From a virus: a stretch of 44,259 nucleotides of DNA. Under the pieces are notes generated by a model. That model made no database searches. It worked only from the letters and a program-made list of their open reading frames with translations, and was not told the DNA's origin. Positions 1 through 44,259 of this stretch are shown here, one piece after another. The position numbers were made by a program, and so were the translations under genes. The DNA lies in IMG/VR virus record IMGVR_UViG_3300044641_003958, positions 1 through 44,259 of that record; one strand, given 5' to 3'. Each line of letters opens with the position of its first letter. The first letter of the stretch is position 1.

Positions 1-73
1 AAGAAGACGAGCAGCTTGGAATTGGTTTCTTGTGGCAACTCTTTGGTCGTGACACTTCTTGGGTGCAAACAAG
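1..73 (+). repeat. Terminal direct overlap, left copy
   Basis: Bases 1-73 are identical to bases 44187-44259. The repeat lies inside a coding sequence that reads through perfectly when the copies are merged. It is therefore most simply an assembly overlap of a circular or terminally redundant molecule, not the physical phage end. Confidence 0.95.
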
Positions 74-299
74 CTACAACGGCAATTTCAGAAAGAACTA
101 CGCAGGTATCGGATACACCTACGACGCCGCTCGTAACGCCTTCATCCCGCCGCAGCCGTATCCGAGCTGGGTACTGGACGAGCAGACTTGCCAGTGGCGA
201 GCGCCAGTGCCTATGCCTGAGGACGGTGGGCCGTATGTGTGGGATGAAGATTCCCTTACATGGACTGCGGTAGATCAACCACAACCTTTAGTTGACTAA
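1..299 (+). CDS. Conserved cyanophage tail-region protein, C-terminal part
   Basis: This is the 3' part of a gene whose 5' end lies at 44099-44259. Joining the two across the 73-base terminal overlap gives one open frame of 128 residues beginning MAHYAQLDDQN and ending VDQPQPLVD. The protein is rich in Trp, Tyr and Pro (for example PYPSWVLDE and YVWDEDSLTW) and has no membrane segment. I recognise the general type as a small protein found beside fibre genes in many cyanophages, but its function is not established. It follows the Gly-rich fibre gene, so a role in the tail fibre or its assembly is inferred from position. In this window the frame has no start of its own; the first complete codon starts at base 3. 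Confidence 0.8.
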   Translation, partial: EDEQLGIGFLWQLFGRDTSWVQTSYNGNFRKNYAGIGYTYDAARNAFIPPQPYPSWVLDEQTCQWRAPVPMPEDGGPYVWDEDSLTWTAVDQPQPLVD

Positions 300-305
300 A
301 ACATT

Positions 306-512
306 ATGATTACCATCCTCGGGGTCAAGGTTTCTTATGAGACCTTGGCCTTTTTTGCTTTGTTCATTGCTTCTGAGTACCTCGGTCTAACTAAGAAGCG
401 CCGTTCCAACAGCGTTACCCAAGCCATCTCTATGGCAGCTGCATACTTCAGTAAGACTCGCACTGAAGACGATAAAATCCGTCGCCTGCGTCGGGCATTC
501 ACACGGAAGTAG
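306..512 (+). CDS. Small one-helix membrane protein, possible holin
   Basis: 68-residue protein with a hydrophobic segment at about residues 9-27 (YETLAFFALFIASEYLGL) followed by a strongly basic C-terminal half (KKRRSN, IRRLRRAFTRK). It lies 6 bases after the preceding stop and 4 bases before the endolysin start, so it is probably co-translated with the lysis genes. Size, single membrane segment, charged tail and location suggest a holin or other lysis accessory, but no diagnostic family motif is visible. The coiled-coil membrane protein at 1487-1723 is the competing holin candidate. Confidence 0.7.
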   Translation: MITILGVKVSYETLAFFALFIASEYLGLTKKRRSNSVTQAISMAAAYFSKTRTEDDKIRRLRRAFTRK

Positions 513-516
513 GCCA

Positions 517-1494
517 ATGGTTCTACTACCTGTCAAGCAATACTACGTTCAGACGGACTCTGCCACCAGGCACGGAGATCGCATGTGTTTTTCAAGCACT
601 TGTGCGATGGCAATCAAATATCTCCGTCCTGACGCCCTACTCGGTAGTAACGCTGATGATGACTACCTCCGTACCGTATTGAAGTACGGAGATACAACTG
701 AATACACTGCTCACATCAAAGCTTGCAAGGACTACGGCATCACTGCCACCTTCTACAAGAATGGAACCAAACAAGCTCTTCTAAGCGAACTGAAGAACGG
801 CTACCCCACAGCCACAGGCATCCTTCATCGAGGCCACGCTTCAGCACCCCGTGGTGGTGGCCACTGGATGCTTCTCATTGGTGATGAAGGTGGGAAGGGT
901 GTCTTCCACGATCCATACGGTGAGATGGATAACGTCAACGGTGGCTACGTCACTGTTGGCTCCGGTGGTAAGGAAGTCCGTTACTCCTGGGTCAATTGGC
1001 TAAAGCGTTGGGAAGTAGAAGGCGCTCGTACTGGTTGGTTCATGACCTTCCGAGTTACCGCTACCCCAACACCAAAGGTCGCTACTGCTAACACCTGGGA
1101 TGGAGTCAAAGCTGCTGCTAAAGCTGCTGGTGCCAAGTTCCCTGAAGTAGTCGCTGCTCAATGGGCTCTGGAGTCTGGGTATGGCAAGCACACCTCAGGC
1201 ACACATAACTACTTTGGTCTAAAAGGTAAGAACGACGAAGGCTCCCTTGTTGCAACGACTGAGTTTGTCGGTGGCATGGAGATCAAAACCGATGCTCGCT
1301 TCAAGAACTTCCCGTCCCTTGATGCCTGCATTACATACCTTGTGGATCTCTGGTACAAGGACTACAAAGACATGAAAGGTGTCAACCGTGCTTCCACGCC
1401 TGAGGAGTGCGCTGAACTGTTGGTAAAGGAAGGATATGCAACAGACCCACTGTATGCCACCAAAATCCAACGCATCCTAAAGGAGCATGATTGA
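517..1494 (+). CDS. Endolysin: C39-like peptidase plus glucosaminidase domain
   Basis: 325-residue bimodular peptidoglycan hydrolase. Residues about 5-165 look like a C39-type papain-fold peptidase: candidate catalytic Cys24 in DRMCFSSTCAM, His116 in GHWMLLIGDE and Asp132 in FHDPYGE. After a linker rich in Thr, Ala and Pro (about 170-190), residues about 195-325 match the phage glucosaminidase/muramidase fold, with the probable catalytic Glu in AAQWALESGYGKH and the usual NYFGLKG motif. T7 lyses with a small amidase instead, so this is a different lysis enzyme. There is no signal peptide, so export would depend on a holin. The last 8 bases overlap the next gene. Domain calls are by motif reading; which domain is the active one is not known. 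Confidence 0.88.
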   Translation: MVLLPVKQYYVQTDSATRHGDRMCFSSTCAMAIKYLRPDALLGSNADDDYLRTVLKYGDTTEYTAHIKACKDYGITATFYKNGTKQALLSELKNGYPTATGILHRGHASAPRGGGHWMLLIGDEGGKGVFHDPYGEMDNVNGGYVTVGSGGKEVRYSWVNWLKRWEVEGARTGWFMTFRVTATPTPKVATANTWDGVKAAAKAAGAKFPEVVAAQWALESGYGKHTSGTHNYFGLKGKNDEGSLVATTEFVGGMEIKTDARFKNFPSLDACITYLVDLWYKDYKDMKGVNRASTPEECAELLVKEGYATDPLYATKIQRILKEHD

Positions 1495-1723
1495 AGCCAT
1501 TGTATCTGGCACAGTTGCTGTCTTTACAGCTGTTGTAGCCCTACATTCTCGAATGCACAATCGTATAGCCGAAGTCGATAAGCGTATTGACAGGGTTGAA
1601 CTACGAATTGCAGAGAAATACGTACAACGCGAAGAACTCTCCTCTGCGCTCCAGAAGATGGAAGACCACATGGTGCGGATTGAAGGAAAGCTAGATAAGC
1701 TCATTTTTAATGAAAAAGTGTAG
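1487..1723 (+). CDS. Membrane-anchored coiled-coil protein, holin- or spanin-like
   Basis: 78 residues: an N-terminal hydrophobic segment (about 4-20, IVSGTVAVFTAVVALHS), then a long charged amphipathic helix (about 25-75) with heptad-like spacing (IAEVDKRIDRVELRIAEKY ... MEDHMVRIEGKLDKLI). It starts inside the last codons of the endolysin (ATG overlapping the stop region). In T7 the holin gene 17.5 and the small terminase gene 18 follow the fibre; this gene occupies the holin slot just upstream of the small terminase. Holin or i-spanin-like roles are both compatible. The assignment rests on topology and position only. Confidence 0.7.
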   Translation: MIEAIVSGTVAVFTAVVALHSRMHNRIAEVDKRIDRVELRIAEKYVQREELSSALQKMEDHMVRIEGKLDKLIFNEKV

Positions 1724-1877
1724 ATACTGCCATCAAATAGGAATAGTGCGTGTGTTGCTCTGTAGCAAATGCAATATTGCACTTGGATTGATTGACGACC
1801 AGATTGAAACACTGGCAAACCTAATAAGTTATTTAAATCATGGCAATCAAACAAAAAGCCACCGAGGATCGCTTTAA
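1710..1877 (+). pseudogene. Mini fragment of an endonuclease VII-like zinc protein
   Basis: A 55-codon frame overlaps the ends of both neighbours. It reads MKKCRYCHQIG, then VLLCSKCNIALGLIDDQIE and TLANLISYL. This matches the C-terminal zinc-finger signature of the recombination endonuclease VII family (GLLCxxCNxGLGLxKDDPxxLxxAxxYL), as in the intact gene at 3837-4199 (GLLCDSCNRGIGLLKDDPR). The central DHDH catalytic segment is missing, and only CxxC ... CxxC pairs are left. It therefore looks like an internally deleted remnant, or a micro zinc-finger protein kept in frame. The frame is intact and the start overlaps the previous gene's end in a translation-coupling arrangement. Confidence 0.55.
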
Positions 1878-2103
1878 CCACCTCCATAACATCCTCACCG
1901 AAACACTTATCCAACGGATTGAGTCTGGTGAAGCCACACCTGCAGAACTTAAAGCGGCTGCAGACTGGCTAACTAAAAATGACATCAACGGCATTGCTGT
2001 TGAAGGTTCCCCTCTTGATCAACTTGCAAGCATTCTTCCCAAGATCGATCCAGACCTAGTAAGGAGTCGAATGAATGGCACGAGACTGGAAAGCCGAGTA
2101 TAA
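1840..2103 (+). CDS. terS: Terminase small subunit (T7 gp18-like DNA maturase A)
   Basis: 87 residues, close to the 89 of T7 gp18. The N-terminal region (FNHLHNILTETLIQRIESGE) followed by ATPAELKAAADWLTKNDING is the pattern of small terminases of T7-like cyanophages, with a helical DNA-binding or oligomerisation region and an acidic C-terminal part (SILPKIDPDL). It recognises concatemeric DNA and works with the large subunit at 4144-5913. Four genes separate the two subunits here, three of them nucleases or unknowns. The 3' end overlaps an HNH endonuclease by 29 bases. Confidence 0.85.
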   Translation: MAIKQKATEDRFNHLHNILTETLIQRIESGEATPAELKAAADWLTKNDINGIAVEGSPLDQLASILPKIDPDLVRSRMNGTRLESRV

Positions 2104-2320
2104 AGCTCGCGCCACATACCTTAAAGATTACCGTCGTGCTCATAAAAAAGAAGATGCTGCACGGCATCGAGCACGGCGTTCAATGGGTGATATCCCAGCT
2201 GGTCACGAAGTAGACCACAAAGATAATAACCCGATGAATAACTCATCCGATAACCTTCGGATCATTCCACGTAAAGCTAATCGTGCAAAGGGAGCACGAA
2301 AGACCAACGCTCAACGATGA
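2075..2320 (+). CDS. HNH endonuclease
   Basis: 81 residues, very basic. The HNH core is readable: PAGHEVDHKDNNPMNNSSDN provides the His-Asp-His-type first motif and central Asn, followed by LRIIPRKANRAKG. The N terminus MARDWKAEYKARA is basic and probably contacts DNA. It overlaps the small terminase by 29 bases and its stop overlaps the next nuclease start (ATGA). Such small enzymes are either free-standing homing endonucleases or packaging-associated nicking enzymes in phages; which applies here is not decided by sequence. Confidence 0.85.
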   Translation: MARDWKAEYKARATYLKDYRRAHKKEDAARHRARRSMGDIPAGHEVDHKDNNPMNNSSDNLRIIPRKANRAKGARKTNAQR

Positions 2321-2646
2321 CTCCCCTTCTTCCCTCGCCTGATCACTATCTCCACAACCTAATAACGATGACAAGCTCTGAAGCAAAGAGGCTACACCGT
2401 CGTGCAATTAAAGAACACTTTAACTGTCAATGTGTTTACTGTGGATTAACTTATGAATCTGATCAACTCACTCTTGACCACGTCCGTCCTCGTTGCTTTG
2501 GCGGACCAACACTTACAAGCAACCTTGTACCGTCCTGCAAGAAGTGTAATCAGGCAAAGGGAAGCAACGACTGGCTTTCGTGGATGAGAGCAACATTCGG
2601 GGAAAACCCACTAAAAGAACAACTCATTCTATCTTGGATTAAGTAA
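2317..2646 (+). CDS. HNH endonuclease with CxxC zinc motif
   Basis: 109 residues. The motif order is CQCVYCGLTYESDQLTLDH ... VRPRCFGG ... SNLVPSCKKCNQAKGS, which is the classic zinc-bound HNH nuclease (CxxC, LTLDHV, N-x-V-P-S-C-xx-CN). The ATG at 2317 overlaps the previous stop; an internal ATG at 2368 (MTSSEAKRLHRR) is an equally reasonable start because the first 17 residues are not conserved-looking. It forms a tandem pair with the preceding nuclease between the terminase genes. It could act in trans on the capsid-gene intron site, but that is speculation. Confidence 0.88.
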   Translation: MTPLLPSPDHYLHNLITMTSSEAKRLHRRAIKEHFNCQCVYCGLTYESDQLTLDHVRPRCFGGPTLTSNLVPSCKKCNQAKGSNDWLSWMRATFGENPLKEQLILSWIK

Positions 2647-2651
2647 TTATT

Positions 2652-3758
2652 ATGGCTCCGAAAATCACCTCCTCCAGCAATCGGTCTAAGCGCAAGCCCG
2701 CCTCTCCTAAACCCATCACTACTTCCAAGGGTCGGGGAAACCGCGCTTCCGTGTCACAAGCAACTGTGACTAATTCCGGCTCTCGTCCTCGGAACACTGG
2801 AGCAAAAGTCACCAACAGCAGCCAGCGCACTAACACCGGTAGTGCTCCTGTATCCGGTACTTCTCGCCCTGCTCTGCCTCCTGGTCAAAAGGGTGGAGCA
2901 CTTGCTAAGCCGAACCCCACAGCTAAACCGCAGCTGACTGGAACTCGTCCTGCTGGACTGCTTCCTGGTGGAACCGGTGGTGCAGACACAGTTCGTGGAA
3001 GCGGTGTACGTACTGGACGTCCTGGAGCATCTCGTCCTGCGCTTCCCTCCTCGGTGTCCGGTAGTGCTGTTAAATCTGCAGTCAAAGGCGCTGGTGGTCT
3101 CCGTGCCGGTCTGATCGGAATGGTTGCAGCACCCGTCGTCGATGAAATCGGTCGTCGTGCTGGTACTGCTCTTGGTAATTCCATTCGTCAAGCAGCAACC
3201 CCTCAACGCACCGGCACCAGCTCGGGTCGTACTGGTCGTGGTGGTACTACTGCTGATCGCAACAACTCCCAAACCAACGCCACTGCTGGTCGCTACATCC
3301 CCGGTAGCCAGCAAGTACGTCCGCCTGCACCCAAGCCGACACCCAAGCCCACCTCCAGCACTGGTGGCACCCCTACCCGCGCTCAATCCACCCAACAACG
3401 GGCTACCCAAGCACCCCGCAGCTCCAACAGCGGTGGTACGACCTCCACGCCACGCCGGAACACCTCATCTCCCACCATGCCCAGCGTGGTCAAGGAACGC
3501 CGCGTATCCGCATCTACCGCTAACCGTGAGTCCGGTAACTACGGAACCAGCCGTACCAACAACCCACTGATGAGCGATCTGAAGGCGGGCATGGAACGTC
3601 GTGAACAGAGTCGTGCTGATAAAGCCATCTCCGAAGGTAAGGCAAGCCGTGCTGAGTACAACCGCACCTCACCTCCTGAAGTAGCAGCTAAAGCCAAGGA
3701 GAACTTCGACAAGCTTTCTGATAAAGAGAAGAAGCGGGTCAAAGAGCGTTACAGCTGA
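2652..3758 (+). CDS. Basic low-complexity Ser/Thr/Pro/Gly-rich protein
   Basis: 368 residues, dominated by Ser, Thr, Pro, Gly, Arg and Ala, strongly basic and probably disordered. The only segment with normal composition is about residues 138-180 (SAVKSAVKGAGGLRAGLIGMVAAPVVDEIGRRAG, quoted in part: GLIGMVAAPVVDEIGRRAG), an amphipathic helix that may touch membrane. The C terminus is helical and charged (ENFDKLSDKEKKRVKERYS). No known family is recognised. Its place between the terminase genes, and the resemblance in style to the low-complexity protein before the portal (23319-24098), suggest a virion or DNA-binding packaging accessory. A hairpin terminator follows directly. Confidence 0.75.
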   Translation: MAPKITSSSNRSKRKPASPKPITTSKGRGNRASVSQATVTNSGSRPRNTGAKVTNSSQRTNTGSAPVSGTSRPALPPGQKGGALAKPNPTAKPQLTGTRPAGLLPGGTGGADTVRGSGVRTGRPGASRPALPSSVSGSAVKSAVKGAGGLRAGLIGMVAAPVVDEIGRRAGTALGNSIRQAATPQRTGTSSGRTGRGGTTADRNNSQTNATAGRYIPGSQQVRPPAPKPTPKPTSSTGGTPTRAQSTQQRATQAPRSSNSGGTTSTPRRNTSSPTMPSVVKERRVSASTANRESGNYGTSRTNNPLMSDLKAGMERREQSRADKAISEGKASRAEYNRTSPPEVAAKAKENFDKLSDKEKKRVKERYS

Positions 3759-3776
3759 TCCTTAACTCACCCTCTT

Positions 3777-3818
3777 AGCCCCCTGTACGCCCCTGCAGCA
3801 CGCCTGTGGGGGCTTCTT
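3777..3818 (+). terminator. Hairpin terminator after the low-complexity gene
   Basis: AGCCCCC at 3777-3783 is fully complementary to GGGGGCT at 3808-3814, followed by TCTT. The loop is long (24 nt) and the T-run weak, so termination may be partial. Confidence 0.55.
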
Positions 3819-3836
3819 AATGTCTTATACCGTGCA

Positions 3837-4199
3837 ATGAAACAATGCCGCTCCTGCGGCGTAGAGAAGCCTTATAGCGAGTTCCACAAACGTAGCGATA
3901 CTGGTAGACATCAGAATGCCTGCAAAGAGTGTTATCACAGCGCTCAGATGAATAGAAACTATGGAATAACGCTGCGGGACTACGACCGTATGTACGAGGA
4001 GCAGGATGGCTTGTGTGCTATCTGCCGCCTCCCTCAGACCTCTAAACGAAACACCCGATTCTGTGTAGATCACGACCACGACACCGGGCAAGTGCGTGGA
4101 CTCCTTTGTGATTCCTGCAATCGTGGAATAGGATTACTTAAAGATGACCCACGACTCCTCGATAACGCAGCAAAATACCTTAGATCTTTTAAAGAATGA
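3837..4199 (+). CDS. Recombination endonuclease VII family nuclease
   Basis: 120 residues. N-terminal CRSCGVEKPYSEFHK with a second CxxC (CKECYHSAQMNRNYGIT), then YEEQDGLCAICRLPQ, the catalytic CVDHDHDTGQVRGLLCDSC and NRGIGLLKDDPRLLDNAAKY. This is the complete endonuclease VII/HNH arrangement (zinc Cys pairs flanking DHDH). T4 endonuclease VII resolves branched DNA during packaging; many phage relatives are free-standing homing enzymes. The gene overlaps the large terminase by 56 bases and ends with a helical LRSFKE tail. A broken relative lies at 1710-1877. Confidence 0.9.
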   Translation: MKQCRSCGVEKPYSEFHKRSDTGRHQNACKECYHSAQMNRNYGITLRDYDRMYEEQDGLCAICRLPQTSKRNTRFCVDHDHDTGQVRGLLCDSCNRGIGLLKDDPRLLDNAAKYLRSFKE

Positions 4200-5913
4200 C
4201 TTTAAGATCTTTCTTCAAGCAATCTGGGCGCAGCTTGACCTCCCAACACCTACACGAGCCCAGTATGCAATTGCCGATTACCTGCAATATGGTCCAAAAC
4301 GGCTGATGGTCCAGGCTTTTCGTGGTGTTGGAAAGTCGTGGATTACCGCTGCATTTGTTCTTTGGACACTTTTTAAGGACAATGACAAGAAAGTCATGGT
4401 CATAAGTGCGTCAAAAGAGCGCGCCGACAACTTCAGCATCTTCTGTCAAAAGCTAATTGTTGAGACACCTTGGCTGCGCCATATGCAGCCCAAGTCAGAC
4501 ACAGCACGATGGTCACGAATTAGCTTTGATATCAACTGCGCCCCTCACCAAGCACCTTCAGTTAAGAGTGTTGGTGTGACTGGCCAGTTGACTGGCTCTC
4601 GTGCTGACTTGATGATTCTTGATGACGTAGAGGTTCCCTCCAATAGCCTCACAGAAATGATGAGGGAGAAGCTTTTGCAGCTATGTACAGAAGCAGAGTC
4701 TATTCTCACACCAAAAAAGGATTCCCGGATCATGTACCTGGGAACACCTCAAACAACTTTCACGATTTACCGTCGCCTAGCTGAACGCAACTACCGTCCG
4801 TTCGTCTGGCCTGCCCGCTACCCACGCAAAGACAAGCTTACTCAATACGAAGGTCTTCTTGCTCCGCAGATTATTGAAGACATCGAGATGGGGGTTGACG
4901 AGTGGTCCCCTACCGATCCTGATCGTTTTAGGGATGATGACCTACTGGAGCGAGAGGCCGCAATGGGTCGGTCAAACTTCATGCTCCAGTTCCAACTGGA
5001 CACAGCCCTGAGTGACGCTGAGAAGTTCCCACTTAAGTTCAGCGATCTTGTGGTGACATCAGTCAACCCAACACAGGCACCTGATGCTGTGGTGTGGTGT
5101 TCGGATCCACGGAATGTCCTGCGTGATCTCCCCACCGTTGGTCTACCGGGTGACTACTTCTACTCCCCCATGCAACTCCAGGGAGAATGGTCCGACTACA
5201 CCGAAACTATCTGCTCCATTGACCCCTCTGGTCGAGGTACTGACGAAACAGCAGCTACATACATCTCACAAAAGAATGGCTTTCTCTACGTTCACGAAGT
5301 ACGAGCGTATCGCGACGGTTATAGCGATAACACACTTCTTGACATCTTGCGTGGGTGTAAGCGTTACAACGTCTCAAAGCTTCTCATCGAAACTAACTTC
5401 GGTGATGGCATCGTCGCAGAACTTTTCAAAAAACACCTGCAACAGACCAAACAAGCCATAGCGGTGGAAGAGGTCCGTGCAAACGTCCGTAAGGAAGACC
5501 GGATCATCGATGCCCTAGAACCTGTGATGAACCAACACCGCCTCATCATTGACCGTGGTGTGGTGGAGTGGGACTACGCCTCCAATAAAGATGCAGCACC
5601 TGAGGAACGGCTTCTGTACATGCTCTTCTATCAGATGAGTCGCATGTGTCGTGAAAAGGGAGCTATCCGACATGACGACAGATTGGACTCCCTTGCCCAG
5701 GGGGTCAAATACTTCACTGACGCGATGGGTATCAGCGCCTATGAAGCCGTCAAACAAAAGCGGATGGATGACTGGCAAGACCTTCTCCAGACCTTCCTAG
5801 ACGACCCCCAGAGCGCCGCTAACCACATGGTCATGGGGTTTGACCTGGAGATGCGTCAAAAGGCTCGTGGGGCCTCCAAAGGGGCACTTCCGACGTGGGT
5901 GAACCTGAGGTAA
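4144..5913 (+). CDS. terL: Terminase large subunit (T7 gp19-like)
   Basis: 589 residues, against 586 in T7 gp19. The ATPase part carries Walker A QAFRGVGKSW (Gly61 to Ser65, Lys64) and Walker B DLMILDDVEV with the adjacent acidic residues. The C-terminal nuclease begins with CSIDPSGRGTDETA, followed by LIETNFGDGI and a late DDRLDSLAQG acidic site, as in RNase H-like terminase nucleases. It pumps DNA into the prohead through the portal and cuts concatemers. The start at 4144 lies inside the endonuclease VII gene and gives the usual length. It is the last gene before an AT-rich non-coding stretch, as expected for the right end of a T7-like genome. Confidence 0.95.
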   Translation: MTHDSSITQQNTLDLLKNDFKIFLQAIWAQLDLPTPTRAQYAIADYLQYGPKRLMVQAFRGVGKSWITAAFVLWTLFKDNDKKVMVISASKERADNFSIFCQKLIVETPWLRHMQPKSDTARWSRISFDINCAPHQAPSVKSVGVTGQLTGSRADLMILDDVEVPSNSLTEMMREKLLQLCTEAESILTPKKDSRIMYLGTPQTTFTIYRRLAERNYRPFVWPARYPRKDKLTQYEGLLAPQIIEDIEMGVDEWSPTDPDRFRDDDLLEREAAMGRSNFMLQFQLDTALSDAEKFPLKFSDLVVTSVNPTQAPDAVVWCSDPRNVLRDLPTVGLPGDYFYSPMQLQGEWSDYTETICSIDPSGRGTDETAATYISQKNGFLYVHEVRAYRDGYSDNTLLDILRGCKRYNVSKLLIETNFGDGIVAELFKKHLQQTKQAIAVEEVRANVRKEDRIIDALEPVMNQHRLIIDRGVVEWDYASNKDAAPEERLLYMLFYQMSRMCREKGAIRHDDRLDSLAQGVKYFTDAMGISAYEAVKQKRMDDWQDLLQTFLDDPQSAANHMVMGFDLEMRQKARGASKGALPTWVNLR

Positions 5914-5961
5914 CCCCAAAAAACCACCCCAGTCATACCAAGGGATCTGGCTGATAACGGA

Positions 5962-5973
5962 CTATAACGGGGG
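5962..5973 (+). promoter_or_regulatory. Candidate phage promoter-like site CTATAACGGGGG
   Basis: CTATAACGGGGG here and CTATAGCGGGGG at 7130-7141 differ by one base; both stand in non-coding DNA and both are followed at once by a G-run/C-run hairpin. The CTATA/G-run form recalls the start-site part of T7-type promoters. The upstream halves are not alike, so this is a candidate only. Confidence 0.35.
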
Positions 5974-5975
5974 AT

Positions 5976-6017
5976 GGGGGATCACTCGTCTTCGTAAACG
6001 AAGCCAAGCAATCCCCC
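5976..6017 (+). terminator. Strong hairpin downstream of the large terminase
   Basis: GGGGGAT at 5976-5982 pairs with ATCCCCC at 6011-6017, and CTTCG TAAA CGAAG (5990-6003) forms an inner hairpin. A second GGGGGAT at 5969-5975 could pair in the alternative. There is no T-run, so it may be an RNA processing or end-protection structure instead of an intrinsic terminator. Confidence 0.5.
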
Positions 6018-6304
6018 ACTATCACCTCCGGTACTTAAAAAGGAGACAAGGTAGACACAGTAGACAAGATTAGTAAAGATGTAGTTTACTAAGTTATACT
6101 ATGTTAAACCTAGTTGTACCTAGTTAAACCCATACGGTTAATGATTGGTTGATCAATGAGTCATTCATTAAATTAATCAATCAATTATACCTTACTAATC
6201 CTTTCTTTCTTTAATTAACTAAATAAGTAAAATTAATAAGATAACTAATTAATTCAACAAGAGTCTTACCTAAGGTTACGCCAACAATAGGTATTACTAA
6301 GTAT

Positions 6305-6991
6305 ATGGTAACCACGTCCTTTGTACCCCCTTCATTTCCCTTGGCATCTTCTCACGTTGTACGTCTTGTACACATCACTCCTAACTCTGAAGAACTAATC
6401 TCTTACATGGCTAGGGTATCCAATCCCTCCAATCAAACAAACACTGAGACCAGTGCTAAACTAATTAAATACCTTATCAACCATAACCATTGGTCTCCAT
6501 TTGAAATGGTGAACATGTGTGTGGAGATTCATACTACTCGGTCTATTGCTGCACAGATCCTTCGGCATCGGAGCTTTTCTTTTCAAGAGTTCAGTCAACG
6601 GTATGCTGATGTCACTACTATTGGTACTCCCATTATTCCAGCACTACGGAGACAGGATCTGAAGAATAGGCAGAACAGTATTGATGATCTGAGTACTGAG
6701 AAGAAAGAGATCTTCTTTCGACGTATTGGTCAACTGTTTGCTGAGTCAGAAGACCTGTACCGAGAGATGGTGAGTAGTGGTGTGGCTAAGGAGTGTGCTC
6801 GGGATGTGTTGCCTATGTCGTCTCCGTCTAGGTTGTATATGAATGGGACGATCAGGTCTTGGTTGCATTATTGTGATTTGAGGACTGGGAATGGGACGCA
6901 ACGGGAGCATGCAGTGATTGCTGGTCAGGTTCAGGACTTGTTGTATGGACATGTTCCGAATGTGTGTGGTGCGATGTGGTCTAACGATTGA
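6305..6991 (+). CDS. thyX: Flavin-dependent thymidylate synthase ThyX
   Basis: 228 residues. The ThyX signature RHRx7S is present as RHRSFSFQEFS (Arg87-His88-Arg89 to Ser97) followed by QRY. Other family features are HNHWSPFEMV near residue 61 and RSWLHYCDLRTGNGTQ with REHAVIAGQV near the C terminus. The enzyme makes dTMP from dUMP using methylenetetrahydrofolate and FAD, supplying phage DNA synthesis together with the RNR. The gene stands alone, with non-coding DNA on both sides, just beyond the terminase and away from the other nucleotide genes. The last third uses noticeably G-ending codons (for example around 6770-6960), unlike the 5' part. Confidence 0.95.
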   Translation: MVTTSFVPPSFPLASSHVVRLVHITPNSEELISYMARVSNPSNQTNTETSAKLIKYLINHNHWSPFEMVNMCVEIHTTRSIAAQILRHRSFSFQEFSQRYADVTTIGTPIIPALRRQDLKNRQNSIDDLSTEKKEIFFRRIGQLFAESEDLYREMVSSGVAKECARDVLPMSSPSRLYMNGTIRSWLHYCDLRTGNGTQREHAVIAGQVQDLLYGHVPNVCGAMWSND

Positions 6992-7129
6992 TTAGAGGCG
7001 TCTAGAAGGGCCTAGAAGGTGGGTGGAGTGGGTGTTGGGTGTCTTTGTACGTCTTGCCTAGTTCATAGGTCTTCTAGGTCATTCTGGATGGGCTGATTAG
7101 TTTTCGGAATAAATTTGTGAAGGGATTCG

Positions 7130-7141
7130 CTATAGCGGGGG
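7130..7141 (+). promoter_or_regulatory. Candidate phage promoter-like site CTATAGCGGGGG
   Basis: Second copy of the site at 5962-5973 with one difference. The G-run is followed by CGCCCATAGA and a C-run (7152-7157), which would form a hairpin at the start of any transcript. It lies about 290 bases upstream of the first early gene. Confidence 0.35.
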
Positions 7142-7296
7142 CGCCCATAGACCCCCCATCGCCCCTAAGTTGCTGCCAGTAGGTTATATAAACCTGTCTC
7201 TAGATCAGTGTTCTAGCGTCAAATCGGCCAAATACTGGTACAAACGTACCGTCATAGAACGTCACAATCGCTGAGATCCCTTGGTATGACTGGGTT

Positions 7297-7407
7297 CTTG
7301 GCCTTAAAAGTGCAGCCATCTGTCGGCCAAGGGTTGCCGAAGCGGAACCGATGCTCTACCTTTAGTTCAGGTCACGAGATCACCACGTCTCAAGCCCTAT
7401 CGGCTCC
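7297..7407 (+). promoter_or_regulatory. Structured leader with mutually exclusive hairpins
   Basis: Three stems can be read. CTTGGCC (7297-7303) pairs with GGCCAAG (7325-7331). GGTT-G-CCG (7332-7339) pairs with CGGAACC (7343-7349), with one bulged G. GGAACCGAT (7344-7352) pairs with ATCGGCTCC (7399-7407) in 8 of 9 positions and encloses two small stems. The last two share AACC, so only one can form at a time, which is an attenuator-like design 21 bases before the first early start codon. The function is inference. Confidence 0.4.
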
Positions 7408-7420
7408 ACTACACCACTGC
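7402..7420 (+). promoter_or_regulatory. Divergent copy of the GGTTCCACTA...CCAAC motif
   Basis: GGCTCCACTACACCACTGC lies 8 bases upstream of the start at 7429 and resembles the motifs at 8218-8237 and 11921-11940. The match is weaker than between those two, and the site also forms part of the leader stem, so it is a tentative member. Confidence 0.25.
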
Positions 7421-7428
7421 AAGTAGCC

Positions 7429-7632
7429 ATGTTCACATCAAACCGCATCCCCCACAATTCAGGTCTTTACCACGAACAAATATTTGATGACAACATACTA
7501 GTTGCCCAGCTTCTCAGCGAGTCTAATGGCACTTATTGGTGGGTAATTACAGCCAATCAAGCGATCTCACGCGGATATCAAACAGTATCCGATGCTAAGA
7601 AAATTCTCTTCAGTGTTCTTGAGTGCAAATGA
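7429..7632 (+). CDS. Small early protein of unknown function
   Basis: 67 residues beginning MFTSNRIPHNSG, with a mixed alpha/beta-looking composition (LLSESNGTYWWVITANQAIS). No family is recognised. It is the first gene of a chain of tightly overlapping small genes: its TGA overlaps the next ATG (ATGA). In T7-like phages this position holds host-takeover genes, which is the likely class, but nothing in the sequence gives a target. Confidence 0.65.
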   Translation: MFTSNRIPHNSGLYHEQIFDDNILVAQLLSESNGTYWWVITANQAISRGYQTVSDAKKILFSVLECK

Positions 7633-7763
7633 AAACAACCATTGAAGGCATCACCCTTTCCCTGATGTCAACCCTTCTATGCGGTCTCACCTTCCTAGGA
7701 CTGCTAGGTATTGAACCTGCCCACACGCCACAACAAACACAAACAGTTGCCAACCTGAAGTAA
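7629..7763 (+). CDS. Small early membrane peptide
   Basis: 44 residues (MKTTIEGITLSLMSTLLCGL...), with a hydrophobic helix at about 8-28 and a short polar C-terminal tail rich in Gln and Thr. The start overlaps the previous stop (ATGA) and the stop overlaps the next start (TAATG), so coupled translation is likely and supports its reality. Topology suggests a single-pass inner-membrane peptide. Function unknown. Confidence 0.6.
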   Translation: MKTTIEGITLSLMSTLLCGLTFLGLLGIEPAHTPQQTQTVANLK

Positions 7764-7978
7764 TGACCTGCCCTTATTCAACCTATCAACGGGCTTTAGC
7801 TTCAAAGAATCTCAGCATCGCTGAGGCTATCAACAATCCTGGCACTTTTAATCTCGCATTACTTGGCAGGCTCTCTGCAAAGGCTAAGAAAGACCCGGAC
7901 TTTGTTGATGCATATTTTAAAGAAGCACACCAACACTTAAAGAATGATTTCGAGATCATGGTTCAGTTCAGGTTGTGA
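7763..7978 (+). CDS. Small early protein of unknown function
   Basis: 71 residues (MTCPYSTYQRALASKNLSIA...), predicted mostly helical with an amphipathic central part (LALLGRLSAKAKKDPDFVDAY). No family recognised. The start overlaps the preceding stop by one base, and the gene sits in the early overlapping chain. Confidence 0.6.
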   Translation: MTCPYSTYQRALASKNLSIAEAINNPGTFNLALLGRLSAKAKKDPDFVDAYFKEAHQHLKNDFEIMVQFRL

Positions 7979-7981
7979 TCA

Positions 7982-8053
7982 TTGGCGCTACTAATACCCT
8001 TTCCAGCATTAATCGCTCTCACCTTTGCCCTTTATCAATTAAACAAAGGATGA
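7982..8053 (+). CDS. Possible 23-residue hydrophobic peptide (TTG start)
   Basis: A TTG-started frame reads MALLIPFPALIALTFALYQL and ends NKG; it is almost entirely hydrophobic. Its TGA overlaps the ATG at 8050 in the same ATGA pattern used by neighbours, which is the main argument for it. The start codon is rare and no clear ribosome site is seen, so it may be chance. Confidence 0.3.
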   Translation: MALLIPFPALIALTFALYQLNKG

Positions 8054-8211
8054 ACTATTACCTCTCGCCTGAAGATGCCCCGTGGACAGAAGAATATCGG
8101 GATGCACAACGTGTCATCAATTCAACACGTATCCATGGTGATAATCACTCCCGCCACTGGTGTGATGAAAACTCTGAAGAATTCTCGGACGCACTGCTCG
8201 GTGTCATTTAA
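8050..8211 (+). CDS. Small acidic early protein of unknown function
   Basis: 53 residues from ATG 8050 (MNYYLSPEDAPWTEEYRDAQ...), acidic, with several His and Trp residues (IHGDNHSRHWCDENSEEF). A GTG at 7975 in the same frame would add 25 residues and overlaps the previous stop; the added part (IIGATNTLSSINRSHL) looks less protein-like, while ATG 8050 overlaps the stop of a hydrophobic reading frame. I prefer ATG 8050 with modest confidence. No family recognised. Confidence 0.5.
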   Translation: MNYYLSPEDAPWTEEYRDAQRVINSTRIHGDNHSRHWCDENSEEFSDALLGVI

Positions 8212-8217
8212 GTTTTA

Positions 8218-8237
8218 GGTTCCACTAAGCCAACTAC
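8218..8237 (+). promoter_or_regulatory. Recurring motif GGTTCCACTAAGCCAACTAC
   Basis: This 20-mer matches 11921-11940 (GGTTCCACTAGACCAACGAC) at 17 of 20 positions. Both lie in short intergenic gaps upstream of a longer gene, here 23 bases before the start at 8260. A phage promoter or an operator for one of the two DNA-binding proteins nearby are both plausible. Confidence 0.4.
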
Positions 8238-8259
8238 AACCCAATTACAAGCCCCAACC

Positions 8260-8952
8260 ATGGCCCATTGGTATCATCTAACAAAGAAATCAAGCAACAA
8301 GAAAACAGGCCCTATCGCTGTCTCTACAACATCCAAGGATTCCTGCCCTAGCACATGCCCACTTAAAGGTAATGGCTGTTATGCAGACTCTGGCCCGTTA
8401 CGATTGCACTGGGACGCTGTATCTGATGGCCCGTACAGAGAGAAGCCCAGGGGGACTGACATAGAGTCATTCATCCGCGACCTTAAATCACTGCCGGAAG
8501 GTAGCTGTTTTAGGCATAATCAGGCTGGTGACTTACCACACTTTGATGGCTTGATTGATGGCAAAGTCCTGGGTAAAATCACAGACGCATGCGCAGAGCG
8601 CAAATTGACTGCCTGGACTTATACGCACCACGACCCTGTGGTGCTCATTAATGAAGAAAAGATCAAACGTGCGTGTTCTCGTGGCTTTACTGTTAACATC
8701 TCGGCACACAATCAAGAAGACGCTGTAGATTGTTTCAACAGAAACATGCCTGCTGTCTGCATCGTACCCAAGAACGAAACACGTAAACATTGGGAACACG
8801 ATGGTGTTAAGTTCCTGGTTTGCCCTGCCCAATGGTCTGATAAGAACTGCGCCGAATGTAAGCTATGCTCTGTTGCTGACCGGTCGTGCGTGGTAGCCTT
8901 TAAGGCGCACGGAACTCAAGCAAAGAAGGTAGAGGCTACGATCCTTGCATAA
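8260..8952 (+). CDS. Cys-rich phage protein, DUF7227-like
   Basis: 230 residues. The N terminus (KTGPIAVSTTSKDSCPSTCP, then LKGNGCYADSGPL) and later segments (FRHNQAGDLPHFDG, AWTYTHHDP, GFTVNISAHN, FLVCPAQWSDKNCAECKLC, VVAFKAHG) form the pattern of a widespread phage and plasmid protein family that I believe is catalogued as DUF7227. About ten conserved Cys residues suggest metal binding or an iron-sulfur site. No biochemical function is established to my knowledge. It is the largest gene of the early region, and a regulatory-looking motif precedes it. Confidence 0.8.
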   Translation: MAHWYHLTKKSSNKKTGPIAVSTTSKDSCPSTCPLKGNGCYADSGPLRLHWDAVSDGPYREKPRGTDIESFIRDLKSLPEGSCFRHNQAGDLPHFDGLIDGKVLGKITDACAERKLTAWTYTHHDPVVLINEEKIKRACSRGFTVNISAHNQEDAVDCFNRNMPAVCIVPKNETRKHWEHDGVKFLVCPAQWSDKNCAECKLCSVADRSCVVAFKAHGTQAKKVEATILA

Positions 8953-9082
8953 ACTATTCTTCAGGTTTACACAAGCTCTTGTCGGTTCCTTCTTTGTTGT
9001 GCTGATTGGTTCTCTATTCTTTGCTCCAACATTTTCGCACAATGATAGGTATGATTCAGGCCATGCTACTATGGATTCATAA
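8945..9082 (+). CDS. Possible 45-residue membrane peptide (TTG start)
   Basis: A TTG-started frame reads MHKLFFRFTQALVGSFFVVL and continues IGSLFFAPTF before a polar, acidic tail ending ATMDS. It has a basic N terminus and one strong hydrophobic helix, as in a signal-anchor protein. It overlaps the end of the preceding gene by 8 bases and fills an otherwise empty gap. The unusual start and lack of a ribosome site keep confidence low. Confidence 0.35.
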   Translation: MHKLFFRFTQALVGSFFVVLIGSLFFAPTFSHNDRYDSGHATMDS

Positions 9083-9129
9083 CTGAATCGTGGTAGTTCG
9101 CCGACCTTTGCGGCAACAGCCAGGCTCAT

Positions 9130-9165
9130 AGCCCTGGGGGGATCCGTCCCCTCGGGGCTTTTTTT
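9130..9165 (+). terminator. Rho-independent terminator
   Basis: AGCCC-T-GGGG pairs with CCCC-TC-GGGGCT around a GGATCCGT loop, followed by seven T residues (9159-9165). This is the clearest intrinsic terminator in the early region and separates the DUF7227-like group from the ribbon-helix-helix gene. Confidence 0.8.
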
Positions 9166-9182
9166 GTGCCCGTTGATCGGGG

Positions 9183-9389
9183 ATGGAACACGTTACGACA
9201 CAAGGACGCACCACGATCATGGCCCGCATTAGTACGACTGTACCAACTAAGGTGTTCGACCAGCTTGGCAGGATCGCAGCCATGCAGGGACGCAGCCTGA
9301 GCAACCTTACGGCGTATGTGCTGGAGCGGTACATCGAGGAGATGCAGCAAAGCCTCGCATCTGCTGTGACGGTTGACAGGGTGGCATGA
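9183..9389 (+). CDS. Ribbon-helix-helix DNA-binding protein
   Basis: 68 residues from ATG 9183, or 56 from the in-frame ATG 9219 (MARISTTVPTKVFDQLGRIA). The core is a CopG/Arc-type ribbon-helix-helix: a short strand ARISTTVPTKV, helix FDQLGRIAAMQG, turn RSLSN and helix LTAYVLERYIEEMQQ. The strand beginning immediately after Met9219 favours the shorter form. Such dimeric proteins bind operator DNA; a phage repressor or host-takeover regulator is the natural guess. It follows a strong terminator and so has its own transcription start. Confidence 0.75.
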   Translation: MEHVTTQGRTTIMARISTTVPTKVFDQLGRIAAMQGRSLSNLTAYVLERYIEEMQQSLASAVTVDRVA

Positions 9390-9589
9390 AAGGATTGGCC
9401 AAGCGGAACAGAGCTGGCAAAATACGCCCAACGCCGGCACTGGGACACGCTCACCGGCCAAATACGTAGCCCCGTCCAACCGCTCTTGAGAGTTGGATCC
9501 CGCCCAGGAGGTTCCTGATGTGGCGTGCGAAATGACATTTTTTTCATTGTTCCCACGACATTCATTGTCGTTCAACGTACAGCGAAGCT
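9390..9589 (+). other. Gap with a perfect Shine-Dalgarno and competing short frames
   Basis: 200 bases without a confident gene. AGGAGG at 9506-9511 is a perfect ribosome site. It is followed by ATG 9518 (a five-codon frame, MWRAK), GTG 9520 and GTG 9525 in three different frames. None gives a protein that looks convincing: the frames run 48 and 60 residues and have odd composition. CCAAC/GTTGG (9478-9496) forms a small hairpin upstream. A leader peptide is one possibility. Confidence 0.4.
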
Positions 9590-9745
9590 GTGCCCGAACC
9601 GCTACAACAACGACTTTGTCGTCAATTCTGCATGTTGCAGGCCACACTGGTGGACTGCGAGGGTGACCTGGAATCGATCCAGGAACTCGAAAGGTGCTTC
9701 AAACTGAGGTCAGTACGTGGCAAAGAAAGACCCCTTTCCAAATGA
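9590..9745 (+). CDS. Possible small early protein (GTG start)
   Basis: 51 residues from GTG 9590, or 37 from ATG 9632. The sequence has good helical protein character (PLQQRLCRQFCMLQATLVDC, then EGDLESIQELERCFKLRS), which the competing frames lack. It overlaps the next gene by 29 bases. No family recognised. Start uncertain. Confidence 0.4.
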   Translation: MPEPLQQRLCRQFCMLQATLVDCEGDLESIQELERCFKLRSVRGKERPLSK

Positions 9746-10010
9746 TTGGGAGGAGGTCAATGACACAGACCCTGAGGATTTTGAGACTGGTTCTTACGAA
9801 GAAGTCTTAGAAGAGCTAATGACTTGGCATCTTCCTGATCCTTATGTGTGTGTCATTCGCTCGTACAACCCAACGACACAGAAGCTCCGCGAGTACGCCT
9901 ACAAGTATCACTCCAAAGCCCGCAATCGCTTGTTAAAGCTTGCGGATACTGAGGAGGAGGTGACCATTCTGACTCAAGACATCATCGGAACTCTTAACTA
10001 CCTGCCTTGA
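9717..10010 (+). CDS. Small acidic protein of unknown function (GTG start)
   Basis: 97 residues, starting at GTG with GAGG 8 bases upstream. The N-terminal third is very acidic (NDWEEVNDTDPEDFETGSYE), and the middle looks like a beta-rich fold (DPYVCVIRSYNPTTQKLREY) followed by helices (ARNRLLKLADTEEEV). Proteins of this style occur in cyanophage early regions, but I cannot name a family. Acidic DNA-mimic behaviour is possible but not shown. Confidence 0.7.
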   Translation: MAKKDPFPNDWEEVNDTDPEDFETGSYEEVLEELMTWHLPDPYVCVIRSYNPTTQKLREYAYKYHSKARNRLLKLADTEEEVTILTQDIIGTLNYLP

Positions 10011-10016
10011 TGATCC

Positions 10017-10178
10017 ATGAATTTTCTTACGACGGATGAATTTTCTGAACTGCTGGAGGGTGAATCCATGACGGTCTTTCCTGATGGGCTTGCGTGTTTT
10101 GCATACGAGCGGGATTCCCTTGAGCCAACCCCTGAGGAACTGGTACGTCTGTACTACACTACTTCGTCCTGTTGGTAG
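10017..10178 (+). CDS. Small acidic early protein of unknown function
   Basis: 53 residues (MNFLTTDEFSELLEGESMTV...), acidic, ending YYTTSSCW. It lies 6 bases after the previous stop and 3 bases before the next start. No family recognised. Reality is supported by tight packing and protein-like composition. Confidence 0.5.
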   Translation: MNFLTTDEFSELLEGESMTVFPDGLACFAYERDSLEPTPEELVRLYYTTSSCW

Positions 10179-10181
10179 GCG

Positions 10182-10310
10182 ATGACAATCCTGTATCTCC
10201 CTGGTTTACATGTCCGTTGGTCTGAAGTAAATCTACTGCGATTCTGCCGCACCAAGGGTTCCACTCATGTAATTCTGGGAAAGGTCGAGCTAGTATGTGA
10301 TTGGTTCTAG
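10182..10310 (+). CDS. Small early protein of unknown function
   Basis: 42 residues (MTILYLPGLHVRWSEVNLLR...), ending GKVELVCDWF. It is tightly packed after the previous gene and overlaps the GTG start of the winged-helix gene. No family recognised. A partial GGTTCCACT motif lies inside it at 10257-10265. Confidence 0.45.
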   Translation: MTILYLPGLHVRWSEVNLLRFCRTKGSTHVILGKVELVCDWF

Positions 10311-10686
10311 CCACGTAGTCATGGATTCCACGCCGGCATTACTTGTTGACCCAAAAGCCAAACGCATTTACGAAGCTATCGAATTGCTGCGGATTCTGGA
10401 TCGGGAAATGCCGGCTCAGCTGGTCTCCACATTTCTTTACATTGCAGCGTATGAACCGGTGGACACCTTGCAAATCGGCAAGGCCACCGGTTTAGCCAAG
10501 AGCAGTGTGAGTCGAAACACTGACTGGTTGTCGAGCCATCACCGGATTAAGACCCGTGTTGGTCTTGGTCTTATCACCAAGGAGGCTAATCCCCTGAATT
10601 GGCGTACACGTATCTGCCGGTTGACACCCAAAGGTACTGCACTTCTTTACCAAATCAAGGATCAAATCTATGGAGACTCTGACTAA
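10297..10686 (+). CDS. Winged helix-turn-helix regulator, MarR-like
   Basis: 129 residues from GTG 10297, or 121 from ATG 10321 (MDSTPALLVDPKAKRIYEAI), which I think equally likely. The fold is readable: helix LVSTFLYIAAYEPV, then DTLQIGKATGLAKSSVSRNT as the helix-turn-helix, then DWLSS and a beta wing with a C-terminal LTPKGTALLYQIKDQI, typical of MarR-type regulators. It directly precedes and overlaps the integrase by 17 bases, so it may control integration or early transcription. Confidence 0.75.
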   Translation: MIGSSHVVMDSTPALLVDPKAKRIYEAIELLRILDREMPAQLVSTFLYIAAYEPVDTLQIGKATGLAKSSVSRNTDWLSSHHRIKTRVGLGLITKEANPLNWRTRICRLTPKGTALLYQIKDQIYGDSD

Positions 10687-11710
10687 ACTCGGTCAGTGTA
10701 TTGACTACACGTACCGCACGAGAGAAGCATGGATCCAAGAGCGGCTCCGCATGTCCAAGCACGACATGTCCAACTGTGCCGTTCACTATGTGATTCAGCA
10801 CATCCTCAACGCTCGTGGCCCTGGCTTTGCGATCAAGCACCTCGACGAAGAGCATGTCTCTGAGTTGATGTATGAGTTAGAGGATGAGAGGGGGTGGTCA
10901 CCACGGACCACCAACAAGATCCCCACGTATTTGGGCACAGTTCTTACCCACTGCTGGGAAAAGAAGAAGATCAAAGCCTTGCCGTACCACAAGTACATCA
11001 AGCGCAAGGTCGATGATCGCCGCATCCATTGGTTCTCCAAAGATGAGGTTGAACAGCTCTACTACACCGCGTTGGATCCGTTCCGGCGCAGGGACTTAGC
11101 TGACAACATCCTAGTGGCTGCCTACACAGGTGGCCGTCAGACGGAGATCCTCAAGCTCACGGCTAAGGATGTCGATCTGGGCCAGCGGTTAATCCACTTT
11201 GGTGGCCGCCCTGATGGCCATGTCACCAAGGCCCGCAACTGGCGAGCGATTCCCATTGAGGATCGTATCTTTGACATCATTGAACGCCGTTGCCGGGAGA
11301 ACTCGGGTCGGTTGTTCCCTGAGTTCACGCGAGCCGAACAGCTCCGCCGTGCCTACAACAAAGTGTTGGACCATCTCAAGATTGACAACCACTATGTCTA
11401 TCACACACTGCGCCATAGCTTTGCTACGTGGCTCAACGATAAGGGTGTGCCCATTGCCACGATTCAAGCCTTGATGGGTCACAAACACATCGACAGCACG
11501 ATGGTGTATCTCAAGGTCAGCCCCCGCGCCAAGGTCGAGGCGATGAGGGGTCTGTCCGACCAACCCCGCGTTACGACGCCCAAAGTTGAGCCGGTAGTGG
11601 CACCTGCTATGGTCATGCCTGACCCACAGGTCTGGGCAAAGTTCCTGGAATTCCAGGCCTTTGAGCAGGCCCGTCAAATGGCTCTGTTGCAGGCTTCCCA
11701 GCCCGTCTAG
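10670..11710 (+). CDS. int: Tyrosine-recombinase integrase
   Basis: 346 residues. The catalytic set is complete: Arg156 (AAYTGGRQTEILKL), Lys187 (HVTKARNW), His245 and Arg248 (YHTLRHSFATW), His271 (LMGHKHIDST) and the nucleophile Tyr280 (TMVYLKVSP). The N-terminal half is an arm/core-binding domain (residues about 15-115). The enzyme would join phage attP to a host tRNA-Leu gene, since a tRNA-Leu 5' half lies 103 bases downstream. Integrases are known in marine T7-like cyanophages such as P-SSP7, though stable lysogeny is rarely seen. All catalytic residues being intact suggests a working enzyme. Confidence 0.93.
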   Translation: METLTKLGQCIDYTYRTREAWIQERLRMSKHDMSNCAVHYVIQHILNARGPGFAIKHLDEEHVSELMYELEDERGWSPRTTNKIPTYLGTVLTHCWEKKKIKALPYHKYIKRKVDDRRIHWFSKDEVEQLYYTALDPFRRRDLADNILVAAYTGGRQTEILKLTAKDVDLGQRLIHFGGRPDGHVTKARNWRAIPIEDRIFDIIERRCRENSGRLFPEFTRAEQLRRAYNKVLDHLKIDNHYVYHTLRHSFATWLNDKGVPIATIQALMGHKHIDSTMVYLKVSPRAKVEAMRGLSDQPRVTTPKVEPVVAPAMVMPDPQVWAKFLEFQAFEQARQMALLQASQPV

Positions 11711-11812
11711 CAGCGTCTACTGGGTCGGGTGCTACGCTCCCATCCATGGAGAAACGGTTCAGTTTCTGACCCGCGCTCCTAGACAACCAGGCCAAAACCC
11801 AGGCCACCACTT

Positions 11813-11851
11813 GCGGATGTGGCGGAATTGGTAGACGCGCTAGTTTCAGGT
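11813..11851 (+). other. attP: Probable attP: 5' half of a tRNA-Leu gene
   Basis: The stretch begins GCGGATGTGGCGGAATTGG and continues TAGACGCGCTAGTTTCAGGT. This is the acceptor 5' strand, D-arm and anticodon loop of a bacterial tRNA-Leu, with CAG in the anticodon position. The 3' half (variable arm, T-arm, acceptor 3' strand) is absent, so it is not a functional tRNA. A tRNA-Leu fragment of about 42 bases downstream of int is the described attP arrangement in P-SSP7; the same logic applies here. The exact edges need the host sequence. Confidence 0.8.
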
Positions 11852-11867
11852 TCCACATAGGAAATCG

Positions 11868-11882
11868 TTCCACTGAATCAAC
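11868..11882 (+). promoter_or_regulatory. Motif copy TTCCACTGAATCAAC
   Basis: Matches the TTCCACTRRRYCAAC pattern found at 8220-8234 and 11923-11937. It lies just upstream of the terminator stem. Confidence 0.3.
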
Positions 11883-11886
11883 CGAG

Positions 11887-11910
11887 CCGGGGGAAACCCC
11901 GGTTTTTCTT
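11887..11910 (+). terminator. Rho-independent terminator after int/attP
   Basis: CCGGGG GAAA CCCCGG is a perfect 6-bp stem with a stable GAAA loop, followed by TTTTTCTT. It would end early transcription coming through int and isolate the RNA polymerase gene. Confidence 0.88.
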
Positions 11911-11920
11911 TGCCTATCTG

Positions 11921-11940
11921 GGTTCCACTAGACCAACGAC
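11921..11940 (+). promoter_or_regulatory. Recurring motif GGTTCCACTAGACCAACGAC
   Basis: 17 of 20 identical to 8218-8237, placed 64 bases upstream of the RNA polymerase start and just after a terminator. The position suits a promoter or operator for the polymerase gene. Confidence 0.4.
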
Positions 11941-11947
11941 TCGTGAC

Positions 11948-11973
11948 TTGTTCTAGTAGCAGGTTGTTCTAGT
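11948..11973 (+). repeat. Tandem direct repeat TTGTTCTAGT upstream of RNA polymerase
   Basis: TTGTTCTAGT occurs at 11948-11957 and 11964-11973, a 16-base period, 32 bases before the RNA polymerase start. Repeats of this size are a usual form of regulator binding site. TTCTAG-type words also occur near 7070-7216. Confidence 0.45.
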
Positions 11974-12004
11974 TCTCGTTGTAGTACTTACCAACTTAAA
12001 ATCT

Positions 12005-14338
12005 ATGACAACGCCAGCTCTAATTGAAGAGCAGATGGCTTTTGAACTGCAGGCCATTTCATGCGGCCACGAACGGCTGATTAAAAACACTGAGAAACTT
12101 GAAGCACGTTCTTATGCGTCAGCATCAGTGTATGGAACTCCAAGTATTAAGGCAGCATTGCCAGAGGTGGCAAGGGTTATCGAGGACACACTGCTCAGGA
12201 TCCACAAGGGAAAGAACGGCAGGGACTTCGCCACGATCCACCAATACTTGGAGGAGATCGAGCCAGAGGCAGCAGCCGCCATCGCCCTCAAGATCGCCTT
12301 TGACAAAGTCTTCAGCCCTCGGGACAAGGTCAATGAGATCGCCTCGGTGATCACCTCCATTGGTGCGGCCCTGGAGCAGGAGGCACAGCTGCGCTGGTAT
12401 CAATCCCAGGATCCAGAGCTGTTGGACCGCATCCGGCGCAAGTACTGGCACAGCAGTTGCGGATCGCGGCAGAAAGTGACGATTGCCCGAACCTTAATGA
12501 ATCGTCACGATTACACGTGGCAAACCTGGGGGTCCGTGGTGCGGGCAAAGCTCGGGGCCTGGCTGTTGGACTGTGTCATGCAGGCCACTGGCTGGTTTGA
12601 ACGGGTCACCGTGAAGCGGTTCAACGGCACACCCACGCTGATCATCCCCAGCCAGCGCTTTGCCGAGCTGCGCGATGAGCTGATGCGGGAGGCCCTGCTG
12701 TTTGCTCCGATGGCCTGGCCGATGCTGATCCCTCCTCGGGATTGGTCACCGATCAGCCCTGGTGGATACCTCATGAATGAGGTCATGAAGGGCCATGAAA
12801 TGGTGCGTCGCGGTGATGACGGACTAATACAGGGGAACACTCCTCTCCTGTTTCTGAACAAGCTCCAGAAGGTGGCCTACACCCTCAACCCTGTAGTCGT
12901 GGAAACGGCGGAGGTGTTGATGGAACGGGGCTACAGGCTGGGCAAGTTCTTGCCGATTGTCGAACTCCCGTTGCCGAATAAGCCATGGGATATCGCGGAC
13001 AACGAGGAAGCACGGCAAGCTTACCGGCGAGCTGCTGCTGAGGCCATGAACGAGAACGCTGCGTCCTTCAAACGGTCGTGTCGAACTCGGATGACCATGG
13101 ATACGGTGAAGCTGTTTAAAGGGCGGGGCAGGTTCTATCTGCCGTGGTCATTTGACTACCGAGGACGGACTTATCCAATCCCAGCCTTTCTCACACCGCA
13201 GGATACGGACTTCGGGAAATCCCTTCTGAAGTTCGCAGAGCCCAGCTTCATGACACCAGAGGCTGAGCAGTGGTTGGCCTTTCAAGTCGCTACAACATAT
13301 GGTCTTGACAAGGCCACCATGGAGGATCGCCAGATTTGGGTCAAGGACAACCTCTCCTTGATTTCTCGTGTCGCTTCGGATCCACTTGGGCAACTGAGTG
13401 ATTGGGAAGGAGCCGATGAGCCCTGGCAGTTCCTTGTAGCTTGTGAGGAATACAACGCCTGTGTCATTGAGTGTTCACGTAGTTGGACATCTTTGCCTGT
13501 GGCTGTAGATGCTACGTGTAGTGGACTTCAGATCCTCGCTGGGCTCGCAAGAGATCAATCAACGGCACGATACGTAAATGTATTGAATGGTGAGAAGCCG
13601 CAGGATGCCTATAAGGCGGTTGCGGATAGTGCTAGGACTCGCTTACCGGATCACTTGGCAGTTCTCTTAGATCGAAAGGTTACAAAGAGGACTTGCCTCA
13701 CAATACCTTATAACTCAACCAGGCACTCAAACCGTCAGTACATCCGTGATGCATTGAAGGAAAAAGGTGCTGAGTTTACTCCTGAAGAGTTGACCTTGAT
13801 TGTCAATGCTGTAAGGGATGCCATGTTTGAAATTTTTCCTGGCCCAATGCGGGTCATGGATTGGATCAAGCAGGAAGTTGGAGCTGCGTTCAAGCGGGGC
13901 GCTGATCACCTGCAGTGGCAGACACCATCTGGTTTCGTTGTAAAACAAAACCGGAGAAAGCGGAAGATTAAAACAGTCAATCTTCAGGTACTTGGCCGCT
14001 GTGAAGTCAACCTCACGACCGGCTTTGAAGGTCCAGATGTCAACGGACACAAGTCCAGCACTGCACCAAACCTGATCCACTCCCTGGATGCCAGCCTTTT
14101 GCACATGGCATTCCTGAAGTTCACTGCACCCTTCACCGTCATCCACGACTCAGTTCTGTGCCGTGCCACAGATATGTCTGAGTTGAACCGTGTAGTCAGG
14201 GAGACCTACTACGAAATCTTTGCCAACGGCAACTTCCTTCAGGAGTTTGCTGACGCAATTGGAGCAGAGACAGACCCACCAATCATCGGGGATCTCGATC
14301 TCGACTCTGTACTTGAATCCACTTACTTTTTTTGTTAA
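12005..14338 (+). CDS. Single-subunit T7-type RNA polymerase
   Basis: 777 residues (T7: 883). C-terminal catalytic motifs are complete: FYLPWSFDYRGRTYPIPAF, motif A with Asp502 (VAVDATCSGLQILAGL), motif B Lys561 to Tyr569 (RKVTKRTCLTIPYNSTR) and motif C with Asp715 (TVIHDSVLC). Also typical is WPMLIPPRDWSPISPGGY. T7 has Tyr-Gly at the end of motif B where this protein has Tyr-Asn. The shorter N-terminal domain suggests promoter recognition unlike T7. It transcribes the replication and virion genes. It stands alone after a terminator, with putative operator repeats upstream. Confidence 0.96.
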   Translation: MTTPALIEEQMAFELQAISCGHERLIKNTEKLEARSYASASVYGTPSIKAALPEVARVIEDTLLRIHKGKNGRDFATIHQYLEEIEPEAAAAIALKIAFDKVFSPRDKVNEIASVITSIGAALEQEAQLRWYQSQDPELLDRIRRKYWHSSCGSRQKVTIARTLMNRHDYTWQTWGSVVRAKLGAWLLDCVMQATGWFERVTVKRFNGTPTLIIPSQRFAELRDELMREALLFAPMAWPMLIPPRDWSPISPGGYLMNEVMKGHEMVRRGDDGLIQGNTPLLFLNKLQKVAYTLNPVVVETAEVLMERGYRLGKFLPIVELPLPNKPWDIADNEEARQAYRRAAAEAMNENAASFKRSCRTRMTMDTVKLFKGRGRFYLPWSFDYRGRTYPIPAFLTPQDTDFGKSLLKFAEPSFMTPEAEQWLAFQVATTYGLDKATMEDRQIWVKDNLSLISRVASDPLGQLSDWEGADEPWQFLVACEEYNACVIECSRSWTSLPVAVDATCSGLQILAGLARDQSTARYVNVLNGEKPQDAYKAVADSARTRLPDHLAVLLDRKVTKRTCLTIPYNSTRHSNRQYIRDALKEKGAEFTPEELTLIVNAVRDAMFEIFPGPMRVMDWIKQEVGAAFKRGADHLQWQTPSGFVVKQNRRKRKIKTVNLQVLGRCEVNLTTGFEGPDVNGHKSSTAPNLIHSLDASLLHMAFLKFTAPFTVIHDSVLCRATDMSELNRVVRETYYEIFANGNFLQEFADAIGAETDPPIIGDLDLDSVLESTYFFC

Positions 14339-14344
14339 TCAAAC

Positions 14345-14899
14345 ATGGGCACCACTCACGTAATCAAGGACAAGACTTTCACTCTTGAGGGCTTTCAGTC
14401 TCCCTTCAAGGCAGGTAAGTTTGGCACTTGTGGGATCAAAGTGATTGTTGATCAAGATACTGTAGACACTCTGGAAGCAGAGCGTGATGACATGATCACA
14501 AGCAAGATCCAAAAGCAACCTGATCCAAAGCGTTGGGTTGCTGCACGTAACACGAAATGGTCTGATGTTGATGATGGAAAGTATGTCATCAACTTCACTT
14601 GGAAGCCCGACCAAGCACCTGTGTTTGTGGATAGTGAAGGCACTGTAATCACTGAAGAGATTCCCCTTTACAGTGGCAGTGCTGTGAAGATCAAATTTGA
14701 TCACTATCCTTACCCGGACAATACCCGCAAGGAAGTAAACACGACCTGCAAGCTCCTGAAGGTTCAGGTTATTAGCTGTAGCGGTGGTGCTGGGGTGGAC
14801 AGTGGTGGTCTGGATTTTGACAAAACTGAAGGCTTCAAGCTTGGTACACCACGTGTGTCTATGAATCCTCCCGATGAAGACACTAACGACGATTTCTGA
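14345..14899 (+). CDS. Single-stranded DNA-binding protein (T7 gp2.5-like)
   Basis: 184 residues. Central beta-rich OB-fold-like region (SPFKAGKFGTCGIKVIVD, KYVINFTWKPDQAPVFVD, VKIKFDHYPYPDNT), a Gly/Ser linker and the diagnostic acidic C-terminal tail PPDEDTNDDF ending in Phe, as in T7 gp2.5. The tail docks on DNA polymerase and helicase. It lies 6 bases after the RNA polymerase gene at the start of the replication block, where gp2.5 is in T7. Confidence 0.88.
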   Translation: MGTTHVIKDKTFTLEGFQSPFKAGKFGTCGIKVIVDQDTVDTLEAERDDMITSKIQKQPDPKRWVAARNTKWSDVDDGKYVINFTWKPDQAPVFVDSEGTVITEEIPLYSGSAVKIKFDHYPYPDNTRKEVNTTCKLLKVQVISCSGGAGVDSGGLDFDKTEGFKLGTPRVSMNPPDEDTNDDF

Positions 14900-14906
14900 T
14901 TGAGTC

Positions 14907-15260
14907 ATGGCATTCCGCTCTGGGTTGGAAGAGAAGGTTGCTGATCTTCTCACCAACCTGGGGGTTAAGTACGAATACGAGTCAACCAAAGTTCCATACG
15001 TGCTTCGGTGTAATTACACGCCGGACTTCTTGCTGCCAAATTCTGTCTTTCTTGAGACGAAGGGTCACCTCACCGAGGAGGACCGCCGCAAGATGAAAGC
15101 AGTGAAGGAAGCCAACCCTGAGTTGGACATTCGTTTCGTCTTTCAATCCCCCTACAACAAGATCTACAAAGGATCAAAGACAACCTACGCCAAGTGGGCC
15201 GAGAAACACGGCTTCCTGTGGTGTGCTTACCACTCCATCCCTATTGAATGGTTGACCTAA
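14907..15260 (+). CDS. Endonuclease I, Holliday-junction resolvase (T7 gp3-like)
   Basis: 117 residues. The active-site residues of T7 endonuclease I are in place: Glu8 (FRSGLEEKVAD), Asp40 (NYTPDFLLPN), Glu50 and Lys52 (SVFLETKGHL). The middle part PELDIRFVFQSPYNKIYKGS also follows the T7 protein. It is shorter than T7 gp3 (149), lacking the basic C-terminal extension. The enzyme cuts branched DNA and helps to degrade host DNA and resolve concatemers. Confidence 0.93.
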   Translation: MAFRSGLEEKVADLLTNLGVKYEYESTKVPYVLRCNYTPDFLLPNSVFLETKGHLTEEDRRKMKAVKEANPELDIRFVFQSPYNKIYKGSKTTYAKWAEKHGFLWCAYHSIPIEWLT

Positions 15261-15415
15261 AAGTAATTAAAGATCTTGCGGCCAACCTGATCATGGCCCT
15301 TGATAAGCACTCGTCTCCCAATGACATCGTCGAAGGATTTGAGGATGCCCTTGATGAGTACGAAGAATTGATCCAACGATTCCATGCATCAAGCCAGCCA
15401 CGCTGTACAAAGTGA
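15248..15415 (+). CDS. Small helical protein of unknown function
   Basis: 55 residues (MVDLKVIKDLAANLIMALDK...), predicted helical and acidic (DIVEGFEDALDEYEELIQRF). It overlaps endonuclease I by 13 bases and the primase-helicase by 32 bases. No family recognised; the tight overlaps and composition argue that it is real. Confidence 0.6.
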   Translation: MVDLKVIKDLAANLIMALDKHSSPNDIVEGFEDALDEYEELIQRFHASSQPRCTK

Positions 15416-16970
15416 GTTCTCTGCTCATGAACCCTGCCCTGCTTGTGGATCACGAAACAATCTGGGGCGTTACGACGACGGTCACGGCTACTGCTTTGGT
15501 TGTGGCTATTGGGAACCTGCTTCTGGTGATGTTGTACAAAGACAAAAGGAATTCATGACCTTCACCCTTAAAGGTGCCCCTGGACCACTTCCACGTCGAA
15601 AGATTAGTGAAGAGGTCTGCCGAAAGTATCGTGTACAGCGCGATGACAAGCGGCTGTACTTCCATTACTTCACGCGTGAAGGAACATGTACTGGTGCAAA
15701 GGTTAAGACCGCCGACAAACAATTCAGTTGGGAGGGCAGTAATCCTGAGCACACATTCTTTGGACAGCATCTCTTCCCAAGCACTGGAAAGAGAGTGGTT
15801 ATCACCGAAGGAGAACTCGATGCGCTTTCGTGTTGTGAAGCTATGCCGGGGTGGCCGATGGTTTCAATATCGGATGGTGCCCATTCGGCAAAGCGGTCGA
15901 TACAAAGGCAGCTTGAGTGGCTCCAGGGCTACGAAGAGATTGTGTTGTTCTTCGACAATGACGACCCTGGCCGTCAAGCGGCGAAGGATGCAGCAAGCGT
16001 TCTCCCACCAGGCAAGGTTAAGATCGCTCGCCTCAATGATTGGAAGGATGCTTCCGATGCATTACAGGCAGGCGAGGCACAAAAGATTAGAGAAGCGATC
16101 TGGAATGCGATTCCATTCCGCCCAGATGGCATTGTCGATGCGAAGAACCTCCTTGAAGTAATCACCACTCCAAATCCACCTTGTGCTCATGAGTACCCCT
16201 ACAGCGGTCTGCAAACGAAACTACACGGGATCAGATATGGAGAGCTTGTCACAGTTACTGCAGGCTCTGGTATTGGTAAATCCAGCTTCTGTCGTGAACT
16301 CGCAACTCACCTTCTCAACAGCGGAGAACGGGTTGGCTACTTGGCGCTTGAGGAGAGTAACCGTAGAACCGCCTTGGGATTGATGTCTGTTGCCGAAGGA
16401 AAGGCCTTCCACATTGGTGAACACGAACGTGAAACGCTAATTCAAGCGTATGACAAAACAATCAAAGACTGGAGCCTTTACCTCTTTGATGGGTTTGGGT
16501 CTTTTGATCCTGATGTTATCTACAACCGTATCGAGTATCTGGCTCAAGGCTTGGATGTCAAAGTTGTCATCCTTGACCACCTCAGCATCCTACTGAGTGG
16601 GCTAGACGGTGATGAAAGGCGGATGCTGGATGTGACGATGACCAGATTGCGTTCACTTGTTGAACGGACTGGCATTGCGATGTTCCTTGTATCTCACTTG
16701 CGTCGGACAACCAATGACAAGAATCACGAGGAAGGGGCTCGCGTCACATTGGGACAGCTGAGGGGATCTGCGTCTATATCGCAGCTAAGTGATGCCGTTA
16801 TTGCCTTGGAACGCGATCAACAAGCTGACTCCAACACAACTATACGAGTCCTCAAAAATCGGTACTCCGGTGAAGTTGGGCCTTGTTGTGAGCTTACTTA
16901 CGACCTTGACACCTGTCGTTTTACTGAACACAAACTTGAAGATGAATTCCAACCAAACCCGGACTTCTAA
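15384..16970 (+). CDS. Primase-helicase (T7 gp4-like)
   Basis: 528 residues (T7: 566). Zinc finger Cys18, Cys21, Cys37 and Cys40 (CPACGSRNNLG ... CFGCGYW) for primase recognition; TOPRIM acidic sites VVITEGELDALS (Glu142) and FDNDDPGRQAAKD; linker; RecA-like helicase with Walker A TAGSGIGKSSFCREL (Lys299), Walker B VVILDHLSIL, IAMFLVSHLRR and the RGSASISQLSDAVIAL motif. It unwinds the fork and makes primers. The start inside the previous gene gives the zinc finger its usual place near the N terminus. Confidence 0.95.
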   Translation: MHQASHAVQSEFSAHEPCPACGSRNNLGRYDDGHGYCFGCGYWEPASGDVVQRQKEFMTFTLKGAPGPLPRRKISEEVCRKYRVQRDDKRLYFHYFTREGTCTGAKVKTADKQFSWEGSNPEHTFFGQHLFPSTGKRVVITEGELDALSCCEAMPGWPMVSISDGAHSAKRSIQRQLEWLQGYEEIVLFFDNDDPGRQAAKDAASVLPPGKVKIARLNDWKDASDALQAGEAQKIREAIWNAIPFRPDGIVDAKNLLEVITTPNPPCAHEYPYSGLQTKLHGIRYGELVTVTAGSGIGKSSFCRELATHLLNSGERVGYLALEESNRRTALGLMSVAEGKAFHIGEHERETLIQAYDKTIKDWSLYLFDGFGSFDPDVIYNRIEYLAQGLDVKVVILDHLSILLSGLDGDERRMLDVTMTRLRSLVERTGIAMFLVSHLRRTTNDKNHEEGARVTLGQLRGSASISQLSDAVIALERDQQADSNTTIRVLKNRYSGEVGPCCELTYDLDTCRFTEHKLEDEFQPNPDF

Positions 16971-17106
16971 CTACGAGCAACTCCTTCAACGTCCAAAGCC
17001 GCCGTCTCCAGAAATGGTGCAACGAGCGCAACCCTTCCGAGCCGACACCATCCAGGTAATGGAAGCGGTGATCAGAACTCCAAAGTATCAGTATCCCACT
17101 GAATGA
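16942..17106 (+). CDS. Small Pro/Gln-rich protein of unknown function
   Basis: 54 residues (MNSNQTRTSNYEQLLQRPKP...), with SPEMVQRAQPFRADTIQVME in the middle. It overlaps the primase-helicase by 29 bases and its stop overlaps the next start (ATGA). No family recognised. Confidence 0.55.
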   Translation: MNSNQTRTSNYEQLLQRPKPPSPEMVQRAQPFRADTIQVMEAVIRTPKYQYPTE

Positions 17107-17270
17107 CTGACGACACCCTCATCATCTGCACACCAGATGAGCTAGTAGCCATGCACAGCCGTGGTGAAGTAGGTGAGACCGGTTTCTGCATCACCCTTGA
17201 GGCATTGTTTGAGGTGTTGTGTGAGCACTACGGAGTTAACCCGCATTGGAGTCCCACTGATGTCTACTAA
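17103..17270 (+). CDS. Small acidic protein of unknown function
   Basis: 55 residues (MTDDTLIICTPDELVAMHSR...), ending HYGVNPHWSPTDVY. It is chained by ATGA to the gene before and by TAATG to the DNA polymerase exonuclease gene after. No family recognised. Confidence 0.55.
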   Translation: MTDDTLIICTPDELVAMHSRGEVGETGFCITLEALFEVLCEHYGVNPHWSPTDVY

Positions 17271-17833
17271 TGAACCTTCTCTTTGACATCGAGACAGACG
17301 GCCTCTACAACAACGTAACCCAGATTCATTGTGTTGCTATCAAAGACCTTGGTAACGGTGAAACTTATGTCTTCAATGATGTCGGTACTCAGCCACCCAT
17401 TTCACGTGGTATTGCGATGCTGGAGGAGGCTGACACGATCATTGGTCACAATGTGATCGGGTATGACGTACCAGTAATTCAGAAGTTCTATGCATGGTTT
17501 ACCCCAAAGCGGCCTCTTGACACTCTTATTCTTTCTCGCCTTTATCATCCTGACCTTCTTAAGATCGACCGAAAGGTGAACGACAAGGGAGAGTCAGTGT
17601 GCCGCTGGAAAGACATGCCACTGAAGCTGGTAGGTAGGCATTCACTTGAAGCTTACGGCTATCGACTAAAGGTGTACAAAGGTACATTCGCAAAACACAC
17701 CGACTGGAAGGAATGGTCTCAAGAAATGGAGGATTACTGCAAACAAGACCTAGAGGTCACTCAACAACTATGGAAACATTTCCAGAAATACCTGGATGGG
17801 TCTTACTTGAACACCAAGTTGCAGAAATCCTGA
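17270..17833 (+). CDS. DNA polymerase, 3'-5' exonuclease part (T7 gp5 N-terminal)
   Basis: 187 residues equal to the proofreading domain of family A phage polymerases: Exo I LLFDIETDGLY (Asp6, Glu8), Exo II IIGHNVIGYDVPVI, and Exo III YCKQDLEVTQQLWKHF. T7 gp5 is one chain of 704 residues; here the frame ends after the exonuclease, and the polymerase domain continues in the -1 frame (17770-19041). The last codons (QKYLDGSYLNTKLQKS) lie in the overlap and do not look like family sequence, whereas the other frame does. Either a true split into two subunits, a frameshift, or a one-base sequence error. Confidence 0.88.
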   Translation: MNLLFDIETDGLYNNVTQIHCVAIKDLGNGETYVFNDVGTQPPISRGIAMLEEADTIIGHNVIGYDVPVIQKFYAWFTPKRPLDTLILSRLYHPDLLKIDRKVNDKGESVCRWKDMPLKLVGRHSLEAYGYRLKVYKGTFAKHTDWKEWSQEMEDYCKQDLEVTQQLWKHFQKYLDGSYLNTKLQKS

Positions 17834-19041
17834 CCAGACAAGAACTCCATGGATGGTACTTCGACGAGCGATCCGCTTATGAGTTGGAATCGGAACTACG
17901 ATCTTCACTTGAATCGTTGTCAGCAGCTCTCCGCAGACGGCACCCTTTCGTTGCGGGAAGCGAGTTTACTCCTCGTCGCCCTAACAAGACCACGGGATAT
18001 TTCACTGGATGCACTTTTACGCGCATCAAGGATCTTAACCCCACCAGTCGAGAGCACATCGCCTGGGTGATGAAGGAGTTCTACGGATGGAAACCTACTC
18101 AGTTCACTGACAAAGGGAAAGCAACCGTGGATGAAGTTGTCTTGACGGACATCGGCACTCCAATTGCTCTGGAGTTTCTCCAGTGCTTGGAATTGAAAAA
18201 GCAGCTTGGCATGTTGACGGAAGGCATCAATGCCTGGCTAAAGCTTTGTCGAAATGGTCGAGTCCATCACCACTGTTCAGTTGCAACAAACACGCATCGA
18301 TGTGCTCATCGAAATCCAAACCTAGGACAAGTCCCTTCGGATGCACGATTCAGACGATTATTCCAATCAACTCCAGGACTATGCATGGTTGGCGCCGATC
18401 TTAGCGGCATCGAGTTGCGGATGTTTGCGCATTACCTTAGTCGTTATGACGATGGGCGCTATGGTGAAATCCTGCTTAATGGTGATATCCACCAAGTTAA
18501 TGCCGACAAGATTGGCATTAGTCGTAAGCTCGTCAAGACCGTTACCTATGCTTTTCTTTACGGGGCTGGGAACGAAAAGATCGGACTCTCATATGACCCT
18601 CAACTTCCAACCGTTAAGGCAAGAAAGAAGGGTGCAGAAATACGTCAAGCGTATCTCGATGCAATTGAAGGTCTTGAGAGCCTTGTTAATGCCGTCAAGG
18701 AAAAGGTTCAATCAGCTGGCTATGTCAATTCAATTGACGGACGACGTATCGCTGTTGATGGCCCCCATAAGGCGCTGAACTACCTGCTGCAATCAGGAGC
18801 TGGTGTCATCGCAAAGCGTTGGATGCTAATTGCCAACGATCAACTGAAACAACTGAATATTGATGCACATCAGTTGGGGTTTATACACGACGAAGTGCAG
18901 TTTGAATGTAACCCCGCTCATGCGGACACTCTAATGTTTAATCTTGAACTCGCAGCAGCTCAATCTGGAGAGTACTACAACCTCCGAATTCCAATCGCCG
19001 CTGAAGCTAGTACCGGGAAAACCTGGGCTGAAACCCACTGA
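17770..19041 (+). CDS. DNA polymerase, polymerase part (T7 gp5 C-terminal)
   Basis: 423 residues from ATG 17770 (METFPEIPGWVLLEHQVAEI); the frame is open further upstream to 17713. AGAGG at 17752-17756 is a possible ribosome site. Family A motifs are complete: motif A VGADLSGIELRMFAHYL (Asp210), motif B LVKTVTYAFLYGAGNEKIG, and motif C LGFIHDEVQFEC (His373-Asp374-Glu375). The motif B Tyr (TVTYAF) corresponds to T7 Tyr526. It should work with the exonuclease chain at 17270-17833, which it overlaps by 64 bases. No thioredoxin-binding insertion is obvious. Confidence 0.92.
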   Translation: METFPEIPGWVLLEHQVAEILTRQELHGWYFDERSAYELESELRSSLESLSAALRRRHPFVAGSEFTPRRPNKTTGYFTGCTFTRIKDLNPTSREHIAWVMKEFYGWKPTQFTDKGKATVDEVVLTDIGTPIALEFLQCLELKKQLGMLTEGINAWLKLCRNGRVHHHCSVATNTHRCAHRNPNLGQVPSDARFRRLFQSTPGLCMVGADLSGIELRMFAHYLSRYDDGRYGEILLNGDIHQVNADKIGISRKLVKTVTYAFLYGAGNEKIGLSYDPQLPTVKARKKGAEIRQAYLDAIEGLESLVNAVKEKVQSAGYVNSIDGRRIAVDGPHKALNYLLQSGAGVIAKRWMLIANDQLKQLNIDAHQLGFIHDEVQFECNPAHADTLMFNLELAAAQSGEYYNLRIPIAAEASTGKTWAETH

Positions 19042-19342
19042 CTGCAACAGAAAGGGTGACTACTGGGAGTTGCACACCTCACTAGTTGCTTGGAAAAAGG
19101 GTGCTGAAGTCTTCAAAAACATAGGCTGTAGTGGGGATACAGATCTAGTGATATCGCACAAGGGGCACCTCTTGAAGTGTGATGTGAAGGTAATGACTAA
19201 ACGTGGAAGAAACTACTACGCTCCACAAATTGGAAGAGTCGCGCCTGGTGTGTACATGATCGCAGTACATCCAATCACACATCAGATTAGTTGGCATCCA
19301 AAGACAGTGCCGGCTGGCCTTGAAAACTTCTGGGAAAAATAA
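18944..19342 (+). CDS. PD-(D/E)XK-type nuclease-like protein
   Basis: The frame is open from a TTG at 18944 (132 residues), but the first 30 or so lie inside the polymerase gene; the convincing part starts near 19040 (CNRKGDYWELHTSLVAWKKG). The core AEVFKNIGCSGDTDLVISHK, GHLLKCDVKVMTK fits the restriction-nuclease fold: an early Glu, Asp in TDLVI and DxK in DVKV. A small DNA nuclease or resolvase between the polymerase and the gp6-type exonuclease is plausible. The real start is uncertain, possibly CTG 19031 or TTG 19071. Confidence 0.7.
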   Translation: MNSQQLNLESTTTSEFQSPLKLVPGKPGLKPTDCNRKGDYWELHTSLVAWKKGAEVFKNIGCSGDTDLVISHKGHLLKCDVKVMTKRGRNYYAPQIGRVAPGVYMIAVHPITHQISWHPKTVPAGLENFWEK

Positions 19343-19483
19343 ATGCCACCACTCAAATCAAAAACAAACCTAGCCCACAAACAATTTGAATCACGTGCCA
19401 AGTTCAAGCATACCCGCCAAGGGAACGGGACCCGGTCACTCCAAAAGGACACAAAGAAACTGCGACGAGGTCAGGGTAAATGA
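19343..19483 (+). CDS. Small very basic protein of unknown function
   Basis: 46 residues (MPPLKSKTNLAHKQFESRAK...), with 14 Lys or Arg and ending TKKLRRGQGK. Probably nucleic-acid binding or disordered. It starts exactly after the previous stop and its TGA overlaps the exonuclease start (ATGA). Short basic genes at this position occur in related cyanophages; function unknown. Confidence 0.6.
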   Translation: MPPLKSKTNLAHKQFESRAKFKHTRQGNGTRSLQKDTKKLRRGQGK

Positions 19484-20274
19484 CACTACTCATTGACGCT
19501 GATTACCTCGCATACAAATCATGTGCAGCCTGCGAAGACGAGACAGACTTTGGTAATGACGTAATCGTTGTCACCAGTCGGTTCTCCGATGTCTTGGACA
19601 TGTTCCAACGGGAACTCAACAGCATTGTCGAGTGTCTCGGTGGGATGGATGATGTGATGCTGTTCTTCAGCAGCCCTACAAATTTCAGGAAGAAAATTTC
19701 TCCCGAATACAAAGGACACCGAACTCGTAAGAAGCCATGCGGCTACAAACGTTTGCTCAACTGGTGCGGCGATAACTACGACACGATCATGATTGACGAC
19801 CTGGAAGCAGATGATGCTCTGGGTGTCTTCGCTACTGATCCTGTTGAGGCTGATGCTGGCCACATCTTGTGTTCACCAGACAAAGACATGCGGCAGATCC
19901 CTGGTCAACTATTTGACCTAACAAACCCTGTGACTGAAATCACCAAGGAGATGGGGGATCGTTGGCACCTGATTCAAACGATGAGTGGTGACCAGACGGA
20001 TGGCTACGGAGGTGTTCCTGGGATTGGAATCAAACGGGCTGTGGCTCTGTTTGAAAAGAAAGGTTGGACATGGGACACCGTTGTTGAAACCTTTGAAGAA
20101 AAAGGACTGACTGCTGATGATGCTCTTTCTAATGCACGGCTTGCCAAAATCCTTCAATACGAAAACTTCGACCGTGACACAAACACCCCAGTCCTTTGGA
20201 CCCCCACCTCCAGTGATGGAGCTGACAATGGAACAACAGTTCAAGCTGCGGCGGCTGACGGATCTGCTGCCTGA
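19480..20274 (+). CDS. 5'-3' exonuclease (T7 gp6-like, FEN family)
   Basis: 264 residues (T7 gp6: 300). Metal-binding acidic clusters: LLIDADYLAYKS (Asp6, Asp8), MIDDLEADDALG, ILCSPDKDMRQIPG and SGDQTDGYGGVPGIGIKRAV, the last being the helix-hairpin-helix with the final Asp pair. It removes RNA primers and degrades host DNA for nucleotide recycling. The C-terminal 20 residues are low-complexity (GTTVQAAAADGSAA) and overlap the next gene by 59 bases. Confidence 0.93.
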   Translation: MTLLIDADYLAYKSCAACEDETDFGNDVIVVTSRFSDVLDMFQRELNSIVECLGGMDDVMLFFSSPTNFRKKISPEYKGHRTRKKPCGYKRLLNWCGDNYDTIMIDDLEADDALGVFATDPVEADAGHILCSPDKDMRQIPGQLFDLTNPVTEITKEMGDRWHLIQTMSGDQTDGYGGVPGIGIKRAVALFEKKGWTWDTVVETFEEKGLTADDALSNARLAKILQYENFDRDTNTPVLWTPTSSDGADNGTTVQAAAADGSAA

Positions 20275-20410
20275 CGCCAAGAAGGAAGACATCATCACGG
20301 TCTTCATGGCACTACAGCATCAGAACTTTGTTCTTTCAAACACCGTATCTAACCTAGTTAAACAATGGCCAATGCCAAGGGACCAGGCTACTACAAACGT
20401 GGAAGCATAG
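20216..20410 (+). CDS. Small helical protein of unknown function
   Basis: 64 residues from ATG 20216 (MELTMEQQFKLRRLTDLLPD...), mostly helical. It overlaps the exonuclease end by 59 bases and the DUF3310 gene by 46 bases. The frame upstream of 20216 is Pro-rich and implausible, so this start was chosen. No family recognised. Confidence 0.55.
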   Translation: MELTMEQQFKLRRLTDLLPDAKKEDIITVFMALQHQNFVLSNTVSNLVKQWPMPRDQATTNVEA

Positions 20411-20649
20411 AAGTTTGGGATTTTGTCCGTGACCAGCAACTCAACTACCACTTAGGAAATGCAATCAAATACATCTGCCGTGCTGGACACAAAGACGACG
20501 CACTCGCAGACCTCGACAAAGCAATCCACTACCTCGAAAACGAACGTGAGTTTCTACGAAACAGCTGCCTACGAGTTCAGGAACAAGTACGAGCAGCCGC
20601 TCGGGCTGACGACTTCCTCTTTGAATCTGCAGCAGAATTTGATCGATGA
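20365..20649 (+). CDS. DUF3310 family protein
   Basis: 94 residues. The core SIEVWDFVRDQQLNYHLGNA, IKYICRAGHKDDALADLDKA, IHYLENERE is the DUF3310 pattern (GNxIKYxxRxxxK ... DLxKAxxYL), seen in many phages and described as SaV-like or nucleotide-kinase-associated. It lies among nucleotide genes (MazG-like, RNR), which fits a nucleotide-pool role. The C-terminal 30 residues overlap the next gene. Confidence 0.82.
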   Translation: MANAKGPGYYKRGSIEVWDFVRDQQLNYHLGNAIKYICRAGHKDDALADLDKAIHYLENEREFLRNSCLRVQEQVRAAARADDFLFESAAEFDR

Positions 20650-20926
20650 GGAGCACCTTGAACTTGCTCATGCGTTCTTGCTGCTGAAGCAGGACATCAC
20701 GAACAAGCGGGCACGGGCTCACATGCTAAAGGAGCTGGCTGATCTGACGTATGTCATCCACCAAATGGCTGCTTGCTTTGGGTGGGATCTGCAAACTGCA
20801 TACAACCGAGTGCATGGAAGCAACATGTCCAAGCTCGGTGAGGATGGAAAGCCTATCCACCGAGAGGATGGAAAGATCCTCAAAGGACCGAACTACTACG
20901 AACCTGAATTGATTGATCTTGTATGA
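20546..20926 (+). CDS. MazG-like nucleotide pyrophosphohydrolase
   Basis: 126 residues from GTG 20546 (VSFYETAAYEFRNKYEQPLG); the longer upstream frame is Ser/Thr-rich and implausible. The all-alpha NTP pyrophosphatase signature is present: NLIDEEHLELAHAF (ExxxE) and LKELADLTYVIHQMA (ExxD), then FGWDLQTAYNRVHGSNMSKL, and the usual GPNYYEPEL near the end. MazG-type enzymes hydrolyse NTPs or (p)ppGpp-like nucleotides; in cyanophages they are thought to adjust nucleotide pools during infection. It overlaps DUF3310 by 104 bases. Confidence 0.85.
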   Translation: MSFYETAAYEFRNKYEQPLGLTTSSLNLQQNLIDEEHLELAHAFLLLKQDITNKRARAHMLKELADLTYVIHQMAACFGWDLQTAYNRVHGSNMSKLGEDGKPIHREDGKILKGPNYYEPELIDLV

Positions 20927-21066
20927 CCGAAGAGCAGCAAGCTGTACTGGAAGCAGCTATTGACTTAGTCAATGGTGGGCTGGATGCAGAGGAAGCTATG
21001 TACTGCTATCGGGTCATTCAGAACTACGTACTTAATTGTCCAAAGAAACCTAGTAATGAAGACTGA
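20923..21066 (+). CDS. Small acidic protein of unknown function
   Basis: 47 residues (MTEEQQAVLEAAIDLVNGGL...), helical. The start overlaps the MazG-like stop (ATGA) and the end overlaps the RNR start by 11 bases. No family recognised. Confidence 0.55.
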   Translation: MTEEQQAVLEAAIDLVNGGLDAEEAMYCYRVIQNYVLNCPKKPSNED

Positions 21067-22447
21067 ACAAATTGCACGAACTGGCCGTGTAGAAAACTGG
21101 ATCAACGATCCAACCTCCCGACTTCCTGTCTCCTGCACCGTCTTCGTTGTGGAAGACACCATGGAAGGACCAAATGGAATTGAAGCAAGCTGGCGTTTCG
21201 TCAGCCACGCCTTGCGCTACGGAGCTGGTGTAGCGGTCCACCTGTCTAAGCTCCGACCTAAGGGTGATGAGAACGGGAAAGGGCTTGTAGCCTCTGGCCC
21301 CGTCTCCTTCGCCAAGATCTACTCGACCCTGAATGAAGTACTCCGACGCGGGGGTGTTTACAAGAACGGTGCTGTCGTGTGCCATCTTGACCTTAACCAT
21401 CCTGACATCCTTGAGTTTATTGAAGCTAATCGATCTGATCTTCCTTGGGTAAAGCGGTGTGTAAACATCAATCCCCATTGGTGGACTGAAGCTTCTCAAG
21501 AGGTTCGGGATGCTCTGATCTTTGGTATCAAGCGTGGAGACATTTGGCTCAACAAAACAAAGGTAGACAAAGATGGAAATCGTATCCGAGGAAACGTATG
21601 CCTGGAAGTGTACCTGCCTTCACGAGGAACCTGTCTTCTGCAGCATGTCAACCTCGGGGGATGTGAACTCGATGACATTCAAGGTGCGTTTGTCAACGGA
21701 ATGTCCGAGCTGTGCAGCCTACACTCCAAAACGAATGTCGGAGATAGTGGGGAGTACCTACCTAGCGAGACTGATCGCCAAGTCGGTCTCGGAATGCTTG
21801 GCCTTGCCAACCTACTCCGACGCTATGGAGTCTCTTACAAAGAGTTCGGTGAAGCCCTCACAAAGGTGAATGCAGGTCGTGACTTTCGTAATGAAGTAGA
21901 GACTCCTGCTGTGCTGATTGCTAAGGCACTGAAGGAAGGTGTCGAAGCTGCTGCCCAGGTGGCTCGCTTCTACTCGATGGATCGTGCCTTTGCCATCGCT
22001 CCTACTGCCTCGTGCAGCTACCGCTACAAAGACCTCGATGGGTACACCACCTGTCCTGAGATCGCTCCTCCTATTGCCCGCCAGGTTGACCGTGATAGCG
22101 GTACGTTTGGTGTCCAGAGCTTTGACTACGGTCCAGTTGAGATCGCATCTGAAGTTGGCTGGGATGACTACTTCAATGTAGCCAATGGTGTCGTCTCACT
22201 CCTCAACGGTACAGGCCTCCTGCACGGTTACTCATTCAACAGTTGGAGCGATGTCGTCACATACGACGAAGCGTTCATTGAAGAGTGGTTGAACTCGCCA
22301 CAAACGTCGCTGTATTACAGCCTTCAAGTGATGAGTGATGTACAGGATAAGTCCAGTGCATACGCTGCATTGGATGAGGCTGAGGTTGACGACTACCTGG
22401 ATTCCATCCTTGGCGATCCAGCACCAGATTGTAATTGTGGAGAGTAA
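21056..22447 (+). CDS. Ribonucleotide reductase alpha subunit, short class I type
   Basis: 463 residues, much shorter than NrdA. Catalytic residues can be placed: Cys27 (RLPVSCTVF), the N-x-C-x-E loop at Asn180-Cys182-Glu184 (RGNVCLEVYL), Cys193 (RGTCLLQHVNL), the Tyr420-Tyr421 pair (TSLYYSLQV) and a C-terminal Cys pair (DCNCGE). The paired Tyr and the adjacent ferritin-like gene point to class I, as argued for the cyanopodovirus RNR that was first called class II. It lacks the ATP-cone domain, so no dATP activity control is expected. It reduces ribonucleotides for phage DNA. The start at 21056 gives the usual N terminus; frames further upstream are implausible. Confidence 0.9.
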   Translation: MKTEQIARTGRVENWINDPTSRLPVSCTVFVVEDTMEGPNGIEASWRFVSHALRYGAGVAVHLSKLRPKGDENGKGLVASGPVSFAKIYSTLNEVLRRGGVYKNGAVVCHLDLNHPDILEFIEANRSDLPWVKRCVNINPHWWTEASQEVRDALIFGIKRGDIWLNKTKVDKDGNRIRGNVCLEVYLPSRGTCLLQHVNLGGCELDDIQGAFVNGMSELCSLHSKTNVGDSGEYLPSETDRQVGLGMLGLANLLRRYGVSYKEFGEALTKVNAGRDFRNEVETPAVLIAKALKEGVEAAAQVARFYSMDRAFAIAPTASCSYRYKDLDGYTTCPEIAPPIARQVDRDSGTFGVQSFDYGPVEIASEVGWDDYFNVANGVVSLLNGTGLLHGYSFNSWSDVVTYDEAFIEEWLNSPQTSLYYSLQVMSDVQDKSSAYAALDEAEVDDYLDSILGDPAPDCNCGE

Positions 22448-23160
22448 TGAATCCCTATCAAAAGCTACAGAATAGAAAGCGGACCTGGACTCCTGTTCAG
22501 ACAACTGCTGGACAAGTAAAGGAAGGTGCAGAGGAAGTCATCTTCCGAGCCCTGGCAATGCGTCACATGGAACTACCCGTTGGAGACTTCATTGAATCTG
22601 CTCTTAGTGAAATTCCAGTTCTATCGCAAGACCTACTGCGATCCAATATCAAAGACGAAGAAAACCACGACCTGGCTCTCGGCTACATTGCCAATGCTCT
22701 CGGCGTTGATCCGAAAGCTGAGGAAGAAGCCAAGAGAATTAGAGAAGCGTGGACGACGCATCCTGATCACACAGTCCTCAAGGCACTGGTGGCCGAGCGT
22801 GCGGTGTTCTTCGTACTACTCCCACTGTTTAGGTTTAATGGTGACGCTGGACTCAGGACCGTATCAGCTGACATCAGCCGAGATGAACAGATCCACGTTG
22901 CTGCCAACAGTATCGTATGCCGAGAGCTTGGGCTTACGCCCTCTGCAAGTCTCGACAAACTCCGTAAGGCAACAATAAATTGGGTGATGCAGCCGTTGAA
23001 GGCAGCAAGTCCTGATAAGTATCTAAGCAAAAAATTTTGGCTGGATGCAAGCGACCGTCTGATGTACGAAGGTAAGGCACCCGAACTTTCCGAGACCAAA
23101 CGAGGACGAGTTCCGGCTTTCTTTGAACATGCAAATACAAACCTCCCGCAATATGCTTAA
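22447..23160 (+). CDS. Ribonucleotide reductase beta subunit without the radical Tyr
   Basis: 237 residues, ferritin-like. Metal ligands are readable: Glu42 (RHMELPVG), Glu71 and His74 (KDEENHDLAL), Glu117 (VAERAVFF), Glu147 and His150 (SRDEQIHVAA). Four residues after His74, where NrdB/NrdF has the radical Tyr, this protein has Leu78. A tyrosyl radical at the standard place is therefore impossible, and a Tyr-independent cofactor is implied. The ATG overlaps the alpha stop (TAATG), indicating coupled synthesis. Confidence 0.85.
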   Translation: MNPYQKLQNRKRTWTPVQTTAGQVKEGAEEVIFRALAMRHMELPVGDFIESALSEIPVLSQDLLRSNIKDEENHDLALGYIANALGVDPKAEEEAKRIREAWTTHPDHTVLKALVAERAVFFVLLPLFRFNGDAGLRTVSADISRDEQIHVAANSIVCRELGLTPSASLDKLRKATINWVMQPLKAASPDKYLSKKFWLDASDRLMYEGKAPELSETKRGRVPAFFEHANTNLPQYA

Positions 23161-23332
23161 CCTCGGCCTTACGGTCGAGCGACTTGTGCAAGAGCTGGAG
23201 GATAACTTCCCCCAGTTCCTGCCACAACCAAGCGATCCAGTAAACATGATCATGTACAAGAGTGGTCAGCGTTCAGTGGTCGAGTGGATTGTTAACCGAT
23301 TATCCGACGAGGATTTAAATGGCCAAGAATAA
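23129..23332 (+). CDS. Small protein of unknown function
   Basis: 67 residues from ATG 23129 (or 59 from 23153, MLNLGLTVERLVQELEDNFP). The middle (PSDPVNMIMYKSGQRSVVEW, IVNRLSDED) is compact and protein-like, and resembles a small conserved frame seen before the gp7.3/portal genes of T7-like cyanophages. It overlaps RNR beta by 32 bases. No function known. Confidence 0.6.
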   Translation: MQIQTSRNMLNLGLTVERLVQELEDNFPQFLPQPSDPVNMIMYKSGQRSVVEWIVNRLSDEDLNGQE

Positions 23333-24098
23333 CAACAAGAAGGCAGATCCGCCTTCGGTACGCCAAGCGATCAAGGATCTTGGATCAAACGGCAACCTTA
23401 GCAAGAACGAGGTTATGAAGATCTCGAATCAAACTGGTAAGGATGTCGATCAAGTCATCCGCCAGCTTGATAAGGTCAACGCAAACAGTGCTGCTAATAA
23501 CAAGGCACCTATTGGTCTTGGTAGTGCAGCATTCAATAGCTTGCTGCAGACTCCGACTTCACGCACCGTTATGGGTCAGTCGCCGGCAAGTCTTGGCCTG
23601 AGTGATCCGTACAACAACTACGGTAGTGGTGCTATCGGCCAAGCAGTTACACAAGCCAAAGGAACTTCTGATTTCAATGGTACGAGTACTGCCGGTACAG
23701 GTAAGATCCCTCAAGGTCAGCAAGTTATCGGTTCCTACAACGGAGCACCTCAGCTGCAGATCAAACCACAAGCAGTTGCGAATGCTAGTTCCTCCGGCCG
23801 TGGGGCTGGTCCTTATGACGGCATGGAAATTAAACCATCCGATCCAAATGGTCCGGGTCCTTGGGCTCCTGGAACTGGTGCTGGTGGCGGAGAAGCGGCA
23901 CCGCCACTGTTGCCTGAAGAAAAGCCCGACCCAATTGCACTCAGCAGTGGAACGGGCTCTACTGTTGACGGCACGGCTACGTCTTTCCGTCGTAAGAGGT
24001 CAACGGCTCGTGCTGCCGGTTTGACTAGTCGTGGTACTGGTCAGTTCCGTAACACCCTTAAGGTCGGTTCTGCTTCCGGCGTCAATATTGGCATGTAA
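23319..24098 (+). CDS. Gly/Ser/Asn-rich virion protein, T7 gp7.3-like
   Basis: 259 residues. Residues 1-60 form a possible helical domain (VRQAIKDLGSNGNLSKNEVM, KISNQTGKDVDQVIRQLDKV); the rest is low complexity with Gly, Ser, Pro and Asn. The C terminus (RRKRSTARAAGLTSRGTGQF, NTLKVGSASGVNIGM) resembles the end of T7 gp7.3, a tail-assembly/adsorption protein that also ends in a basic stretch and GGGINI-like sequence. The place directly before the portal agrees with gp7.3. The homology is inferred from short similarity and synteny. Confidence 0.65.
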   Translation: MAKNNNKKADPPSVRQAIKDLGSNGNLSKNEVMKISNQTGKDVDQVIRQLDKVNANSAANNKAPIGLGSAAFNSLLQTPTSRTVMGQSPASLGLSDPYNNYGSGAIGQAVTQAKGTSDFNGTSTAGTGKIPQGQQVIGSYNGAPQLQIKPQAVANASSSGRGAGPYDGMEIKPSDPNGPGPWAPGTGAGGGEAAPPLLPEEKPDPIALSSGTGSTVDGTATSFRRKRSTARAAGLTSRGTGQFRNTLKVGSASGVNIGM

Positions 24099-24100
24099 AG

Positions 24101-25708
24101 ATGACAGCTCGTACACGGTATGATTATCTCACACGAAACCGTACACAGACTCTCGACGTTGCTGTTCAGTGTTCCGAACTGACTCTTCCCTATCTGATTC
24201 AACAGGAAGAGTACGTCGGTCGAACCTCCTACAAGCGTCTGATTACTCCGTGGCAAAGCGTTGGTGCAAAGGGTGTGGTGACGTTGGCATCGAAACTGAT
24301 GCTTGCTCTCCTACCTCCACAGACCAGCTTCTTTAAGCTACAGATTAATGATTCCAAGTTAGGTGTTGAGCTTCCGGCAGAGGCACGGTCTGAACTGGAC
24401 CTGAGCTTTGCCAAGCTTGAACGGATGGTGATGGACTCGATTGCTGCAAGCAGTGATCGGGTTGTGATTCACCAAGCAATCAAGCACCTTGTGGTTGGAG
24501 GTAATGCTCTGATCTACATGGGTAAGGAAGGTCTTAAGTTGTATCCGCTGAACCGGTACGTTGTAGACCGAGATGGTAACGGCCAGGTGATTGAGATCGT
24601 CACCAAGGAGCGCATCAGTAAGAAGCTATTGGGACCACTGGCTACGGCTGTACCTAATGCTCCTGGTGATGACGGCTCGAATGACGAAGAAGACGTTGAA
24701 GTCTTCACCCATGTCCGACGTGATAACAACCGTTGGATCTGGCACCAAGAAGTTCTGGATAAGATCCTTCCTGGGTCAATGGGTAAAGCACCTATTGATG
24801 CAAGTCCTTGGCTTCCATTGAGGTTTAACACCGTTGATGGTGAATGCTTCGGGCGTGGTCGCGTTGAGGAATTCCTCGGTGACTTGCGTTCTCTTGAAGC
24901 GTTGATGCAAGCGTTGGTTGAAGGTTCTGCTGCTGCTGCAAAAGTGGTCTTTGTTGTGTCTCCTAGTAGTACGACAAAGCCTGCAACTATTGCTGCTGCT
25001 GGAAATGGCGCCATCGTCCAGGGGCGACCCGACGACATCGGTGTCATCCAGGTTGGCAAAACTGCTGACTTCCGTACAGCTGCTGAGATGGCATCAACAC
25101 TTGAACGGCGAATCAGCGAAGCAATGCTTGTACTGAATCCACGTCAGAGTGAACGCACTACTGCTGAAGAAGTGCGGATGACTCAGATGGAACTGGAGCA
25201 ACAACTCGGTGGACTATTCAGTCTTCTGACTGTTGAGTTCCTGATTCCATATCTGAATCGAAAACTGAATGTGATGCAACGAAGCGGTGAAATCGTCAGG
25301 CTTCCAAAGGGTCTGGTTAATCCAACCATCGTTGCTGGTATCAACGCTCTTGGTCGTGGTCAAGATCGGGAAAGCCTTACATCGTTCCTGCAGACGATTG
25401 CCCAGACCATTGGACCTGAAGCTCTTAGTAAGTACATCAACCCCGACGAGGCAATCAAGCGTCTTGCTGCTGCCCAAGGCATCGATGTACTGAACCTGAT
25501 CAAGAGCATGGAAGCACAACAAGCTGAGATGCAACAACAGATGGGTATGCAGAAGGAGATGGCTCTGGTCAACCAGACTGCTGCTCTTGCAGGTACACCG
25601 CTGTTCGATCCCAGCAAGAATCCAGATGCAATGACTTTACTCAATGGACAAACAGACACCCAGCAAGCCCCAACGGGTCAAGAAGGAACCCCTCCACCCG
25701 GTCTCTAA
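24101..25708 (+). CDS. Portal protein (T7 gp8-like head-tail connector)
   Basis: 535 residues, against 536 in T7. Typical N terminus LPYLIQQEEYVGRTSYKRLI, TPWQSVGAKGVVTLASKLML, LPPQTSFFKL; middle WLPLRFNTVDGECFGRGRVE; and C-terminal RERTTAEEVRMTQMELEQQL-type helix (here SERTTAEEVRMTQMELEQQL) followed by Gln/Met-rich sequence. Twelve copies form the ring through which DNA is packaged. It starts 3 bases after the gp7.3-like gene. The 3' end overlaps the next small gene by 65 bases. Confidence 0.95.
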   Translation: MTARTRYDYLTRNRTQTLDVAVQCSELTLPYLIQQEEYVGRTSYKRLITPWQSVGAKGVVTLASKLMLALLPPQTSFFKLQINDSKLGVELPAEARSELDLSFAKLERMVMDSIAASSDRVVIHQAIKHLVVGGNALIYMGKEGLKLYPLNRYVVDRDGNGQVIEIVTKERISKKLLGPLATAVPNAPGDDGSNDEEDVEVFTHVRRDNNRWIWHQEVLDKILPGSMGKAPIDASPWLPLRFNTVDGECFGRGRVEEFLGDLRSLEALMQALVEGSAAAAKVVFVVSPSSTTKPATIAAAGNGAIVQGRPDDIGVIQVGKTADFRTAAEMASTLERRISEAMLVLNPRQSERTTAEEVRMTQMELEQQLGGLFSLLTVEFLIPYLNRKLNVMQRSGEIVRLPKGLVNPTIVAGINALGRGQDRESLTSFLQTIAQTIGPEALSKYINPDEAIKRLAAAQGIDVLNLIKSMEAQQAEMQQQMGMQKEMALVNQTAALAGTPLFDPSKNPDAMTLLNGQTDTQQAPTGQEGTPPPGL

Positions 25709-25871
25709 TCCTCTTACCCAGGAAGACCGCGAAGAGTTCAATGAAAACAAATACGCCCGTCGTACCAACCTGATTGGTAAATCGACCATTGGTCGTCCTA
25801 ATCGTGTTGAGTCGGTTGGTCTTGGTAATCTAAAAGTACAAACTTCTTATGGCATTCAACCTGACGTATGA
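25644..25871 (+). CDS. Small protein between portal and scaffold
   Basis: 75 residues (MDKQTPSKPQRVKKEPLHPV...), with a charged middle LTQEDREEFNENKYARRTNL and IGKSTIGRPNRVESVGLGNL. It overlaps the portal by 65 bases and the scaffold by 23 bases. The composition after residue 20 is protein-like, so I believe it is real. No family recognised. Confidence 0.55.
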   Translation: MDKQTPSKPQRVKKEPLHPVSNPLTQEDREEFNENKYARRTNLIGKSTIGRPNRVESVGLGNLKVQTSYGIQPDV

Positions 25872-26625
25872 CCCCTCCGACGATCCGACAGCTCTTGAAG
25901 AGGCTGAGGCTCGTGACTCTGAAAGTCTGGAGATTGGTGAACGTCTAGCACAAGAACAAGAAGCCCTGTTGGCTGGTAAGTATCGTGACGCTGAAGAGCT
26001 GGAACGTGCTTACCTTGAACTTCAATCGAGGTTCAGTCAGCGTGGACAGGAACCCGAAGCCGAGGAACCTGAAGTAGCAGAGCAGGAAGAAGAGGTGATC
26101 GAGGAGGGAGACTATTCCTTCCTTAATCGTCTTGCTGAGGAGGCTGACTCTGGTCAGTTTTCTGATGAAACTCTGCAAGCTCTGGAGGGGATGTCAGCTG
26201 CTGATATTGCTGATATGTTCCTCAGCTACCGACAGAACGCTGAGCCTCAAGTTGAGAGCTATGCTCTTGATGAGACTGATGTCAGTGAACTAAAGGGTGT
26301 TGCTGGTGGTGAGCAGCAATACAACAACATGATGGCATGGGCAGCTCAGAACCTTTCACCGGAGGAGATTCAGGTCTATGACCAAGTTATGGACCGTGGA
26401 GATCCTCAAGCTATTTACTTTGCTATTCAGGCTTTGAGCTACCGATTCAATGATTCCGTTGGGTATGACGGTCAGCTGTTGACCGGTAACGCTGCACGAA
26501 CTGTGGATGCATTCCGCAGTCAGGCAGAGGTTGTCCGTGCAATGAGTGATCCTCGCTATGAAAACGATCCGGCCTACCGGCAGGATGTGTATGACAAGCT
26601 GGAACGTTCCAACCTCCAGTACTAG
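25849..26625 (+). CDS. Capsid scaffolding protein (T7 gp9-like)
   Basis: 258 residues, very acidic in the first half (EEPEVAEQEEEVIEEGDYSF), helical, with the usual scaffold ending (AMSDPRYENDPAYRQDVYDK, LERSNLQY), which interacts with the capsid in T7-like phages. GKYRDAEELERAYLELQSRF near residue 43 is also typical. It guides prohead assembly and is lost on packaging. In T7 the capsid gene follows directly; here about 3 kb of extra genes come in between. Confidence 0.9.
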   Translation: MAFNLTYDPSDDPTALEEAEARDSESLEIGERLAQEQEALLAGKYRDAEELERAYLELQSRFSQRGQEPEAEEPEVAEQEEEVIEEGDYSFLNRLAEEADSGQFSDETLQALEGMSAADIADMFLSYRQNAEPQVESYALDETDVSELKGVAGGEQQYNNMMAWAAQNLSPEEIQVYDQVMDRGDPQAIYFAIQALSYRFNDSVGYDGQLLTGNAARTVDAFRSQAEVVRAMSDPRYENDPAYRQDVYDKLERSNLQY

Positions 26626-26681
26626 TCAAGTAAAAACGTGACAGTCGAGTAAGCAATATAAAAGTCCTTTGCAATGAACTA

Positions 26682-26987
26682 ATGCTAACTCTGACACTTA
26701 CACTTGCTTCTCTCGCTTCGTGGTATGGCATTCCATATCACGGTAGACGCACCGCTTCTGGTGAGATCTACAACATGAATGCACACACTGCTGCTCACCG
26801 CACACTCCCATTTGGAACCAAAGTCCGAGTGTGTAGCACCACAACCAAGAGGTGTACGAATGTCACTATTAATGATCGTGGACCTTTTGTTCATGGTCGT
26901 GATATTGATTTGAGTAGGGCAGCAGCTGATGCGATTGGCTTGAGGAGCATGGGTGTAGGTCAAGTAACCATCACACCGGTACATTAA
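26682..26987 (+). CDS. RlpA-like lytic transglycosylase domain protein
   Basis: 101 residues, nearly all one double-psi beta-barrel of the RlpA type: SLASWYGIPYHGRRTASGEI, AHTAAHRTLPFGTKVRV, VTINDRGPFVHGRDIDLSRA, IGLRSMGVGQVTI. The residues reported as catalytic in Pseudomonas RlpA have counterparts in Glu28, His39 and Asp65. RlpA enzymes cut peptidoglycan strands lacking stem peptides. The N terminus MLTLTLTLASLA is hydrophobic but short for a signal peptide. The gene sits between scaffold and capsid, not in the lysis cluster, so a virion-borne or assembly role is suggested. Confidence 0.88.
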   Translation: MLTLTLTLASLASWYGIPYHGRRTASGEIYNMNAHTAAHRTLPFGTKVRVCSTTTKRCTNVTINDRGPFVHGRDIDLSRAAADAIGLRSMGVGQVTITPVH

Positions 26988-26989
26988 TC

Positions 26990-27334
26990 ATGACCTATTC
27001 AGGCGCCACTACATTCAATGTCCCGAACAATCGGCATGCGGAGCATGTTGAGACTCTCGGCATTCCTACCGTAGCTAGGCAACTTACTGCTACTACAACT
27101 TCTGCTAATACAGCATTGACTGCCAACATCTCTCGTATCAGTATCCGTGCTCGCGGTTGTGATATTCGATATGTAGTTGGCGTCGGTACTCAAACTGCTA
27201 ATGCCTCTACTGGCCACTTCATTGCCAACGGTGAGCGGCTTGATCTGGCTGTACCGTTTGGTGCAAACATTGCTGTCATTCGTGAATCTGCAGCTACTGT
27301 AAATGGTAGCTTGGCCCTTACCGAGCTTACCTAA
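26990..27334 (+). CDS. Small probable structural protein
   Basis: 114 residues, Thr/Ala/Asn-rich and beta-like (YSGATTFNVPNNRHAEHVET, ISIRARGCDIRYVVGVGTQT, HFIANGERLDLAVPFGANIA). I recognise the ISIRARG...YVVG...ANGERLDL style from small phage structural proteins found beside fibre genes. It starts 2 bases after the RlpA stop and ends 2 bases before the fibre-like gene, so the three are probably co-translated. Function not known. Confidence 0.65.
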   Translation: MTYSGATTFNVPNNRHAEHVETLGIPTVARQLTATTTSANTALTANISRISIRARGCDIRYVVGVGTQTANASTGHFIANGERLDLAVPFGANIAVIRESAATVNGSLALTELT

Positions 27335-27336
27335 TC

Positions 27337-29169
27337 ATGAGACTGCTTGGCACCAAGCTGGCGGCAAACTCTTCGCATCGTGGGTTTGGTGACCAGCTTT
27401 ATGACCTATCAGGTCAACTACCTTCATTAGATCTCAACTTCGCTGCTAACAAGAGTCTTATTGATTCCGCAAGTGGCCAGAACCTTGTCACCTTCACCCG
27501 CGCCAGCAGCGGCACCTACGTGGGCAGCGACGGGCTGATTCGGACGGCGGTGACGAACCTCCTGCTGCGGAGTGAGGAGTTTGAGAGTGCGAGTTGGACG
27601 CCTGGCCAAACCAGCGTCAACGCAAATGTGATTCAGAGCCCCAATGGAAGCCTCACGGCAGATAAGTTAATTGAAAACAGCAATACTAGCACTCATTTAA
27701 TTCAACAAATTATTGCTCATACTTCTGGGACTACTTACACAGCGTCGTGTTTTGTAAAAGTTGCAGAACGAACGTTTTTTAGCATTGCATTTGGCTCCGG
27801 ATTTATAGGAGCTCAAGCTAATTCGTTTTTTGATCTATCTAATGGCACTACGCCAACATCAGGAGCGACTGTTGTTAATGTTGGCGATGGATGGTTTCGA
27901 TGCTCATTTACAGTTGCTGCAACCGCCAGCGCGTCGTCTGCGGTTCAATTTAGATTAGCAACTAGCACTTCTGTTGCCAACTACACTGGCGATAACACCT
28001 CCGGTATTTACCTCTGGGGAGCCCAACTAGAGCAGTCGTCTAGTGTGGGTGAATACATCCCTACTACCAGCACGATTAACAGTGCGCCCCGCTTCGACCA
28101 CAACCCCACGACCGGCGAAAGCCTGGGGCTGCTGGTGGAGGAGCAGAGGACGAACCTGCTGCTGCAGAGCAATGGGTTTGATACGACATGGATAAACACA
28201 CTATCAAGTGAAACAGCCGCCGCTGGAATTGCACCAGACGGAACAAACACAGCTTGGGAGCTAAGGGATACGTTGGACGCGTCTTCCAATAACCACATCA
28301 TTACACAACCAGGTATAGCTTTTGCTAGCGGCACTGCTTATACATTCTCCGTGTTTGCGAAACGGGGTACTCTAGAAAGTGTCGCAGTGGTGTTTCCGTC
28401 AGCAATGCTTGGGAATGCAACTATTGGAATAAAGGCGAATATCACCAACGGAACAATAGTGGCAAGCGCCACTGGTGCCACAAACATAATTACTGCTTAC
28501 CCAAACGGCTGGTATCGAATTACCACCACCATGACTGCTACGACCAGTGGCACTGGTGCTATGCAAATTCGCACGGCTCTATTAATTGGCGGAACAGGAA
28601 CTACTTACCAAGGCGACGGCACCGGCACCATCCTGATCTGGGGTGCGCAGCTAGAAGCCGGCGCTTTCCCCACCAGCTACATCCCCACAACAACCGCAAC
28701 GGTCACCCGCAGTGCAGACGTGGCCAGCATCACGGGGGCGAACTTCAGCAGCTGGTATCGGCAGGATGAGGGGACGGTGTTTAGTCAGGCCATTCTTCCA
28801 CCTGGAGCATTTAATACAATTGTTAACATTAACACTACAAACAACGACACTATTACTAGCCGTACAACAGCAACACAAGCAAACTTTAATGTAGTCGTTA
28901 GCGGAACAACTCAGACAGGAGCACTGAATATATCTTATTCCCCTTATACGGTTCTTAAGTCGGTTGGCTGCTACGCATTAAATGATTTTGCTTTGTCAGC
29001 AAATGGCGCCACTCCAGTAACGGACGCAACGGGAACAGTTCCAGCAGTTATTCAAGCAAATATTGGTCGTAACGCGGCTAATACTAATTACGCTAACGGC
29101 ACTATTGCGCGTTTAGCCTACTGGCCCCAGCGCCTCAGCAACTCCACGCTCCAGGCGGTGACGCAATGA
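27337..29169 (+). CDS. Fibre-like protein with two lectin-like repeats
   Basis: 610 residues. After an N-terminal part (LDLNFAANKSLIDSASGQNL, VTFTRASSGTYVG) come two repeats of about 170 residues. Each opens with TNLLLRSEEFESASW or TNLLLQSNGFDTTW and closes with LWGAQLEQSSSVGEYIPTT or IWGAQLEAGAFPTSYIPTT, the pattern of jelly-roll carbohydrate-binding modules in phage fibres. A third beta-rich region ends with NGTIARLAYWPQRLS. It probably binds a surface sugar. Codon composition is mosaic: G/C-rich blocks at the repeat borders (27490-27600, 28085-28160, 28620-28760, 29110-29170) alternate with A/T-rich interiors, suggesting exchange of binding modules. Confidence 0.78.
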   Translation: MRLLGTKLAANSSHRGFGDQLYDLSGQLPSLDLNFAANKSLIDSASGQNLVTFTRASSGTYVGSDGLIRTAVTNLLLRSEEFESASWTPGQTSVNANVIQSPNGSLTADKLIENSNTSTHLIQQIIAHTSGTTYTASCFVKVAERTFFSIAFGSGFIGAQANSFFDLSNGTTPTSGATVVNVGDGWFRCSFTVAATASASSAVQFRLATSTSVANYTGDNTSGIYLWGAQLEQSSSVGEYIPTTSTINSAPRFDHNPTTGESLGLLVEEQRTNLLLQSNGFDTTWINTLSSETAAAGIAPDGTNTAWELRDTLDASSNNHIITQPGIAFASGTAYTFSVFAKRGTLESVAVVFPSAMLGNATIGIKANITNGTIVASATGATNIITAYPNGWYRITTTMTATTSGTGAMQIRTALLIGGTGTTYQGDGTGTILIWGAQLEAGAFPTSYIPTTTATVTRSADVASITGANFSSWYRQDEGTVFSQAILPPGAFNTIVNINTTNNDTITSRTTATQANFNVVVSGTTQTGALNISYSPYTVLKSVGCYALNDFALSANGATPVTDATGTVPAVIQANIGRNAANTNYANGTIARLAYWPQRLSNSTLQAVTQ

Positions 29170-29450
29170 CCCACTACCTACGCTTTCCCGATGCCGTATC
29201 TGGCATGACTGCCTTGGACAATGCAGGGCTGTTGGATGACGGGTTGAACCCCATCACGGCTAGTCACACCCATGCACTGGATGTAATCGGCACCATCTCC
29301 ATCGGCGGTGAGTACGACCCAGAAACTGGCGAGGTGCTGGCGCCTCCCACGGTGCTGGACGGCTGGCATGTGAACTACATCGGTGAGCTGCCCGAGGGCT
29401 GGGACGCCTATGTGGTCAGCCCTGAGCAGCCGGTGCGAGTATTCGCATAA
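29166..29450 (+). CDS. Small partner of the fibre-like protein
   Basis: 94 residues (MTHYLRFPDAVSGMTALDNA...), with DPETGEVLAPPTVLDGWHVN and LPEGWDAYVVSPEQPVRVF. It overlaps the fibre stop (ATGAC) and shares the G/C-rich composition of that gene's 3' end. Similar small proteins follow fibre genes in many phages and may be assembly helpers or tip proteins. Function not shown. Confidence 0.65.
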   Translation: MTHYLRFPDAVSGMTALDNAGLLDDGLNPITASHTHALDVIGTISIGGEYDPETGEVLAPPTVLDGWHVNYIGELPEGWDAYVVSPEQPVRVFA

Positions 29451-29463
29451 CAATAACTGGACT

Positions 29464-29496
29464 GGGGACACCTCAGAGTCGGATCCCCTTTTCTTT
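29464..29496 (+). terminator. Terminator before the capsid gene
   Basis: GGGGA (29464-29468) pairs with TCCCC (29484-29488), with an inner CC/GG pair, followed by TTTTCTTT. It closes the extra cassette before the capsid transcription unit. Confidence 0.6.
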
Positions 29497-29600
29497 GACT
29501 ATTGGCCCGCTAAGGCGGACACCCTTTAGTCATTGACAGTCTGGAGAGACAGACAAAAAACAAAACACTTGAATGCACATGACATCACGTCTTGTGAATT

Positions 29601-29632
29601 CCTAACCGGTTAGGGAGAACTATTAACTTCTC
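29601..29632 (+). promoter_or_regulatory. Capsid leader: perfect palindrome and hairpin
   Basis: CCTAACCGGTTAGG (29601-29614) is a perfect palindrome, joined to GAGAA-8 nt-TTCTC (29615-29632). TTAGGGAGA here recalls the start of T7 class III transcripts. The site precedes the capsid start by 15-46 bases, where T7 has promoter phi10, so a late promoter or mRNA-stabilising hairpin is likely. Confidence 0.45.
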
Positions 29633-29646
29633 TCTCTTTTCTAACA

Positions 29647-30894
29647 ATGGCTAACGCCACTCAATCCGTACTCGGTACTCTTAATAAAGCTGTAGCCGAT
29701 ACCGCTGGTAATCGTGCATACGATACCAAATACGCTACCTACCTCAATAATGGGGCCTCATCCAAGTAATTGGCTGAGTGCATCGGGTGAATTGCTGGAA
29801 CCCTAAGGGTATAATATACCTATGGCAATCAGCAGCCAAGTCTTGCACGTTCTTGCAAGAAAGGTCCAGAGACTACATGGTGTGTCAAGCGTGGCACGTA
29901 ATACATGATTAGCGCCCGACATCCCAAGTGGATGAAGATATAGTCCTCCCCTAATCGAAAGACTAGGATACGGAGCAAATTGTTCAGCGGCGAGCTGTTC
30001 AAAGCTTATGAGTCCGCCACGATTGCACGTGATACCGTGCAGCGTCGTACTCTGAAGAACGGCAAGTCCCTGCAGTTCATCTTTACCGGTCGTATGACCG
30101 CTGGTTACCACACCCCTGGTACTCCTATCCTTGGTAGTGGTGATCCCCCGGTGGCCGAGAAGACCATCGTCTGTGACGACCTGCTCGTCAGCTCTGCCTT
30201 TGTGTATGACCTGGACGAGACTCTCGCTCACTACTCGCTGCGCGGCGAGATCTCCAAAAAGATCGGTCATGCCCTCGCTGAGGCTTATGACAAAAAGATC
30301 TTCCGTATGATCGCCAAGGCCGCACGTGAGGCGCACCCCATCACTGCAGCTCCTGGTCCTGAGCCCGGTGGTTCGATCATCCAACTGGGTGTTCAGAAGG
30401 AGTTTGATGCTCAGTCTCTGGTGGACGCTTTCTTTGAAGCTGCAGCTATTCTCGACGAGAAGAACCTGCCCAAGACTGGCCGTCATGCTGTGCTGTCTCC
30501 CCGTCAGTACTACGCACTGATCAGCCAGGTCGATTCCAACATCCTCAACCGTGACTACGGTGCCTCCCAAGGTAACCTGAACAGCGGTGAAGGCCTGTAT
30601 GAAATCGCTGGTATCACCATCAAGCGCAGCAACAACCTGCCTTTCCTGGCCGGTAACGTGGCTGCTGTGAGTGGTGAGAACAACAACTACTCCGGTGACT
30701 TCAGCACCCACTGCGGCCTCATCTATCAGAAGGATGCTGCTGGTGTGGTGGAGGCCATCGGTCCTCAAGTGCAGACCACCTCTGGTGATGTCTCTGTGCT
30801 GTATCAGGGCGATGTGATCCTGGGCCGTCTGGCCATGGGTTGCGGCACCCTGAACCCCGCTGCTGCTATCGAGCTGCAGTCTGCTCGTTCCTGA
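29647..30894 (+). CDS. Major capsid protein (T7 gp10-like), interrupted by an intron
   Basis: Two exons: 29647-29744 and 29976-30894. Joining them gives 338 residues (T7 gp10A: 345). The junction reads KYATYL from exon 1 and KLFSGELFKAYESATIARDT from the joint, the expected capsid sequence. Unspliced, translation would stop after 40 residues (CTC AAT AAT GGG ... TAA at 29767-29769), and exon 2 has no ordinary start, so splicing is needed for viable phage. Later regions (KNGKSLQFIFTGRMTAGYHT, GSDPPVAEKTIVCDDLL-like GSGDPPVAEKTIVCDDLLVS) are typical HK97-fold podovirus capsid. It is preceded by the likely late promoter region. Confidence 0.93.
29745..29975 (+). other. Group I intron, 231 nt, without an ORF
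   Basis: Exon 1 ends in T (CCT) and the intron ends in G (CGGAG), as group I requires. P1 can form from CCTC with GGGG (29752-29755), placing a U-G pair at the splice site. Core elements: P, ATTGCTGGAA (29791-29800); Q, AATCAGCAGCCAAG (29827-29840); P6 CTTGCA/TGCAAG (29842-29859); R, GTCCAGAGACTA (29864-29875); S, AAGATATAGTCC (29935-29946). P7 is GACTA with TAGTC, and P9 CCTA/TAGG follows. Splicing restores the capsid frame exactly. There is no endonuclease inside; several free-standing nucleases lie at 1710-4199. Confidence 0.93.
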
Positions 30895-30906
30895 GGTATT
30901 TAACCA

Positions 30907-31077
30907 ATGGCTGCTTCTAACGCCGCTGGCGTCTGCACCACTGATGCTGAACGCAAATCGGTGGCTAAGACCCAAAAAGGCTACGGCACTGCTGTGGCTG
31001 ACTCTGCTGTCAAGTCGGTGACCAAAGGTCTTCGTCTTGCCTACCCCAGCGTTGAGTGCAACATCACCAACGTCTGA
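30907..31077 (+). CDS. Small conserved protein after the capsid
   Basis: 56 residues (MAASNAAGVCTTDAERKSVA...), continuing KTQKGYGTAVADSAVKSVTK and ending YPSVECNITNV. It has the same high-expression codon style as the capsid gene (many GCT, GGT, CTG, ACC) and starts 12 bases after it. Its place and codon use suggest an abundant virion component, such as a small head protein, though no fold is recognised. Confidence 0.7.
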   Translation: MAASNAAGVCTTDAERKSVAKTQKGYGTAVADSAVKSVTKGLRLAYPSVECNITNV

Positions 31078-31089
31078 TCTTTTAATTAC

Positions 31090-31124
31090 GGGGGAGCTTA
31101 TTAAGAGTTCCCCTCTTTTTCTTT
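31090..31124 (+). terminator. Terminator in the T7 T-phi position
   Basis: GGGGA (31091-31095) pairs with TCCCC (31109-31113), with inner CTT/AAG, followed by TCTTTTTCTTT. It lies between the capsid group and the tail tube genes, exactly where T7 has its main phage-polymerase terminator T-phi. Partial termination would explain high capsid and lower tail expression. Confidence 0.8.
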
Positions 31125-31133
31125 AATAGTGAT

Positions 31134-31748
31134 ATGCCCCTTCCTAGTGCTTTAGTGGCCACCGAACTGGCTGCCGTAAATCAAATACTCGGAGCAGTAG
31201 GACAGGCTCCTGTCACTACTCTCGATCAAACCAACCCTGACGTAGCTATCGCATACGACACCTTGAATGAGGTGAACCGTGAAGTGCAAGCAGAGGGGTG
31301 GTCATTCAACACAGAATCTGAATTCCCATTCAAACCGGACGACAACGGTGAGATTGCAATTGCTGACAACATCCTTCTTCTTGATCTTTCCGACCTACCG
31401 GAGAATCGAGGGGTTGAGGTAGTCCGCAGGGATAGCAAGTTGTACAACAAGATCGATCACAAGTACACATGGACAGACACACTGAAGTGCGACGTGGTCT
31501 GGTTGTTTGATTTTAAGGATCTCCCGATCCCGTTCCGTGACTACATCACATCACGAGCAGCGGTTCAGGCTTCAACCAAGATGGTGGGTGACTCCACAGT
31601 CTATTCAATGCTTCAACAAAAGGAAGCAATGGCCCGTGCCAATGCTCTTGAGTATGAATGCAATCAAGGTAACTACACCTTCTTTGGCTTCCCCCGTGGG
31701 ATGAACTTCTATAACAGCTATCAACCGTACCGTACCTTAGCTCGATGA
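31134..31748 (+). CDS. Tail tubular protein A (T7 gp11-like)
   Basis: 204 residues (T7: 196). Recognisable by TELAAVNQILGAVGQAPVTT, VNREVQAEGWSFNTE, and the LPIPFRDYITSRAAVQASTK segment. It forms the adaptor ring below the portal, to which tail fibres attach. It follows the T-phi-like terminator by about 10 bases. Confidence 0.94.
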   Translation: MPLPSALVATELAAVNQILGAVGQAPVTTLDQTNPDVAIAYDTLNEVNREVQAEGWSFNTESEFPFKPDDNGEIAIADNILLLDLSDLPENRGVEVVRRDSKLYNKIDHKYTWTDTLKCDVVWLFDFKDLPIPFRDYITSRAAVQASTKMVGDSTVYSMLQQKEAMARANALEYECNQGNYTFFGFPRGMNFYNSYQPYRTLAR

Positions 31749-31749
31749 T

Positions 31750-34173
31750 ATGGCTTCAGTCACTCAACGTATTCCTAACTACTTAGGTGGTGTCTCTCAA
31801 CAGACAGATGATCTGAAGTTTCCTGGTCAGCTACGTATTTGTCAGAACGCATACCCTGAACCGACGTTCGGTTTGATGAAGCGTCCTGGTGGTAAGTTCG
31901 TTGCTGAACTAAAGGATGCTGCTGGGGCAGTGATCTCCCCGTCTACATACGACAACGGTAAATGGTTCTCGATCTTTCGGGACAGTGTTGAACAATACAT
32001 CTGCGTCATTAAAGGAGCTGAGATCAAGATCTGGAGTCTGCTGACTGGTGCTCCTAAGACCGTCACCTACGGTGCTGGTGCAACTAGCTATCTCACCGGT
32101 GCAAAGGATGACTACGATGTCCTGACCATCAATGACTACACGTTCATCACCAACAAGATCGTTACTGTAGGTACACAAGCAGCACCGAGCTACACCTACG
32201 GTAAACGTGCGACCATCCGTCTGAATACTGTTGAATATGCAGCTAAGTACGAAGTCACACTGAACAGCACCACAGTCAGCTACACCACGTTCAACGCTGA
32301 AGCAGCGATCACTACTCCGTCACAGACAGAGAACACAGTAACTGCAGATAGGATAATTGATTCCCTGGTGACATCGATCAATGGTGTCAGTGGGTTCACT
32401 GCAACCAAGATCGGTACAACGATTGAAGTAGAGAATGCTTCAGCCTTTACTATCACCGTCAAAGGTGGTGCTGATAAGGAAGCCATCGTTGCCTTTCAAG
32501 ATTCAGTAGACAATATCTCTCGGCTTCCTGCAAAGGCCAAGCACGGAAGGATCGTGAAGGTCAGCAATAGCGTGGCTGTAGAGGATGATTATTTCCTCAA
32601 GTTCTTTGCAGATAATACTGTCTCTGGTCCTGGGTACTGGGAAGAGACAATCAAACCTGATGTCAGTACTGGTTTGACTGCATCAACAATGCCACACCAG
32701 CTAGTACGTAACAACGATGGAACCTTCACGTTCAGGCAAGCAACGTGGGAGAACCGTCTGGTTGGTGATAACGAAAGCAATGAACACCCGACCTTTGTAG
32801 GTCAAACCATTAAGAAGCTCTTCTTTTACAACAACCGTCTTGGTGCGTTAACTGAAGAGAACGTCTCCATGAGTCAAACCGGAGACTACTTCAACTTCTA
32901 TCACAACAGTGCGCTGACCACCATTGCGTCAGACCCGGTTGACATCAGCTGCTCCTCGATCCGTCCTGCAACGCTCCACGGTGTGGTTCCTGTTGCACAG
33001 GGGTTGCTGCTATTTAGCCGGTCCCAGCAGTTCCTTCTACAAGGTGCTAACGGGGTGTTGACGCCTGGTACAACCACCATCAAGACCATCTCCAATTACG
33101 AGATGGATACGTTGAATGATCCGGTTGACCTAGGTACTACGGTTGGATTCCTATCTAAGACACCGTCATATAGCCGCGTGTTTGAGATGCAGACCCGTGG
33201 TCAAGATGAAAGCCCGATTGTGTTGGATATCTCTCGGGTTGTACCTGAGTGGATTCCTTCAACAGTTGATCAGGTTGTAGGTTCTCCGCAGAACTCGATC
33301 CTATCGATGGGTTCTACATCAAGCAGAGACCTGTACCTGTTCCGTTTCTACACCACTGGTGAAGAGCGACAGATCCAATCCTGGTTCACTTGGAGGATGT
33401 CTGGACTTGTACTGCACCATGCAATCGACAGTGATGTCTTTTGGGTGTTGACAAAGCAGGCTGGCTCCTACGTCATCCACAGAATCAACCTGATCCAGAG
33501 TTCCACCACCTCCAGCTTTGTCACCAGTGACGGTAGCCGTGTGGATCCTCGATTGGATATGTGGTCAGCACCTGCAAGTAAGACCTATGTCAGTACACCA
33601 GGATCTGAGCACACCAAGGTCTACCTGCCGTATAAGCACGATTCCAATCGGACACTGTGTGTTGTAACCACTAACCCTGCAACAACACCAACCTACACAA
33701 ACGCTGGTCTTGTTCTGTTCCCGACAGTGCTGCAAGACGGTGGTGGGTACTACGCAAAGGTAGATGACCTAGACCTATCTAGTGATGACCTTGTTGTGGG
33801 TTACACGTACAGCATGGATCTAGAGATGCCACGGATCTACTACCGGTCAAGCAATAACGCTAATCAATCCGACTACGCTGCCTCGCTGATCCTTGCACGA
33901 CTGAAGTTCATGCTTGGTCTTGGTGGTGACGTAATCTTCCGTCTTAAGACCGCTGGACGTACTGAGTGGGTTGAAACTCAAGGCGTCAAGGACGCTGAGT
34001 TCTATCTAGCCAATGATGTTCCATTTGTCGGTACATCTCAGTTTACAGTACCTATTCATCAACGGTCAGAGAACTTCAATCTTCGCCTGACTTCTGATTC
34101 GCCCTTTCCAGTCAGCCTGTTGTCAATGATGTGGGAAGGAAACTATTCACCACGTTTCTACACAAGGAGATAA
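31750..34173 (+). CDS. Tail tubular protein B, nozzle (T7 gp12-like)
   Basis: 807 residues (T7: 794). N-terminal IPNYLGGVSQQTDDLKFPGQ and GLMKRPGGKFVAEL are the gp12 signature; the middle has FVGQTIKKLFFYNNRLGALT and SQQFLLQGANGVLTPGTTTI. It forms the nozzle at the tail tip. It starts one base after gp11. Beta-rich throughout, with no unusual insertions seen. Confidence 0.95.
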   Translation: MASVTQRIPNYLGGVSQQTDDLKFPGQLRICQNAYPEPTFGLMKRPGGKFVAELKDAAGAVISPSTYDNGKWFSIFRDSVEQYICVIKGAEIKIWSLLTGAPKTVTYGAGATSYLTGAKDDYDVLTINDYTFITNKIVTVGTQAAPSYTYGKRATIRLNTVEYAAKYEVTLNSTTVSYTTFNAEAAITTPSQTENTVTADRIIDSLVTSINGVSGFTATKIGTTIEVENASAFTITVKGGADKEAIVAFQDSVDNISRLPAKAKHGRIVKVSNSVAVEDDYFLKFFADNTVSGPGYWEETIKPDVSTGLTASTMPHQLVRNNDGTFTFRQATWENRLVGDNESNEHPTFVGQTIKKLFFYNNRLGALTEENVSMSQTGDYFNFYHNSALTTIASDPVDISCSSIRPATLHGVVPVAQGLLLFSRSQQFLLQGANGVLTPGTTTIKTISNYEMDTLNDPVDLGTTVGFLSKTPSYSRVFEMQTRGQDESPIVLDISRVVPEWIPSTVDQVVGSPQNSILSMGSTSSRDLYLFRFYTTGEERQIQSWFTWRMSGLVLHHAIDSDVFWVLTKQAGSYVIHRINLIQSSTTSSFVTSDGSRVDPRLDMWSAPASKTYVSTPGSEHTKVYLPYKHDSNRTLCVVTTNPATTPTYTNAGLVLFPTVLQDGGGYYAKVDDLDLSSDDLVVGYTYSMDLEMPRIYYRSSNNANQSDYAASLILARLKFMLGLGGDVIFRLKTAGRTEWVETQGVKDAEFYLANDVPFVGTSQFTVPIHQRSENFNLRLTSDSPFPVSLLSMMWEGNYSPRFYTRR

Positions 34174-34176
34174 TAG

Positions 34177-35070
34177 ATGGCATTTCCATTGGGGGCCGTC
34201 CTTGGATTAGGCTCTACAATATTTGGTGCAATCGGTTCTAACTCCTCAGCCAATGCCGCAAGACGTGCTGAGCAGGAAAGGATCGACAACCAGTTTAAAT
34301 ACGACAATAGTCAGTACCAGTTCAACTGGAAAGACACACGTCTTGATTACAAATACCGCAAAAAGGAAGCTGCCAACACGCGCAGCAACCAAGAAGCAAA
34401 CCTTGCTTGGCAGGACGAGACAAACCTACGTAACTATCGGGACACTCTAGCAATCCGCAAGTTTGGCTACGATAACGAAGTCCGGCAGTTTAACCAGTCT
34501 GAGAAGAACTATAAACTGCAGATGGGTTTCAACAACATGGCAGCTGGTGTTGCACGTGAAGCTGAAGCTAGGAAGTTTCAAGAAGTCCTGACTGGCATGG
34601 CATTTGACCAGCAAGATATGTTCGTCAAGATGCTGCAGGAAGAAGGTCAGGTCGTCGCCTCTGGTGGCTCTGGACGGTCCGCTGGTAAAGCTCTGGCTTC
34701 AGCTATTGCTGGATACGGGAGAAACCAGGCAATCCTTGCTGAAAGCCTTGTGAGTGCTACTAAGGAGAACCGTATTGCTAACCGCCAGATTGACACGGAG
34801 AAGTACGGGGCAGACCTAGCAGCAAACGCTCGACGGATGCTTGCACCACTGAAGGGACCTGACCCGAGCGCACCACTGAAGATGCCTAGGGCTGTGGTCA
34901 TGGATCCACGGAAACCACGCAAGCCGCCCAAGCCAATCAAAGGTACGAATACCGTACAGGGTGGTTCTGGTATCACTATGGCAGCAAGTGTGGCAAATGG
35001 GATTGCCGGTGGATACACCAGCGGTCTATTCAATTCAGTGCTTCCTAAGAACCTTCAATACACAGGTTAA
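34177..35070 (+). CDS. Internal virion protein (T7 gp14-like)
   Basis: 297 residues (T7 gp14: 196). N-terminal hydrophobic MAFPLGAVLGLGSTIFGAIG, then a long charged helical region (SNSSANAARRAEQERIDNQF ... FNQSEKNYKLQMGFNNMAAG), ASGGSGRSAGKALASAIAGY, and a Pro-rich C terminus (DPRKPRKPPKPIKGT). gp14 goes to the outer membrane on infection and forms part of the DNA-ejection channel. The assignment is by order and topology. Confidence 0.82.
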   Translation: MAFPLGAVLGLGSTIFGAIGSNSSANAARRAEQERIDNQFKYDNSQYQFNWKDTRLDYKYRKKEAANTRSNQEANLAWQDETNLRNYRDTLAIRKFGYDNEVRQFNQSEKNYKLQMGFNNMAAGVAREAEARKFQEVLTGMAFDQQDMFVKMLQEEGQVVASGGSGRSAGKALASAIAGYGRNQAILAESLVSATKENRIANRQIDTEKYGADLAANARRMLAPLKGPDPSAPLKMPRAVVMDPRKPRKPPKPIKGTNTVQGGSGITMAASVANGIAGGYTSGLFNSVLPKNLQYTG

Positions 35071-35087
35071 CTATTACAGTGATTTAG

Positions 35088-38000
35088 ATGGAACAAATCA
35101 GGTATCAAGGGTACGCCCGCGAGAGAGGTTTTAACCCCATCCAGGTTTCTAACGCTAATGTTGAATCGATAGGTCAGCAAGGCCAGGCACTGCTACGGCA
35201 GATGCGAGAGAATCAACAGATCGAGCGTAGCAACCGGGATGCTTATCTTTCTGGTCAAGAAACACGGCAAAGGATCGAGCAACAGAATCGTGATGCGAAC
35301 TTTGAATTCAGTCAGAGGAGTCGGGAACGCTACCAACAAGGTGTTCAGCAGAACCTCAAGACGAACGTTGAAAACGCTGTACGTAACCAGCAGAACCTAG
35401 AAAACAACATCACAGCTGTTGGTGCCCTAGCTTCATTAGCACCATCCCTTAACAAGGTAGTCCTCAACTACCAAAAGAATAAGGATGAGGCTGATGAAAT
35501 TGAGGGCATGAACCTCGTGAGTCAATACGGGGTCTCACCTGAAAAACTCCAACGTTACAAGGAGAGCATTGCCAAGCTGGATCAAGCTGATGCAACAGTT
35601 AAACGTGTTGTAAACCAGCTTGAGTTTGAAGGTACTCCGGTTGACGTACTTGAAAAGCTAACCAACCTGTCTGGTCGTAAGCTGTACGGCGCGACAAAGA
35701 TGTACGCCATCCAAGGTGCGATGGAGTACCCGCTGTGGCGAGCACAGAACGGTGACACAGAACTGAATGAGGCCGGTCTAACGCTTAACGGTGCCAAAAG
35801 TGAAGCCGATTGGGAGACCGCTAATGCCCTGCTTCGCACCCAGTTCCAAAAGCAGTTCCTTGGAATCAATCCAATTCTGTTGAATGAGCACCTGTTCCCG
35901 AAGATGGGTCTTCAGGAAACAACAGAAAAAGCTCAATACCTTGAAACACTCTACAAGGTAAAGCAACAGGATATGGAGGAGCAGAAGCTCAATGATCTTC
36001 GCTCCATGATTTCTGATCCAGAAACAGCCGGTGAAGGTGCCCTGAATTGGGTTCGACGTGAGGCTGGTGTTGGTGCTGATGGTAAGTCGCCATTCCTAGG
36101 TCAGAAGGGTCGTGAACTGTTTAAGCACCTGACGAAGCTGGCCACTGATGGTTTGCTAGAGCCTGGTGTGTGGGAAAAGATCAAGAGTCACTCTTACACC
36201 CACAATGACGGCTCTACTCGGAAGGTCTCCGACACGTTCGCTCTCTATGCAGGTGATGTAGAGAAGGCCTTAACAGCCCGTCAGAAGGAGGCGTACCAGA
36301 ACCGAGAGTTCCAAGACACGTTGGCTGGTGAGGAACTGGACGACCTCTTCCAACAGAAATATGAAGCCGAAGGTTTCTCCGATGAAGAGCTTGAGCAAGC
36401 CAAGGAGAAATACGCGAAAGCAACTGGTGGCAAGCAGTCACAGTTCCTATCCAGCATTGAATCCCGTACATCTACAAAGCTCGCCGATTCTCTTGCCGAC
36501 CAACACCTAACTTACCTGAGCAACCGAGGACTTCTTACATCAAAAGAACTCCTGCGTCCAGGGAAGTATTCGGAGACACTAATCAAGAAGTACAAAGATG
36601 CCGCCTCTAACGGTGACAAGCTTGGCGCTATTGATCAGACGGCAATGAAAGCACAGCTTGGGATTCTCAATGCACGTGCCTCTGAATTGCTTGAGCAGAC
36701 AGGAGCTGACAAGAAGGACTCTAGTGCTTATAAGTGGGTTCAAGTTGAAATCGAACGTGTCTTCAAAGACAAGGCTCTTGATGAGATCAGAAAGGGTAAC
36801 CAAGCTGGAGCCATAGGCGCTGCTTCTGAATACGTCAACAACCTCCTGTGGGATGGGAAAGAGTCCCGTAAAGGTCCATTTGCAATGACTAACGACATAG
36901 GGTCTCTTAATCCATATGTCGGGATGGGAAAGGCTAACACCTATGTCAAAGAGGTCCAGCGTGTCGGAGCAATTGCAGCCAGCATCGACAAAGATTCTCA
37001 GTACCTGGAGAACAACGTCAAGCTGACTGCCCCAGAAATGAAGCAGCTTCAAGCATTTGCTACAGGTCGGGGTGGTTCACTTCCTCCAATCATCTTTGCA
37101 CTTGCTGCTAAGTCTCCATCACTGTCTCCTGTTGACATCATAAATGCACAGCTGAAGGCTGCTGGGATAGATCCACTTCAGCCGGTGTATTCGGAGGAGG
37201 TACGTCAGGGTCTCTCACCGTACCAACGGAGGATTCTTGAATATCGTCCATCCTCTGCAAATACCTACCAATCCTTTGGGATGAACAATGGACCGGATCC
37301 ATACCGTGAACTGCTCAATTTGATTGCTGACAAAGAGAGTGCTGCATACGGTCACTACGACGCAATGAATCGTGGTGGATACAGTGCTCACGAACCAATT
37401 GGTTCTGCAAACTCAAAAGATGTATTTGGAGTCGGCCTGTCAAACATGACAGTCGCACAGATAATGGAGCTTCAAAAGGGTAGGAAGGTCCATGCTGCTG
37501 GCCGCTATCAAATCATTGCCAAGACACTTGGTGGTCTGATGGCCGGTAGCTACGGCTCAACCGGAGTCAACCTAAACGATCCATTCAACGCTGCAACTCA
37601 AGACAAGCTTGCTATCGCTCTGCTTCGTGGACGTGCTGGGCGGTTCTTCAGTGGCTCTGGAACGCTGAGTGAAGCGATTGTCGGGATGGGCAATGAGTGG
37701 TCTGGTCTTGAAAAGGTAAGCCGTGCCACCCTTGCAAAACGCCTTGAAACGGTTAAAGCTCGCCTTAATAGCCCCAACATGTGGCGACAACCAGAAAACA
37801 TCCGAACTGGTGTCGTTTACAAGATCGGCAGCCTTGGTTACGGCTCCACTGGACCACACCTAGATCTGAAACGTGTGGATCGTGGAACGATGAAATCAAC
37901 CGGCAGCGTTCCAATTGCCACCACTGAACTCGATCAGTATGTTGAGGTTCAGACAAAAGGTGCATGGAAACCCCTTTCTAAGGGCACAGTAATTACTGAT

Positions 38001-38195
38001 GGTGAAAAAGAGCATAGGTCACGTTCCCGCTCATCTTACGGAATCGATTATGCAGCCCCTGCAGGCACTCCTGTACGCCTGAAGAACGGTGCGGTCGCTG
38101 TCGGTAGCTTCAAAGGTGATGGCGGCACCGACCATTTAATTATTCAACTTCCTGATGGAAGACGCTTCCAATTCTTGCATGGCACTAATGCCTAA
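35088..38195 (+). CDS. Internal virion protein with peptidoglycan-active domains (gp15-like)
   Basis: 1035 residues (T7 gp15: 747). Residues 1-700 are helical and Gln-rich, as core proteins are. About residues 740-890 form a lysozyme-like module (LLNLIADKESAAYGHYDAMN, RKVHAAGRYQIIAKTLGGLM). The last 60 residues look like an M23 peptidase barrel (SSYGIDYAAPAGTPVRLKNG ... RRFQFLHGTNA), but the first zinc His of the usual HxxxD is replaced (Ser-Tyr-Gly-Ile-Asp), so it is probably inactive. In T7 the transglycosylase is in gp16; here it is in the gp15 slot. Confidence 0.85.
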   Translation: MEQIRYQGYARERGFNPIQVSNANVESIGQQGQALLRQMRENQQIERSNRDAYLSGQETRQRIEQQNRDANFEFSQRSRERYQQGVQQNLKTNVENAVRNQQNLENNITAVGALASLAPSLNKVVLNYQKNKDEADEIEGMNLVSQYGVSPEKLQRYKESIAKLDQADATVKRVVNQLEFEGTPVDVLEKLTNLSGRKLYGATKMYAIQGAMEYPLWRAQNGDTELNEAGLTLNGAKSEADWETANALLRTQFQKQFLGINPILLNEHLFPKMGLQETTEKAQYLETLYKVKQQDMEEQKLNDLRSMISDPETAGEGALNWVRREAGVGADGKSPFLGQKGRELFKHLTKLATDGLLEPGVWEKIKSHSYTHNDGSTRKVSDTFALYAGDVEKALTARQKEAYQNREFQDTLAGEELDDLFQQKYEAEGFSDEELEQAKEKYAKATGGKQSQFLSSIESRTSTKLADSLADQHLTYLSNRGLLTSKELLRPGKYSETLIKKYKDAASNGDKLGAIDQTAMKAQLGILNARASELLEQTGADKKDSSAYKWVQVEIERVFKDKALDEIRKGNQAGAIGAASEYVNNLLWDGKESRKGPFAMTNDIGSLNPYVGMGKANTYVKEVQRVGAIAASIDKDSQYLENNVKLTAPEMKQLQAFATGRGGSLPPIIFALAAKSPSLSPVDIINAQLKAAGIDPLQPVYSEEVRQGLSPYQRRILEYRPSSANTYQSFGMNNGPDPYRELLNLIADKESAAYGHYDAMNRGGYSAHEPIGSANSKDVFGVGLSNMTVAQIMELQKGRKVHAAGRYQIIAKTLGGLMAGSYGSTGVNLNDPFNAATQDKLAIALLRGRAGRFFSGSGTLSEAIVGMGNEWSGLEKVSRATLAKRLETVKARLNSPNMWRQPENIRTGVVYKIGSLGYGSTGPHLDLKRVDRGTMKSTGSVPIATTELDQYVEVQTKGAWKPLSKGTVITDGEKEHRSRSRSSYGIDYAAPAGTPVRLKNGAVAVGSFKGDGGTDHLIIQLPDGRRFQFLHGTNA

Positions 38196-38200
38196 CTCTT

Positions 38201-41200
38201 ATGTTTTCTAATTCAAACTTTACTGAAGAAGACTGGGATCAGGATGCCTTAAAACAGCAGGTCATTGATTCCCAGAACTATGCACAAGAAGAGGCTGCGC
38301 GTACCCAAGCATTTGAAGGTCAGGTCCAACAGGAAGCGCAGCAATATGATCAAAAGGCTGACCTAGTCAAACCTGATGGTCAACTTAAAACAAGCTTTGA
38401 TACAAAGGATCCAAAGCAGTTCGGCCTGAAGGAGAACTTCCAAGAAGCCCAGAATGCTGTTGTTGGTGGAGCACAGGACGTTGTCAACTCTGTAGCAGCT
38501 GTGCCACAGAAGATCTTTGATCCTCGCTTCTATCAAACCTCAAGCGGTCCCTACCGTCCTGCTTGGTTGCCATTCAACCCTGATGAGCAGCCCATCAATA
38601 AGACTGTTTGGGGTAAGTTCCTTCGTGGTGCTGTTGAGTTCGGTGGTCTTATGGCCCTGACTCGGAAGGCATCTGGTGGTTTATCGAAGGTTGCAGGTAC
38701 TGGGAACGTCGTTGGTAAGGGCCTCCAATACGTTGCTAAGGGTTCTCCGATGGTTAAGGGTCAACCCCTTCAGAACCTCGGTAGAACCGCCCTACACGGT
38801 GTTGTAGTAGGTGCTCCTGCTGACCTGATCGCCAGCACGTCCACTGAATCCAATATGGCAGCTGATCTGATCAAGATGCGGCCTGACTGGGAAGATGCGC
38901 TAAAGCCGTTTGCAACTCATGAGCAAATGAGCCCAGCACAGCGTTCCTTGTACAACATGCTGGAGGGGATGGGGGCTGGTCCTGTACTCGATATTGCAGC
39001 ATCTGGTATTGGTGCTGGAGTCAAGAAGGTCACTACCAACCTCGGTAAGCGTGGTGGTGTTGGTGAAACGAAAGCTCCCGTACCACACCCGAACGACAGC
39101 CGCTATGCATCGATGCGTAAGGCTGCTACAGATCAGCTTGACTTCAAAGTTACTGCTGGTACTCAGCGTGATGTGGAGAAAGCTTTCACTGCTGATCCGA
39201 CGATCAACAAGCAGTGGAAGGAGATGTCTGCTGACGAGCAGTACGCCGCTAAACAGGCCTATGCCCGTAAGGCTGGTTACGACTGGGCTAGCGACAAGCA
39301 CCCAGCGCTAAAGCGTCAGGAGTCCCAAGAAGCCAACGAAATCAACAACGGTATTGAACGCCTGAAGGCTGACCCCGATGGTGAACGTGGGTTTGATTCC
39401 TACATCAACGAAGGTGGTGATGTCCACCAGGGACGTGCCAACAGCACTACAAGGTCCATTGTGGACACCTTGGAAAGTACACATCACATGTCAACCAAAT
39501 GGTCGGAGATGGATGGTACGCCAAATAACTTCATCACTAAGAACGAACTAGAGCGGATTAACAACACGCCCGGTGGAACTCCAATTACCCAAGAGGAGTA
39601 CATGAAGCGGGTTGATCGTGATCCGATCTTCCGTCAGACCATTGAGCAGTTACGTGCCAATCGTGTACCCATCGATGAGCTGGCTCCGCAGGTCATGCGT
39701 GAGTTCGACGAAGTCATTGCTGGGCGAAAGACTATTGCCAACATGACTGATGCTGAGTTTGAATCTCTGTTCACCCGTAACTACGACGAGTACGGGCGGT
39801 ATGCAGGAGTTGATTTCTACTCAGATGTTGACCACCTCAAGGCTGCTGTTCTGACCGGTACTCTGAACCGCGAGCTGCGTGACTATGCACAGCTTCAACG
39901 CTCAATCATGGATCAGGTAGACCCCACTGTAAAGGATGGGACACTTGATCAAATGCTGGACCGCTACACGGCTATTGGCATTGGTCTCAAGCAAAGCCGG
40001 TATCTCCGTAGTACTGCACTGAGCAACCTGAAGTACCTGAATGGTGAGACAACAGTCAAACCTCCAGCAAAGACTGAAATCGGTGCAAAGCTAACTGAGA
40101 TTGCCGATAGTCAACGGAACATCAAAGAACTCATCCGTGAAGCAATTGACAACGATACTTCAGATGAACTGCTCAAGCTGGTGACCGATGCGTTCTCAAT
40201 GAACGACAAGTTGTCCACTTGGGCTGACGTTGATGAGTTCTTCGCTAACAAGCTGACTGGTTACAAAGATGGTGATATCCGCCATCAAAGTGCTATCCAG
40301 AAAGAGCTTGGCTCCCTGATCATCCACAGCACAATTTCTGGTCCCAAGACGCCGCTCCGTGCAGCCTTTGGTACGGGCCTGGTGACCTTCACACGTCCAG
40401 TACAGACCGCGATGGGTGCAATGCTGCGTGGCGACGAACGTGCGTTACGAGGTGCTTGGGCATCGCTGAACGGTATGACCGACAGCATTGGTGAATCATG
40501 GAAGATCTTCCGTCATCAACTCAAATCTAACTTCAGCGGGAACGAGATCCCCGACCTGAACACCATTGCTACCAACTACACCCGTACCGATACGGATGCT
40601 GAATGGGAAGCGATGGGTGAGTGGGTCAAGAACCGTGGTACTGATGCCCACCAAGCTGCTTACGGCTGGGCGAACACACTGCGGTGGATGAACAATAACC
40701 CGTTCCTCACATGGTCTTCACGTGTTATGTCCGCGTCCGACATGGCCTTCCATAACATGATTGGTCGTGCCAGGTTGCGTGAGATTGCCTACCACAAAGC
40801 CTACGACTCCTTGGTCGAGTCAGGTCGAGTTGTAGATGAAGCTGCTATGCCAGACCTTGTAAGCAGATACGAAACTGCTTTCTACGACGAGGTCTTTGAT
40901 GAACGTGGGATGTTGACAGATCAGATGGCTAAGTACTCAGCATCTGAAGCTGCAATGACAAATGATATTCCCAAGCTTGTGGAACGTTTAGAGCAAGCCT
41001 TTGCTGCTCACCCGTTCACTAAGCCGTTCATGCTGTTCACTCGGACAGGCTACAACGCACTTGAACTGGCTGGTAAACACACACCGTTTCTGAACCGGTT
41101 TGTCGAAGAGGTCTCAGCAGTCAAGAACCTTCCAACTGGCCACCCTGACCTGTTGAAGTACGGCATCTCTACTGCTGATGATCACCAAGCAGCTAAAGCA

Positions 41201-42283
41201 TTGATTGCTGGCCGTGAAGCAATGGGTGCATCCGTCATCTTCCTTGCTGGTGGTTTGTACATGTCCGGCCGTCTTACTGGTAATGGACCTGAAGACAAGA
41301 CACTTAGGGATGCATGGATCGGACAAGGGTGGCAACCTAGGTCAATCATGGTTGGCGATAAGTTTGTCAGCTACGACTCGATTGAACCATTCAACAGCTT
41401 CCTCGCAATGGTTGCTGACGTAGGCGACACTCAAAAACAAATGGGTGAAGCATTCAGTGAAAAGATGATTGGTCGCCTGTGGTATCTGGTACAAGCAAAC
41501 GTTGTCAATAAGTCATTCCTCTTTGGGCTTTCTCAACTTACTGAGTTGATGGGTGCCCGGGATGCTGACAAGATCGGCTCTGTTGCCGCAGGTATGCTGA
41601 ACAGCTACATTCCTATGTCAAGCATGCGGAATGAAGTTGGTAAATACTTCAACCCTGGGATGCGTGAACTTGAGGCTGGCTTCCGAGACAGTCTGAAGAA
41701 CCGTAACCTGTGGGCAGGAGAACTTGCTGAGCTTCCCTACAAATACGACACGCTCAATGGTGAACCCTTGAAGCTGTACGACTGGGGTACTCGGACTTGG
41801 AATGCTGTGATGCCGTTCCAACTGAATACTGCCCCCACTGCCACTCGTCAAACACTGTGGCGGTCGCTGTATGACGTAAAAGTCTCGGTCAACACCAAGC
41901 CTGATGGTGGACCTATTCCTGGTCAACTAAAGAGTAAATGGCAGATGCTTATCGGAAAACAGAATGTCGAAGCACAACTGACTGAACTCTTCTACGGCAA
42001 GAAGACTGGTCAACAGATGATGGCTTCGATCCAGAAGATGGAAAAGGATCGTGATGCAGGTCAGCTGACTGAAGCTTCGACATATGTCCACTACCAAGCA
42101 GTCGATAGCATCTTTAAAAACGCCAAGCGTCAGGCTTGGGTACAGATGACGCAGTTCCCAGAAGTCAGTGCCATCCTGCAGCGAGAAGCTACTGCTAACG
42201 CACTTGCGGAGCTACGGAAGAAGGGTCGTTATAACGATGCCGATCAGATGCAACAAGTCCTTAACCTTCCAAACGGTAAGTAG
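38201..42283 (+). CDS. Large internal core protein (T7 gp16-like)
   Basis: 1360 residues (T7 gp16: 1318), predominantly helical and Gln/Ala/Asp-rich. It begins SNFTEEDWDQDALKQQVIDS, has a hydrophobic stretch near residue 150 (LRGAVEFGGLMALTRKASGG) and a clear membrane-like helix in REAMGASVIFLAGGLYMSGR near residue 1015. There is no transglycosylase motif at the N terminus, unlike T7. It should span the inner membrane during DNA ejection. It starts 5 bases after the gp15-like gene. Confidence 0.88.
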   Translation: MFSNSNFTEEDWDQDALKQQVIDSQNYAQEEAARTQAFEGQVQQEAQQYDQKADLVKPDGQLKTSFDTKDPKQFGLKENFQEAQNAVVGGAQDVVNSVAAVPQKIFDPRFYQTSSGPYRPAWLPFNPDEQPINKTVWGKFLRGAVEFGGLMALTRKASGGLSKVAGTGNVVGKGLQYVAKGSPMVKGQPLQNLGRTALHGVVVGAPADLIASTSTESNMAADLIKMRPDWEDALKPFATHEQMSPAQRSLYNMLEGMGAGPVLDIAASGIGAGVKKVTTNLGKRGGVGETKAPVPHPNDSRYASMRKAATDQLDFKVTAGTQRDVEKAFTADPTINKQWKEMSADEQYAAKQAYARKAGYDWASDKHPALKRQESQEANEINNGIERLKADPDGERGFDSYINEGGDVHQGRANSTTRSIVDTLESTHHMSTKWSEMDGTPNNFITKNELERINNTPGGTPITQEEYMKRVDRDPIFRQTIEQLRANRVPIDELAPQVMREFDEVIAGRKTIANMTDAEFESLFTRNYDEYGRYAGVDFYSDVDHLKAAVLTGTLNRELRDYAQLQRSIMDQVDPTVKDGTLDQMLDRYTAIGIGLKQSRYLRSTALSNLKYLNGETTVKPPAKTEIGAKLTEIADSQRNIKELIREAIDNDTSDELLKLVTDAFSMNDKLSTWADVDEFFANKLTGYKDGDIRHQSAIQKELGSLIIHSTISGPKTPLRAAFGTGLVTFTRPVQTAMGAMLRGDERALRGAWASLNGMTDSIGESWKIFRHQLKSNFSGNEIPDLNTIATNYTRTDTDAEWEAMGEWVKNRGTDAHQAAYGWANTLRWMNNNPFLTWSSRVMSASDMAFHNMIGRARLREIAYHKAYDSLVESGRVVDEAAMPDLVSRYETAFYDEVFDERGMLTDQMAKYSASEAAMTNDIPKLVERLEQAFAAHPFTKPFMLFTRTGYNALELAGKHTPFLNRFVEEVSAVKNLPTGHPDLLKYGISTADDHQAAKALIAGREAMGASVIFLAGGLYMSGRLTGNGPEDKTLRDAWIGQGWQPRSIMVGDKFVSYDSIEPFNSFLAMVADVGDTQKQMGEAFSEKMIGRLWYLVQANVVNKSFLFGLSQLTELMGARDADKIGSVAAGMLNSYIPMSSMRNEVGKYFNPGMRELEAGFRDSLKNRNLWAGELAELPYKYDTLNGEPLKLYDWGTRTWNAVMPFQLNTAPTATRQTLWRSLYDVKVSVNTKPDGGPIPGQLKSKWQMLIGKQNVEAQLTELFYGKKTGQQMMASIQKMEKDRDAGQLTEASTYVHYQAVDSIFKNAKRQAWVQMTQFPEVSAILQREATANALAELRKKGRYNDADQMQQVLNLPNGK

Positions 42284-42285
42284 TA

Positions 42286-43287
42286 ATGGCAACAACCCAA
42301 AATACCTACACAGGGAACGGTTCAACCGTTCTCTATGCCTTCACCTTTCCATATCTTGAGACAACCGACATCAAGGTTTCCTTGGATGGTACGGTTACAA
42401 CTGCATACACTCTAGCCAACGCCACTACTATCCAATTCACAACGGCTCCGGACAATGGAGCTGCGATACGTATTTACAGGCAGACTGATGACTCCAATCT
42501 TCAGTCAACGTTCTATCCGGGTTCTGCTATCCGGTCTTCGGACCTGAACGATAACTTCACGCAGACTCTGTATAAAGTCCAAGAAGTTACTAACTACTCG
42601 ATTCAGAATGTCACCAATCAAACCATTGATAGTGTCTGGATTTTTCTTCAATCCCCAGTTGTTCCCACCCCCACTCAATCTGGCCAGGCCGTAAGTAAAT
42701 CTTATGTTGACACCCTAGCGTTCAATACTACGGGCATTGCCGATGGGAACAAAGGTGATATTACTATCTCAAGCCAAGGTAATGTCTGGACGCTTAACCA
42801 GTCATACCTGACTACATCAGCAGCGGCAGCTACCTACGCACCTCTGTCCGGCCTAGGCTCATACCTAACCACAGCCGCAGCGGTAAGCACATATGCACCT
42901 TTAGCATCTCCAACATTTACTGGAACTGTTTCTGGTATCAATGCTTCGTTCAGTGGTACTGTTATTGATGGTAAAGGTAACCTCCGATCTATTCCCGTTA
43001 ATCCTCAAGTTTCTGCCTACACGCTCGTCTTGGCTGACGCTGGAAAATGTATCTCCATCACCACTGGTGGCGTCACAGTTCCGTCGGGAGTCTTTGCAGC
43101 TGGAGATGCAATCACTATCTTCAACAACAGCACAAGCAACCAAAGTATTGTCCAAGGTGCGTCTGTGACGCTCAGGCAAACAGGCACGGCAAATACTGGC
43201 ACTCGCACATTGGCTCAGTACGGCGTTGCAACACTTCTCTGTGTGGCATCAAATACCTTTGTTATTAGCGGCGGGGGATTGAGCTGA
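42286..43287 (+). CDS. Tail fibre (T7 gp17 N-terminal type)
   Basis: 333 residues. The first 110 (NTYTGNGSTVLYAFTFPYLE, IYRQTDDSNLQSTFYPGSAI, RSSDLNDNFTQTLYKVQEVT) are the T7 gp17 attachment domain that binds the gp11/gp12 tail. The rest is repetitive and beta-like (SYLTTSAAAATYAPLSGLGS and SYLTTAAAVSTYAPLASPTF repeats, about 175-215) and ends with VLADAGKCISITTGGVTVPS. It is shorter than gp17 (553); the receptor-binding tip is probably supplied by the following genes. Confidence 0.92.
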   Translation: MATTQNTYTGNGSTVLYAFTFPYLETTDIKVSLDGTVTTAYTLANATTIQFTTAPDNGAAIRIYRQTDDSNLQSTFYPGSAIRSSDLNDNFTQTLYKVQEVTNYSIQNVTNQTIDSVWIFLQSPVVPTPTQSGQAVSKSYVDTLAFNTTGIADGNKGDITISSQGNVWTLNQSYLTTSAAAATYAPLSGLGSYLTTAAAVSTYAPLASPTFTGTVSGINASFSGTVIDGKGNLRSIPVNPQVSAYTLVLADAGKCISITTGGVTVPSGVFAAGDAITIFNNSTSNQSIVQGASVTLRQTGTANTGTRTLAQYGVATLLCVASNTFVISGGGLS

Positions 43288-44096
43288 TGTCAATGCAGCA
43301 GATGTTGCTTGGTGGGAGTTCCGGTATTTCGGCAACCGGAGGCAGTGTCACAAGTTCCGGCGGATTTCGTATTCACACTTTTGCGGCTACTGATACATTT
43401 ACTGTAAATAGTGTTCCCGTGGGAGCCACGGTTGAGTACCTCGTTGTCGCCGGAGGTGGCGGTGGTGGTGGTGGCTTCTACGGCGCTGGTGGCGGTGGCG
43501 CTGGTGGCATGAGAGCTGGAACGCTAACCCTCGCCACTGGGACCTACACCGTGTCAGTTGGTGCGGGTGGATCTGCGTCCAATGGCACCAGTTCCATCTT
43601 TAGCAGCATTGCCGCAACCGGGGGAGGTCGCGGTAGCAGCGGCGGTGGCGCTGCCGGGACAGGCGGATCTGGTGGCGGAGGTGGGGCCAACAATAATTTT
43701 GGCACTGGTGGTGCCGCAGGAACTGCAGGCCAAGGCAACAGCGGCGGCAGTGGAGATTACGCAGGGGGCAGCGTCTATACCGGCGGCGGTGGTGGTGGCG
43801 CAGCGGCTGCAGGAGGAAACGGCAGTGGTAGTCAGAGTGGCCACGGCGGAAGTGGCTCAATTAGCAGCATTACTGGCACCAACCTCTCGTATGCAGGCGG
43901 TGGAGGTGGCGGCGGCCTTGGTTCTTCACCAGGCTTTGGCGGTCCAGGCGGCGGTGGAGGTGGTGGCGTTTACAACACCAATAATGGAAGCCACAACGGC
44001 ACAACAAATACTGGTGGGGGTGGAGGCGGGCACCCTGGCTCTTATGCCGGCAATGGTGGCTCCGGCATCGTTGTTATCCGCTACTCAATTCTTTAA
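43287..44096 (+). CDS. Gly-rich fibre tip/adhesin-like protein
   Basis: 269 residues, of which about half are Gly. After a short N-terminal module (GGFRIHTFAATDTFTVNSVP, VEYLVVAGGGGGGGG) come many poly-Gly blocks separated by short variable loops (FYGAGGGGAGGMRAG, YAGGGGGGGLGSSPGFG), ending GSGIVVIRYSIL. This resembles adhesins with poly-glycine II sandwiches, such as the gp38-type tips of T-even-like phages. The start overlaps the fibre stop by one base. Receptor binding is inferred. Confidence 0.78.
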   Translation: MSMQQMLLGGSSGISATGGSVTSSGGFRIHTFAATDTFTVNSVPVGATVEYLVVAGGGGGGGGFYGAGGGGAGGMRAGTLTLATGTYTVSVGAGGSASNGTSSIFSSIAATGGGRGSSGGGAAGTGGSGGGGGANNNFGTGGAAGTAGQGNSGGSGDYAGGSVYTGGGGGGAAAAGGNGSGSQSGHGGSGSISSITGTNLSYAGGGGGGGLGSSPGFGGPGGGGGGGVYNTNNGSHNGTTNTGGGGGGHPGSYAGNGGSGIVVIRYSIL

Positions 44097-44098
44097 TA

Positions 44099-44259
44099 AT
44101 GGCACACTACGCACAGCTTGACGATCAGAATGCCGTCATCAATGTTTTAGTTGTTGCAAATTCTCAAATTACAAACCCTCAAGGACAAGAAGACGAGCAG
44201 CTTGGAATTGGTTTCTTGTGGCAACTCTTTGGTCGTGACACTTCTTGGGTGCAAACAAG
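44099..44259 (+). CDS. Conserved cyanophage tail-region protein, N-terminal part
   Basis: Start of the gene that continues at 1-299 after closing the circle; together 128 residues. N terminus MAHYAQLDDQNAVINVLVVA, NSQITNPQGQ, then EDEQLGIGFLWQLFGRDTSW. It begins 2 bases after the adhesin stop. Confidence 0.8.
   Translation, partial: MAHYAQLDDQNAVINVLVVANSQITNPQGQEDEQLGIGFLWQLFGRDTSWVQT
44187..44259 (+). repeat. Terminal direct overlap, right copy
   Basis: Identical to bases 1-73; see the left copy. Confidence 0.95.

Follow-up and report, generated by a model that had tools for sequence, protein, structure and literature searches.

The closest described counterparts of the locus analyzed here come from the Autographiviridae cyanophages P-SSP7 (genes 017A/017B) and S-TIP37 (genes 17A/17B), in which the DNA polymerase is spread over an exonuclease gene and a polymerase gene that overlap in a −1 relation. 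The record notes of both phages give 'split' or 'frameshift' as alternatives, and S-SRP01 is annotated with the same arrangement. According to the passage on this gene in the 2012 P-SSP7 paper, the proteome confirms 'a putative frameshift or is a split variant', a wording that does not separate the two. In the open-licence literature, we found no paper that settles split versus frameshift for these phages. In the relevant part of a 2019 paper, such genes are regarded as frameshift mutants in which fidelity residue 762 is concealed (PMC6370689), and DNA polymerase is described, in the section concerned, as a marker gene for these phages (PMC4646655).

The window, i.e., the whole 44,259-base virus record, reads as a T7-like cyanophage genome and is a further case of this known arrangement: the two genes, their order, the −1 overlap and the polymerase start site are the same as in P-SSP7 and S-TIP37, and the polymerase belongs to the split clade delineated below, in line with the P-SSP7-type split of MPP-B-like cyanopodoviruses. 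The polymerases of these two phages are about 60-65% identical to that of the window, and their overlap is 40 nt, compared with 64 nt in the window, where the usual TAG stop of the exonuclease gene is lost. What is new in the present analysis is evidence that largely decides between split and frameshift, along with how widely the split extends within the lineage. Very likely, these are two overlapping genes that are started separately and the products of which would pair as a T7-like polymerase.

The two genes in the window

The split polymerase lies in a gene order typed as T7-type RNA polymerase, endonuclease I, primase-helicase, split polymerase and 5'-3' exonuclease; the features of the locus are collected in Table 1. 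As recorded in the first-pass annotation, the exonuclease and the polymerase occupy separate frames, with the open reading frame at 17270-17833 and the −1 frame ending at 19041 both present.

Table 1. Features of the split polymerase locus in the window
Feature	Position	Strand	Basis or occurrence
TGA stop that closes the polymerase frame upstream	17647..17649	+	Window sequence
3'-5' exonuclease (proofreading) gene, 187 aa	17270..17833	+	ORF, Pfam, PHROGs, AF2 model, PDB match, invariant residues
Start codon of the polymerase, conserved (ATG here, TTG in part of the relatives), within exonuclease-frame Leu-Trp codons	17770..17772	+	
Gene for a family A DNA polymerase (423 aa when counted from the conserved ATG)	17770..19041	+	Pfam, PHROGs, T7 alignment, invariant residues
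TTT-C slip candidate, not conserved	17779..17782	+	In 64/115 junctions
Overlap read in two frames, 64 nt	17770..17833	+	Window and relatives
Exonuclease stop (TGA)	17831..17833	+	ORF

The upstream gene product matches Pfam family RNase_H_2 (E 2e-7) and the downstream one, read in the −1 frame, matches DNA_pol_A (E 7e-37); among the PHROGs matches for the two halves are 'DNA polymerase exonuclease subunit' and 'DNA polymerase I'. The AF2 model of the exonuclease alone is a complete fold (mean pLDDT 90.9), with T7 DNA polymerase (gp5) as its best PDB matches, and the last long helix of this model (residues 151-175) stops at the junction, where the frames change. The polymerase, modelled from a single sequence, reached a pLDDT of only 35. 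T7 DNA polymerase is the top-scoring solved structure for both halves, and the hallmarks of T7 gp5, namely the acidic residues of the exonuclease and motifs A, B and C of the polymerase, are present. In structure-based alignments of hand-picked rows, the acidic residues D6, E8, D66 and D160 of the exonuclease (37 rows) and D210, K256, Y260 and D374 of the polymerase (39 rows), to all of which we assign the familiar roles, are invariant. By homology, the two genes appear to encode a phage replicative polymerase and its proofreading exonuclease as two proteins. Tyr260, which is invariant in the 39 rows, is presumably equivalent to fidelity position 762, so that reading the locus as two genes makes this residue readable.

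Immediately 3' of the polymerase gene, there is a small open reading frame (19049-19342) for which only PHROGs of unknown function (phrog_23404, phrog_5018) and no Pfam family were matched; by eye, we take it to resemble a nuclease of the PD-(D/E)XK kind. Elsewhere in the window, a group I intron (29735-29967; Rfam RF00028, 100 bits) appears to break the major capsid protein gene close to its 5' end, leaving a short upstream exon from the ATG at 29648 and a remainder of 304 aa from about 29980 that shares 90.5% identity with the capsid protein of S-CBP1; no open reading frame of at least 60 aa was found on the + strand within this intron. At the polymerase junction, there is neither an intron nor an intervening open reading frame. 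Given that the halves overlap and that there is no Rfam match in 17500-18200, an intron or inserted gene was rejected as the cause of the split.

The junction and the polymerase start across the lineage

The set of relatives was assembled from IMG/VR with three polymerase-similarity queries, the third being the whole fused Syn5 chain, and the best 80 matches to each were taken; further loci came from annotated isolates, and the window itself was included as locus L001. After the exclusion of six loci with one half missing (L009, L037, L101, L117, L179 and L258), 254 loci with both halves were available, 167 of them split (the window, 155 IMG/VR records and 11 isolate records) and 87 fused, 85 of the latter being of the Syn5/P60 type with a single frame. 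Isolates in the set are probably duplicated by some of the IMG/VR records, so the number of distinct junctions, 115, is a better count than 167. The same split, for which the first-pass annotation had pointed to relatives, recurs throughout: the polymerase is in the −1 frame in 167/167 split loci, that is, in all 115 distinct junctions, and no genome record departs from this relation. Given that the loci were picked by polymerase similarity or as known isolates, the frame relation was not selected for, and on the sequence comparison its constancy appears to be far beyond chance.

A tree was built from 106 polymerase rows, one of them T7. In it, a branch with support 100 separates the 68 split rows from the other 38, which are fused; the window polymerase groups with the split clade. 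In the fused relatives, a single unbroken stretch is homologous to both the exonuclease tail and the polymerase start. The first-pass annotation had thus placed the junction correctly when it joined QQLWKHF to PEIPGWVLLEH. Given this continuity, a single frame-changing event in a fused ancestor, retained ever since, would be the simplest history. Among the split-clade GenBank rows listed, 23 of the 49 have no feature annotated under the polymerase match. The frame-broken gene was probably dropped by gene callers or submitters, and the division into two genes may explain this lack of annotation.

The overlap is 40 nt in 88 of the 115 distinct junctions. In most relatives, the exonuclease ends at a TAG inside the codons for Leu13 and Glu14 of the polymerase, 24 nt before the stop in the window, where Leu13 is encoded by CTT, so that no TAG is formed and the exonuclease is longer by this length. 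In three loci (L019-L021), the overlap is 91 nt, with a junction insertion that lengthens both frames together.

At the aligned start site, ATG is found in 149, TTG in 16 and ATT in 2 of all 167 loci; among the distinct junctions, the respective numbers are 99, 15 and 1, and in the ATT case shown (L074) the next codon is TTG. The polymerase frame is closed by a stop within the two codons before the start in 43/115 distinct junctions, 39 of which have it one codon upstream, so this frame is not enterable farther upstream in these 43. The first-pass annotation had the polymerase frame open from 17713. The frame is in fact open from 17650, i.e., 40 codons upstream of the start at 17770, and 17713 simply marks the first ATG in it; the relatives keep the ATG at 17770 as the start, and initiation at 17713 was rejected because 43/115 relatives have a stop no more than two codons upstream of the site corresponding to 17770. 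No Shine-Dalgarno-like 4-mer was found upstream of the start in 114/115 distinct junctions.

The start site overlies Leu-Trp or Leu-Cys codons of the exonuclease, so that a start codon is possible only with a suitable ending of the Leu codon. This start-bearing codon ends in A or T in all 114 junctions that have Leu there. The background figure, taken from 36 columns of conserved Leu in the two genes, is 2338/3965 (59%); among these columns, the start-bearing one ranks first and is the only one at 100%. The same bias is seen in a smaller set (70/70, first of 39 columns) and in the 68 non-redundant rows (67/67, first of 35 columns). Elsewhere in both genes, Leu codons before Trp or Cys end in G or C in 37/119 cases. 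The second most biased Leu column is polymerase Leu13 (105/110), the TTA or CTA codon of which creates the TAG stop of the exonuclease. Given these biases, the polymerase start and the exonuclease stop each appear to be held by selection acting through the other frame. In the fused relatives, a −1 frame ATG at the start site was found in 0 of the 61 scorable loci (of 85).

Sequencing error and ribosomal slippage as alternatives

That the split is a one-base sequencing or assembly error, an option listed in the first-pass annotation, has a negligible probability given the unanimity of the 167 split loci from the window, IMG/VR and isolates, and we consider it ruled out. The only records that could speak for such an error are the two remaining fused loci, the single-gene GenBank entries of S-CBP3 and S-CBP1, but it is these that are the odd ones: when aligned with the genome of its own phage, each shows a single additional base, located right at the junction, and by the alignment counts no other difference. 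We presume that these fused records are edited or misread; labeled 'DNA polymerase, complete cds' (EF535232, L091, and EF535233, L005), they may mislead marker-gene work. The division of the polymerase into two parts thus looks real and old, and not like a mistake in sequencing. A second frame break, at about polymerase residue 270, occurs in 3 of the 11 split-clade isolate loci (NATL2A-133, S-RIP1 and P-GSP1; L093, L094 and L095). It falls at a run of A and, unlike the junction, looks like a homopolymer miscall in those records.

Under programmed −1 ribosomal frameshifting, the polymerase would be made as a fused chain, and the short exonuclease would result when no shift occurs. The invariance of the −1 relation among split loci is compatible with this scenario, which the record notes of P-SSP7 and S-TIP37 leave open, and in the window the polymerase frame is open for a long way upstream of the start and TTT-C is present within the CAT TTC codon pair (17777-17782), on which the first-pass annotation had proposed slippage. 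However, TTT-C is missing in 51/115 distinct junctions, so that slippage at this site was rejected as not conserved, and 5 of the 43 junctions with a closed frame lack a single-codon slip site of any sort. A search for a conserved slippery heptamer within the permitted range found the classical X_XXY_YYZ pattern in only 3/115 junctions, in all three at position −9 relative to the start.

The RNA around the junction provides a further argument on both sides. Compared with simple base shuffles, 60-base segments that begin 0, 15 and 20 nt past the start show stronger folding (z −9.2, −8.6 and −7.1, scores of a kind that is inflated by the relatedness of the sequences), as a slippage stimulator might, but the segment at +200 behaves alike (z −7.7). 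RNAalifold returned an empty consensus structure for an alignment of 61 sequences drawn from the 68 non-redundant split rows, from which most rows with junction insertions were excluded, and a small hairpin over the start codon, although 90.5% paired, shows no covariation, with no pair changed on both sides; a downstream RNA stimulator was therefore rejected. Frameshifting also leaves unexplained why a start codon is kept in 115/115 junctions (with ATT-TTG counted) and why the Leu codons are held to A or T. Taken together, these observations make frameshifting improbable. Even less probable, in our estimate, is a combination in which the polymerase starts independently and low-level slippage adds a minor fused form: a weak slip site does exist in some of the phages, e.g., in the window, but slippage has no conserved signal. 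Among the options raised in the first-pass annotation, the true two-subunit polymerase is the one favored by the comparisons with relatives.

A probable two-gene polymerase and its known counterparts

Under the favored reading of two separately started genes, the exonuclease gene would be translated through to its own stop, and the polymerase would begin independently at the ATG at 17770, inside the exonuclease gene and one frame back. Given that there is no Shine-Dalgarno sequence at this start, initiation would probably be helped by ribosomes already translating the exonuclease. The split falls in the linker between the exonuclease and the polymerase, right after the last long exonuclease helix, and the two proteins are expected to pair non-covalently to yield a proofreading replicative polymerase. 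We further propose, tentatively and as a possibility that falls somewhat short of an even chance, that the entire lineage, which is widely found, possesses an obligate two-subunit family A polymerase with a separately translated proofreading subunit, in which case the stoichiometry of exonuclease to polymerase, and hence fidelity, could be set by translation instead of being fixed at 1:1. A T7-type polymerase in which proofreading naturally resides on its own subunit would, if real, serve as a direct test bed for the exchange of DNA between the exonuclease and polymerase sites.

The gene 5 DNA polymerase of T7 aligns with both halves and is made as one chain, whereas in the window the exonuclease and the polymerase are in two frames, with the split falling between about residues 180 and 207 of the T7 protein. 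Approximately 40 residues of T7 gp5 (between 247 and 311) have no counterpart in the window polymerase (at 17917-17990); we assume that these lie in the thioredoxin-binding region. The polymerases of Syn5, P60, S-CBP2, SS120-1 and S-TIP28 are homologous to the window proteins along both halves, with about 41-46% identity in the polymerase, but unlike in the window they are encoded in one open frame. In S-TIP28, a gene annotated as thioredoxin is located two genes upstream of the polymerase.

Division of a replicative polymerase into two polypeptides is shared with the Aeromonas phages 25 and 44RR, in which, according to the relevant section of the report on these phages, the family B polymerase is split into gp43A and gp43B and the phage 25 halves co-purify and are active (PMC2988022). 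It is this precedent, together with the close fit to T7 gp5, that leads us to infer pairing of the two products in the window. The arrangement differs, given that what lies between the Aeromonas halves is described there as an untranslated spacer or a gene for a homing endonuclease (PMC2988022), whereas the window halves overlap and belong to family A. In the OM43 phages MEP401 and MEP402, a family A polymerase is likewise reported, in the part of the paper devoted to it, in two open reading frames; unlike in the window, that split is inside the polymerase domain, with a small open reading frame in between (PMC10580990).
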